This document shows positions 1 through 47,700 of a stretch of 47,700 nt of DNA, one piece after another. Source of the stretch: a virus. The translations under genes and the position numbers were made by a program. Under the pieces are notes generated by a model that was not told where the DNA came from, did not search any database, and worked only from the letters and a program-made list of their open reading frames with translations. Position 1 is the first letter of the stretch. Every line of letters begins with the position of its first letter. The stretch lies in IMG/VR virus record IMGVR_UViG_3300036770_007317, positions 1 to 47,700 of that record; one strand, given 5' to 3'.

Positions 1-2
1 GA

Positions 3-893
3 CATAGAGCACATGCAGGATTTTGGATCTATACAGGATATGCGTCTGCATGGAGAGAGCTCGGATATGATGTTTATCTATATGACTCTCTAGAACAGTT
101 AAAAAAACTAAAAGATTTTTATCTTATGGCAATAGATTCAGATTTAAAAAATGAAAATATAGAAATTTTATCAAACTCAACTAAAACATTTCTTTTTGTA
201 CAGCCAAATCATTTCCCTAAGCCATGGGGAGAGCATCCAAATTTTATATCATCATGCAATCAGGATATTATGAACAAGATTAACAATCTAACAAATGTAA
301 AACAGTGGACATTTGTGGATTCAGATAATGAATATTACTCAAAATGGAACGTTACAACAATACCACTTGCATTTGATGATATAAATTATAACTTTAAGCC
401 AATAAAAGAGTATGATTTTGATATATGTTACGTCGGCGGACGTGCAAACAATGGTTTTGACGAAAAGATTGAAATTATAAACAAAACATTTTCATTATTT
501 GAAAAAACTAATTTAAAATGCGGATTTTTTATAGACAAAAATCTATCTCACGATCAAGAAGTTAATATAATTCTAAGATCAAAACTATGTTTAAATATTC
601 ATGATGCATATCAGAAAAAATTATCACTAGATACAAATGAAAGAACTTTCAAATCTTTAGGATTAAATGGTACACTTATTAGTGATAACATTTTACAAAT
701 AAAGAAAGTGCTACCAGAGGCTTCTATAATTTTATCTAACAATTTAAATGAATTAGTTGATAAATCATTAGAGCTATGCAATCTGGATAACAAGCATCTT
801 TTAGATTTAAAAAATAAAAATATTGACTACATAAAAAGTGTTCATACCTATAAAAACAGAATATCTCAACTAATGTCGAGCACAAATGTCTGA
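3..893 (+). CDS. CgeB-like glycosyltransferase, 5' partial
   Basis: The reading frame is open from base 3 with no stop, so this is the C-terminal part of a gene that begins upstream; the ATG at 126 is internal. The visible part starts with HAGFWIY and a Rossmann-like stretch, then has a region typical of CgeB/YkvP-type family-1 glycosyltransferases: CYVGGRANNGFDEK, a helix, and LNIHDAYQ followed by TNERTFKSLGLNG, where the family holds its sugar-nucleotide-binding glutamate or asparagine. It probably transfers a sugar to a glycan; donor and acceptor cannot be read. It overlaps the next gene by 8 bases and heads the visible sugar cluster. The family call rests on motif resemblance, not a search. 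Confidence 0.7.
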   Translation, partial: HRAHAGFWIYTGYASAWRELGYDVYLYDSLEQLKKLKDFYLMAIDSDLKNENIEILSNSTKTFLFVQPNHFPKPWGEHPNFISSCNQDIMNKINNLTNVKQWTFVDSDNEYYSKWNVTTIPLAFDDINYNFKPIKEYDFDICYVGGRANNGFDEKIEIINKTFSLFEKTNLKCGFFIDKNLSHDQEVNIILRSKLCLNIHDAYQKKLSLDTNERTFKSLGLNGTLISDNILQIKKVLPEASIILSNNLNELVDKSLELCNLDNKHLLDLKNKNIDYIKSVHTYKNRISQLMSSTNV

Positions 894-1611
894 ACTTAAA
901 ATTAGCATAATCGTACCTTGTTATAATACGGAAAAATATATAGAGCAGTGTATAGAATCTGTATTTTCTCAAACTTACAAAAATATAGAAGTAATTGCTG
1001 TAGATAATGAAAGTAAGGATGGAACTTTTGATAAACTTCTTTCTTTAAAAGAAAAATATCCATCACTTATAATAGATACAGCGCCAAACATCTATAGACA
1101 CTCTTGGGACGAACCAAGAACTAAAGGGCTTGAGCTTTCAACAGGAAAATATATAACTTTTATATGCTCTGATGATTATTTAGAAAATGATTATATTGAA
1201 AATTGCATGAATTTAATTTTATCTGCCCCAGAAAAAATAAAAGCATTACAGAGTCCTATTAGAAATATAAAGAATAATAAACCAGAAGGTTTCCAGAGAC
1301 ATCTATATCATTCTTTGCAAGAGTTTAAAAACTTCTCTTTGACAAGATGTGTGGTAAATACACCAACGGTTATTTATAATAGAGATTTGTACGAAAAAGG
1401 CTTGTTGAAAACAAATCCAGAGCTATATCTTGGTGCTGCTGATTATGACATGTATTGTAATCTTGCAAACAATAAAGTGTTTATATATCCTTCTCCGAAT
1501 TGGTTAGGCTATAACTATAGATGGCATGAAGAGCAGTGTACATGGGGTATGCATAAAGAAGAAATTAATTATGACTCTCTGATACAAGAATACTGGAGAG
1601 GAAAATGGTAA
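886..1611 (+). CDS. Family 2 glycosyltransferase (GT-A fold)
   Basis: This 241-residue protein opens with the classic GT2 core: ISIIVPCYN at residues 6-14, SVFSQTYKNIEVIAVDN at 25-41, and the metal/nucleotide-binding SDD at 95-97 inside FICSDDYL. Spacing and length fit a cytoplasmic single-domain inverting glycosyltransferase with no membrane segment. It should add one sugar from a nucleotide donor to a growing glycan or protein; the sugar is unknown. The start overlaps the preceding gene by 8 bases and its stop overlaps the next ATG, so it is translated as part of the glycan operon. The family is secure; the substrate is not. Confidence 0.9.
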   Translation: MSELKISIIVPCYNTEKYIEQCIESVFSQTYKNIEVIAVDNESKDGTFDKLLSLKEKYPSLIIDTAPNIYRHSWDEPRTKGLELSTGKYITFICSDDYLENDYIENCMNLILSAPEKIKALQSPIRNIKNNKPEGFQRHLYHSLQEFKNFSLTRCVVNTPTVIYNRDLYEKGLLKTNPELYLGAADYDMYCNLANNKVFIYPSPNWLGYNYRWHEEQCTWGMHKEEINYDSLIQEYWRGKW

Positions 1612-2240
1612 AACAAGACTTAGAAAAAATTAAAAAAAGAATTTTAGATATAGCTTTTAAGAAAAAATTATCTCATCTTGGTTCTTATTTTTCTAGCCTA
1701 GAAATTATTTATGAAATATTTTGTAAAATGAAAGATAAAGATATTTTTATTTTATCTTCTGGACATGCCGCACTTGCTTATTACTGTGTATTGGAGCATT
1801 TCAAAAGAGTGGATGCAGAATATTTATTCGAGAAGCATGGAGGGCATCCACATAGAGACGAAGAAAATTTTATATATTGCTCCACGGGCAGTCTTGGTCT
1901 TGGCATAACGATAGCAACAGGAAGAGCTTTTTATAACAAAGACATACAAGTCTATTGTCTAATAAGCGATGGAGAATGCGCAGAAGGTTCTGTTTGGGAA
2001 TCTCTTAGGTTTATAAAAGAATCAAACATGTCTAATATTCATATCTATGTAAACATGAATGGCTATTGCGCATATGATGTTATAGATACAAAATATCTTG
2101 AGAACAGACTTAAGAGCTTTTTGCCTGATATAAACATCAGAAATACTGATGTAAATCAGTTTCCGTTTCTAAATGGAATGAACGCTCATTATCACGTTAT
2201 GTCCGAATCAGACTATAAAACGGCTATAGAAACACTATGA
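1605..2240 (+). CDS. Transketolase N-terminal (ThDP-binding) subunit
   Basis: This 211-residue protein matches the thiamine-diphosphate/Mg-binding half of transketolase. SHLG is at residues 23-26 and SSGHA at 51-55. The cofactor motif is D122-G123-E124 followed about 30 residues later by N152-G153. An AGG-rich ribosome site (GGAGAGG, 1595-1601) precedes the ATG. The gene stops by ATGA overlap with the gene for the pyrimidine-binding half, so the two probably form a split heteromeric enzyme that moves a two-carbon ketol unit. Split transketolases occur in bacterial sugar clusters. Here the pair sits next to a 3-dehydrase and an SDR, so a role in building a branched or unusual sugar is plausible, though that is inference. 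Confidence 0.88.
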   Translation: MVKQDLEKIKKRILDIAFKKKLSHLGSYFSSLEIIYEIFCKMKDKDIFILSSGHAALAYYCVLEHFKRVDAEYLFEKHGGHPHRDEENFIYCSTGSLGLGITIATGRAFYNKDIQVYCLISDGECAEGSVWESLRFIKESNMSNIHIYVNMNGYCAYDVIDTKYLENRLKSFLPDINIRNTDVNQFPFLNGMNAHYHVMSESDYKTAIETL

Positions 2241-2710
2241 GAAAAAACTTTAGTAACCTTCTCTATAAAGAGATGAGTAAGAATAAAAATATAGTACTAA
2301 TCACTGCCGATCTAGGTTATGGGTTATGGGATAAAATTAGATTAGATTATCCAAATAGATTTATAAATACTGGCTCTAGTGAACAGTTAGCAACAGGAAT
2401 TGCTTGTGGCGCAGCAATGGAGGGAAAAATTCCGTTCGTTTATTCGATAACTCCATTCTTGCTATACAGGCCGTATGAAATAATTAGAAATTATGTAAAT
2501 CATGAGAATTTAAATGTAAAGCTTGTCGGAGGAGGCAGAGATAAAGATTATGGTTATCTTGGGTTCTCTCATTGGGCAGAAGACGACATCGACTCAATTC
2601 AGCATTTTTCTAATATAAGAAAATACAAACCAGAAAATGAAGATGAACTATCAGATGTTTTTCAGCAAGTTTTGCTTTCTGGACCTTGTTATATTAACTT
2701 GAGGAAATGA
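2237..2710 (+). CDS. Transketolase pyrimidine-binding subunit, short
   Basis: This 157-residue protein resembles the middle (pyrimidine-binding) domain of transketolase. It has ADLGYGL near residue 24, and NTGSSEQLATGIACGAAMEG at 44-63, where E49 is the glutamate that activates the thiamine ring. It ends just after this domain, so the C-terminal domain (about 120 residues) of full transketolases and of most split C subunits is absent. That domain is not catalytic in the family, so activity with the upstream ThDP-binding subunit is still possible. The start overlaps the upstream stop (ATGA), which suits equal co-translation of two subunits. Confidence 0.85.
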   Translation: MRKNFSNLLYKEMSKNKNIVLITADLGYGLWDKIRLDYPNRFINTGSSEQLATGIACGAAMEGKIPFVYSITPFLLYRPYEIIRNYVNHENLNVKLVGGGRDKDYGYLGFSHWAEDDIDSIQHFSNIRKYKPENEDELSDVFQQVLLSGPCYINLRK

Positions 2711-3555
2711 TGAAAATATTAATAACTGGAAACAGCGGATTCTTATCAAAAGAATTTAAAGATTTTTTTGGAAAAAAACACGAACTGACTTTTATATCAA
2801 GATCTACATATCCAAGTGTAGATCTTTTGTCGTTTAAAGATGTTTCTAATTTTTTTGAATCTTCAGGACATTTTGATTTCGTATTTCACACAGCTATTAG
2901 TGGTGGCAAAAGAACCTCAAGCGATAGCCTTTCAACGCTAACAGATAACCTCCTAATGTACAACAATCTGGTTTCAAATATGCACAAATATAAAGTGCTA
3001 TTTAACTTTTGTTCAGGAGCTGCTTTTAGAGACGGAAACGACATAGACAGTGTAAAAGAATCAGAGATAGAAAAAAGATTTCCAAAAGATTATTACGGAA
3101 TGTCTAAGAATATTATAGCAAAAGATATGAAAAAATATGAAAATTTTTATAATTTTAGACTTTTTGGATGTTTTGGAAAACACGAAGATGATGTTAGGTT
3201 TTTTAAATCTATATTAAACTGTATAAAAGAAAATAGACCAATAAGAATACATCAAGATAAATATATGGATTATATATCTGCAAAAGATTTATGTTTAGTT
3301 TTAGATTATTATATAAATAATGTTGACAAATTGTTGCCAAAAGATATAAATGTAGTTTATCAAGAGAAAAAAACTCTATCTCAAATGTGTAAAACCATTA
3401 TAGACTTGACAGAAAGCAATCCTGATGTTATTATGCTTACTGAAACGCAGGCTCAATCCTATACTGGAGATGGTTCTATCCTGAACTCTCTAGGTATTTC
3501 AATGAACGGATTAGATAAATCGCTTTTGGAGCTAAAAAAACATGTCTTTAGATGA
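2710..3555 (+). CDS. SDR-family NDP-sugar epimerase/reductase
   Basis: This is an extended short-chain dehydrogenase/reductase of about 281 residues. The NAD(P)-binding TGNSGFL is at residues 6-12, a candidate catalytic serine is in FCSGAA (S102), and YGMSK at 129-133 supplies the Tyr and Lys. Two ATGs are adjacent (2707 and 2710). GAGG at 2701-2704 is better spaced from 2710, so I chose that, with 2707 possible. It resembles dTDP-4-dehydrorhamnose-reductase-like and WcaG-like proteins and probably acts on a 4-keto sugar nucleotide. Lying between the transketolase pair and the 3-dehydrase, it could perform the final reduction. The exact reaction cannot be assigned. Confidence 0.82.
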   Translation: MKILITGNSGFLSKEFKDFFGKKHELTFISRSTYPSVDLLSFKDVSNFFESSGHFDFVFHTAISGGKRTSSDSLSTLTDNLLMYNNLVSNMHKYKVLFNFCSGAAFRDGNDIDSVKESEIEKRFPKDYYGMSKNIIAKDMKKYENFYNFRLFGCFGKHEDDVRFFKSILNCIKENRPIRIHQDKYMDYISAKDLCLVLDYYINNVDKLLPKDINVVYQEKKTLSQMCKTIIDLTESNPDVIMLTETQAQSYTGDGSILNSLGISMNGLDKSLLELKKHVFR

Positions 3556-4888
3556 AAAAAAGAGAAAAATTTTAGAACTTGTTTCTGAGTTTTTTCAAGA
3601 AAAACGAAAAAATAAATGGGAAAAGGGCAAAAACTGGGTAGAATATTCTGGTCCTTCTTTTGACGAAAAAGAATATGTTTCTGCCGTAGAATCTCTTCTT
3701 GGCGAGTGGCTAATTTTTGGTGAAAAGGGAAGAGAGTTTGAAAAACAATTTCCAAAAATGTTAGGAAAGAAACATGGTGTTTTTACAAACTCTGGAAGTT
3801 CCGCCAATCTTCTAATGATGGCAGCGGCTAGATCAAGAAATCTATATAACTTTCAGCCAGGAACAAAAATAATAACTCCAGTAGTTTGTTTTCCTACAAC
3901 AATAAATCCAATTATTCAAAATGGATTTGAGCCAATATTTGTAGATGTAGACCTTCCAAGTTTAAATCTAAATCTAGATGATGTAGAAAGAAAACTTAAA
4001 CAACATACGGACATTAAAGCAATTACATTCGCTCATGTTCTTGGAAATCCTCCAGACATGGATAGACTAATGAAAATTGTTACAGAACATAATCTAATCT
4101 TCTTGGAAGATTCTTGTGACGCTCTTGGATCGACATATAAGGGACAAAAATTAGGCTCTTTTGGTCATATGTCTGCTTGCTCTTTTTTTCCAGCACACCA
4201 TATGACAACTGGAGAAGGTGGTTTTGTAGCAACTAATTCTAACAAGATTAGAATGATATTAGCGAGTATAAGAGATTGGGGAAGGGCGTGCTATTGCAAT
4301 ACCGTTAAGCCGGGGAACGTTACATGCGAAACAGCATGTGGAGACAGGTTTAAAAACTGGTTGCCTGGTATGCCAAATGTAACGTATGATCATAGATATG
4401 TTTTTGATGAAATTGGATACAATTTAAAACCATTAGATTTGCAAGCAGCTATGGGACTAGAACAGATGAAAAAACTACCAGAAATGGATGCTGCAAGAAG
4501 GGAAAATCACAAAAAATTAACAGCTATATTTAAGAAATATGAGCAATTTTTCCATCTACCAGAAGCTACAGAAGGTTCTGATCCCTGTTGGTTTGGTTTT
4601 TCTCTTGTGGTAAAAGATGATTCGCCATTCACAAAACATGATTTTATCAAATTTTTAGAAGAAAACAAGATTCAGACAAGATCTTATTTTAGCGGAAACA
4701 TTCTTGTTCACCCTGGTTATTTCCATATGGCTGAAAAGTATGGAGATTTAGATAAAGAATTTCCAGTTGCACAGAAAGTAACGAAAGACTGTTTCTTTTT
4801 AGGTACTTTTATAGGTCTTACTCAAGATAAAATTGATTATATTGGCGAGATTGTAGATATGTTTTTTGAAACAAAGGTTGGGAAGTAG
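3542..4888 (+). CDS. rfbH: RfbH/E1-type NDP-4-keto-6-deoxyglucose 3-dehydrase
   Basis: This 448-residue fold-type I aminotransferase relative matches the PMP-dependent 3-dehydrase (E1) of 3,6-dideoxyhexose synthesis. The diagnostic feature is AHHMTTGEGG at residues 218-227: His220 replaces the PLP-anchoring lysine, as in Salmonella RfbH and Yersinia E1. RDWGRACYC with cysteines at 250, 252, 262 and 266 fits the [2Fe-2S] cluster site that separates E1 from the GDP-colitose enzyme ColD, which lacks it. The C-terminal half (YDHRYVF, GYNLKPLDLQAAMG, GSDPCWFGF, IQTRSYFSGN) also follows RfbH. It removes the C3 hydroxyl of a 4-keto-6-deoxy NDP-hexose, classically CDP-linked. The reductase partner (E3) and a cytidylyltransferase are not in the window. 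It overlaps the upstream SDR by 14 bases. Confidence 0.9.
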   Translation: MSLDEKKRKILELVSEFFQEKRKNKWEKGKNWVEYSGPSFDEKEYVSAVESLLGEWLIFGEKGREFEKQFPKMLGKKHGVFTNSGSSANLLMMAAARSRNLYNFQPGTKIITPVVCFPTTINPIIQNGFEPIFVDVDLPSLNLNLDDVERKLKQHTDIKAITFAHVLGNPPDMDRLMKIVTEHNLIFLEDSCDALGSTYKGQKLGSFGHMSACSFFPAHHMTTGEGGFVATNSNKIRMILASIRDWGRACYCNTVKPGNVTCETACGDRFKNWLPGMPNVTYDHRYVFDEIGYNLKPLDLQAAMGLEQMKKLPEMDAARRENHKKLTAIFKKYEQFFHLPEATEGSDPCWFGFSLVVKDDSPFTKHDFIKFLEENKIQTRSYFSGNILVHPGYFHMAEKYGDLDKEFPVAQKVTKDCFFLGTFIGLTQDKIDYIGEIVDMFFETKVGK

Positions 4889-4889
4889 T

Positions 4890-5816
4890 ATGAATGTAGC
4901 TGTAGTAACTGGATACTCTGGATTTATAGGTTCTCATTTTGTAAAAAGACTTTTGGGTGATGGTTGGATAGTTTATGGAATTGACAAAAAAGAATCTTTT
5001 ATAGAAAATCATAACTTTACACATATTGCAGACGATATTTGTGAGATTAAATCGCTACCTGACTGTGATTATGTGTTTAATTTCGCAGCAGAATCTCACG
5101 TTGGAAACTCAATAGAATGCAGTAAAGATTTTATAAAAACAAATGTTGATGGTGTCAGGAACCTTTTAGAGCTAATAAGAAAGAAACCAGATAATATTGT
5201 AAAAAAACCAGTATTTTTTCATATATCTACCGATGAAGTATATGGAGATAGACTTGAATTCTCGGCAGACGAAGCAGATTTGCTAAATCCATCAAATCCA
5301 TATTCAGCAAGCAAAGCCGCTGGCGATATGTTGGTATTGGCTTGGGCTAGAACGTATAACGTAGAATATGTAATTGCTAGACCTACAAACAACTATGGAA
5401 CAAATCAGCATCCAGAAAAGCTAATACCTTTATGTATCAAATTAGCTCTCTGGAACAAGCCTATTAGGTTGCACAACAAGGGAACTCCTAAAAGAATGTG
5501 GTTGCATGTAGAAGATACAGTAAATGCTATCATGACATTAGTTGAAAAAAACGCTAGAGGGATTTATAATATTTCTGGAAATATTGAGCAAACAAATTTA
5601 GCAACTGCGTATAAAGTTCTGAAGTCAATGAATGTTGAAATTACAGATTCAACATTTGATTTAAATTATATTAGACCTGGACAAGACATGAAGTACGCAG
5701 TAAACGATGACAAACTCAAAGCTCTTGGTTGGAAATGCCAGAAGAACTTTGATGATGAAATTGAAAAAATAGTTAAATGGTATTTGGAATATTACAAATA
5801 TAGACTTTTTAAGTAA
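4890..5816 (+). CDS. RmlB-like NDP-glucose 4,6-dehydratase
   Basis: This 308-residue extended SDR has TGYSGFIG at residues 7-14, the dehydratase-specific STDEVYG at 113-119 (Thr-Asp-Glu in the active site) and YSASK at 138-142. NFAAESHV and the later TNNYGTNQHPEKLIP are typical of dTDP-glucose 4,6-dehydratase. I chose the ATG at 4890, two bases after the upstream stop and after GGTTGGGAAG; a TTG at 4866 in frame is less likely. It would convert an NDP-glucose to the 4-keto-6-deoxy form, the substrate class of the upstream 3-dehydrase, so the two probably act in series. Whether the nucleotide is CDP or dTDP cannot be told; the family motif favours dTDP, the partner CDP. Confidence 0.88.
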   Translation: MNVAVVTGYSGFIGSHFVKRLLGDGWIVYGIDKKESFIENHNFTHIADDICEIKSLPDCDYVFNFAAESHVGNSIECSKDFIKTNVDGVRNLLELIRKKPDNIVKKPVFFHISTDEVYGDRLEFSADEADLLNPSNPYSASKAAGDMLVLAWARTYNVEYVIARPTNNYGTNQHPEKLIPLCIKLALWNKPIRLHNKGTPKRMWLHVEDTVNAIMTLVEKNARGIYNISGNIEQTNLATAYKVLKSMNVEITDSTFDLNYIRPGQDMKYAVNDDKLKALGWKCQKNFDDEIEKIVKWYLEYYKYRLFK

Positions 5817-5821
5817 AAAAA

Positions 5822-6430
5822 ATGAAAAAACAAAACGATATTGCCTGTCTTATACTTTCTTATGGAAAAAAGTATAAAAAATTGGGAGATGTAGCATACA
5901 ATTCTTTTGTACAGCATAATAAAAATGTTGATACATATCTGATAACAGATGAAAGTATTAAAGATTTCAATTCATTCTCTTATATAGATAAAGTATCTAT
6001 CGGTGTTTTGAAATATATGCTAGGATTTGAATTATTTAAAATATATAAATACAAAAAGGTTATTATCCTAGGTAGCGATACAATTACTTGCTCTAGACTA
6101 GATGAATTTTTAGATGATACAGAGCATGATATACTTGCAACTTTAGATTATCCTTATCCTCTAGTTACAAAAAGAATAGTTGTGCCAGGAAAAGAAAATC
6201 ATGTAAACGCTGATGTTGTTTGCTTTTCAAACGAGAATGCGCTATATGATATAATTAATTTATCTGTTTTTCACGACGTGTATCACGAACAAGGTGGTTT
6301 GAATGAGGTTATCTATGGTCTTAGAAAATATACTACAAAAATAGTAGATGCGCCTTATTCTTCTTCAAAAGTTTTATATAATGTCAGATCGAAAGGAAAT
6401 ATTTGTGCAAGAGAGGGGGAGAGATTGTGA
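5822..6430 (+). CDS. GT8-like glycosyltransferase, truncated by TGA
   Basis: The first 202 residues resemble a GT-A, GT8-like transferase. An N-terminal strand DIACLILSYG is followed by VAYNSFVQHN and LITDES, then KVIILGSDT with a putative DxD-like metal site and HVNADVVCF later. The frame ends at TGA (6428-6430), but the same frame continues open for 75 codons of protein-like sequence to TGA at 6656. The intact gene was therefore probably 5822-6658, about 278 residues. The truncated product may be inactive. The TGA is not a recoded codon across the phage, because many genes here end in TGA. A true nonsense mutation, a sequencing error or readthrough are the options. Confidence 0.7.
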   Translation: MKKQNDIACLILSYGKKYKKLGDVAYNSFVQHNKNVDTYLITDESIKDFNSFSYIDKVSIGVLKYMLGFELFKIYKYKKVIILGSDTITCSRLDEFLDDTEHDILATLDYPYPLVTKRIVVPGKENHVNADVVCFSNENALYDIINLSVFHDVYHEQGGLNEVIYGLRKYTTKIVDAPYSSSKVLYNVRSKGNICAREGERL

Positions 6431-6658
6431 GCCAACTATGTTGGTAATTTTTATGTAAAAAATGAAAAATTATATACACAAAACGACAAACATATAAAAG
6501 TTTTTCATTATTGCGAGGCATTAGGAACTTTGTGTGAAGAAAAATTTAATGAGCTGATGAACTGGTGGATTTTTGATTGTTTTAACGAAGAAACTAAAAA
6601 ATTCTTTAAAGAAAAATGTGATAGTAAAGATTTTTTCGAAAAAAGGTATCAAGATTGA
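6431..6658 (+). pseudogene. In-frame C-terminal remainder of the GT8-like gene
   Basis: Directly after the TGA at 6428-6430, the frame stays open for 75 codons and encodes ANYVGNFYV, then KHIKVFHYCEALGTL, then NELMNWWIFDCFNEE, ending at TGA 6656-6658. The composition (aromatic, charged, no low complexity) is that of a real folded C-terminus, and it fills the only sizeable gap between annotated genes in this cluster. The next gene starts at 6655 with a TTG that overlaps this second stop, just as other gene pairs here overlap. That suggests 6658, not 6430, was the original end. No convincing start with a ribosome site lies within it. Confidence 0.7.
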
Positions 6659-7554
6659 AAGTTTTAGTAACAGGTGGAAGTGGTTTTGTTGGCAAAAATT
6701 TGAAAAAATTAATGCCACAATGGACATACATTTCGTCAAAAGATTATGATTTAAAAAATCCACATGAAGTAAAATTTATGTATAAAGATATTAAACCAGA
6801 TGCAGTCATTCATTTAGCTGCAAAAGTTGGCGGAATTAAAGAAAACGCTGAAAAGCAAGCTGATTTTATAAACATTAACACTCTAATAAATACAAACATA
6901 GTACACGGCGCGGCTGAAAATGGTATCAAAACATTTCTTGCATCTTTAAGCACCTGTGCTTTTCCAGATAAAGTTGATAGCTATCCATTTTCGGAGAAAA
7001 ATATCTTTGATGGCCCACCAGCTAAAACAAATTTTTCATATGGTTATTCAAAAAGAGTTATGTATGCTCATTGTTTAGCCGTTAGAAACCAATATGGATT
7101 TAATTATTCATGTTTTGCTCCTTCAAACATATATGGACCAGGAGATTCTTTTGACAATCAACAGTCATCTCATTTTGTGGCCGCTTTAGTTACAAAAATA
7201 GCCAAAGCAAAGGATGGAGATTGTTTAGAGTTCTGGGGAACAGGAAGACCTCTTAGACAACAACTTTATGTTGAAGATTTGTGTAAAATAATTCCAATAT
7301 TATTACAGAAATACAATGGAGAAGAGGCTCTAATTGTTGCCCCTAATGAAAATCTTTCAATAAAAGAAATGATAGATATAGCCATTGAAATATCAAAAAA
7401 AGATATTACTTATACATTTAATAACAAGTTAGATGGACAGTTTAGAAAAGATGGCAGTAACAAATTGTTGTTAAGTATTGAAGATTTTATTTTCACCTCT
7501 TTCAAAGAGGGTTTTGGAAAAACATACGAACAATATCTGTCGGAAAAAACATGA
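6655..7554 (+). CDS. fcl: GDP-L-fucose synthase-like epimerase/reductase
   Basis: This 299-residue extended SDR matches GDP-L-fucose synthase (Fcl/WcaG). The nucleotide site GGSGFVG is at residues 7-13, HLAAKVGGI follows at 53-61, SLSTCAFP at 97-104 holds the active-site serine and the family cysteine (C101), and YGYSK at 129-133 supplies Tyr and Lys. It would epimerise and reduce GDP-4-keto-6-deoxymannose, the product of the Gmd encoded immediately downstream. The related GDP-colitose synthase is an alternative. The start is TTG at 6655, inside the TTGA that overlaps the stop of the interrupted GT8-like gene. The stop overlaps the gmd ATG (ATGA). Confidence 0.87.
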   Translation: MKVLVTGGSGFVGKNLKKLMPQWTYISSKDYDLKNPHEVKFMYKDIKPDAVIHLAAKVGGIKENAEKQADFININTLINTNIVHGAAENGIKTFLASLSTCAFPDKVDSYPFSEKNIFDGPPAKTNFSYGYSKRVMYAHCLAVRNQYGFNYSCFAPSNIYGPGDSFDNQQSSHFVAALVTKIAKAKDGDCLEFWGTGRPLRQQLYVEDLCKIIPILLQKYNGEEALIVAPNENLSIKEMIDIAIEISKKDITYTFNNKLDGQFRKDGSNKLLLSIEDFIFTSFKEGFGKTYEQYLSEKT

Positions 7555-8552
7555 TAAAAACCGCAATAGTAACTGGCGCAACTGGACAAGATGGTTCTTT
7601 TTTGTGCTCTTTCCTTTTGGAAAAAGGGTACAGAGTAATAGGTACAAAAAGAAGAACCTCTATTATCAACACATCAAGAATTGATAAAATATTTTCAAAC
7701 CCTAATTTCATATTAGAGTACTATGATTTGAACGATTCTAGCGCCATGTATAGGCTTATAAATAAATATAATCCAGATGAAATCTATAACTTAGCGGCAC
7801 AATCTCATGTAAAAGTCTCGTTTGAAATTCCAGAAAATACAGTAGATAGTGTTGCAATGGGCTCTCTAAGGATTTTAGAGGCTATTAGAAATACAAATCC
7901 TAATATAAAATTCTATCAAGCATCATCCTCTGAAATGTTTGGAGATGCTCCAACTCCAGAGAGCGGATATACCGAATCTAGCTTGATGGCTCCTGCGTCA
8001 CCATATGCTTGTGCCAAGCTATTTTCTCATAATTTAGTAAGGAATTACAGACATTCCTATGGAATACATGCAAGTTCAGGTATTTTATTTAATCACGAAA
8101 GCGAAGTAAGAGGCGAAACTTTTGTGACAAGAAAAATAACACTCGCAGCAGCTAGTATTAAATTAGGAATTCAAGATAAATTATATTTAGGAAATATTGA
8201 TGCTAAAAGAGATTGGGGTTATGCAAAAGAATATGTGGAAGCGATGTGGTTAATGCTACAACAAGAAAAAGCAGATGATTATGTTATTGCAACCGGAGAG
8301 TCAAAATCTGTTAAAGAATTTCTAGAATTAGTATTTGACTATGCTGGTCTAGATCCTTATAAGTATTTAGAAATAGATTCTAGACTTTTCAGACCACATG
8401 AGGTTCCCTATTTATTAGGAAATTCTCAAAAAGCAAATACCTTATTGAACTGGAAACCTAAATGTACTTTAAAAGAACTTGCAAAAATAATGTATGAGTC
8501 AGATTATAAAAAAACTTACAATAAACTAAATGGAGAAAAAAATGCAATCTGA
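7551..8552 (+). CDS. gmd: GDP-mannose 4,6-dehydratase
   Basis: This 333-residue protein is a near full-length GDP-mannose 4,6-dehydratase. Signature motifs are GATGQDG at residues 9-15, RRTS at 35-38, NLAAQSHV at 80-87, SSSEMFG at 125-131, YACAK at 152-156, NHESEVRG at 181-188 and FVTRKI at 191-196. It turns GDP-mannose into GDP-4-keto-6-deoxymannose in the cytoplasm, the first step to GDP-L-fucose, GDP-rhamnose, GDP-colitose or GDP-perosamine. With the Fcl-like gene just upstream, GDP-L-fucose is the most economical product. No mannose-1-phosphate guanylyltransferase is visible, so GDP-mannose presumably comes from the host or from genes upstream. Confidence 0.96.
   Translation: MIKTAIVTGATGQDGSFLCSFLLEKGYRVIGTKRRTSIINTSRIDKIFSNPNFILEYYDLNDSSAMYRLINKYNPDEIYNLAAQSHVKVSFEIPENTVDSVAMGSLRILEAIRNTNPNIKFYQASSSEMFGDAPTPESGYTESSLMAPASPYACAKLFSHNLVRNYRHSYGIHASSGILFNHESEVRGETFVTRKITLAAASIKLGIQDKLYLGNIDAKRDWGYAKEYVEAMWLMLQQEKADDYVIATGESKSVKEFLELVFDYAGLDPYKYLEIDSRLFRPHEVPYLLGNSQKANTLLNWKPKCTLKELAKIMYESDYKKTYNKLNGEKNAI
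8532..8536 (+). promoter_or_regulatory. Ribosome binding site that sets the cupin start
   Basis: GGAGA lies 5 bases before ATG 8542 and inside the end of gmd. It begins within the alternative ATG at 8530, so it supports 8542 as the cupin start. Confidence 0.6.
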
Positions 8553-8895
8553 ACAACGTCCGTGGGGTGTTTTTTACATTATTCATGAAGAAGAAAGTTT
8601 TAAAATTAAAAAAATAATTGTAAATCCAGGTCACAAGCTTTCACTGCAAAGTCATTCAAACAGAAATGAAGTTTGGACTATAATAAACGGAAGCGCGAAA
8701 GTAACTCTTGATGACGAAGTTTGTGATGTTACGTATGGCGATATAGTCACTATACCAGCAGATGTTAGGCACAGAATAGAGAATACCGGAGAAGATCTTC
8801 TTGTGTTTGTTGAAGTTCAACACGGTCAATCTTTTGAAGAAAGTGATATTGTTAGATACGAAGACTCTTATGGAAGAGCAGATTCACTAAATTGA
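8542..8895 (+). CDS. Cupin, mannose-6-phosphate isomerase type II-like
   Basis: This 117-residue single cupin matches the C-terminal isomerase domain of bifunctional ManC/AlgA proteins. It has the family's RPWG at residues 6-9 and a cupin metal site from Q36, H38 and E43 (motif QSHSNRNE) plus H77 (PADVRHRIEN). The likely reaction is fructose-6-phosphate/mannose-6-phosphate isomerisation feeding GDP-mannose supply for the neighbouring Gmd; a sugar-nucleotide isomerase of the wider cupin family is an alternative. I chose ATG 8542 because GGAGA at 8532-8536 is correctly spaced for it. The ATG at 8530 has no such site. The gene overlaps gmd by 11 bases and ends the glycan island. Confidence 0.8.
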   Translation: MQSEQRPWGVFYIIHEEESFKIKKIIVNPGHKLSLQSHSNRNEVWTIINGSAKVTLDDEVCDVTYGDIVTIPADVRHRIENTGEDLLVFVEVQHGQSFEESDIVRYEDSYGRADSLN

Positions 8896-8902
8896 GGAGA
8901 GT

Positions 8903-9124
8903 ATGAAAGAAAAATTAAGCAACAAAGAAAAATTTAAAATGATTTGGGAGACTGTGAAAGAAGAAGATAGACAGAAATTTGTAATTTCTATTTTTGAAAA
9001 GCAGCCCCAAGAAACTCAGGAAGCTATGTTAGAATATCTGGCTACAGTTGGCACTGATAGAATTTTAGCAAACATAAAGAAGAAGAAAGATGAAACAAAA
9101 CCAAACAGTGAAAATTTTAGCTGA
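8903..9124 (+). CDS. Small hypothetical protein, helical
   Basis: I do not recognise this 73-residue protein. It is highly charged and looks all-helical (MKEKLSNKEKFKMIWETVK, then a second helix around EAMLEYLATVGTDRIL), with a Lys-rich tail. There is no signal peptide or membrane segment. A good ribosome site (GAGGAGAG) lies just upstream of the ATG, and the gene follows the cupin gene by 7 bases. It starts the run of small unknown genes between the glycan island and the late sigma factor. The next gene begins inside its 3' end. Confidence 0.7.
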   Translation: MKEKLSNKEKFKMIWETVKEEDRQKFVISIFEKQPQETQEAMLEYLATVGTDRILANIKKKKDETKPNSENFS

Positions 9125-9350
9125 AAACGGTGCAAAATCAATGTCCGGAGAGCTTTTTCTGGAAGAACTAATTCAATCCAAAAAAAATGGACTGAAAATA
9201 TATTTCTCTCAGGACGGAGATGCGCTTAAAGCAATGGCTTTAAAGGATTCTGAATTAGTCCTATATGAACTTGATGAAAAGTATGTTCATAGAAATTCAG
9301 ATCCTAAATCAAAAGAAATAAAAGAATATTCATTCATAAGGAGAAAGTAA
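9090..9350 (+). CDS. Small hypothetical protein
   Basis: This 86-residue protein is unrecognised. It starts with ATG 9090 inside the previous gene (35-base overlap in another frame). Its middle (KNGLKIYFSQDGDALKAMALKDSELVLYELDEKYV) looks like a small alternating strand-and-helix fold. It has no cysteines and no membrane segment. Its stop overlaps the next ATG (TAATG-type junction), so translation is probably coupled. No function can be given. Confidence 0.65.
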   Translation: MKQNQTVKILAENGAKSMSGELFLEELIQSKKNGLKIYFSQDGDALKAMALKDSELVLYELDEKYVHRNSDPKSKEIKEYSFIRRK

Positions 9351-9550
9351 TGAAACTATCAGATCAGGCTGTGTTAACTATGGCACTAGCGCTACAAAAA
9401 AGTTTAGTTCTAGAAATAGATTACGGTAATCTTCTCAAGGAGTTTGATTTTGAACTAAATAAAGTTGGAGAACTATCTATTGCAAATTTTGAAGTAGCCA
9501 GACTTTCAAAAGAAGAGTTTGAAAAAAGTTTTGAAAATCTAGAAGATTAA
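9350..9550 (+). CDS. Small hypothetical acidic protein
   Basis: This 66-residue protein is unrecognised and acidic at its C-terminus (EEFEKSFENLED). It begins at ATG 9350, overlapping the previous stop by one base, with AGGAGA upstream, one of the stronger ribosome sites in this block. The predicted fold is helical. Its neighbours are all short and co-directional, which is typical of accessory genes in T4-like phages. Confidence 0.65.
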   Translation: MKLSDQAVLTMALALQKSLVLEIDYGNLLKEFDFELNKVGELSIANFEVARLSKEEFEKSFENLED

Positions 9551-9551
9551 G

Positions 9552-9773
9552 ATGCCTACAAATTATTTTAAATGCAACAATTGTGGCTTCTTAAGCGATA
9601 AAATATATCACAAAATTGATCAAATTGTTTTATGTAAGATGTGTGATTCGGGTATGAGCAAGATATACAAAAATATAAATACGTCACTATTAGTGCCAGA
9701 ACAAAAAAATGAATCTATACAATCTTGTTTAGAGAATAATAAAAAAGAGTTAAAAAAAATAAAAGGTGAATAA
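9552..9773 (+). CDS. Zinc-ribbon small protein
   Basis: This 73-residue protein carries a clear zinc ribbon near its N-terminus: CNNCGF at residues 8-13 and CKMCDSG at 28-34, two CxxC knuckles 17 residues apart. The remainder is Lys/Asn-rich. Such small ribbons in phages may bind DNA, RNA or a host protein such as RNA polymerase, but nothing here picks one. It starts one base after the previous stop and ends just before the next gene. Confidence 0.72.
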   Translation: MPTNYFKCNNCGFLSDKIYHKIDQIVLCKMCDSGMSKIYKNINTSLLVPEQKNESIQSCLENNKKELKKIKGE

Positions 9774-9774
9774 T

Positions 9775-10050
9775 ATGGGCTTTTTTGAATTGTATTCAAT
9801 ATTTAGTTCTGTGTTTATTATATTTCTTTACATGTATATGAAGAATCTAATAACTTTAATTAAATTTGAAAAAGAAATTAAAAATGATATATATGAATAT
9901 TCTGTTTACTATAAGGATATTGTGTCTAAATTTCAAAACAGAAACATAGTTCTTGATGAAAAAATGATTAATTTTTTGCTGGATGAAACGAGGGATTATA
10001 GTGAGTTCTTATCTAACATAAGAATAAATTCGGAAAAAAAGAATGAGTAA
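9775..10050 (+). CDS. Small single-pass membrane protein
   Basis: This protein has about 91 residues, with an N-terminal hydrophobic helix (MGFFELYSIFSSVFIIFLYM, residues 1-20, running on to about 27) followed by a charged helical tail of about 60 residues. It is probably an inner-membrane protein with a cytoplasmic or periplasmic domain. A GTG at 9766 is possible, but ATG 9775 is better spaced from AAAAGG and avoids overlap with the previous stop, so I use it. The family is unrecognised. Its end overlaps the start of the sigma factor gene. Confidence 0.7.
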   Translation: MGFFELYSIFSSVFIIFLYMYMKNLITLIKFEKEIKNDIYEYSVYYKDIVSKFQNRNIVLDEKMINFLLDETRDYSEFLSNIRINSEKKNE

Positions 10051-10696
10051 CAAAGACTACTTTAATAAAGATGTTCATGATGCGATAATAAGATACTGCA
10101 ACAAAATAGAAGAAAAAGAGAAGCAAGAATTATATCTAAAATATATAGATCCAGCTTTTAGACAGCTTGTAGAGAAAGTTGTCTATGCTTATAACTTTAC
10201 AGGATTAAAAAACCTAGAAGATTTAAAAGACGATTGTTTATCAATGTTAATCTCTAATCTTCAAAAATTTAATCCAGATTATGGCTCCAAAGCTTTTTCG
10301 TATTTTACTGTCATAACCAAAAATTGGTTTATATGCAAATATAAAGAACAGCAAAAACAAAAAGAGTTTATGGTTAAAAATAAAATATATGCTAAAGAAA
10401 GTGATTCTTACGAAATGGAAGATGATTTCTTTAAAAAAGAGTTCTATACAAATCTAATTGAGGACATAAAAACGTGGGATTTTTCATCTCCTAAATCACA
10501 AATAATAGTAGACGCTTTAGTAAAAATACTACAGGATATAGACAAGTTTGATTTTATAAATAAAAAAATGATGTTCTTTTCCATAAAGGAAATTACAAAC
10601 CTAAAAACATCAGAACTTTCCTATTTAATGAAGAAGGTAGTAAAAAAGTACAATGAGTTCAGAAAAAAATGGGAATCAGAAAACAGAATTGTCTAA
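10043..10696 (+). CDS. 55: Late-transcription sigma factor (T4 gp55-like)
   Basis: This 217-residue protein resembles T4 gp55 and its cyanophage and vibriophage relatives. The signature is a sigma region 2 helix pair at about residues 58-97: LEDLKDDCLSMLIS, then KFNPDYGSKAFSYFTVITKNWFI. The FSYF-TVI-KNWFI stretch is the -10-recognition and core-binding segment. gp55 directs host RNA polymerase to late promoters (TATAAATA in T4), usually with the sliding clamp and gp33. The presence of gp55 predicts that the virion genes downstream are late genes. It is separated from them by only one small gene, and the 3' end overlaps that gene by 44 bases. Confidence 0.82.
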   Translation: MSNKDYFNKDVHDAIIRYCNKIEEKEKQELYLKYIDPAFRQLVEKVVYAYNFTGLKNLEDLKDDCLSMLISNLQKFNPDYGSKAFSYFTVITKNWFICKYKEQQKQKEFMVKNKIYAKESDSYEMEDDFFKKEFYTNLIEDIKTWDFSSPKSQIIVDALVKILQDIDKFDFINKKMMFFSIKEITNLKTSELSYLMKKVVKKYNEFRKKWESENRIV

Positions 10697-10967
10697 CATG
10701 TTTGAGATATGTGTAAAAAACATAGAAGAAGACAGATCTCAGTCAAGAGAGGCAATAGATAAAATACAAGATTATTTTACAAGTATGACATTAATAGATC
10801 CAGAATCTTTTAGCAAAATAATGCTTTCTTATTCAAAACTTATTGAGAATTTACAAAAATCAAACGAGCAAATGGTAAATATGTTCGTAACAAAATCAAA
10901 AAAAGAACCTCAGAAAGAAACATTTGCTCTAACAGAAGAAGAGAAGAAAGAGATACGGGGGAAATAA
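10653..10967 (+). CDS. Hypothetical protein overlapping the sigma gene
   Basis: This 104-residue protein is unrecognised. It is charged and helical, with a central SREAIDKIQDYFTSM helix and a C-terminal acidic/lysine tail (TEEEKKEIRGK). It begins 44 bases inside the sigma factor gene in another frame, so the two are probably co-translated. By place and size it could be a small terminase-like subunit or a late-transcription co-factor (T4 gp33 is a similar size), but no motif supports either strongly. The next gene starts 3 bases after its stop. Confidence 0.65.
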   Translation: MSSEKNGNQKTELSNMFEICVKNIEEDRSQSREAIDKIQDYFTSMTLIDPESFSKIMLSYSKLIENLQKSNEQMVNMFVTKSKKEPQKETFALTEEEKKEIRGK

Positions 10968-10970
10968 TGC

Positions 10971-12476
10971 TTGTCACTATTTGATATTTTAAAATATTTA
11001 CCTTATGGAGTAACAAACAGAACCGATGCAACATTTTTTGACAATAAGTCAAACAATGATTTCATCAGAAACACTCCTTTGTCTGTATTAAGACAGAATG
11101 TAAAAGATAGAGTAACGCCAAATGTTTTAAGCAGAAACAATGAGTTTGTAGCTGTTTGTCTTAGAGTTCTGCCAAAAGAATCTTCTATTTTTAATTTTTA
11201 TTCTCCGACCGCAAGGATAAATACTTTGCTAGGTGCTGAGCAATCATCTAACCAATTAAAGATAGTAGCAAGAATACCAGAAATAGATGCGGCCATGCCA
11301 GCTCCTGAGAATGAAAATGATATTGGTGCAATAATGAACCATTCTGTTTTCATAGGAGATGAATCTATGGATGAACCAGCGGTTGGCTCTTTGATAAGAG
11401 TAACATTTCAAGATGTTAACAATTTTCAAGGAGGAATCTATCTTGGTCCATATTTCGTAGGAAATGCAGCCCAAGCATTAGAGGCTGTAAGCCAAGCCAC
11501 ATCAGCAGTAAATAATCAAATACAAGAAGCTGAACAAAACCAAGAATCGGCAGCACCACCTCAACAATCTCAAGAATATCAACCGCCTCCATCTACACAA
11601 TCAAATCAAAACATAATAGGTAGACCTACTATATTCCCAAGAGATAAGCCTGCATCTTTTGATTTTACAAAAATAGATCCAAATTTATATCAAAGAAGCA
11701 GAGATAGAGGTATTACAGTTAATACTTTTGTAAGGCCAGAAAGTGTCACAACAGATATTCATAAAAATTTATATATATGTGCTGCTGTAGCAGAAATAAT
11801 AGAGCAATATTGGAGACAAGTATATGCTGATGCAAAAGTTTTTGTCTCAGCATCGCATAGACCAAACGATCCTGACGATCCTAATCACAATCATATTGAA
11901 GCAGCTGCAATAGATTTTTCTATCACTTATGGAAGTGGAAAAATAATTCCGGTATTTCAATCATGGGGCACTTTGTTTATGCTGATAAAGGCAAGAAGAA
12001 TTCCATTTGGAGGCTGTGGGATATATATAAACTTAAACGCAGATGGAGTTAAAGGAATATCTCCAGAGCAGGCAGGAAATCGTTCTGGATCAAAACCAAA
12101 AACTCCGCCAGGAGGTTCTGCCCACACTCATTATGATTTTAGGGCATGGCTTGGTTTCGTTGGAAAATCACCAAATAAAAACGCTGCAAATAAACCTTCG
12201 GTGTGGCTAGGAATAGATGAACTTGGCTCGGGCGGGAAAGATGATTGGTATTATTTTGGAAATCCTGAACTGACTAAGACAAAAAGCTTGCCAGCCGGAT
12301 CGATTACATTAACAAAACAGTCATTAAATCAAAGAGTTCCTGGGTGTACAACTTATTTTGCAAATTTTTTAAAACTAGCTCAAGGTGATTATAATGCAAG
12401 TTTAGGAGATCCTAATTTGCCAGAAGTATCAACTTCTGTTCTAAACATTCTACAAGTATTGGGGTTTGAGTCATGA
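10971..12476 (+). CDS. Baseplate hub OB-fold protein with M15-like peptidase
   Basis: This is a 501-residue fusion protein. The N-terminal ~165 residues look like a gp5-type OB domain (PAVGSLIRVTF, then GGIYLGPYF). A Gln/Pro-rich linker follows at about 185-212. The C-terminal domain resembles peptidase M15-type D-Ala-D-Ala or L-Ala-D-Glu peptidases: FVSASHRP at 291-298, HIEAAAIDF at 308-316 (zinc His308, Asp315) and AHTHYDFR at 384-391 (H385/H387, D389). It would cut peptide cross-links of peptidoglycan during DNA injection, a role done in T4 by gp5's lysozyme domain. The start is TTG 10971, with GGGGGA about 7 bases upstream; the in-register ATG nearby is out of frame. Confidence 0.75.
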   Translation: MSLFDILKYLPYGVTNRTDATFFDNKSNNDFIRNTPLSVLRQNVKDRVTPNVLSRNNEFVAVCLRVLPKESSIFNFYSPTARINTLLGAEQSSNQLKIVARIPEIDAAMPAPENENDIGAIMNHSVFIGDESMDEPAVGSLIRVTFQDVNNFQGGIYLGPYFVGNAAQALEAVSQATSAVNNQIQEAEQNQESAAPPQQSQEYQPPPSTQSNQNIIGRPTIFPRDKPASFDFTKIDPNLYQRSRDRGITVNTFVRPESVTTDIHKNLYICAAVAEIIEQYWRQVYADAKVFVSASHRPNDPDDPNHNHIEAAAIDFSITYGSGKIIPVFQSWGTLFMLIKARRIPFGGCGIYINLNADGVKGISPEQAGNRSGSKPKTPPGGSAHTHYDFRAWLGFVGKSPNKNAANKPSVWLGIDELGSGGKDDWYYFGNPELTKTKSLPAGSITLTKQSLNQRVPGCTTYFANFLKLAQGDYNASLGDPNLPEVSTSVLNILQVLGFES

Positions 12477-13354
12477 CAGATAAAAATAGAAAATATGTTA
12501 AAAAACTTGGATCAAAAACATCTGGCAAAAAAAATTCAAATTTAACTGAGCCAGTTCCTGTATTTAACAAAGCAGAATCTGAAAAAGTTATAGAGGGAAG
12601 AAATAATACATTCATAACTCTAGGAAGAGATAGGCCATCGACTTTGGAAAGTGGATATGGCGGCGCTGGCTTTGATAAATGTGGAGCTATTGATATAGTT
12701 GCTGGCAGAGCATCTCCCTTTGCTAAAGAATCGGATGAAAAACAAAACCAGCTATTTGTAGATAACTCTTTAGAGTTTGATGCAGCAAGATTGACCATTT
12801 CGCAAACTACAAACGTAGATTCTAACTTTAATATATGTAACAAAAATTCATATCCATCAGACGCAGAGTCTGCTGTTGCTGCTAAGGCAGATCATATTAG
12901 AATGATTGGAAGAAAGTCTATTAGATTTGTCACAGGAACAGATAAATATGATTCAAACGGAAATTTACTATCAAGACAACAAGGGATAGAGCTAGTAGCA
13001 GGAAATGACGATAAAGATCTTCAATCCATGATAAAGGGTGAGAATTTAGTAGAGTATTTAGAAAAACTTCAAGATACTATAAGAGTACATAATTCAGAAA
13101 TTATATTCTTATATTCTTTGCTTACAAGTGTATTGTCTGCTTTAAATGCTCATACACATATCACCTCTCCAACAGGAGGTCCCTCATCACCATCTATCGA
13201 ATTAGCATCAGCACTACCTGTTTTGTCGTCACAAATCATGTTGCATACAGTTGATAGACAGAACGAAACTATAAAATCTACAATTCAAAAAGAAAGTTAT
13301 CTAAGAGCTTATGGTGCAAAAAATATCAAATCTAGATTAAATAAAGTGAACTAA
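12473..13354 (+). CDS. Putative baseplate/tail-tip structural protein
   Basis: This 293-residue protein is of unknown family. Gly/Asp-rich segments such as GAIDIVAGR, RMIGRKSIRFVTGTD and GIELVAGNDD suggest short beta-strands of a trimeric spike or beta-helix type. A helical stretch follows (GENLVEYLEKLQDTIRVH) and then an Ala/Ser/Pro-rich region with NAHTHITSPTGG. The form recalls hub-spike proteins encoded next to gp5-like hubs in other T4-like phages. It overlaps the hub gene's stop (ATGA), so it may be its partner or the spike. This is inference from composition and position. Confidence 0.55.
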   Translation: MTDKNRKYVKKLGSKTSGKKNSNLTEPVPVFNKAESEKVIEGRNNTFITLGRDRPSTLESGYGGAGFDKCGAIDIVAGRASPFAKESDEKQNQLFVDNSLEFDAARLTISQTTNVDSNFNICNKNSYPSDAESAVAAKADHIRMIGRKSIRFVTGTDKYDSNGNLLSRQQGIELVAGNDDKDLQSMIKGENLVEYLEKLQDTIRVHNSEIIFLYSLLTSVLSALNAHTHITSPTGGPSSPSIELASALPVLSSQIMLHTVDRQNETIKSTIQKESYLRAYGAKNIKSRLNKVN

Positions 13355-13357
13355 AAA

Positions 13358-15853
13358 ATGAACGAAAATTGGATTAATAAAAAAAGTCAACTATGGTACG
13401 AAGGATCTGAAAATAAAGTTTATTACTGTTTCAAACAACAAGAAAATGTTACAGATCAATATAGTGCAGCTATAAAAGAGATACAGGCTTTTTATGGCAT
13501 AGACTTTATCCCAATTTTAAAAGATGTAAAAAAGTATAAAGATTCTAAAAAATCTGCTCCATTGTTAACTTTATATGAAGTTTATGCTAGACAATCTGTT
13601 CTTGACGAAAGACTGCCTGAAACGAAAGAAATAAAATCAAGAAATGATTATTACAAAGTTTTCGATCCGACAGGAGATCAACAAGATCAAGATAAAAAAA
13701 CAGAAGACGAAGCCAAAAGAGAAGAAGAGAGAAGAAAACAACTAGAAGATCCTTATGTAAAAGAAGCTGAAATTAAATCTCAAAAAAAACCATATGCTTT
13801 TGGAGATATACTAAAAGAAGATATTATCACAAAAGAGACGAAAGAAGAAATTCAGAATCAATTTTTTGGAAAAATGGTAAAAGATCCAAAAACAGGTAAA
13901 GAGACGTTTAAAGCAGGTGGTTTATTAAGAGAAAAGATAGAGAAAAATACAAAGACAGCAGAACAGTTTTATACAAATATACTTGATAGGCTCTCTCTTA
14001 AAAATATTATAGGAATATCTCTATCGCAATTTGCAAAATGGTTAAACGGAGAACCAGTAGATGTTGAATGCGTTGCTCTAAATTTTAAAAATAGTTTGTT
14101 ATGCGCATCTGTAAAAGATCCAAAGGATGTTCCAAAGTCTTTTGAGGAAGCTTGGAGTTTTCCAGATTTTAAATTTGATCTTAGCGCTCTTGATACAGAA
14201 CAACTTGCATTTGATTTTTTGAAAGTATTAGAGACTACAGTAAGAAATATAATTCAAGATTTTATATTTAACATAATAGATATTATTTATCAAGAGTTTG
14301 CTAAAATTTTAGATGGCAATTTTAACTTTAACAAATACATATTGCCATGCAAAGAAAACTCTCTAGACTCTATTTTTGACAAAACAGAAAGAAAAACTTT
14401 AGAAGAGGTTTTGGATGTAAACAATAAAGATTTTGAAAAAACGTTTAAGAATGATATTCTTTCTAAAAATCTACAAATGGGATACAAAGATTATTTATCT
14501 ATTGTGGATGAAACATTAAAAAATCTAACACCAAGAGAGTTAGATGGTTTGTATAATGGAATTATATCTGGAGACGCTTTTGATTTATTAAAAGATATAG
14601 TTAACAAATATAATGGAAATCAAAATTTAGATGATGCTGAATATATAAGCCTTTTTACTAACTACAAATCGTACGTATATGACTTTACTACAAAAAATGA
14701 GTCAAATTATATATTCACATGTAACCATCCATCCTTCATCGATGCAGAAAGACAGGCGTTAGTAGATCAAGGTTTTTCAGAAGATGAAGCTCAAGATTTT
14801 ATAGACACAAAAAAAGCAGCATGGCTTAAGTCTGCTAAGGAAATGTGCAATTTCTTGAGAAATAGCGTAAAGACAGTAGAGACAAAAGAGGAGATAGATC
14901 CAACTACGGCATATAGACTTGTAGTTGGTAAGAATATAGATAATATTTTTGATTCAATAGAAAAAAATCTTCAATCAAATGCTCAAACTTCTGTAAAAAA
15001 AATATCATCTATGAGCGGAGATCTTTCTATTGCCGCAAATTATCTCTATCCGATTAAAGATAGAGACATGAATGATTTTAAATTCATAAAGACAGCAATA
15101 AATCAAACAAAACCTCCTGAACCTCCTGGCGGATTTGACATTAGAGGCATTATAGATTTTTTTGACAATATGGCTGAAACAAATCAGCCACAGACTTTTT
15201 ACGAAAAGTTTTTAGATGAAGAAGATGTTTCTTATAACCGATACACGTACCAATCGCTAGATTCTCCAAATAGATGGGTATATATTTCTGCTATAGAAAA
15301 TAGAACAGATAGACAGCAAAATGAAGCTATAGTTAACGAAGAGGATCTTATTGAAGATAAAGACGATCTTCATATTTTTGTATTAGAATCAAATAAAATT
15401 TTATATTACGATAAAGATAATGTTAATAAAGATGATCCAGGCCTTCTTTTTAATGGATTTTCAGAAATTATCCTTCCTGGAAACTCAAATATAAGTTCAC
15501 TAACTGAATTACTTTTACAAAAATGCAACCAACTTCCTCAATCATATAGAGACTCTCTCGTTTTGAATAAAACTGTAAAAGATTCAGATATTTTTTTTGA
15601 AGTATATAGAGCCATAGAAGCAGATGCGGACTTGAAAAGTATAGGAAATAACAAGTTTGAGTTCAATATAAGCTATGATTTGTTCTTTGAGGCTCTTTCA
15701 AAAAACAAAGACAACCTCAGTAGTCCATTTTTTAGATTCATAAATCCAGAAAAAGATAGTAGTCTTAAAATAAACCAGTTTAATAGTTTAAAGTTTTTAA
15801 ATTTTGAAAAAATTAAGATTCGACTTAAAAAAGAATTAAAGGTGATAAGATGA
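13358..15853 (+). CDS. Large hypothetical virion protein
   Basis: I do not recognise this 831-residue protein. A Glu/Lys/Gln-rich, probably coiled-coil stretch lies around residues 107-150. A hydrophobic helical segment around 290-315 (VRNIIQDFIFNIIDIIYQEF) is too amphipathic to be a clear membrane span. Alternating helical and loop regions follow, and a Pro/Gly run (KPPEPPGGFD) comes near 585-595. It lies between the hub gene and the gp25-like gene, a place where T4-like phages keep baseplate genes, so a baseplate or tail-assembly part is the most likely reading. Its ATG follows the previous stop by 3 bases. It overlaps the next gene by ATGA. Confidence 0.6.
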   Translation: MNENWINKKSQLWYEGSENKVYYCFKQQENVTDQYSAAIKEIQAFYGIDFIPILKDVKKYKDSKKSAPLLTLYEVYARQSVLDERLPETKEIKSRNDYYKVFDPTGDQQDQDKKTEDEAKREEERRKQLEDPYVKEAEIKSQKKPYAFGDILKEDIITKETKEEIQNQFFGKMVKDPKTGKETFKAGGLLREKIEKNTKTAEQFYTNILDRLSLKNIIGISLSQFAKWLNGEPVDVECVALNFKNSLLCASVKDPKDVPKSFEEAWSFPDFKFDLSALDTEQLAFDFLKVLETTVRNIIQDFIFNIIDIIYQEFAKILDGNFNFNKYILPCKENSLDSIFDKTERKTLEEVLDVNNKDFEKTFKNDILSKNLQMGYKDYLSIVDETLKNLTPRELDGLYNGIISGDAFDLLKDIVNKYNGNQNLDDAEYISLFTNYKSYVYDFTTKNESNYIFTCNHPSFIDAERQALVDQGFSEDEAQDFIDTKKAAWLKSAKEMCNFLRNSVKTVETKEEIDPTTAYRLVVGKNIDNIFDSIEKNLQSNAQTSVKKISSMSGDLSIAANYLYPIKDRDMNDFKFIKTAINQTKPPEPPGGFDIRGIIDFFDNMAETNQPQTFYEKFLDEEDVSYNRYTYQSLDSPNRWVYISAIENRTDRQQNEAIVNEEDLIEDKDDLHIFVLESNKILYYDKDNVNKDDPGLLFNGFSEIILPGNSNISSLTELLLQKCNQLPQSYRDSLVLNKTVKDSDIFFEVYRAIEADADLKSIGNNKFEFNISYDLFFEALSKNKDNLSSPFFRFINPEKDSSLKINQFNSLKFLNFEKIKIRLKKELKVIR

Positions 15854-16842
15854 TAATATCAGTTAAAGAAGCAAGAGACAAAATCTTAGCAGAGGTTTTT
15901 GAGATTTATATAAAGTGTTTGTTTTTGGAAAAATATTATTCAAATCTATTTTATTACATCTTCTCCCCATATGGAGATTATACTATAGAATATTTTTATA
16001 ATAAAATAATAAATCAAATATCGCCAGATGATGTTCGAAAGTTTTCAAGTATTCTTCCTGAAGGAGAGTTTGAGGTCACATGCAAACGATCAATAGAGGA
16101 AATAATATCTGTAGTTACAGATAAATTTAAAAATACAGAAAAAAATAAAGTAAAATTTATAAACAATTTAAAGATTGCAGAATGTCCAATTGCTGCAAAC
16201 GCTACTACAGAAAGACAAGAAGATGTCTTTGATGAAATAGAAAAAATTAATTATTATTTTTATTTAGAGTATTTTCTCAAAATAGCAGAGAACTCTCACA
16301 ATAGACTAGAATATAAGTTAAGAGATGTCGTTAATGTAAAATATTTTACATCATATCCAGACATGGATGATCTTTATGCACAATATCAAGATATAAAATA
16401 TGGACTGAGGTTAATGTACAAACAAAACAACACAGACAACGGAGATACTAACTCAGAGAGTTTAAAACAAAAATGCTTCAATGTAAAAAAAAGAGGAAGA
16501 AGTGCTATTTGTACAATTCCTATTATTTCTTTTGAAACAGAAAATATTAGAAAAGATAGTTTAGCAAAATTTAAACAAGATATACAGATTCAAAACCAAC
16601 CAAATGAGCAAAAATATGTCAAAATTTTAAAAGAACAAGTAATTAATTCAGATGAATATAATAAGGTTTTTTTAAAAATTTTTCCAATAGACATGATCGA
16701 CATCATGCTTGCATCAAAATTTTATATGTCTTCAAAATTGTTTGAGAAAATACTAAAAGAAAATAGCATCTACACTTCGTCATCTGAAGTAGTTTTAAGA
16801 TTACTGAACTCTTTAGTTAACTACAAGGAAATTCAAGCTTGA
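15850..16842 (+). CDS. Hypothetical protein in the baseplate cluster
   Basis: This 330-residue protein is unrecognised. It starts by ATGA overlap and looks helical and tyrosine-rich at the N-terminus (IYIKCLFLEKYYSNLFYYIF). A Cys-containing middle (KCFNVKKRGRSAICTIP) follows and then an acidic, helical C-terminus. There is no signal peptide. Lying just upstream of gp25-like and gp6-like wedge genes, it is a candidate wedge or assembly factor (the position of T4 gp53 or gp4), but no motif shows that. Confidence 0.55.
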   Translation: MIISVKEARDKILAEVFEIYIKCLFLEKYYSNLFYYIFSPYGDYTIEYFYNKIINQISPDDVRKFSSILPEGEFEVTCKRSIEEIISVVTDKFKNTEKNKVKFINNLKIAECPIAANATTERQEDVFDEIEKINYYFYLEYFLKIAENSHNRLEYKLRDVVNVKYFTSYPDMDDLYAQYQDIKYGLRLMYKQNNTDNGDTNSESLKQKCFNVKKRGRSAICTIPIISFETENIRKDSLAKFKQDIQIQNQPNEQKYVKILKEQVINSDEYNKVFLKIFPIDMIDIMLASKFYMSSKLFEKILKENSIYTSSSEVVLRLLNSLVNYKEIQA

Positions 16843-17219
16843 ACCAGGGATTAGAGCCAAAATTACCACTAATTTATGGAAAAAATGATGGGCCATATCA
16901 AATGATAACTGCTAAAACAGAAATGATTCATCAGAATTTAAAAAACTTGATGCTCACCAACCCTGGCGAAAGAGTTATGGATCCTAGGTTTGGAATAGGT
17001 ATAAAAGCATATTTGTTTGAGACGGACAATTCTTTTGATGTATCTTTGTTAATACAACAAGTTCAATCACAAGTATCAAGATATATACCAGGCATTAGAG
17101 TTGTGAATATTGCAATTAAAAAAACATCAGATCATGAGTTTTATATTAATTTAATATACAATTTATTGGTGCAGTCAAATAGAAGCAATATGTCTTTTGA
17201 TTTTAAAGTAACAATATGA
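16839..17219 (+). CDS. 25: Baseplate wedge protein, gp25/GPW-like
   Basis: This 126-residue protein fits the gp25-like (GPW_gp25) baseplate wedge family closely. The core is NLKNLMLTNPGERVMDPRFGIGIKAYLFE at about residues 33-61, the characteristic PGER-x-x-(D/M)P-x-FG followed by the linker to a C-terminal beta region. gp25 holds the sheath onto the baseplate wedge in contractile tails. The start is TTG 16839, inside the TTGA that overlaps the preceding stop; ACAAGGA upstream fits this start. Its partner gp6-like gene follows after 16 bases. Confidence 0.9.
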   Translation: MNQGLEPKLPLIYGKNDGPYQMITAKTEMIHQNLKNLMLTNPGERVMDPRFGIGIKAYLFETDNSFDVSLLIQQVQSQVSRYIPGIRVVNIAIKKTSDHEFYINLIYNLLVQSNRSNMSFDFKVTI

Positions 17220-17235
17220 ATGGAAAATTAAAAAA

Positions 17236-19002
17236 ATGAACAAACCTGCTATAAATTTTACAAATAAAGATTTCTCTAAAATAAAAGAGGCGTTGGTAAA
17301 TAATGCCAAATTATATTATCCAGAAACAAATAAAAACTTTAACCAAGCCTCTTTTGGCTCAATGGTTTTGGATGCTGTTTCCTATGTCGGAGATATGCTT
17401 TCTTTTTATATAGATTATCAATATAACGAACAGTTTTTAGATACATCAAATGAAATTAAAAACATATTAAAAATAGCAAAACAGAATGGCTTTAGAGACA
17501 AAGGAGTGGCTTCGGCACAAGGCTCTGTAGCTGTTTATTTTCAAGTACCAGCAGATTCAAACGGATTACCAAATTATAAATATGTTCCAACTATAAAAGC
17601 AGGCACTAAATTTCAATCAAGTAAAGGTATAAACTATATCGTAACTGATGATTTTAATTTCAATGTATCTACTACAAAATATGTAGTCTCTCAAGTAAAT
17701 TCATCTGGCTTCCCTACAAGATATGCGATAAAAAATTATGTAAACGTAATATCTGGAGATCTATATCTTCAAACAGAAACAGTAACAACATATACAGATT
17801 ACTTAAAAATAAGAGTAAAAAATCCATTAATGTCTGAAATAGTTTCTGTTGTAGACTCAGAAGGTAATGAATATTTTGAAGTAGATAATCTTACAGAAAA
17901 CATAATTTACAAATCAATAAAAAACACAGATTCTACTACAAATACATACGCTCCGTATAAAATACAAAAACAGATAGCGTCAAGAAGGTTTACGATAGAG
18001 TATAGCGGTGATTTTTATTATCTAGTATTTGGAAATGGCTCAATAGAGGCGTCTATAAATCCAGCAGATGTATCTATAAACATGTATGGAAGAAACTATC
18101 AATCAAACACTTCTTTCGATCCATCAAACATACTAAAAAATGATAAATTTGGAATAGGTCCCAGTAGCACAACTTTATCTATCGTATACAGAGCAAACAA
18201 TACGCCTAATTCCAATGCTGGCATATCTTCTATTAATAAATATTTAAATTTATTGCTAGAATTTTCGGATCAGACCATTTCCCAGTCAGAAATAAATCAG
18301 ATAAGATCAACTGCTGAGATTGACAACGAAGAGGTTGTAAGTGGATTTGTTGAAGATTTTACAAACGATGATCTAAAATACAAAGCTCTTGGAGCGTATT
18401 CTAGTCAAAATAGGCTAGTTACAGCAAACGATTACTCGTATTATTGTTATAATATGCATCCAAAATATGGACAAATTAAAAGAGCTAATATCGCTAAAGA
18501 TATAACTAGTGCCAGAAATGCACTAAATCTATACATAATTTCAGAAGACGAAAATGGATACTTAATAAATTGCAACTCTGTTATCAAAGAAAATTTAAAA
18601 AAATGGATTGAACCTAAAAAGATGCTTAATGACATCATTAATATATACGATGCCAAAATAGCTAATATTTCGATAGAATTTATCGTACAGGCCTATGAAA
18701 ACAAGAACAAGATTGAAGTGCTGACAGAGTGTATAAACAAACTTAAATCAAAATTTTCAACAAAATTAAATATTGGTGAAGCATTATTTATATCAGATAT
18801 ATACAAAACACTAAATACAATACCATCTGTTGTAGATACAAAAAGCGTGTTAATAAAATCTGTAAATTATTCTGGATATTCTCAATATGTTTTTGATATT
18901 TATGAAAACTTAAGTGCGGATGAGACATATATTGACGTTCCGCAAGATACAATATTAGAAATAAAATATCCAGATATAGATATTAAAGGAACAGTAATCT
19001 AA
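17236..19002 (+). CDS. 6: Baseplate wedge protein, gp6/gpJ-like
   Basis: This 588-residue protein (T4 gp6 is about 660) has an N-terminus typical of J-type baseplate wedge proteins: INFTNKDFSKIKEAL, then FNQASFGSMVLDAVSYVGDMLSFYIDYQYNE. There is a gpJ-like core with KAGTKFQSSKG, and a C-terminal half containing ALGAYSSQNRLVTANDYSYY, the conserved (V/L)TANDY segment. It forms the wedge ring that clamps gp25 and the sheath initiator. ATG 17236 is preceded by AATTAAAAAA without a strong ribosome site. Its stop overlaps the next ATG by one base (TAATG). Confidence 0.88.
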   Translation: MNKPAINFTNKDFSKIKEALVNNAKLYYPETNKNFNQASFGSMVLDAVSYVGDMLSFYIDYQYNEQFLDTSNEIKNILKIAKQNGFRDKGVASAQGSVAVYFQVPADSNGLPNYKYVPTIKAGTKFQSSKGINYIVTDDFNFNVSTTKYVVSQVNSSGFPTRYAIKNYVNVISGDLYLQTETVTTYTDYLKIRVKNPLMSEIVSVVDSEGNEYFEVDNLTENIIYKSIKNTDSTTNTYAPYKIQKQIASRRFTIEYSGDFYYLVFGNGSIEASINPADVSINMYGRNYQSNTSFDPSNILKNDKFGIGPSSTTLSIVYRANNTPNSNAGISSINKYLNLLLEFSDQTISQSEINQIRSTAEIDNEEVVSGFVEDFTNDDLKYKALGAYSSQNRLVTANDYSYYCYNMHPKYGQIKRANIAKDITSARNALNLYIISEDENGYLINCNSVIKENLKKWIEPKKMLNDIINIYDAKIANISIEFIVQAYENKNKIEVLTECINKLKSKFSTKLNIGEALFISDIYKTLNTIPSVVDTKSVLIKSVNYSGYSQYVFDIYENLSADETYIDVPQDTILEIKYPDIDIKGTVI

Positions 19003-20432
19003 TGGCAATAAAAAGATATGTAGCTACAAAAGATTGCTCAATAACAAACTCATACAAAGAAGGAAATGTTTATTCTGGCTCTCTTTCGAACGATGGGGCA
19101 TCAGATAGTCTTCAAGTTTTTTCGATCTATAATCAAAACGGATTTGAAAGTTCTTCTTTTTTTAATAGAAAAAGCAGAATACTTGTAGATTTTCCAATTA
19201 ATGATATACAGACAGATATAAACAACGGAACTATATCTGCAAATAGCGAATTTTATATAAAACTATCAAATGTTAGACATGCTGAAACTGTACCTAGAGA
19301 ATTCTATTTAGTTGTCACACCTGTAAGCAGATCATGGGATGAGGGCTACGGATTAGACCAGTATAATTTTTCTGACTCTGGCGCTGCCAACTGGCTATCT
19401 GCATCTTCTGGCGCTTCATGGACGATGCCTGGTGGTGATTTTCTCTCCCAGTCTTACTCGTATAGCGTTCCTGTTTATTTTAAGACAGGTGTTGAAGATC
19501 TTAAAGCAGATATTTCTACTATGGTTAGAGATATGCTTTCAGGAACAATTCAGAAATATGGTTTTGGCATAATATTATCTTCATCTCACGAACTATCAGC
19601 AGACACTTTTTATAATAAAAAATTCTCAGCAAGAACTTCTGAATACTTTTATTCAAGACCATGGATAGAAGCGAGATGGAATGATGCCATAGAAGATGAT
19701 AGATTAAATTCTTATGTGTCTTCATCTCTCGCGCCAGCAGGTGATAATTTAAATACGATATATTTTACAAATTACATAAGAGGAACACTAAGAAACATTC
19801 CGTCTGTTGGAACTGGGCAAGTATATGTTAGCATATATTCAAATTCTCTTGGAACAGGAGTCCCGCTAACTACCGTTACTGGCGGATATGTTTCTACAGG
19901 CATATACAGTGCGACATTTTATACAAACTATAGCAGTTCAAACACTGTATATGATTTCTGGAAAGATTCTTTAGGAAATACACTATATTCTTCATCCATT
20001 ATAATGAAAAATTTTGTAAACGATTATTATGATACCGATGATGATTTCAAAATCAACATAACAAATCTTAAATCTAGTTACGACACTAAAGAAAAACCTA
20101 GATTCAAACTAAACATTACATCAAAATATTGGGATTCTAATTATTCTCTAGTATTCTCTTCGAGAAAATCAAATACTGTACTAGATAATTTATACTATAA
20201 AGTTGATAGACTTTCAGATAATTTTAATGTTATAGAGTATGGAACTGGAAGTGTTGAGTTTACAAAAACTTCATACGGACCAGATGGTAACTATTTTGAT
20301 TTAGATATGAGTTTGTTTGAACCAAATTATGCATATAGTATAAAATTTTTGTCTAAAATCGAAACAACTAAAAAAGAATTTAAAGAAGTATTCAGATTCA
20401 GAGTTGTTTCCACAGAGGAAGACGTTGAATGA
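19002..20432 (+). CDS. Virion structural protein, beta-rich, unknown family
   Basis: This 476-residue protein is rich in Ser, Thr, Tyr and Asn with few charged helices, a pattern of beta-sandwich virion surface proteins. N-terminal features (SRILVDFPINDIQ, REFYLVVTPVSRSWDEGYG, then TSEYFYSRPWIEARWND) recall the layout of DNRLRE-type beta-sandwich domains, but I cannot confirm this. It sits directly downstream of the gp6-like gene. TAATG and ATGA junctions at its ends show it is part of the late operon. Its position could suit a wedge or fibre-connecting protein. Confidence 0.55.
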   Translation: MAIKRYVATKDCSITNSYKEGNVYSGSLSNDGASDSLQVFSIYNQNGFESSSFFNRKSRILVDFPINDIQTDINNGTISANSEFYIKLSNVRHAETVPREFYLVVTPVSRSWDEGYGLDQYNFSDSGAANWLSASSGASWTMPGGDFLSQSYSYSVPVYFKTGVEDLKADISTMVRDMLSGTIQKYGFGIILSSSHELSADTFYNKKFSARTSEYFYSRPWIEARWNDAIEDDRLNSYVSSSLAPAGDNLNTIYFTNYIRGTLRNIPSVGTGQVYVSIYSNSLGTGVPLTTVTGGYVSTGIYSATFYTNYSSSNTVYDFWKDSLGNTLYSSSIIMKNFVNDYYDTDDDFKINITNLKSSYDTKEKPRFKLNITSKYWDSNYSLVFSSRKSNTVLDNLYYKVDRLSDNFNVIEYGTGSVEFTKTSYGPDGNYFDLDMSLFEPNYAYSIKFLSKIETTKKEFKEVFRFRVVSTEEDVE

Positions 20433-23400
20433 GCCTAAGATCTCTTTTTGAAAACTCTGTATATCCACTCACTTCTCTATCTGAACTCACGGCATCAGTA
20501 GAGAGTCCAGGTCTTTTGTCTGAAAAGATAGAAAACAAAAAAAGAATATATCCAAATTTAGACTTTAGATATCCTGGTCTTTTTTGTAAATTCGGTCTTG
20601 CAAAAGAGTATTATAAAAATGCTTTTGAAAACATATATTCAAACTATCCATACGATGGTTCTAAAAAAGAAAAAATAAAGTGGGAAAACTCTTTATCTTA
20701 TTTAGATCAGTATGTTTTTGACGTAATATATCCAAAAACAAATGGTTGTGTATATTTCCCAGATGTAACAGGGACTTTAGTTTACTCTCAGGCAGGATCT
20801 GCATATACAGCTAAAAATTATAGCGATTCAAAGTATATTAGAATCAAGAATGGCGGGCCAAACATTGACAACAGATACATATCTGGTGTTTTAGAGAGTA
20901 ATTTAAAAATAAATCCATCAACAGGAGTCACTGTACAGTTTTGGATGAAAAAAGACGCATATGAATCATCTTATGATAGAGAGTTTGTGTGCGACTTTAC
21001 ATCTATCTCCAGTTCGCTTTCTGTAAATAATAATAACGTATTTTCTGTATATTTAGACAGTTCAAAAAAGAACGTTGTTTCATTTGATTTCTATGGACTT
21101 TTAGAAAATCAGGATTTTATTCTGGCATCCAACATAGATGATTCAGAGTGGAATCACTATACTTTAGCATTTAATTACACACAAGCTCATGACGCACTCA
21201 CTGCTTCTTTGTACATAAACGGAAATCTGACATCTTCAACAACCGCAACTACATTTGCAGCTGGCGGAACATCTATAGGCCTTACTCCATCACAATTTAA
21301 TTCTTTATATACTGAATTTAGCGGATGTATTGGCGCTATAACTCTAGGCAAAACAATAAATACAACAGGACCTGTTATTGTAACATCTGATGGTTGTAAT
21401 CAAGTAACTCAAACAAGCGTTGATGATTTTAGAGTATATACAAGAAGACTTACAGAAGAAGAAATATACAAAAACTGGTTTTTGTCATTAGATGGTGGCA
21501 AAAATTCTGATGATGAGGTTCTGTCTTCATCTGTATCTCTTTATTATAAATTCAATGAAGGAATAACACAAACATCATCCATAGATCAACTTGTCTTAGA
21601 TTACTCAGGAAGAGATACAAATGCTGTATTCGTAAATTATGCTTCAAACTGTAGACTAACCTCATCTGCATTTATTGATTTTGGACTAAGAGAAGAGAAA
21701 ACTCCAATCATGTACAGTTTTCACCCAGATGTACAGATGTCTCAGTCTTATTATGAAAATATTGGAGAGGGTTACGACAATAGAAACGATGATTCTTTCT
21801 ATAAAATGTTTCCGATGCATCTTCAAGAAGAGGACTATGACTCAGACAATAATCTTCTAAAGCTTTCGCATATCATTGGTTCTTATTTTGATGAACTTTA
21901 TTTTCAAATAAAAGAACTTACAGAAGTAAAAAACACTTCCTATCTTCAATCAGGATCATATAACTCAGAAATATCTACTAGATTACTATCAAGTTATGGT
22001 ATAAACATAACAGATGTACTACAACAGTCATCGGTTGCTGAAATTTTTAGCAATATTGGTGATCAATTTATTTTTGAAAAAAATATTGATAAAATAAAAG
22101 CAAATATATATAAAAATATATACAACAACTTGATAAATGTATATAAATCAAAAGGGACAGAAAATTCCATAAGATCTATATTTAGGGCCTACTCTGTAGA
22201 CGACGAGTTATTAAAAATAAAAGCATATGCAAACAATGAAATATATAAATTAACAGATAGCAGATATAACACAGCAAGAAAAAAGAAATATCTAGATTTA
22301 AGCGGTGTAGATAACTATCAGAATATATACGCTACAGTTTTTCCATATGATTATACTTTGAATAATACAGAAATAAACTATATTGATACAAAAATAGGAG
22401 GCAGCGAAGACCAACATGCAATCGGTTTGTCTGTAGAGGTTTCTTGTTTGTTTCCAAAAATGTATGATACTCTAGATAGAAAATATACAACATTACCGCA
22501 AGAATATCTTTCTGCTTCAATATTTGGACTCATTCCATCATCAAACTCTTCAAACAATAATTCTTTCGATTATAGTCCTACACAAATGTCTGGTGTGTGT
22601 GTTTTTGTATCTAGACAGAAGCCAGATTCTTCTTTAGCCAAGATTGTATTAAAAATCACTGGAGCAAATGGAGATATAGTTACAGAAAGTAGCTACTATA
22701 ACATTTACGATAACACGAAGTGGACGTTCTGTATAACATCTACAGGAAGCGTGGACAATATTGGTGGCGATGGTGCGGCCAGTTCTATGGTTTTACTAAG
22801 ATGCGTACAGTCAAATGGCAGCGATATAATAAACTCTTTCTATATCTCTAGTTCCATTCCTGGTGTTAGCCAAATAAACATGTGGAATGCTAAATGTATG
22901 CCATATATCGGAGCGTTAAGACAAAACTTCTCAGGCAATTTGATAAATCCAACACAAGCTAACTTCCTGACTGCGAGAGGCTACCAGTCATATTTGACGC
23001 AAGATGTAGTCGAAAGTCACGCAAAAGATGTATTTAATTACGGAGTTTCAGGAACGCTATCTCAGTTTAACTTTGGAAACTCTGAACAATATAAATCACA
23101 AGATGATGGTTTTGGATATGCTGAGTATATAAATTATGTTGGAAAATACGAAACATGTTTGTATTCATGGGATTTTCAAATAATAACAGGTTCAGATTCT
23201 TCTGGAGAAATATACGTTCATGATTTTTCTACAAAATCATATCCAAAAGATTCATTTGAAGCTTACCCAAATTCAGAATACTATATAAACTTCTCTAGAA
23301 AGATGAATGCAAAAGCTTATGGTTTAACTATAAGCGACGATTCTATGGTAAAAAATGACTATATTCAAGTAGGAAAACCAAAAGAAATAAATAATTTGTA

Positions 23401-23950
23401 TTCAAATGATTTTATAGGAATAGAAAACGATGAATCTATCTATTTTAATAGAGACATAAATCCTATAAAATATTTCTTTACTGTTGAAAATAGTATGTAC
23501 TCTGTTGTCAACGAAGAAATTTTAAACATTTTTCACTCCGTTGTTGAATTTAACGATATAATCGGACAAGATTATTACAAATATAGAGATTTTTACAAAT
23601 CATTAGACAAACTAAGAGACTTTTTCTTTAGGAAAGTAAACAATATTACAAAAGTTGATAATTATCTTAGATACTATAAGTGGTTTGATTCATCTATAGG
23701 AAATATAATAAGACAAATACTACCAATTTCTCTAGAATCATCAGATGGAATTTATAATATAATAGAGAGCCACGTCTTAGAAAGAAATAAAATAAAATAT
23801 TATGAATCATTTTTAAGAACAAAGGAATACTCTTTTGAAGGTGGATTGGTAAATTATAGATCAAATTGGAATCCAGCAAACGCTGGAGAGAGAATAGATC
23901 TTGAATCTTGGAGTGCAAATCCACCAGCTAGAGTAATAAGAACAAACTAA
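20429..23950 (+). CDS. Large baseplate protein with LamG-like domain
   Basis: This 1173-residue protein has at least two recognisable parts. Residues about 155-350 look like a concanavalin-like/LamG domain: GVTVQFWMKKDA, then SEWNHYTLAFNY, SLYINGNL and finally DDFRVYTRRLTEEEI. Residues about 440-600 resemble the tail-protein-I/gp7-type wedge segment, with a helix bundle ending in INVYKSKGTENSIRSIFRAY, the KGT-x-x-(A/S)I pattern seen in gpI-type proteins. The rest is Asn/Ser/Tyr-rich. It probably links the baseplate wedge to a glycan-binding face. ATGA overlap at the start. The domain calls are by eye. Confidence 0.62.
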   Translation: MSLRSLFENSVYPLTSLSELTASVESPGLLSEKIENKKRIYPNLDFRYPGLFCKFGLAKEYYKNAFENIYSNYPYDGSKKEKIKWENSLSYLDQYVFDVIYPKTNGCVYFPDVTGTLVYSQAGSAYTAKNYSDSKYIRIKNGGPNIDNRYISGVLESNLKINPSTGVTVQFWMKKDAYESSYDREFVCDFTSISSSLSVNNNNVFSVYLDSSKKNVVSFDFYGLLENQDFILASNIDDSEWNHYTLAFNYTQAHDALTASLYINGNLTSSTTATTFAAGGTSIGLTPSQFNSLYTEFSGCIGAITLGKTINTTGPVIVTSDGCNQVTQTSVDDFRVYTRRLTEEEIYKNWFLSLDGGKNSDDEVLSSSVSLYYKFNEGITQTSSIDQLVLDYSGRDTNAVFVNYASNCRLTSSAFIDFGLREEKTPIMYSFHPDVQMSQSYYENIGEGYDNRNDDSFYKMFPMHLQEEDYDSDNNLLKLSHIIGSYFDELYFQIKELTEVKNTSYLQSGSYNSEISTRLLSSYGINITDVLQQSSVAEIFSNIGDQFIFEKNIDKIKANIYKNIYNNLINVYKSKGTENSIRSIFRAYSVDDELLKIKAYANNEIYKLTDSRYNTARKKKYLDLSGVDNYQNIYATVFPYDYTLNNTEINYIDTKIGGSEDQHAIGLSVEVSCLFPKMYDTLDRKYTTLPQEYLSASIFGLIPSSNSSNNNSFDYSPTQMSGVCVFVSRQKPDSSLAKIVLKITGANGDIVTESSYYNIYDNTKWTFCITSTGSVDNIGGDGAASSMVLLRCVQSNGSDIINSFYISSSIPGVSQINMWNAKCMPYIGALRQNFSGNLINPTQANFLTARGYQSYLTQDVVESHAKDVFNYGVSGTLSQFNFGNSEQYKSQDDGFGYAEYINYVGKYETCLYSWDFQIITGSDSSGEIYVHDFSTKSYPKDSFEAYPNSEYYINFSRKMNAKAYGLTISDDSMVKNDYIQVGKPKEINNLYSNDFIGIENDESIYFNRDINPIKYFFTVENSMYSVVNEEILNIFHSVVEFNDIIGQDYYKYRDFYKSLDKLRDFFFRKVNNITKVDNYLRYYKWFDSSIGNIIRQILPISLESSDGIYNIIESHVLERNKIKYYESFLRTKEYSFEGGLVNYRSNWNPANAGERIDLESWSANPPARVIRTN

Positions 23951-26900
23951 TGTCTACAAAAACAGTAATAATAACAGCTTCATTTCCTGAAAACCCTACA
24001 GCAACTTTAGAGAATCTTGTATTTGTAAATAATAAAAAGATACAGACATACAATGTATCCTTTTCTAACAGTCTATCTGGTGTTGGGACATATTATAACG
24101 AATACGAACAGTTTGCCACAACAGGAAGAAGAGAGAATAATCCTGATTTTGTTAACAGTGGCGGTTATTCTGCTTTAAATTTTCAAATTGATTTAAATAC
24201 ATCATCTTCTGTTTATGCATCGCCAAGACGAGCAAAAATAAAGAATGTATTTGTTACAAAGTTTTCTGCTCCTGGCGGAGTAAACGATGCTCTTACAGAC
24301 ATAGAGTCTGGAGAGTACTCTCCATATACAACTGTTCCTTATAGAAATCTAGAGGCTAGAGAAGCACTAGAGGCACTATATTCGAACTATTCAACAGCAG
24401 ATGGGTACGATGGAGTGTTTGGATCGCCCACAGCGTCTTTTCATAAAGTAAATAGAAACCCAAGATTTGTTTTAAAGAATTCGACAACATCGTCTGTTTA
24501 TTCAAATGGAAATTACGTGGCTAGTTTGCCATTTTATAACGAAAGTGTTAGATGGTTCAAGGATAGAAAGCCACAGTTCTCTAATGGCGCAAATTCTTTT
24601 GTTGAATGGTTAACTTTATCTGCATCGAACACCAATTCTGAAATTGATAAAAGCATAGATTTTAATATAAATATATTTGTAGATGCAAGTGGAACGTATA
24701 AAAATCCCGCAGATACACTTCATGCGTCACAAGGTCTTTTAAGTGATTATCAAAAACCATTTATGTCTGATTTGTCTTTATTTTCCGCAGATAGGAAAAC
24801 AAATACATATAAAGTTATAGAAAGAAAGAAAACTGTAGATAGAAAATCCGCAACAAATGCAGATATTGTTATAAAATCTTATATAGAGCCAGTAATAGAT
24901 TCAACAAATTATAGTTTAGTGTTTGATTATGTGGAGTCAGACGGATCTGACTCTAAAATAAAATTTAATTTTGCAGATATATCTTTTGCAAACAAAGAAT
25001 TGGATAATGCGTATAATGTTCAAGATTCATTTAGCGAAAACATAGAAGCTTCACTAAAAGATTTAAACATCTTAAACTATAAAAAAGTAACTCTAAATCA
25101 GACAGTTTTTCCTTCAAACAAGATTACATCGCTAGACTCTTCTAGAAAAAGAAGTTTATTTACGTTTCCCGAGTGGGCTTCTAATTTAGAAAATAGAAAA
25201 ATCGACAATCTAACATCTTCTTATTTTTCTGAATCATATTCAGAAGATTTTACTTATGGCGGACAGAATGTTTTTACCACTGGTTCGATATGGCACATAG
25301 ATTATGCTACAGGAAGCGATAATTCCAGAGGTGAATTGCAGTTTTCTTCAAAATATCCAGCACTATACCATTATCAAATAAGCACTACACCATTTTACAT
25401 GGCAGATACGCCATATGCCTTTTCTGGGAATAGAGGACCATTTTTTAACAAAGAAGAAGATTTTTCTGAAGATATCAAAACAAAATATTTTAATTACTCT
25501 ACAGTTCCAGAATACACCAGTCAAAATGTTATAAATCAAATAGACGTATTCGAACAGAGCCTATATTCAGATATAAATAACGAATATTACGTGACTGGTA
25601 CAAATAATTTACTCACTGATTACACATACAATATTTCAAATATAAAAAATAAAAAAATAGATAAAGTTAATTTTAAATTTAATATTGTAAATAAATTTAG
25701 ACCATATAAAAACCTATACCCGGTTCAAAAAACGCTAGAAATAGCTAATTTGTTATCGTCTTCTTTTGTTCATTTTTCTGGGAATAGTCCATATGCTTTA
25801 TTCAGACATGTCACATCGCCAGGATTGCTTTATAACGCAATTAAATCTGGAATTCCTTTAACTTTTCCAAAATTAGCAGAAAGAATAGAACTTGTTAACG
25901 GCATAGATAACCAAGGAAGTCAGTTATCTGGATCTTTTAAATTTGAGGAAATATATAATATCAATGCAGCAATTAAAAATATTTTATTGCATGATGTAGT
26001 AAATGTAGGAGAAGGGGAGTTGACAGCTTCATACACAGGCTCTTCTGACAACATGAAATACACTTCATGCGTTACAAACTTTATACAAGAGACACAAAAG
26101 TTTTTTATGAAAAATGAAGATCTTTCTTATTTTGAATCAAAGAGCGAAGAAGAATTTGCCGTACTTGAGACTGGCTATACTTACTCGTTAGGTTTTAGAA
26201 TCGACGATGCGTTTTCTCAGAGTATAAAATTACCAACAGAAGCAGGCAGCTACAGATTTAGTAGCGGATATAGTAGTATAGGATCTTTTGGGCCATGGGA
26301 TACTACCATAGTAGGAAAACCTCCGTACACATTGATATATTTAAATGTTCCATTTATTCCACCATACTATAAAAGATACATAGTTCCAGGAATGACGAAC
26401 GCCCAGGTTCTTATAACTCCAACAACATATTCGGAAATACATTTTCATTTTATACCAAAAGAGACAAGAAAATACAGATTAGATGAAATATTTTCTGGCT
26501 CAACAATAGAATATATGAGCTCTTCTGTTTTCGATGTTTGTACAGGAGCATTAAATCCAGATTCAATTCCTCCATTCGGAATTGAACAAAAATACCAGAA
26601 ACTTGATGAAATTTTTAAATTTAAAAACACAGTAGAAAATGTAGAGTCGGGAGTTTCTGTTAAAAAATGGAACATAGGTGGAAAATGTGAATTTCCATTT
26701 TTTGATTTTAAACATATAGAAAAAAACAAAAATCCTATTTATCTTCTTGCAAATGGAAACGAACTTACGCAAGTAGGCCTATGGCATCAATATGGAAATA
26801 TACCAAAAGAAACAGAAGGATTATCTATATCTATTTTTGATTTAACAGATGGTCTTATTTATGCAGGGAAAAAATTTGGCAGCGTAAATCAAGCAAACAG

Positions 26901-27753
26901 ATCTCTCATTGATGCATGTGGCTTTGATAGAAAGATTACATCAAAAAACATATGCAGACTAAAAGAAAAAATAGACATTAAAGAATTGGTTGTGTTAATT
27001 CCTTTTAATTTTGAATCAAAAAAATCTTTTGCAATAAACTCAGATTCAAAACTTGCTAAAAGAAATAGAAAGTTTATGGAACAATATGTTTTCCCCCCAC
27101 AGTTCGATCAAGTCTATGGAACTTCAAAACAAAATATATTCATGATATGTTCTGAAAGTATTGCAACGCTGAATAAACAAGATTTGTCAGACATTTGGCA
27201 AAACTTCATGCCCTCTTTGTCATTTAATCATGAAGAATATAGCTCAAATTTTGAATTACCTGCTGAAGATGTTGACAATCTTGACGAGATCATCTCTTCA
27301 GATACAAAATGGATTATTTTTAAAGTAAAACAAAGAGCATCTACAAATAGAGATAAATCAACACCAATACAGTACAATTGGCCTTATGACAACTTCTCTC
27401 TAATAGAACTTGCAAAAGTTGAGACGCAAATAGTTTACGACAACAAAGAGCCAGAGATTAGATCAAAGATAATTCAAAGACAAGAAGAAGATAAAACTTC
27501 TACAAAAAATTACTTAGATTCAAATAGGAAAATAATTAATACAGAAAAAGAAATTGATACAAAAACTCAGACCCTTGTATCGAGACAGAGTAGACAGGAA
27601 AGTGCCGCACAAACACAACAACCAACTCAAGGCAGAAGTAGTTTACAAAAATTACTTAGCTCTGAGACTGAAGCGCCTTCGTCTAGAAAGCAATTATCAA
27701 AATTGTCAAATATCGAAAGAGGTAACAAAACAACAGGAAGAGAAACTAAATAA
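23950..27753 (+). CDS. Very large virion protein of unknown family
   Basis: At 1267 residues this is the longest gene in the window. Its body is Ser/Asn/Tyr-rich and beta-like, with no domain I recognise. Its last ~90 residues (about 1175-1267) are a different, disordered-looking Gln/Arg/Lys/Ser tail with RQSRQESAAQTQQ and many Lys/Glu. It probably belongs to the baseplate rim or long-fibre attachment apparatus, given that it lies directly after the LamG protein with TAATG junctions on both sides. No coiled-coil or signal peptide is visible. Function beyond virion structure is unknown. Confidence 0.55.
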   Translation: MSTKTVIITASFPENPTATLENLVFVNNKKIQTYNVSFSNSLSGVGTYYNEYEQFATTGRRENNPDFVNSGGYSALNFQIDLNTSSSVYASPRRAKIKNVFVTKFSAPGGVNDALTDIESGEYSPYTTVPYRNLEAREALEALYSNYSTADGYDGVFGSPTASFHKVNRNPRFVLKNSTTSSVYSNGNYVASLPFYNESVRWFKDRKPQFSNGANSFVEWLTLSASNTNSEIDKSIDFNINIFVDASGTYKNPADTLHASQGLLSDYQKPFMSDLSLFSADRKTNTYKVIERKKTVDRKSATNADIVIKSYIEPVIDSTNYSLVFDYVESDGSDSKIKFNFADISFANKELDNAYNVQDSFSENIEASLKDLNILNYKKVTLNQTVFPSNKITSLDSSRKRSLFTFPEWASNLENRKIDNLTSSYFSESYSEDFTYGGQNVFTTGSIWHIDYATGSDNSRGELQFSSKYPALYHYQISTTPFYMADTPYAFSGNRGPFFNKEEDFSEDIKTKYFNYSTVPEYTSQNVINQIDVFEQSLYSDINNEYYVTGTNNLLTDYTYNISNIKNKKIDKVNFKFNIVNKFRPYKNLYPVQKTLEIANLLSSSFVHFSGNSPYALFRHVTSPGLLYNAIKSGIPLTFPKLAERIELVNGIDNQGSQLSGSFKFEEIYNINAAIKNILLHDVVNVGEGELTASYTGSSDNMKYTSCVTNFIQETQKFFMKNEDLSYFESKSEEEFAVLETGYTYSLGFRIDDAFSQSIKLPTEAGSYRFSSGYSSIGSFGPWDTTIVGKPPYTLIYLNVPFIPPYYKRYIVPGMTNAQVLITPTTYSEIHFHFIPKETRKYRLDEIFSGSTIEYMSSSVFDVCTGALNPDSIPPFGIEQKYQKLDEIFKFKNTVENVESGVSVKKWNIGGKCEFPFFDFKHIEKNKNPIYLLANGNELTQVGLWHQYGNIPKETEGLSISIFDLTDGLIYAGKKFGSVNQANRSLIDACGFDRKITSKNICRLKEKIDIKELVVLIPFNFESKKSFAINSDSKLAKRNRKFMEQYVFPPQFDQVYGTSKQNIFMICSESIATLNKQDLSDIWQNFMPSLSFNHEEYSSNFELPAEDVDNLDEIISSDTKWIIFKVKQRASTNRDKSTPIQYNWPYDNFSLIELAKVETQIVYDNKEPEIRSKIIQRQEEDKTSTKNYLDSNRKIINTEKEIDTKTQTLVSRQSRQESAAQTQQPTQGRSSLQKLLSSETEAPSSRKQLSKLSNIERGNKTTGRETK

Positions 27754-28559
27754 TGGATTTTTTTGATAAAAAACAAGATGTTATAGAGATAAATCTAACA
27801 CAAGTAGGCAAAGAAAAGCTTGCTGAAGGTGGGTTGAAATTTGAATACTACTCATTTCATGATACTGATATAGTATATGACCCTTCTTATCTAGAGTTGA
27901 CAATGAGTAGAAACGTTCAGGTTAATAGAATTCAAGATGAGCGACAAGTACTTAAGGCCAATCTCACGACAAAGAGCATAGAGCAACAATCAACCAAAAC
28001 AACAACTGAAAACATTATACACGAAGATCTAAGACATTCTTTTTTGGGAACATCTGAACTTGGTCAGAAGCTTTATCCTGCCTTAGAAATAAGATGTTTG
28101 AAAAGTGAATTTTCTGGAAGTTATAGTTACGAGACAAACACATACACCACTCAACAAATACCAGTTTTAAAAATAGAAGTAAATAATAGATTTGATGATC
28201 GTTCTAAGAGATGGACAATAGATGAACCAATTATATTGGCAGTAAATGAAATAAATGGCAAAAAAGAGAAAAAAAATTTTACAGCAGAATTTTCACTTGT
28301 TGACGAAAGACAACCACAAAGACCACTGTACTATCCCATATATTTCAAATCACAAAATTTCGTACCATCTCAATTAGAGGATGAAATAATTTTACCAGAA
28401 GAAGAATCTCTTGAAAAGAATGAAGTAGGGTACTTTTTTTCTGTAGAAGTTGATCATAAGATACTTACAGATATAGAGTTCTCATCATTACCGCCAACAA
28501 GACAGCAGGAATTAAGAGCACTACTATATGATGTGGAAAATACAGCAGTAATATGTTAA
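27753..28559 (+). CDS. Virion protein with shared N-terminal domain
   Basis: This 268-residue protein starts with a motif, VIEINLTQVGKEKLAEGGL then F-x5-F-H-DTDIVYD, at about residues 10-42. The gene at 33121 begins with a diverged copy (VLTDEGRARLAAQNG then F-x4-FALVDTEIDYS). The remainder is beta-rich, with Gln/Thr stretches, and no further domain is recognised. The repeated N-terminal unit could be a docking domain used by several fibre or baseplate proteins, since comparable LT-x-x-G-x-x-x-LA motifs occur in other large phages. TAATG junction at the start. Confidence 0.6.
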   Translation: MDFFDKKQDVIEINLTQVGKEKLAEGGLKFEYYSFHDTDIVYDPSYLELTMSRNVQVNRIQDERQVLKANLTTKSIEQQSTKTTTENIIHEDLRHSFLGTSELGQKLYPALEIRCLKSEFSGSYSYETNTYTTQQIPVLKIEVNNRFDDRSKRWTIDEPIILAVNEINGKKEKKNFTAEFSLVDERQPQRPLYYPIYFKSQNFVPSQLEDEIILPEEESLEKNEVGYFFSVEVDHKILTDIEFSSLPPTRQQELRALLYDVENTAVIC

Positions 28560-30289
28560 AATCTACCAAAACAGCAAAGATAGGAAAAATAAATATCATT
28601 TCAGAAAATGAGGTTGATGTTTTTTTGAACTATTTTGATACATTTAAAGATAAAGATTTATATTCTTTTAAAATAATTCAAATAGAAAATGAAGAAGAGC
28701 TGAAAAATATTGTTGATAATTTTAATAAAAATATTACTAACAATGATCTAGTAAAAAACAAAGCGAAACTTTCTTATACAGAATACGATATTTCGGCAAA
28801 AGATTTAAAAGATAATAAATTTTTAAAATTTAAAACATCTAAACGAATAAAAGATTTAGACTTTTTGGCATATATATTTTTAGTATATGCAGATTCCAAA
28901 AATCTATCTCAAAAATTAAAAATTAAAGATACGTCTAAGTTAGAGAAATTACAAAAAATTATAGAGTTTAATTATGAAATAGTTAAAAAAGAACAAAGTT
29001 TAGTTCATAGAAAGACAGTAGAGTCTTTAAAACTTTTTAAAAAATCAGAAATAAAAGACTTCTTTAGTAGAGATGGATTTAATACAAACTTATCTATAAT
29101 TTCTGAAATTTTTACATCATACAAAACAAACAAAGATGTAGTAAATTATTTTTATGTTTATCCGCAAAATGTTATACAACAATATGCATTTTATCCAGAT
29201 TTTTTTAGCAAAAATTATGAAAATTTAATAGCCGATGTACATGTATATACAGAAAACGGGACTAAAATACAGTGCAAATATACATATATTAACAACTCTT
29301 ACATTTGTACATTCGAAGATCGCATAGAGAATGATAAAAATTATAAAATAGCAATAACTTTTAAAGATTTGTCTGTATCATTTTTCGAAACAACAAGACC
29401 AGAAATTATTAATTATATAACTATATTAAACAATATAGTATCTCTTTCTAATGATGATAGGTTTTATAATTTCGATAAACAAGAATTTAATAATAATTTG
29501 ATTAAATCAAGTATATCAACAATTTATGATATCATAAATCGTATTATATATGTTAATAATGTTGTTTCAAAAGATGAGCTAAAAATAATAGATTTTGCTT
29601 ACATGACAGATAAATCTATATCTTATGACGATATCTATCTTCTTGTAGAAAGGGCGAAATCTTTATTATATTTGATAGATCAAATATATCTAAACTACAA
29701 TTTAAAAACGATAAACATCATATATGTTGATACAAAAGTAAAACACAATACATCAGAAATGATGTTTGAAACTTCTCTTTTTGAAAAAGATGTTTATAAA
29801 ATAAATCGTGTAATTTTAGATAAAAATTATGAAAATATTCAATTAGAAAATTATGGAAACATAAATAAACTGTATTTAAAAAATATAAAAAAAATATCTT
29901 ACAAAGATGCTTTTTTTGAGTTTGGATACAACGATCTAAGAACTGGTCCAAAGCTTTCGAACTACATTAATCTTTCAAATCTATCAAGCAGAACTGAAAA
30001 TTTATCTTATAGAAGATTGGCAAACAATAATGATGAAACATACTTGAAACTTTACTTTAATAAAGTTTTTGAAAAATCTTTAAAAGAAAAAAATCTAGTT
30101 GCAGACGAATATAGTCTTATTTATATACTTAATAATATAGAGTATAGATTGTTATATTGGGATACGATAACTCTTGAATGGAAAAAGGTTGTATCTACTT
30201 TAGGAAATAATACGCTTTACAAACTTGAAGAACTAAACAAGCCAGAATATATAGATTCTAAAATTGTAAATGAGTACTTTTTGGTATAA
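28553..30289 (+). CDS. Hypothetical virion protein
   Basis: This 578-residue protein is unrecognised and Lys/Asn/Ile-rich. The N-terminal half is helical (a DLKDNKFLKFK region, then a long Lys-rich helix). The middle (about 185-280) is beta-like with tyrosines (YFYVYPQN, KIQCKYTYINNSYICTFEDR) and might be an Ig-like fold. The remainder mixes helices and strands. Its ATG lies 7 bases inside the previous gene. It is one of several large proteins in the 20-36 kb block without a T4 counterpart that I can see. Confidence 0.5.
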   Translation: MLKSTKTAKIGKINIISENEVDVFLNYFDTFKDKDLYSFKIIQIENEEELKNIVDNFNKNITNNDLVKNKAKLSYTEYDISAKDLKDNKFLKFKTSKRIKDLDFLAYIFLVYADSKNLSQKLKIKDTSKLEKLQKIIEFNYEIVKKEQSLVHRKTVESLKLFKKSEIKDFFSRDGFNTNLSIISEIFTSYKTNKDVVNYFYVYPQNVIQQYAFYPDFFSKNYENLIADVHVYTENGTKIQCKYTYINNSYICTFEDRIENDKNYKIAITFKDLSVSFFETTRPEIINYITILNNIVSLSNDDRFYNFDKQEFNNNLIKSSISTIYDIINRIIYVNNVVSKDELKIIDFAYMTDKSISYDDIYLLVERAKSLLYLIDQIYLNYNLKTINIIYVDTKVKHNTSEMMFETSLFEKDVYKINRVILDKNYENIQLENYGNINKLYLKNIKKISYKDAFFEFGYNDLRTGPKLSNYINLSNLSSRTENLSYRRLANNNDETYLKLYFNKVFEKSLKEKNLVADEYSLIYILNNIEYRLLYWDTITLEWKKVVSTLGNNTLYKLEELNKPEYIDSKIVNEYFLV

Positions 30290-30292
30290 AAA

Positions 30293-33121
30293 ATGAGCAA
30301 TAATACTACAAACAAACCAGTTAAAAGAAACTTATATGTATTTCAAGATCATTATAAATCATCTAATGATATTTTTAGAAATGAAACTGGAAAATATTTC
30401 GACTTTGACGGACAAGTATTGTCTGAAAAGTCTATAGTTCCAAAAAGACTTGGCTTGAATTCTAAACTAATGCCTGGTATAGTTTCCGATCTCGATACAG
30501 TGGATGTACTTCCTGTTGATCCAAATCCATTAGTTCCTCCTGAATATAAGCAAACTTTTCTTTTTATACCAGAACAAACTCTTCAAATAAAAACTTTATT
30601 AGATTCTGAATATCAGTCTGGACAATCTCTTAAAGATATTTTGTTATTGTTTTTAAATGGCAAATCTTACGCAGATAGAACACAAATAACACAGAGAGCA
30701 CAAGAGAGAACTGCTCAGCAACAAGAAGAAGCGTTAAGAGAGGAGGCTGCCCAAGAATTACTAGACGCTCTAGATTCAAGAAATCGACAGCCCGCTGAAT
30801 CGGCACAAGAACTGGAACAAAGAAGAGAAGATATGTCTGCTGCGACGCAAGATCCAAATTTTGTTGGATCTGTGTTTGAATATTATCCAGATTTTGGTGA
30901 AATAGAAGATATAAATTTTGACACCATCAGACCAGTTGATTATTATCAAAACAAAAACGCATTAGAGTATGCCAAAATTGAGTCTGCGTATAATTTCTAT
31001 ATAGAAAAATACGAAGAATTGATGAAGGTTTTAGGAAATTCATTACCCGAAGAAGTTCTTCCTAATTTTTATGCATTTTCTCTAATTAACGATAAATCTT
31101 TTTTGCAAAGTATAAATCAATCAGATTATGATTCTTCAAATTTAGCTGGAGAGTTAAGTCCATATGAAGAAGTTTATAAAAAATTTGATAAAATAATAAG
31201 TTTAGACGGAAACATTTCTCTTGCAGCAGGAAATGACGGTGGAATAAGTACGCTTGCCTTGTTCGACATTCTTAGATATTATCAAGAATATGCGTCAAAA
31301 TACGACAATGTTTCTGTTGACTATGTAAATACTGTTAAAGATAAACTGGGCACTTTCGTTAACGATATATCTGATACTAACATTTTTCAAAAATTATTAG
31401 AATACAGATATAAATTTCCCATGTATGTAAATATAGAGTTTTATTCTACTGTTAAATCTGAATTTGCAGATTTTATCAAAGATGCAGGAATATCTCTGTC
31501 ATCTCTCCAGGACTTTTTAGATAATAAAGTACTGGTAGATTCTGGAAGGAACTCTGAAGTAGCTTCAGAAATAAGAATGGCTCAAGTTTTAAACGACATT
31601 GGTGAAAACATATCAACCAAAAAAGAGCTTATTGATGATTTGCTAGTGATAGAGTTTGATCGATGGTTTAATAAATTTCTAAATGATAGCCAATCTTCTA
31701 CAGACAACAATCAACCTGTTTCAAATCAAACTGTTTTACCAAACGCATCTCAATTTGCTAGACAACAAGTAACAGCAACTGCGACTGGAGGTATACTTAC
31801 TTCTTCTCCCGTTACGTTTATAAATTATCAAGCTGACCCAGTAGAAACATCTCAATCTATATCTCAAACAGATTTCATACAAGCATTAGCCGGACAGTTA
31901 AAATATAATGAACTAATTGTCGAGAACTTTAGAAGCTATTACGATATAGTTAATGGAAAATATGCAAAAAGTGAGATACTTTTATTTAAAATAGTAAAAA
32001 GAGATTCTTCTAATAATATATTGCAAACATTCTTCGTGATGAATGTGCCAAATCTTGAAGTTGAAAACTTTATAGACACTCAAGTAAAATATGGAAAAGA
32101 TTATTTTTACGAAATATATGCATGGAATTTAGTTTATGGAACAAAATATAGATATGAAAATGGAAGATTGCACCAAACACAAAGAGATGTTCCTACTGAT
32201 TCAGATATTCCAGAAGGATTAACTCAGATAATTGCACCCTTAGCGCCAGAAGATAAGCCGATAGAGACTCCAGCAGATGAAGTTGCTGATAACTACAATG
32301 GACCTGTTGGAGTTATAGATCCTAGCATTTTCGCAAATATTGGAAACGTCACGAACTATTATGATAATGGATTCTTTTCTTTTGATGTAGTTTATTCCCC
32401 AAAAATAAAAATAGTAGAAACTCTATATTTCGAAAACAGAAGAGCAAAAATCTTAGACAAACCACCGACAGCTCCATCTGTATCTTTGTACGAATATATC
32501 AACAACCCAACTTTTAGCGTTGCTCTACAAACATCAGCAGGTAAATATAGCGAATTTCCTGTTTATATCTTAGATTCAGATCGTGATTATTTTACACTTC
32601 AGCTTGACATACAAGAATCAACAGATGGAAGAATCACCTTTAAAGATGAAGGTGGCGTCAAAGAAATACAGGTTTTCAAAACAGATGAACAGCCATATTT
32701 TTATTCGCAATTTTCTCTATATAAAACACTAAAATATCCAGAACAATCTGCATTTAATGAAATTAATGAATTCGATAAAACATTTTATTACTGTTTTAGA
32801 TGTGTAGATGTTCATGGCAATATATCTAACCCAACACCTGTATATACAGTTAAGACTGTAGAAGATAATGGATTTTTTTATCAAGAATTTGGAACGTATG
32901 AGTTTCCTCCAATAAATTCTTACAAAGATTTTATTGAATTTAAAAAATATTTGAAAATATCTCCAAGTTTATTGCAAAAAATATATAATTATTCTGAAAA
33001 TAGGTTAGGAATACTTGAAAGTAGTGTATTTGACAAGAAGTTTTTAGTAAAGCTCACATCAAAACACTCTGGAAAAACAGCTAAAGTGTTTTTCAAATTT
33101 AAGAACAAAAGGAACGAATAA
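30293..33121 (+). CDS. Large virion protein with coiled-coil and Fn3-like regions
   Basis: This 942-residue protein is unrecognised as a whole. Residues about 126-186 form an Arg/Gln/Glu/Ala-rich coiled-coil-like stretch (RAQERTAQQQEEALREEA), unlike the Asn/Lys-rich remainder. Around residues 560-625 a stretch (KSEILLFKIVKR, then GKDYFYEIYAWNLVYG) looks like a fibronectin type III sandwich, and a second similar stretch ends near 850 (FYYCFRCVDVHGNISNP). It may be an extended fibre or tail-rim protein. It starts 4 bases after the previous stop. The fold suggestions are weak. Confidence 0.55.
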   Translation: MSNNTTNKPVKRNLYVFQDHYKSSNDIFRNETGKYFDFDGQVLSEKSIVPKRLGLNSKLMPGIVSDLDTVDVLPVDPNPLVPPEYKQTFLFIPEQTLQIKTLLDSEYQSGQSLKDILLLFLNGKSYADRTQITQRAQERTAQQQEEALREEAAQELLDALDSRNRQPAESAQELEQRREDMSAATQDPNFVGSVFEYYPDFGEIEDINFDTIRPVDYYQNKNALEYAKIESAYNFYIEKYEELMKVLGNSLPEEVLPNFYAFSLINDKSFLQSINQSDYDSSNLAGELSPYEEVYKKFDKIISLDGNISLAAGNDGGISTLALFDILRYYQEYASKYDNVSVDYVNTVKDKLGTFVNDISDTNIFQKLLEYRYKFPMYVNIEFYSTVKSEFADFIKDAGISLSSLQDFLDNKVLVDSGRNSEVASEIRMAQVLNDIGENISTKKELIDDLLVIEFDRWFNKFLNDSQSSTDNNQPVSNQTVLPNASQFARQQVTATATGGILTSSPVTFINYQADPVETSQSISQTDFIQALAGQLKYNELIVENFRSYYDIVNGKYAKSEILLFKIVKRDSSNNILQTFFVMNVPNLEVENFIDTQVKYGKDYFYEIYAWNLVYGTKYRYENGRLHQTQRDVPTDSDIPEGLTQIIAPLAPEDKPIETPADEVADNYNGPVGVIDPSIFANIGNVTNYYDNGFFSFDVVYSPKIKIVETLYFENRRAKILDKPPTAPSVSLYEYINNPTFSVALQTSAGKYSEFPVYILDSDRDYFTLQLDIQESTDGRITFKDEGGVKEIQVFKTDEQPYFYSQFSLYKTLKYPEQSAFNEINEFDKTFYYCFRCVDVHGNISNPTPVYTVKTVEDNGFFYQEFGTYEFPPINSYKDFIEFKKYLKISPSLLQKIYNYSENRLGILESSVFDKKFLVKLTSKHSGKTAKVFFKFKNKRNE

Positions 33122-34017
33122 TGGCATACATAGACAACTCTGACTCGATAATTGTAGATTGCGTTTTAACAGATGAGGGTCGGGCAAGATTAGCTGCACA
33201 AAATGGTACTTTTAAAATAGCAAAGTTTGCTTTAGTTGATACCGAAATAGACTATAGTTTATATAATTCAAGCCATCCAAATGGTTCTGCATATTTTGAT
33301 TTAACTTTGCTCACAACTCCAATATTTGAAGCTTTTTCCAATAACACATCTTTTCTAGGCTCTAAACTTATTTCAATCGCAAGAAGTGATATACTTTATT
33401 TGCCAGTTGTAAAAAACTCACCAAATCTAGGACCTGGTGGTTCGACATACAGTTCTGCCGGATACTATGTTGTTACGTGCAACCAAGAAACCATATCTTC
33501 ATTAGGTGTCGGACAGGGTATTATTGACGGACAAACAATACAGACAGCACAGAGAACTCCAATTGTTTGCGAGCAAGGCCTTGATACACAAGAGATAGAT
33601 CCAAGAGTACAATTAGATTCAGATCTAAAAGAAACTCAGTATGTAATTAGAATAGATTCTAGACTTGGTGAAATTGTGAGCCCAGCGGGAACACCAAGAT
33701 CTGCGAAGATTTCTTTTATAGACTCTGACAAACAGGCTCTTTATTTCTTTTCATACGGGGCTGATACTGATTTCGTATCAGATATCACAAACACAGAAGG
33801 AAACTCAGCAATTGCTGGTCCCAGAGGTACAATGTTCAAGTTTGGAGTAAAATCCAGCATAAACCTCAACTCAAACACATATTTATTTACAACATTAGGC
33901 TCTACAACAACCATAAACGGAACCAGCTATTATTATATAGATACAAATATAAAAGTAGAAGGACAGTTGACAGGATATACTCTAGACGTACCTGTAAGAT
34001 TCTTAAAGAAAGTATAA
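33121..34017 (+). CDS. Virion protein with shared N-terminal domain (second copy)
   Basis: This 298-residue protein begins DSIIVDCVLTDEGRARLAAQ (about residues 7-26) and continues to FALVDTEIDYSLYNSSHP. It parallels the start of the protein encoded at 27753 (LT-x-x-G-x-x-x-LA, then F and DT(D/E)I-x-Y). The C-terminal part is Thr/Gly/Ser-rich and beta-like. It is probably a structural protein that assembles through the shared N-terminal module. TAATG junction at the start; the next gene follows after 15 bases with AAAGGA as ribosome site. Confidence 0.6.
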   Translation: MAYIDNSDSIIVDCVLTDEGRARLAAQNGTFKIAKFALVDTEIDYSLYNSSHPNGSAYFDLTLLTTPIFEAFSNNTSFLGSKLISIARSDILYLPVVKNSPNLGPGGSTYSSAGYYVVTCNQETISSLGVGQGIIDGQTIQTAQRTPIVCEQGLDTQEIDPRVQLDSDLKETQYVIRIDSRLGEIVSPAGTPRSAKISFIDSDKQALYFFSYGADTDFVSDITNTEGNSAIAGPRGTMFKFGVKSSINLNSNTYLFTTLGSTTTINGTSYYYIDTNIKVEGQLTGYTLDVPVRFLKKV

Positions 34018-34032
34018 TAAAAGGATAAAAAA

Positions 34033-35037
34033 ATGGCTAACATTTACAAAAACATACCACAGAACAGAATTGTAAAAGTTCAAAATATAGTTAATGAATC
34101 TATTCCAATTACAGGTACAATTTTATCTGGAACATATAGCGATAATAACGTAAAGTACTATGCTCACAGAATGTTCCAATCTGTTTACGACTATCCATAC
34201 CTATCAGCTTCTTCTAATAAATTAATGGATATCTCTTGCGGATACTCATCAGTGAGCGCGTTGTCGTCTTCGTCTAATACAGATAACGACAAGAAGATTC
34301 TCATTTATAACGAGATGGCAAAAGTCTTAATGGGTACTGATATCACAGGAACCATTCAGAGATTTGATGAAGATGGAAACGTAGTTGGAGGTGGCACAAA
34401 ACTAAACGAATGCTTCTTCATTTCTTTCACAAGACTTCTAAGCAAAGATGAAATCAAGAAAGGTTCATTTGCAGCAACTTTCTTTACTGGAGGAACTTAT
34501 TCCTCTATAGCAGACGAGCTTGCTATATCAGATTCTCATGCAACAACATCATATTTTTCAAACGCAGCAGCTGGTGAATGGTCTTATCTGAAAAATAGTT
34601 TAGGAACAAAATTTGGTGCAATTTTCTATCAAGCAGGTATTGTTGTGTTAACCGCTTCAATGTTCTCTCCAGCTACAGGCTTCTATTCTGCATCAACAAT
34701 AAATCAGACTTTCACTGGAACAAACATTTCAGGAATGACAGATGCATTTAGAAGAAGAGTTAAGACTGTATCTTTCCTCAATTCTACAAAAATAAATTCA
34801 TCAATAGTATTTTGTGATGTTTTAAATGATGAGTTTAATTACTCATCAAATCCAACATATTTAACAGGATCTAAGATCAGAACCAAAATAAACGCAGACG
34901 ATCCTCCTGTAGTATACGTTACAGGAATTGAGTTATATAGTCCAGATAACGAAGTTCTAGCAAGAGCAAAACTTTCTGAACCAATTAGAAAAACTCCGTC
35001 TGACTCTTATGTTCTAAAAGTTAGGGCTGATTTTTAA
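34033..35037 (+). CDS. Virion structural protein, paralog pair member 1
   Basis: This 334-residue protein is Ser/Thr/Ala-rich and beta-like. It contains two motifs also found, diverged, in the protein encoded at 35500: an internal IKKGSF segment followed by FGAIFYQAGIVVLTAS, and a C-terminus with INADD then GIELYSPDNEVLARAKLSEP and a final Y-V-L-K segment. Both features recur in structural or fibre proteins of T4-like marine phages. No start ambiguity: ATG 34033 follows AAAGGATAAAAAA. Role in the virion is probable; the exact part is unknown. Confidence 0.65.
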   Translation: MANIYKNIPQNRIVKVQNIVNESIPITGTILSGTYSDNNVKYYAHRMFQSVYDYPYLSASSNKLMDISCGYSSVSALSSSSNTDNDKKILIYNEMAKVLMGTDITGTIQRFDEDGNVVGGGTKLNECFFISFTRLLSKDEIKKGSFAATFFTGGTYSSIADELAISDSHATTSYFSNAAAGEWSYLKNSLGTKFGAIFYQAGIVVLTASMFSPATGFYSASTINQTFTGTNISGMTDAFRRRVKTVSFLNSTKINSSIVFCDVLNDEFNYSSNPTYLTGSKIRTKINADDPPVVYVTGIELYSPDNEVLARAKLSEPIRKTPSDSYVLKVRADF

Positions 35038-35050
35038 TCATTTTGTTTTT

Positions 35051-35060
35051 GCGGGAGAAC
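35051..35060 (+). promoter_or_regulatory. Strong ribosome site before a membrane protein gene
   Basis: GCGGGAGAAC lies in the 28-base gap upstream of ATG 35066. An almost identical decamer, GCGGGGGAAC, precedes the small membrane protein gene at 39942. Both stand out against very AT-rich flanks. Confidence 0.5.
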
Positions 35061-35065
35061 AATAA

Positions 35066-35500
35066 ATGACTACAAGCAAACAAACGAGAGCACAAAAGTA
35101 CATTAAATTTTTTTCTTGGCTTTTATTAACTATTGTGCCAGCTATTTTTGCCGTTTTAATCTCTGTATTTGCTTTTGGAAAAAGTGTAGAAGCTCAAACA
35201 TCTAAAATAGATTATAGCGAAAAACAATTAAAAGAATATGTGTTACCTCATATTGACAAATTTTCAGATCAAATAATAGAACATGAAAATAAAATAAAAA
35301 CACTAAATGAAAAATACGAGGAAAATAAAAATTTTATTCAAGATCAGATGAAAAAGATGAATGATATTAGTGCCACAATGTCTATAATTTTAACAAAACT
35401 TGAAACACAAGAGGCAAATATGAATCTTTTTTGGTCTAAAGACTGGAAGCAACTACAAGTTGTTCTTGATAGGATACAAGATAGATTGGATAAAAAATAA
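35066..35500 (+). CDS. Membrane-anchored coiled-coil protein
   Basis: This 144-residue protein has a basic N-terminus, one membrane helix at about residues 13-38 (FFSWLLLTIVPAIFAVLISVFAFG) and then a long charged coiled-coil domain (KQLKEYVLPHIDKFSDQIIEHE onward) to the end. The topology fits an inner-membrane protein with a periplasmic or cytoplasmic coiled coil, as in i-spanins or superinfection-immunity proteins, but there is no family match. It sits oddly between two virion paralogs. A strong GC-rich ribosome site precedes it and its stop overlaps the next ATG (TAATG). Confidence 0.65.
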   Translation: MTTSKQTRAQKYIKFFSWLLLTIVPAIFAVLISVFAFGKSVEAQTSKIDYSEKQLKEYVLPHIDKFSDQIIEHENKIKTLNEKYEENKNFIQDQMKKMNDISATMSIILTKLETQEANMNLFWSKDWKQLQVVLDRIQDRLDKK

Positions 35501-36657
35501 TGTACTTTAAATTTAAAGATTCAGATATTTTTGACAGTACTTTGTATCTGAACCCATCTAAAGAAATACTAATAACTCAATCTGGTGTTTTTTTAGACAG
35601 AAGAGTAGAAGAGTCGTCTAATTCACCTAGCGGCTCTCTTTTTGTTTATGATATAAACGGAGGAGATGTCAGAACTGGCAATCAACTCATAACTCCACAG
35701 ATGCCAAAAACATCAGAATTATGGGGTTTTAGCTATCAAGGAGATTCGATAGGACTACCCCCCGGCGAAACTGTTGTAGGCAGCTATTTGATTGAAAAAA
35801 AGCATAAAAGATGGTATATTTCATCTTCACTAAGTGATACAAATGTAATAAAAAAATACTCTATCAAAAATGCGCTACAAAAGTACTCATCGTTATGGGC
35901 AAAAAATGGTGTGTCGTATCTAGATTCTGCTGAGGATTTTGCAGAACATATTTTTTTACAAAATGTATCACTGATCACGTTTCCAAGAGTATACTTCGGC
36001 TCAATGATAGAAAAGGGTACTGTTGAGCTTAAAGTATTTGTAAATAATCAATTAGAATGTTCATGTTCTGACAGTCTCCAAGATGGAATCTTAAGAGTCA
36101 CTTTCGGCAACGGATCTGCACAAAAAACCATAGTCGGAACAGTTTTATACGAAGAAGGTTGTATTATATTATTCGATAACTCTCTAAGCTACTCAAATGG
36201 AACATATGACTCAGCAAGTACAACAGCTTTCAGGTGGTCTAATTTTGGAGCAGCACCAAGCTCAGAAACGCCAAACTATCCAGCAAATAATCAATGCAAA
36301 TTTTTAATAAAGTTTAAAGGCGTAGTTAAAACTAATATAAAAACTATATTCTGTCATGCAGAAGCTGGTAAATTAAATCATACAAATAATATTACGTATA
36401 TTGAACAAGGACAAGATGTTTTTAGTTGTAGCATGAGTCCTTTTGTTTTTAGCGAAAATGATAGCCTGCAAATTAAAAATCTTCATTCATCTTCCTATTC
36501 AGAACAAAGGTTTGAAAATTTTGAAAAACAAACATTTATATCGTATATAAATCTTTACGATAAAGATAAAAAATTACTTGCTATCGCAAAGCTTGCAACG
36601 CCAGTTCTTAAAAAAGAAACAGATGCTTATACGTTCAAATTGACATTGGATACATAA
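35500..36657 (+). CDS. Virion structural protein, paralog pair member 2
   Basis: This 385-residue protein is beta-like. It shares with the protein encoded at 34033 an internal IEKGTVELKVFVN segment followed by GTVLYEEGCIILFDNS, and a C-terminus with FISYINLYDKDKKLLAIAKLATPVLKK then YTFKL, matching GIELYSPDNEVLARAKLSEPIRK and YVLKV. Its unique N-terminal 150 residues contain SPSGSLFVYDINGGDV. Divergence is large, so the duplication is old or the two were acquired separately. It is probably part of the tail or fibre apparatus. Confidence 0.62.
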   Translation: MYFKFKDSDIFDSTLYLNPSKEILITQSGVFLDRRVEESSNSPSGSLFVYDINGGDVRTGNQLITPQMPKTSELWGFSYQGDSIGLPPGETVVGSYLIEKKHKRWYISSSLSDTNVIKKYSIKNALQKYSSLWAKNGVSYLDSAEDFAEHIFLQNVSLITFPRVYFGSMIEKGTVELKVFVNNQLECSCSDSLQDGILRVTFGNGSAQKTIVGTVLYEEGCIILFDNSLSYSNGTYDSASTTAFRWSNFGAAPSSETPNYPANNQCKFLIKFKGVVKTNIKTIFCHAEAGKLNHTNNITYIEQGQDVFSCSMSPFVFSENDSLQIKNLHSSSYSEQRFENFEKQTFISYINLYDKDKKLLAIAKLATPVLKKETDAYTFKLTLDT

Positions 36658-36658
36658 T

Positions 36659-38422
36659 ATGGAAAAATATTACAAAAAATCTGAAATTATAGATAAAATA
36701 CAAAATTTAGTAAAATATAGAATTTATGAAGTTTCTGGTTTGGAAAATCCAAAGTCAGAAAAAGAAGCTATAGTCTATCTCTTAAGAAGATTCAGGCAAG
36801 TATTTGAAGATTTTGGGTACGCTATAAACACATTGATGCCTGAAGCTGCTAATGCTATTGAAGATTATTCAAAATATAAAATTCCTCAAGCAAGAGATGA
36901 AAGTGGAAAAATTCAAAGTTTTTATAAACAAATAAAGAATATACATTCGAACCTTAGAATTCCATATATGAAAAAAACTTTTATTGACAAAAACGACACA
37001 CAGATGCAGAAGTCTTCACCTGCAATAAAGAGGATAATATCCAATGTTAATATTTTATATTCAAAAATTGTGAAAAACTTTTCAGGATATCCTTCTGGTA
37101 TCAGTTTAAAAATGATCATTTTAGATATGAAGAAAGTCATAAAATCTTTCTTTGTAGCAAGAAAATCAATGATTGCTGAAATAGAAAAAAGTGCAATTGC
37201 AATAAAAATTTTTCAGGAAACTAAATTTAACGATCAACAACTTAGAAAAATGATGAGTACAATATTGAATGAATATCCACCTACCCAAGATGCGTTTCAG
37301 GACCTTGAGGTTGCGTTATACGAATCAGTAGAAATGTCCATAAAAAACAAAACAGACTTTGCAAAGTTAAGAAAAACAGTCAAGAAAGATGTTGACGAGT
37401 TAATATTGTTAATAAAAAAGTTTATCCATACTGATTCTATAAATTTTTATTTTATGCAAAGCAAAATATCTGAAGATTTTGGAGAAGTTAATGAACAAAA
37501 TGAGCCAGGTAAATTTATGTATCATTACAAAATAATATTAGAAGCTTTTGAACAGATGAGAGTTTTGTATTCGAAACTTGAAACGCAATTAAAAGAAAAG
37601 TATCAAAAAGAATCTCCAAGAGAGCAAGAAAGTACAGAAAGATACACAACAGTAATTGAGTTATTTGAATCTTATGCATCTTCTCTATTTGAATTAATAA
37701 AAAAACAAATAGAAAAATGCATACTTACTTTCGATATAGATCCAAAAGAAGATATTGAGAATGTAGATTATGGAAAAAAATTCGCATCCCTTTTGGATGA
37801 AACAAAGAGACAAAAAGATGAGCTAAATAATAAGTTACAAAAAGATAAAGAACAAATAAAAGAAGATATAAAAGATTTTTATGTAAGATCTGGTTCTTCT
37901 TACAGAGAGCTATCTGATCCAAATTCTTTACCAAGCAAAAAAATAAAAATGGTTGATGATTTGAGCAGTAAATTTGAAGAAGAAATGAAGGACATATTGG
38001 ACTTTGAGCAGGGCGGATTTCTAATGAAATATATGCAATATGTGTATTATAATTTCTTAGAGGTCTATAAAGAGAAAAAAAATACCCCAGATGCTTCACA
38101 CGATGAAGCATATCAACAAGTGGCTTTTGAATTTGATGAAGCCAAAAAAGAAGGAGCTATGGTTCTCTTAAAGAAGACACAAAATTCTTTAAATCAATTT
38201 ATTAAATTTTATATAAAAAACTACAACAGAGGATATGAACCAACTGATATAGAAGTTGCTCCTGACTATATTGTAAATTATGACCAGAATGAATATATTG
38301 AGAGTCAAAAAATCTTAGCAGACAAATTAAAAAATCCTGCTCTAGACATAGATCAGCTTCTCCCAAAGAGACTTTTTGGTGATTTCTATAATAGTTTTTA
38401 TCAAGCAGGTAGAGAGGTTTGA
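36659..38422 (+). CDS. Large helical hypothetical protein
   Basis: This 587-residue protein is unrecognised and almost wholly helical and Lys/Glu-rich. It has a long coiled-coil region near residues 375-410 (LLDETKRQKDELNNKLQKDKEQI). It contains no cysteine clusters, no Walker motif and no membrane segment. The charged coiled-coil character differs from the beta-rich Ser/Tyr-rich virion proteins before it, so it may be an internal head protein, an assembly chaperone or a host-takeover factor. Its stop overlaps the TTG start of the resolvase gene. Confidence 0.5.
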   Translation: MEKYYKKSEIIDKIQNLVKYRIYEVSGLENPKSEKEAIVYLLRRFRQVFEDFGYAINTLMPEAANAIEDYSKYKIPQARDESGKIQSFYKQIKNIHSNLRIPYMKKTFIDKNDTQMQKSSPAIKRIISNVNILYSKIVKNFSGYPSGISLKMIILDMKKVIKSFFVARKSMIAEIEKSAIAIKIFQETKFNDQQLRKMMSTILNEYPPTQDAFQDLEVALYESVEMSIKNKTDFAKLRKTVKKDVDELILLIKKFIHTDSINFYFMQSKISEDFGEVNEQNEPGKFMYHYKIILEAFEQMRVLYSKLETQLKEKYQKESPREQESTERYTTVIELFESYASSLFELIKKQIEKCILTFDIDPKEDIENVDYGKKFASLLDETKRQKDELNNKLQKDKEQIKEDIKDFYVRSGSSYRELSDPNSLPSKKIKMVDDLSSKFEEEMKDILDFEQGGFLMKYMQYVYYNFLEVYKEKKNTPDASHDEAYQQVAFEFDEAKKEGAMVLLKKTQNSLNQFIKFYIKNYNRGYEPTDIEVAPDYIVNYDQNEYIESQKILADKLKNPALDIDQLLPKRLFGDFYNSFYQAGREV

Positions 38423-39009
38423 TATTAGGACTAGACATAAGTACTTCCTCTACTGGGATCTGTATAGTAAATAAAGATCAGCTTGAATATTGCGCATTTT
38501 TTTCACCATCTGGAGATGATATCTTTTCGAAAATAGAAAGCATAACATGTCATTTAGATGAACTTTGTAAAAAGTATCTAATAGAAAAAATTTATATAGA
38601 AGAACCATTGATTGCTATGTCTCAAAAATTTCAAACTTCTGCTGAAGTATTAAAGCTTCTCATTAGATTTAATTTTGCGATAAACTACCATCTATACAAA
38701 ACGCTAAATATAAAACCTATATATGTTCCGTTCTCTTCGGCAAGAAGAATTTTGACTCTGAAAAATATCAACGTATCAAATGATAGTCTTGTTAAATTAA
38801 CAGATGTTGTACATAAAGATAAGATATTAGGGTGCCAACATGTAATAAATCTTTTTCCTTCATTTAAAGATAAAATGTTTGTAGGAAAAAATCTTTACAG
38901 CAAAGGTAAACATCTTGGTCTTCCCAAAAATTGTGTGTTTGATTGCTCTGACGCCGTTATTATAGCTTTAGCCGGAGATGCGTATGTCAGAGAAGCTTCA
39001 GATACTTGA
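38419..39009 (+). CDS. RuvC-like Holliday-junction resolvase
   Basis: This 196-residue protein has the RuvC/RNase H-like nuclease signature: GLDISTSSTG at residues 4-13 with Asp6, IYIEEPL at 58-64 with Glu61/62, and DCSDAVIIALA at 175-185 with Asp175 and Asp178. That is all four acidic positions in the right order and spacing. It would resolve branched DNA before packaging, the job done by endonuclease VII (gp49) in T4, so it may replace it. The start is TTG 38419 in a TTGA overlap with the upstream stop. It overlaps the primase gene. Confidence 0.85.
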   Translation: MILGLDISTSSTGICIVNKDQLEYCAFFSPSGDDIFSKIESITCHLDELCKKYLIEKIYIEEPLIAMSQKFQTSAEVLKLLIRFNFAINYHLYKTLNIKPIYVPFSSARRILTLKNINVSNDSLVKLTDVVHKDKILGCQHVINLFPSFKDKMFVGKNLYSKGKHLGLPKNCVFDCSDAVIIALAGDAYVREASDT

Positions 39010-39922
39010 AAAAGTTTTTGGACAGTGTAAAAAGGTTGGCGAAGAGTATTTATTCTTTTGCCCTCAATGCGATCATCACAAGCCAAAACTTTCTATCAAT
39101 GTAGACAAAAACAAATACAAATGCTGGCTAGGATGCTCTCTGGTCGGCAGTAATATATTTTCTTTAGTTTTAAAATTTGGCAATAAAACTAATATTAATG
39201 AATGGAAAGAGTTTTCTAGCGATGTTAAATTAGAAGATTTTGATCTGTTTTTTACCGAAACAGAAAACAAGGTATATAAACATCTAAAGTTGCCTGATTT
39301 TTTTCAACCTTTAGCATCAAATTATATTTCAAATGATGCCTATGGTGCTATTCAATATCTTGCAAATAGAGGTATAGACGAATTCGATATAAAGAAATGG
39401 AAAATCGGATTCTGTACAGAAGGAAATTTTTACAACAGAATCGTAATACCATCTTTTGCAGACAATGGAGAGTTAAATTATTATTGCACTAGAGATTATT
39501 CTGGTAAATCTAGATACTCTTATCTAAATTCTAATGCTGATAAAAATATTATTTTTAATGAAATTAACATTGATTGGAATAAGCCAATAACAATTACAGA
39601 AGGCGTGTTCGATTCAATAAAATGTCATAATTCTGTTCCAATTTTGGGCAAAACATTAATTAGCTCCTCATATCTGTTCAGAAAAATTTTAGAAAACAAA
39701 CAAGATGTTTATATGGGTCTTGATTTGGATGCAGAAGATGCTTCTAATAAGATTATTAAAAAATTGATAAGTTTTGGCATAAATGTTTTTAAAATTGATA
39801 CCTCTCCATATAAAGATTTGGGAGAAATGACTAAAGATGAAGTTGAATATAGGAAAAAACATGCACTAAGAATCTCTGATTCTACTGATTATTTAAGATT
39901 TATGATTTTGTCAAAATTGTGA
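38984..39922 (+). CDS. DnaG/gp61-like DNA primase
   Basis: This protein of about 312 residues has an N-terminal zinc ribbon (FCPQC at residues 25-29 with His31/32 nearby, then CWLGC at 47-51) and a TOPRIM catalytic core: ITEGVFD at 204-210 with Glu206, and GLDLDAED at 245-252 with Asp247/Asp249. It should synthesise RNA primers at the replication fork with a phage helicase not seen here. GGAG at 38974-38977 directly abuts the ATG at 38978, but is correctly spaced for ATG 38984, which I use. The gene overlaps the resolvase gene by 26 bases. Confidence 0.88.
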   Translation: MSEKLQILEKVFGQCKKVGEEYLFFCPQCDHHKPKLSINVDKNKYKCWLGCSLVGSNIFSLVLKFGNKTNINEWKEFSSDVKLEDFDLFFTETENKVYKHLKLPDFFQPLASNYISNDAYGAIQYLANRGIDEFDIKKWKIGFCTEGNFYNRIVIPSFADNGELNYYCTRDYSGKSRYSYLNSNADKNIIFNEINIDWNKPITITEGVFDSIKCHNSVPILGKTLISSSYLFRKILENKQDVYMGLDLDAEDASNKIIKKLISFGINVFKIDTSPYKDLGEMTKDEVEYRKKHALRISDSTDYLRFMILSKL

Positions 39923-39930
39923 TAATTAAT

Positions 39931-39940
39931 GCGGGGGAAC
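39931..39940 (+). promoter_or_regulatory. Strong ribosome site before the holin-like gene
   Basis: GCGGGGGAAC in the short gap before ATG 39942. It matches GCGGGAGAAC at 35051 and is stronger than most ribosome sites in the window. Confidence 0.5.
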
Positions 39941-39941
39941 T

Positions 39942-40169
39942 ATGACAATGACTCAGAGAATAAGACAGTGGCTGGATTCTAGAATGTCTAAATTTATATC
40001 AAGAAAACTATTAGTTTTCACTATATCTACAGTACTTTTGGCTCTTGGTAAATTAGATGCCGATAATTGGACTACATTAGCAGTTGCTTATGTAGGGGTT
40101 GAGGGGTTTGCGGACATAGCAATTAGAATGAAGCAGTCTACAGGGAAAAATGATCAGGTAGGTATATGA
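39942..40169 (+). CDS. Small two-helix membrane protein, holin-like
   Basis: This 75-residue protein has two probable membrane helices: LLVFTISTVLLALGKL (about 23-38) and WTTLAVAYVGVEGFADIAIR (43-62), separated by a short DADN turn, with basic residues at both ends. Size and topology fit a class II-type holin, but there is no family signature and small membrane proteins of this shape can have other roles. It is followed by a membrane/coiled-coil gene and a secreted protein gene, an order typical of lysis cassettes. The adjacent ATGs are 39942 and 39948; the ribosome site favours the first. Confidence 0.6.
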   Translation: MTMTQRIRQWLDSRMSKFISRKLLVFTISTVLLALGKLDADNWTTLAVAYVGVEGFADIAIRMKQSTGKNDQVGI

Positions 40170-40528
40170 AAACATTGTTTTTAGAAAAAATTAAAACTAT
40201 AATTAAAAATTATTATTTGTATATTATAATTGCATGTGTATTTATCTGGGTTACTACTAAAAGTATTGTTTCTAAAAATAAAAAAGTTGAAAAAACAATT
40301 GACAAAAATAAAGATTTTATACATTCAAATCTTGAAGAGATACAGGCAAACAATATAAAATTAACTCAAAACGAGATAGAGCACGAGATAAAAAACACTA
40401 AGATAGAAAAGGATGCAGATGAAATTAGGGTACAAGTAGATAATATCATATCGAACACAAATCTTACAAGTTATCAAAAAAACAAGGAATTAAATGAACT
40501 TCACAACTCAATTAAAAAATTTAAATAA
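40166..40528 (+). CDS. Membrane-anchored coiled-coil protein, i-spanin-like
   Basis: This 120-residue protein has one N-terminal membrane helix at about residues 16-33 (YYLYIIIACVFIWVTTKS) and then an entirely charged helical tail (KKVEKTIDKNKDFIHSNLEEIQ onward). This is the shape of Rz-type inner-membrane spanins: short cytoplasmic N-terminus, membrane span, periplasmic coiled coil. The next gene overlaps its 3' end in another frame, as Rz1 does with Rz. The last base of the previous gene's stop overlaps its start. No sequence family is recognised, so the call is by topology. Confidence 0.55.
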   Translation: MKTLFLEKIKTIIKNYYLYIIIACVFIWVTTKSIVSKNKKVEKTIDKNKDFIHSNLEEIQANNIKLTQNEIEHEIKNTKIEKDADEIRVQVDNIISNTNLTSYQKNKELNELHNSIKKFK

Positions 40529-40943
40529 AATTATAACATTTTTACTTATTCTTATATTGCCAACAAAATCTTTTGCAGAAGAGATACAGTTATTTGATCC
40601 AATTGGTGGCGTTTCTATAAAATTGGATGGAGATATATATACTGGCGTACTGTTCTCAGAAGAGGAAAGACAGAGATATCTAAGACTAGAAATTGCGTAT
40701 AATGAATTAACTGATAAATTTGATAACTTGTCAGAGCTGTATAAACAAACAAGGTCTTCTTATGATAATTTGTATGAAAAAACAATTAAATTAAACATAG
40801 AGCAATTAAGGTTTCTAGACAAAATAGAGAAAGAAGTGTCTGAAGAGGTGTCGTTTTTTGAAGCCAATAAAGGCTCTATATTTTTTGGAATAGGAGTTAT
40901 ATTAACTTCTATAATTTTTGTATCTTATGAAGCAGCAAAGTGA
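40494..40943 (+). CDS. Secreted protein with C-terminal membrane helix
   Basis: This 149-residue protein has a clear signal peptide (hydrophobic ITFLLILILP after a Lys, likely cut after SFA at about residue 28). The mature domain contains a helical section (RYLRLEIAYNELTDKFDNLSEL), and the protein ends in a hydrophobic helix at about 128-146. It begins 35 bases inside the previous gene in another frame, with AAGGA upstream. It is a candidate partner of the i-spanin-like protein, although it lacks the lipobox Cys of outer-membrane spanins, so an envelope-anchored protein of other function is equally possible. Confidence 0.6.
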   Translation: MNFTTQLKNLNKIITFLLILILPTKSFAEEIQLFDPIGGVSIKLDGDIYTGVLFSEEERQRYLRLEIAYNELTDKFDNLSELYKQTRSSYDNLYEKTIKLNIEQLRFLDKIEKEVSEEVSFFEANKGSIFFGIGVILTSIIFVSYEAAK

Positions 40944-41223
40944 AGAAGAGTCAGAAATCTCTATTTTTATAGAGAAAAAATATGGATATGATTTCTTGGA
41001 AGAAGTTAAGAATCTAACTCCATCAGATTCTGATTATAAAAAATATTATGAATATTTACACAATTTAAAGATAAATAAAAAAAATATATTCAAAAAACAA
41101 AGCAATAATTGTATTTATTGTAACAAAATGATTTTACTAAAAGAAGATAAACGATATTATAACCAACATAAGGCATGTGAATATTGCTTTATATTAAAAA
41201 TAGAAGGAAGAAAAAATGGCTAA
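40927..41223 (+). CDS. Small zinc-binding protein (CxxC pairs)
   Basis: This is a protein of about 98 residues. The N-terminal half is acidic and helical. The C-terminal part has CIYCNKM then CEYCFIL, two CxxC pairs about 24 residues apart with a His just before the second, like a zinc-binding HNH-less ribbon. I start it at ATG 40927; the TTG at 40918 is in frame too. Neither start has a strong ribosome site, so coupling to the previous gene is likely. Function unknown. Its stop overlaps the next ATG by 8 bases. Confidence 0.62.
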   Translation: MKQQSEEESEISIFIEKKYGYDFLEEVKNLTPSDSDYKKYYEYLHNLKINKKNIFKKQSNNCIYCNKMILLKEDKRYYNQHKACEYCFILKIEGRKNG

Positions 41224-41686
41224 AAAAGATATTTTAGAAATTGCTAAATACATAAGGCAATCAGTAGAAAACATTAAATCTTATTTAAATCAAGATGGAA
41301 GCGTTAGTTGTACTTCTTATCACAAAATTAACGATTCATTTAACGCCAAGTGTGTTGATAACAAGCTTATTATTTCATATGAAGTAGAAACTGTAAGTCC
41401 ACTTAGAGGAAAGATTAACGATCTTCCAAAAGTAGAAGAAAAGTTTAAAGATATTCTTGATAAAATCAAATCAGAAGTTAAAAATATTTCCGACAAGAGC
41501 GTATCTTTTTCAAAAGTTGGAAATATGACCGAAAAGGTCTATACACTATCTTTTTCAAGACAATTAAAGATATATGTATGTGTTTATGAGATTTCCGGCA
41601 CAGAATCTAACGCAGAAATTGCCGAAAAAGAAGTAGAAAAGGCCAGAGTAGAGATGTCAAATTCTCTAAAATATAATAAAAAATAA
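41216..41686 (+). CDS. Hypothetical protein upstream of terminase
   Basis: This 156-residue protein is unrecognised. An N-terminal helix is followed by a strand-rich middle (KLIISYEVETVSPLRG) and a later strand-helix region (EKVYTLSFSRQLKIYVCVYEIS), suggesting a small alpha/beta or beta-barrel fold. A Glu/Lys helix ends the protein. It has no DNA-binding helix-turn-helix motif that would make it a small terminase, though its place just before the large terminase makes that worth testing. The ribosome site is GAAGGAAG. Confidence 0.58.
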   Translation: MAKKDILEIAKYIRQSVENIKSYLNQDGSVSCTSYHKINDSFNAKCVDNKLIISYEVETVSPLRGKINDLPKVEEKFKDILDKIKSEVKNISDKSVSFSKVGNMTEKVYTLSFSRQLKIYVCVYEISGTESNAEIAEKEVEKARVEMSNSLKYNKK

Positions 41687-41696
41687 GGTATTATAG

Positions 41697-43313
41697 TTGA
41701 ATAAATCATATATTATTCAAGAAATAAGAAAGTGCCAAGATCCTGTTTATTTTATAAACAATCATGTATATATTCAAAGTGCTGGCACAAAGACTTTGTT
41801 TAAACTCTACCCTTTTCAGGAAGAGTGTTTAAATTCTTTTGTCAATAATAGATATAATATTGTACTAAAATCAAGACAGCTAGGTCTTTCAACTCTCATG
41901 GCAGCATATATTGTATGGTATATGCTTTTTAACGAAGACAAGGTTGTTCTTGTTATCTCTCTTACCGAAGCAGATTCAAAAGAATTTGTTAGAAAAGTAA
42001 AATATGCTTTTGATTTCGTCACTCCATGGATACTTGAAGCATTAAGTGCCAAAATCGTATTTAACAACGTTCACACTGTCGAACTAAGCACAAGATCTCG
42101 CGTAAAAGCTCTTGCCCCAACAGAAGACGCCGGTCGAGGTTATTCTCCTTCTTTGTTTATAGTTGACGAAGCTGCCAAAATTGATCATATGGATCTTATT
42201 TGGTCTGAGTCAATATTTCCCGCCGTTAACACTGGCGGTTCTGCAATCATAAACTCAACAGCGTATGGTGCCAACAACTTCTTTTATCACACATGGACTG
42301 CTGCTATTGAAGGAAGAAGTGAGTTTAATCCAATTAAGTTGGATTGGTCTGTTCATCCTGATAGAGATGAAGAGTGGTATGCAAAAACAATTCAGCATAT
42401 CGGAAAAACAAAATTTGCACAAGAATATTCAGGCGATTTTCTCCAATCTGGAGAGACAGTAATTGATCCCGATGATATTGTTTTCTTGAAAAAGAACACA
42501 AAAGAACCAAACATTAAAAGAGATGTCGAATCTGCTTTATGGGAATGGGAAGAGCCAGTAAAAGGAAACAAATATGCTATTTTCGCTGATACTTCTCGTG
42601 GTGATAGCAAAGACTATTCTGCTTGCATAGTCGTTGATTTAAATAAGCTAGAAGTAGTAGCTGAATACAAAGCCAGAGTGAAACCAGATTATTTTGCAGA
42701 CTTCTTGATGATTTTAGGATCAAGATATAACAATGCCATGATTTGCGTAGAAAACATGCATACTGGCTACGCCGTACTAAGAAGAATAGTGAACTTTGCA
42801 TACAAAAATGTATACCATTACAACAAAACTACAGAAGAACATTATGGCGGTTTCTACGATGACACATCAGAGCATGTTCTTGGGTTCACTACGGATTCAA
42901 AAAGAAGGCCTCAAGCAGTAGAAAGATTAGAGTTTTATATACGAAACAAATTGTTGATATGTAGATCGTCCAGATTAGTAGAAGAGCTAGAATCTTTTAT
43001 TTGGCTAAATGGAAAACCACAGGCAAAAGCTGGTGCAAATGACGACTTGGTTATGTCTTATGCTATTGCATGTTATTTACTACAGCATTTTGCCGCTGGA
43101 GTTTCTAAAAAGCAAGAAATTAATGAAAAAATAAGTCAAATTGTAACACATAATAGTAAAATAAGTTTTCCGTACCCTGGGTATGAAAAGAAAGAGAATA
43201 ATTATACAGCGCAAACAGTAAACGGTTTGCCTTTTGATACATCGTGGGTACTATCCGATAGACCAAAGAAAGAAAGACCCCCTGAATTACAAACAAGTAT
43301 CTTTGTCAAATAA
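41697..43313 (+). CDS. 17: Large terminase subunit (gp17-like)
   Basis: This 538-residue protein contains all the ATPase and nuclease landmarks of T4-like large terminases. The Walker A variant KSRQLGLST is at 58-66, Walker B LFIVDEAA at 153-160, and the coupling motif NSTAYG at 186-191. The RNase H-type nuclease has Asp298 (FADTSRGD), Glu352 (VENM) and Asp449/Asp450 (NDDLVMS). It powers headful DNA packaging at the portal encoded downstream and cuts the concatemer. The start is TTG 41697, with AAGGT about 7 bases upstream. The portal follows after 12 bases. T4's gp18/gp19 genes, which sit between 17 and 20 in T4, are absent at this place. Confidence 0.95.
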   Translation: MNKSYIIQEIRKCQDPVYFINNHVYIQSAGTKTLFKLYPFQEECLNSFVNNRYNIVLKSRQLGLSTLMAAYIVWYMLFNEDKVVLVISLTEADSKEFVRKVKYAFDFVTPWILEALSAKIVFNNVHTVELSTRSRVKALAPTEDAGRGYSPSLFIVDEAAKIDHMDLIWSESIFPAVNTGGSAIINSTAYGANNFFYHTWTAAIEGRSEFNPIKLDWSVHPDRDEEWYAKTIQHIGKTKFAQEYSGDFLQSGETVIDPDDIVFLKKNTKEPNIKRDVESALWEWEEPVKGNKYAIFADTSRGDSKDYSACIVVDLNKLEVVAEYKARVKPDYFADFLMILGSRYNNAMICVENMHTGYAVLRRIVNFAYKNVYHYNKTTEEHYGGFYDDTSEHVLGFTTDSKRRPQAVERLEFYIRNKLLICRSSRLVEELESFIWLNGKPQAKAGANDDLVMSYAIACYLLQHFAAGVSKKQEINEKISQIVTHNSKISFPYPGYEKKENNYTAQTVNGLPFDTSWVLSDRPKKERPPELQTSIFVK

Positions 43314-43325
43314 GAGAAAACAAAA

Positions 43326-45407
43326 ATGAAAAAACCTGATTTCAAAAAAATAAAATCATCACCACCAGAAAATCCATACAACCCACTAAATCCTCTTTAT
43401 AAAAAGATGACTAAATTTTTTAGTGGTCCAATAAATACATATAAAACTCCGCAAGCCGTTTTGAACAAAAGACGAGACTTAAATAAGTATGATTTTATTT
43501 CGCCAGAAGGGCTTCCTTTTAAAAAGAAAGATTCCTCCAGCCCAATAGATTATTTATATTCTAGAGTCCTTGGAAACATCGGAAGGCTCGAAAGATATCA
43601 AGACTTTGATGCGATGGATTTCACCCCAGAGATAAACAGCGCATTAGATATTTATGCTTCAGAAATTACAACATATACTGAATTTTCTCCCATGATTAAA
43701 ATTTCATCAAACAATGATGAAATTAAGCAGATTTTAAGATCTTTATTTGAAGATGTTCTTAATATCACAGACAACCTTTTCTCATGGGTAAGGGCTATGT
43801 GTAAATACGGAGATTTCTTCCTTTATCTAGATATGGATGAAAAGACAGGAATCAAATCTTTTATCGGATTCAGACCATCGGAAATAGAAAGATTAGAGGG
43901 TATTGATGAGAGCAACCCAAATTACATCAGATTTCAATGGAATAGTGGTGGTTTAAGTTTCGAAAACTGGCAAATGATTCATTTTAGAGTACTTGGAGAT
44001 GATAGATTCTTTCCATATGGCTGCTCTGTGCTAGCTGGAGCAAGAAGAATTTTTAAGCAGCTAGATTTGCTAGAAAATGCTGTTATTTCTTATAGGATAG
44101 TAAGATCTTCCGAAAAGAGAGTATTCTATATTGACGTAGCATCTATTCCTCCAGAAGATGTAGAGCAATATATTAATAGAATTGTATCTAATATCAAAGA
44201 AAATACTGTTGTTGACACAGAAACAGGAAGAGCTGATAAGCGATACAATCCACAACATTCAGTGGAAAAAGATTACTTTTTGGCTGTTAGAGGAAGTGGT
44301 ACAGGCACTAAAATCGAAACTCTTCCAGGTGGCGCATATACTGGTGACGTGGATGATATTAAATACTTTAGAGATAAATTATTTTCTGCACTAAAAATTC
44401 CTGGAGCATATCTCGCTCAAACTGAAGCTGTAGAAGACAAAATGTCACTTGCTCAAAAAGATCTAATGTTTGGTAGAACAATTATGAGAATCCAAAACTC
44501 TATAGTTGCCGAACTTAAAAAAGTAGCAATGATTCATTTATATTTTCTTGGATTTAGAGGAAAAGATCTTCTTGATTTTGACATTAAGCTAAATAACCCA
44601 TCAAAGATTGCAGAGCTTCAAGAGCTAGAGCATCTTAGAACTAGGGCAGATTTGGCAGGCTCTCTCACAGAAGGTTTCTTTAGCAAAGAATTTGTGTATA
44701 AGAAGATTTTTGGACTTTCTGATCTTGAGATTCTCGAACAACGAGCAGGAATATTCTCTGATGCAAAACAAAACATTCTTTTGCAACAACTTTCTGAAGT
44801 AAATACTTCGGAAGGCGGAGGGGGTCCTGCTGGTGGTTTGGGAGGCAGCGAAGATTTTGGATCATCTGGACTAATTGAACCAGGTGATGTTGAGCCACCA
44901 TCTCCAGAAGGCGGTGGAATATTAAAGGCAAGTCCATCGGAAGATGAAATTGGTAATCTAAAAACAGATCTAGAGGGTGAAGCCGGAAAAGAGACTCCAG
45001 AAAAACCAGAAGCTCCACCTCCTGAAACAAAAACTGGAGAAGAAGCAAAGAGAAATGAAGAATATTACACAGACAGATCGAAGGGTAAGGCTTACACAAA
45101 AGTAAACCATGATCACAGAACATCTACTGCTCCAAGAAACAAACAAAATAAAGCTGCTTATTCCAAAGCTCTATCATCTAATTCTTACAGCAATATATTT
45201 CAAGGTGCCATGGGCATGAAATCTTTTGGTAAAGGGATTATTCCTGACTCAAAAGATGTTGAACACAATAATGATGTAAGAAAAATACTTGACAATTTTA
45301 ATGTGATTAAACAAAATAAAGAACTAATTATCGAGAAAGATAATTATTTCGCTAAATTCCTTATAGAAAGAATGCCAGAAATAAAGGAAGATGATAACAA
45401 TGAATAA
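43326..45407 (+). CDS. 20: Portal protein (gp20-like) with C-terminal extension
   Basis: This 693-residue protein is a T4 gp20-like portal. It has ALDIYASEIT near residue 110, ENWQMIHFRVL then PYGCSVLAGARRIFKQLDLLENAVISYRI (about 218-260), and the tunnel-loop/crown region with TLPGG and IPGAYLAQTEAVEDKMSLAQKD. T4 gp20 is about 524 residues; here a Gly/Pro/Glu-rich linker at 491-532 leads to an extra ~150-residue tail ending in a Lys/Glu-rich helix. The portal forms the dodecamer at the head vertex through which DNA enters. The tail may bind scaffold, head-internal or packaging partners, which is inference. Confidence 0.93.
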   Translation: MKKPDFKKIKSSPPENPYNPLNPLYKKMTKFFSGPINTYKTPQAVLNKRRDLNKYDFISPEGLPFKKKDSSSPIDYLYSRVLGNIGRLERYQDFDAMDFTPEINSALDIYASEITTYTEFSPMIKISSNNDEIKQILRSLFEDVLNITDNLFSWVRAMCKYGDFFLYLDMDEKTGIKSFIGFRPSEIERLEGIDESNPNYIRFQWNSGGLSFENWQMIHFRVLGDDRFFPYGCSVLAGARRIFKQLDLLENAVISYRIVRSSEKRVFYIDVASIPPEDVEQYINRIVSNIKENTVVDTETGRADKRYNPQHSVEKDYFLAVRGSGTGTKIETLPGGAYTGDVDDIKYFRDKLFSALKIPGAYLAQTEAVEDKMSLAQKDLMFGRTIMRIQNSIVAELKKVAMIHLYFLGFRGKDLLDFDIKLNNPSKIAELQELEHLRTRADLAGSLTEGFFSKEFVYKKIFGLSDLEILEQRAGIFSDAKQNILLQQLSEVNTSEGGGGPAGGLGGSEDFGSSGLIEPGDVEPPSPEGGGILKASPSEDEIGNLKTDLEGEAGKETPEKPEAPPPETKTGEEAKRNEEYYTDRSKGKAYTKVNHDHRTSTAPRNKQNKAAYSKALSSNSYSNIFQGAMGMKSFGKGIIPDSKDVEHNNDVRKILDNFNVIKQNKELIIEKDNYFAKFLIERMPEIKEDDNNE

Positions 45408-46224
45408 AAAAAGAAATACGTTTATAGTATTTGAAACTCTTTTGAGAGAACACTCTCAAGCATATTTAGAAAACGATTTATCTAAATTCAAAATTATTGA
45501 TAGTTTAATGAAAAAATATTTTAATCCAAATACCGAACTTGGTAAAGAAGTTAGGATATTTTTAGAAATACTAGAATATAGAGATGGCTATCCAAATAAA
45601 ACAAATCAAACTACACAAATAGTATTTGAAACAGCAAAGAGCTTGCATAAGAAACTTTCAAAAAAAGATATATTTAACGAACAAACAAAATTAATCGAAG
45701 AAATAATGTCAACTCTGGGTAAAAAAGTTTTTTCTAATTTCTTACCAGAGTACAAAGATTTAATGAATCTTTACTCATATGTTACTGAAACTATGGGTAT
45801 AGCTGAAAGTGTTTATTATAACAAAAATATATTCGTAGAATCAAGACAGGAAGAAGAGAAAGATGATCAGTTAAAATATATTGACAATATTGTGTTTTCT
45901 AAACTTATAGAAAAGTATAATCAAAAATACACAAACCTAATTCCTTCTCAGAAAAAATTACTTGAAAAATACATTACGTCTTATGGCGAAAATATAGCTG
46001 ATTTTATATTGTATATAAACGAAGAAATTTCAAGACTTAAAAAAACAATAAGTGTTGACAGAGTTTCAAAATTCTTTGAAAACAAAGAGCAGATAAAAGA
46101 GAAAATTAATCTAATTCACGAAAAACTAAATCAATTTAAAGTGACAAAAAATTTATCAGCTGATAGGATGCAGGTCATACTAAAAGCTCAGCAGTTAGCA
46201 GAAGAACTATCAAATGAAAGTTAA
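45400..46224 (+). CDS. Hypothetical head-assembly-region protein
   Basis: This protein of about 274 residues lies right after the portal. It is almost all helical and Lys/Glu-rich (FIVFETLLREHSQAYLENDLSKF, then a long C-terminal coiled-coil region). No motif is recognised. Its place in the head gene order matches the small prohead-core genes gp67/gp68 in T4, though it is larger. I start it at ATG 45400, spaced correctly from AAAGGAAG; ATG 45391 is in the same frame but abuts that site. It overlaps the end of the portal gene by 8 bases. Confidence 0.6.
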   Translation: MNKKRNTFIVFETLLREHSQAYLENDLSKFKIIDSLMKKYFNPNTELGKEVRIFLEILEYRDGYPNKTNQTTQIVFETAKSLHKKLSKKDIFNEQTKLIEEIMSTLGKKVFSNFLPEYKDLMNLYSYVTETMGIAESVYYNKNIFVESRQEEEKDDQLKYIDNIVFSKLIEKYNQKYTNLIPSQKKLLEKYITSYGENIADFILYINEEISRLKKTISVDRVSKFFENKEQIKEKINLIHEKLNQFKVTKNLSADRMQVILKAQQLAEELSNES

Positions 46225-46699
46225 ATTAAAAATTATAAAAACATTAGATGACAACTTAATCATTAGCGATCATCCAAAGTTGATAATATTTGTTTCTCCA
46301 AAAGCAAATAAAATCTTAGCAACACCAAAGGCAGAAAGCTTAGATCAGGATATATTCTTGTCAGAAAGAAGAATGTTTGATTATTTTGTATCTCGTGGTA
46401 TTATCGATCCATCAAGCATAAAAGGTGGAGCTGTATACAAATCAATGGAGGCAGATTATTTCAACTCAGAAAAGGTAAATCCATTAAACGCTGTGTTGAA
46501 GTGCATATATGATTATGTTCAGACAGAAATACAATATCATGATGCCTTGAATGCTTCAATAGAAAATTACGAAGATGGAATAACAGATCCTTCAGAAAAA
46601 GACAGTACAGAACTTGGAGAATTTCCAGCAGAAGATGAAGCCGGAAATATGCCAAAATATCCAATGTACTCAGACACCTTCTGGGGATATAACCTATAA
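46214..46699 (+). CDS. Hypothetical protein in the head module
   Basis: This 161-residue protein is unrecognised. Its first half looks like a small alpha/beta unit (IIKTLDDNLIISDHPKLIIFV) with FVSPKANKILATPKAE, followed by a helix and an acidic C-terminus with PSEKDSTELGEFPAEDEAG. It overlaps the previous gene by 11 bases with no strong ribosome site, so translation is probably coupled. It sits between portal and prohead protease, where T4 has gp67/gp68. Structural or scaffold roles are guesses. Confidence 0.55.
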   Translation: MKVKLKIIKTLDDNLIISDHPKLIIFVSPKANKILATPKAESLDQDIFLSERRMFDYFVSRGIIDPSSIKGGAVYKSMEADYFNSEKVNPLNAVLKCIYDYVQTEIQYHDALNASIENYEDGITDPSEKDSTELGEFPAEDEAGNMPKYPMYSDTFWGYNL

Positions 46700-46711
46700 A
46701 AAGGATTAAAA

Positions 46712-46966
46712 ATGAAAGTAAAAATTAGAGAATCCGTATTAAAACAAATAGTAGAACAAGAGACAAAAAATATGCTTGAAGAAAAAAACAATCGAATGGC
46801 AAATATTGTATTTGCTATCGGAGAAGCATACTCAAAATGTCCAGACAAAGAAACAAAACTAAAACTTGAAGAAGTTTTCTCTATGCTAGAACAAGAATTG
46901 TTCATAGATAACACTCCATATAAGCTTAAAGAGTTATTTATATCAAAAAACGGAGATTCAAAATAA
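46712..46966 (+). CDS. Small helical protein in the head module
   Basis: This 84-residue protein begins MKVKIRESVLKQIVEQETKNM and is helical throughout, with a Cys-containing SKCPDKETKLKLEEVFSML helix. Small basic-acidic helical proteins with this kind of N-terminus are common in prohead cores of T4-like phages. The AAGGATTAAAA before ATG 46712 gives a good ribosome site. Its last base overlaps the protease ATG (TAATG). The role is inferred only from place and composition. Confidence 0.58.
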   Translation: MKVKIRESVLKQIVEQETKNMLEEKNNRMANIVFAIGEAYSKCPDKETKLKLEEVFSMLEQELFIDNTPYKLKELFISKNGDSK

Positions 46967-47532
46967 TGTTTTTAATTAAAGAATATTTGAAACTGGACAA
47001 CTCCTCTGTAAGCAGAGAGGAAGATCCTGTTACTAAAAAAACAAATATGTATCTCACTGGCGTCATGCAAAGAGCTAATGCTAAAAATGGAAATGGAAGA
47101 ATTTATGAAAAAAAGATTCTTCTTAGAGAGGTTGAAAACTACCAGATCATAATTTCAGAAAAAAGAGCATTAGGGGCACTAGATCATCCAAACGATTTAG
47201 AGGTAAAGTTAGCTGATGCTTCTCATATCGTAGAAAAGATTTGGTGGGACAACAATGATGTTGTTGGAAGAATTAGACTCCTTAATACATCAAAAGGAAA
47301 AGAGGCGCAAGCTTTAATTGAAGACGGAGTAACACTCGGTATTTCGTCAAGAGGTCTTGGTTCTCTTACAACAGAAGGCGAAACCACTAAAGTTAATGAT
47401 GATTTTAGGCTCATCTGTTTTGATTTGGTACAAGAGCCAAGCACATCAGGCGCTTTTATGATAAAAGAGAGCAGGCTAGCGATTCCAAAATCTGAAAAGA
47501 TCTATAGGCTAATTAACGATATTATCATTTAA
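46966..47532 (+). CDS. 21: Prohead core protease (gp21-like)
   Basis: This 188-residue protein matches T4 gp21-type prohead proteases. It has TGVMQRANAKNGNGRIYEKK at 31-50, LDHPND at 72-77 with His74 as the catalytic histidine, GISSRGLGSL at 125-134 with the serine nucleophile (S127/S128), and LICFDLVQEPSTSGAFM at 149-165. It cuts scaffold and head proteins after (L/I)xE-type sites during prohead maturation. GGAG in the end of the previous gene is a plausible ribosome site for ATG 46966. The next gene, cut by the window end, follows after 9 bases. Confidence 0.93.
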   Translation: MFLIKEYLKLDNSSVSREEDPVTKKTNMYLTGVMQRANAKNGNGRIYEKKILLREVENYQIIISEKRALGALDHPNDLEVKLADASHIVEKIWWDNNDVVGRIRLLNTSKGKEAQALIEDGVTLGISSRGLGSLTTEGETTKVNDDFRLICFDLVQEPSTSGAFMIKESRLAIPKSEKIYRLINDIII

Positions 47533-47541
47533 AGAGGCAAC

Positions 47542-47700
47542 ATGAAAACTTCAGAGCTTAAAAAAATAGTGAAAGAGTGCGTCACGGAAATTCTAGAAGA
47601 AGATGATCTTATTTCAAAGATAATTATTCAGGCATTCAAAGCATCAGAATCTATTACTAGATCTCAAGGTGTTGTAAGAGAAAAGGTTGAAAGTTCATCA
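47542..47700 (+). CDS. Start of a head-module gene, 3' partial
   Basis: ATG 47542, preceded by AAAGAGGC, opens a frame that runs to the window end without a stop (53 codons). The N-terminus MKTSELKKIVKECVTEILEED is a Lys/Glu-rich helix. It follows the prohead protease directly, the position of the major scaffold (gp22) in T4, so a prohead scaffold or core protein is the best guess. It resembles in style the start of the 84-residue protein encoded at 46712. Confidence 0.6.
   Translation, partial: MKTSELKKIVKECVTEILEEDDLISKIIIQAFKASESITRSQGVVREKVESSS

Follow-up and report, generated by a model that had tools for sequence, protein, structure and literature searches.

A viral operon with a split transketolase predicted to branch a 3,6-dideoxyhexose

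Gene content of the operon and its sugar-nucleotide enzymes

The window analyzed here, that is, the whole 47.7 kb stretch of a virus record, encodes a T4-like portal protein, a terminase, a prohead protease and a baseplate wedge protein. Its left end carries, all on the + strand, two glycosyltransferase genes followed by genes for the two subunits of a split transketolase (TkA and TkB), an SDR, an E1-type dehydrase and an RmlB-like dehydratase (Table 1). The last five genes lie in tandem at 1605-5816, and each showed the profile identity that the original prediction had proposed for it. Their contiguity was also confirmed. The overlap described in that prediction holds for the first four genes, with successive overlaps of 4-14 bases from TkA to the E1-type gene, but not for the RmlB-like gene, whose ATG lies 1 base past the E1-type gene (an alternative TTG start at 4866 would overlap).

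The TkA/TkB-SDR-E1-RmlB arrangement was seen again in dozens of independent virus contigs and is therefore not due to chance. Many viral relatives also have GT1 ahead of GT2 and of the position occupied in the window by TkA/TkB, hereafter the ThDP slot, and related operons have GT2 directly upstream of transketolase (TK), YerE-like or pyruvate dehydrogenase (PDH)-like genes. On the other side of the operon, the product of u5822 had no Pfam, NCBIfam or PHROG match, and homologues of this gene adjoin the operon in the viral loci L050, L055, L056, L060, and L065.

Table 1. Genes at the left end of the window, with coordinates and assignments.
Gene	Coordinates	Strand	Family or model	Assignment and remarks
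GT1	126..893	+	Pfam PF13524	Glyco_trans_1_2 glycosyltransferase; conserved upstream neighbour
GT2	886..1611	+	Pfam PF00535	Family-2 glycosyltransferase; immediately 5' of the ThDP slot
TkA	1605..2240	+	Pfam PF00456 (Transketolase_N/DXP_synthase_N)	ThDP diphosphate-binding (PP) subunit, 211 aa
TkB	2237..2710	+	Pfam PF02779 (Transket_pyr)	Pyrimidine-binding (PYR) subunit, 157 aa
SDR1	2707..3555	+	Pfam PF01370 (Epimerase)	NAD(P)-dependent SDR
E1/RfbH-type	3542..4888	+	NF011936	PMP- and [2Fe-2S]-dependent 4-keto-6-deoxysugar 3-dehydrase
RmlB-like	4890..5816	+	TIGR01181 (best dehydratase model)	NDP-glucose 4,6-dehydratase
u5822	5822..6430	+		Protein often adjoining such operons

The dehydrase scored 466.1 bits against NF011936, above the curated RfbH equivalog cut-off of 423 bits (NCBIfam), and its best match in the PDB was E1 (3bcx, 351 bits), versus 198 bits for ColD and less than 130 bits for ordinary aminotransferases. 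Both profile and pairwise scores thus group the enzyme with E1/RfbH and not with ColD or the aminotransferases, a placement on which the original prediction depended. The predicted replacement of the PLP lysine by histidine was also found, with the residue number corrected to H219, which aligns with H220 of E1. Likewise, four cysteines suited to a [2Fe-2S] site are present, although the proposed set had to be corrected to C192, C250, C252, and C266, leaving out C262, an extra cysteine that is not conserved. These four cysteines, together with H219 and the adjacent H220, are invariant among 24 viral homologues, and they fit the E1 motif, which we take to be C-X57-C-X1-C-X7-C, except that the last spacing is 13 instead of 7. 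These features point to a dehydrase of E1/RfbH type, for which 3-deoxygenation activity is predicted. No reductase partner of E1 (E3) was detected in the window or among the scanned proteins.

The operon has no 4,6-dehydratase other than the RmlB-like protein, which contains the catalytic motifs TDE and YxxxK (STDEVYGD and PYSASKAA). Its score against the dTDP model TIGR01181 was 262 bits, below the cut-off of 365 but still the best of the dehydratase models by far, compared with 70 bits against the CDP model TIGR02622. No nucleotidyltransferase is encoded in the operon; among 47 related records, none contained a CDP-glucose dehydratase above cut-off, and RmlA was absent in 45. The presence of an RmlB-like dehydratase, the lack of a CDP dehydratase and the near absence of RmlA make host dTDP-glucose the likely starting compound. 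Thus, of the two carriers originally contemplated, CDP was left unsupported by the type of dehydratase found, here and in the related records, and the sugar is more likely to be dTDP-linked.

A compact split transketolase and its distribution

The solved structures closest to both subunits belong to the split transketolase of Carboxydothermus (the N-chain of 6yak for TkA, 6yaj for TkB). In the alignment, H24, H54, H81, S121-D122-G123, and N152 of TkA are invariant, matching H37, H77, H110, D155, and N185 of human TK, and so are H112 and the catalytic glutamate E49 of TkB. The pair therefore retains the ThDP/Mg motif of transketolases (D122 and N152) as well as their catalytic Glu. AF2 models of the single chains reached a pLDDT of 94 for TkA and 91 for TkB, and a structure search grouped TkB with the PYR domains of transketolase and DXS. 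The two viral subunits are markedly smaller than those in 6yaj/6yak (211 and 157 aa vs. 309 and 341 aa): TkA lacks about 100 residues compared with its Carboxydothermus counterpart, and TkB stops after the PYR domain, in agreement with the short second subunit lacking the C-terminal domain that had been described in the original prediction.

The acceptor-site Asp of transketolases is also missing, since TkB has a leucine (L108) at the position of E. coli Asp469. Among 55 viral TkB proteins with E1 in the locus, this position was occupied by Leu in 54 and by Asp in none, with one left unread; Asp is present in 28 more distant cellular TkB proteins, whose loci lack RfbH. Alteration of Asp469 in the E. 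coli enzyme broadens its acceptor range (PMC5073344). The L108 pattern is suggestive only, because it tracks phylogeny closely and may reflect descent rather than function.

One scan for these small enzymes matched 443 viral loci. In 83 distinct viral TkB loci, taken from among the best matches, nearby genes included RmlB in 67, an SDR in 76 and E1 in 44. Close homologues of TkA/TkB therefore occupy the same pathway setting as in the window and not an unrelated one. The association with E1 is not universal: the records of a viral TkA/TkB clade (L032-L046) contain no RfbH, and three of its loci (L037, L043, and L044) show TkA-TkB-RmlB without E1 in the record. The more distant cellular TkA/TkB pairs, found in Patescibacteria and Omnitrophota, also lack E1, but they too belong to glycan operons, in which the bacterial gene order is epimerase, methyltransferase, TkA, TkB and then a polyprenyl-phosphate-type GT2 (PgfS/ArnC-like). 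The occurrence of the pair without E1 in viruses and bacteria indicates a glycan enzyme whose use extends beyond 3,6-dideoxy sugars. The closest "cellular" matches (L066-L069) were dropped as bacterial evidence, since their operon is of the phage type and they probably represent virus contigs placed in the wrong bin.

Exchange of the ThDP enzyme in related viral loci

Virus contigs were scanned for TkB and for E1; several hundred loci matched, and the best ones were retrieved. The E1-centred loci were collected independently of TkA/TkB, and control loci were collected by means of the GDP-mannose dehydratase (GMD) of the window. These loci are metagenomic contigs, many of them fragmentary, and their genes were labelled with profiles built for this analysis. 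Among the best matches, 65 of 87 distinct E1-collected viral loci had a ThDP gene within 9 kb, and the proportion was 47 of 54 among loci whose flanks exceeded 6.5 kb on each side. These 47 loci comprised 25 with a YerE-like enzyme, 11 with TK, 9 with a PDH-like pair and 2 with two types together, and the remaining 7 had no ThDP gene. Only 2 of 75 control GMD loci carried a ThDP gene, and one of these also carried E1. The difference between E1 loci and GMD loci without E1 (47/54 vs. 1/74; Fisher p ~3e-26) refers to the nearest relatives of the genes of the window, not to a random sample.

Two main gene orders were found, GT2 - X - SDR - E1 - RmlB, which is the form present in the window, and E1 ... 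RmlB - X - SDR, where X is TkA-TkB, a TPP_enzyme N/M/C protein of 570-640 aa, or a PDH-like pair with one E1_dh-like subunit of about 205 aa and one Transket_pyr-like subunit of about 178 aa. RmlB-TkA-TkB-SDR blocks were also encountered in which E1 lay at a distance of several genes or was not seen. A member of the SDR1 family was located within three genes after the slot for all three enzyme types (TK, 12/15; PDH-like, 13/15; YerE-like, 30/39), and GT2 or RmlB lay just 5' of the slot in most loci of the TK and PDH-like types and in about two fifths of the YerE-like ones.

The three ThDP classes are well apart in profile scores. The acetolactate-synthase-type architecture (TPP_enzyme N/M/C) was found in the slot of L059, L055, and others, and two of these YerE-like enzymes scored 445 and 373 bits against PDB 8rph, which corresponds to the YerE-like enzyme JanthE (PMC12188165), vs. 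252 and 258 bits against acetolactate synthase. The alpha subunit of the PDH-like pairs has human PDH E1 alpha as its closest match. The slot of L065 encodes an E1_dh alpha subunit, whereas TkA of the window matches Transketolase_N. The neighbourhood comparison of transketolase and E1 genes proposed in the original prediction therefore revealed YerE-like and PDH-like ThDP enzymes replacing TkA/TkB in the same slot.

Other candidates for the slot were discarded. ORFs of 520-600 aa adjoining the operon in L006, L051, and L057 encode B12-radical SAM proteins and not ThDP enzymes. The cultured cyanophages S-H68 and RN05-S carry a divergent E1 whose surroundings contain no ThDP gene; the transaldolase that lies ahead of an SDR in them was not counted as a fourth slot enzyme because that SDR is only weakly similar to SDR1 and cyanophages of this kind carry transaldolase anyway. 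Searches of annotated phage and plasmid records for YerE and for close TkA homologues returned only distant transketolases and acetolactate synthases.

Phylogenetic trees revealed how often the slot enzyme has changed. At least 32 changes of ThDP type were counted on the E1 tree (129 rows) and at least 34 on the SDR tree (124 rows), and 16 were needed when the E1 tree was limited to E1-collected loci (81 rows, 58 labelled). The E1 of the window falls in a supported clade with those of L050, whose contig ends before the slot, and L065, which has a PDH-like pair; the nearest usable relative of the window, with an E1 73% identical, is of the PDH-like type. Thus, the carbon-joining enzyme at this slot has been repeatedly exchanged among three ThDP superfamilies, and equivalent functions of the three enzymes are the best explanation for swaps among such close relatives.

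Proposed pathway, alternatives and known systems

Both replacement enzymes have counterparts in sugar branching: YerE uses pyruvate to deliver activated acetaldehyde to the E1 product, CDP-4-keto-3,6-dideoxyglucose, and the branching of keto sugars in antibiotics is attributed to aKADH2 pairs (PMC12247030). Hydroxyacetyl addition to keto sugars has been proposed for split transketolases, none of which has been characterized in vitro (PMC12247030), and in vitro, with F6P or Xu5P as donor, the two-subunit TK Rif15 passes a C2 ketol on to a ketone (PMC6002545). Because the slot is shared with YerE-like and PDH-like branching enzymes, TkA/TkB are proposed to ketolate C4 of the E1 product. The comparative evidence from the slot thus lends support to the addition of a two-carbon unit to a dideoxy-4-keto sugar put forward in the original prediction, and it is probable, judging from gene content and order, that the operon makes a nucleotide-linked, C-branched 3,6-dideoxyhexose by ketol transfer to C4 followed by SDR reduction.

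We infer the following route. The RmlB-like enzyme would convert host dTDP-glucose into dTDP-4-keto-6-deoxyglucose, from which the E1-type dehydrase, assisted by a reductase not detected in the window, would remove O3 to give dTDP-4-keto-3,6-dideoxyglucose. TkA and TkB, probably as an alpha2beta2 complex, would then join a two-carbon ketol, supplied by hydroxypyruvate or a ketose phosphate of the host, to the C4 ketone, generating a 4-C-hydroxyacetyl branch. SDR1, which matched no NCBIfam equivalog above cut-off, is proposed as the reductase of the branch keto group, yielding a 4-C-(1,2-dihydroxyethyl) sugar that GT1 and GT2 may finally place on a host or virion glycan.

The same branching could also use pyruvate as the donor of an acetyl unit; the first product would be a 4-C-acetyl sugar, to be turned into a 4-C-(1-hydroxyethyl) sugar similar to yersiniose. 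This would be in line with the origin of both replacement enzymes in pyruvate-using families (PMC12247030), with the SDR family common to all three ThDP types and with the DXS-like character of the TkB PYR domain, as DXS takes an acetyl unit from pyruvate. Nevertheless, TkA retains the TGSLG motif of TK and H81 of the GHP motif (H110 in human TK), a histidine presumably characteristic of ketol-donor transketolases, which favours a ketol donor over an acetyl donor. Transfer of a ketol from a ketose phosphate is hence the predicted activity, and the acetyl route seems unlikely.

An equally unlikely alternative is that TkA/TkB branch another keto sugar, for instance the 4-keto-6-deoxy product of RmlB, with E1 serving a separate 3,6-dideoxyhexose. 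The loci in which TkA-TkB and RmlB occur with E1 at a distance or without it would be expected in that case. On the other hand, some type of ThDP enzyme accompanies E1 in the great majority of loci with long flanks, SDR1 is embedded between TkB and E1 through gene overlaps in the window, and Leu is found at the Asp469 position throughout the E1-linked TkB group. An ordinary unbranched 3,6-dideoxyhexose of the paratose, abequose or tyvelose type, with SDR1 as C4 reductase, is improbable: RmlB, E1 and an SDR are the core set for such sugars, but this would leave the ThDP slot unexplained, and E1 loci devoid of ThDP genes are a minority. Lastly, central-carbon genes are often carried by phages and TkA/TkB have a transketolase fold, yet an auxiliary metabolic function in host pentose-phosphate flux, with the pair lying among sugar genes by accident, is very improbable in view of the constant gene order that it forms with RmlB and SDR across dozens of contigs, its replacement by carboligases without a role in that pathway, the loss of both the C-terminal domain and the acceptor Asp, and the near absence of ThDP genes from control sugar loci.

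Ketol transfer to the E1 product thus remains the preferred reading. Its broadest form, a modular RmlB-E1-SDR cassette of uncultivated phages with three freely exchangeable ThDP superfamilies, making in this case a previously unknown natural 4-C-(1,2-dihydroxyethyl)-3,6-dideoxyhexose and allowing each phage lineage to alter the branch on a surface glycan of the phage or of the host, has in our judgement an even chance of being correct. The original prediction regarded the branching route as unfamiliar in phages, and our search of open-licence literature found no phage papers on branched sugars made by ThDP enzymes; the 13 split-transketolase candidates reported previously are all streptomycete, with no phage case named (PMC12247030). 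The idea is therefore new for phages but not new outright, since branching by split transketolases had already been proposed in Streptomyces (PMC12247030). The sequence comparisons support a viral form of ThDP-dependent sugar branching that is compact and exchangeable. In turn, the swapping of TK with both of the other sugar-branching ThDP families in one slot of the phage operons is an independent argument for the streptomycete proposal. If the proposed function is correct, viruses would constitute a large reservoir of ketone-accepting carboligases, and viral branched sugars may protect virions or alter host glycans.

Among known systems, the yersiniose A pathway of Yersinia pseudotuberculosis (E1, YerE, and YerF) resembles the viral operon in combining, within a single operon, a 3-dehydrase of E1 type with a ThDP carboligase and an SDR, and enzymes of the YerE class are found in the slot of sister phage operons. 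It differs in the use of a CDP sugar with RfbF/G, where the phage has an RmlB-type and probably dTDP-dependent route, and of an acetolactate-synthase-type YerE in place of the split transketolase. The split TKs of miharamycin and amipurimycin biosynthesis in Streptomyces are likewise two-gene enzymes proposed to hydroxyacetylate a keto sugar, although in a nucleoside antibiotic setting and not in an E1 dideoxysugar operon. The aKADH2 enzymes AviB1/AviB2, EvdU5/EvdS3, and KbDH alpha/beta are two-subunit ThDP enzymes adding C2 units to keto sugars, and their class occupies the slot in sister phages such as L065; unlike TkA/TkB, they belong to the pyruvate dehydrogenase family, which is absent from the window. 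Rif15a/Rif15b, from rifamycin biosynthesis, is also a two-subunit TK delivering a C2 ketol to a ketone, but with rifamycin S as acceptor and a C-O bond in the end. The split TK of Carboxydothermus hydrogenoformans (6yaj/6yak) differs from the viral pair in having the C-terminal domain and the acceptor Asp, and in using aldehyde acceptors.

Variant transketolase pairs and their settings

The operon is adjoined in the window by a second route, of the GDP-sugar type (see table). Among related loci, a longer split transketolase (253 + 325 aa) is encoded directly upstream of E1-RmlB in the virus locus L057, where its neighbours include genes for a B12-radical SAM protein and an aminotransferase; judging from these lengths, the C-terminal domain is probably present. 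In L032-L036 and L039-L042, viral blocks of TkA-TkB-SDR that lack both E1 and RmlB adjoin FkbM and TylF-like methyltransferases, and the position of the acceptor-site Asp469 of Escherichia coli transketolase is occupied by Cys.

TkA-TkB pairs of Patescibacteria and Omnitrophota (L070-L104) are flanked by an epimerase/methyltransferase on one side and a PgfS/ArnC-like GT2 on the other, a setting that possibly represents a bacterial branched-sugar pathway on polyprenyl phosphate. The phage-type operon was also found on L066-L068, contigs titled as Maricaulis and Thaumarchaeota MAGs, which look like misbinned virus contigs.

Other possible carbon-carbon enzymes of sugar loci

Minimal size also characterizes the PDH-E1-like pairs that occupy the ThDP-enzyme slot in L065 and 16 other loci (~205 + ~178 aa, without the C-terminal domain), a reduction parallel to that of TkA/TkB. 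Both types of pair are present in a single virus locus, L268. In the glycan cluster of the cultured cyanophage Synechococcus phage S-H68, which includes a divergent E1, an SDR is immediately preceded by a transaldolase, possibly a further C-C enzyme acting on sugar substrates.

Features of the window and related loci
Feature	Locus	Coordinates
GDP-L-fucose synthase-like, GDP-mannose 4,6-dehydratase and mannose-6-phosphate isomerase-type cupin genes	window	6655-8895
Longer split transketolase	L057	3449-5184
PDH-E1-like pair, in the ThDP-enzyme slot	L065	6053-7185
PanB homologue, adjoining YerE-like gene	L059	6180-7112
Divergent E1 and transaldolase-SDR genes in the S-H68 glycan cluster	L365	16242-21011

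A putative donor for YerE-like enzymes

At 11 loci (including L059, L208, L221, L275, and L281), the YerE-like gene is adjoined by a homologue of ketopantoate hydroxymethyltransferase (PanB), whose product might be a hydroxymethylated keto acid donor. The preferred donors of ErwE, a YerE relative, include 4-hydroxy-2-oxobutanoate (PMC12247030).
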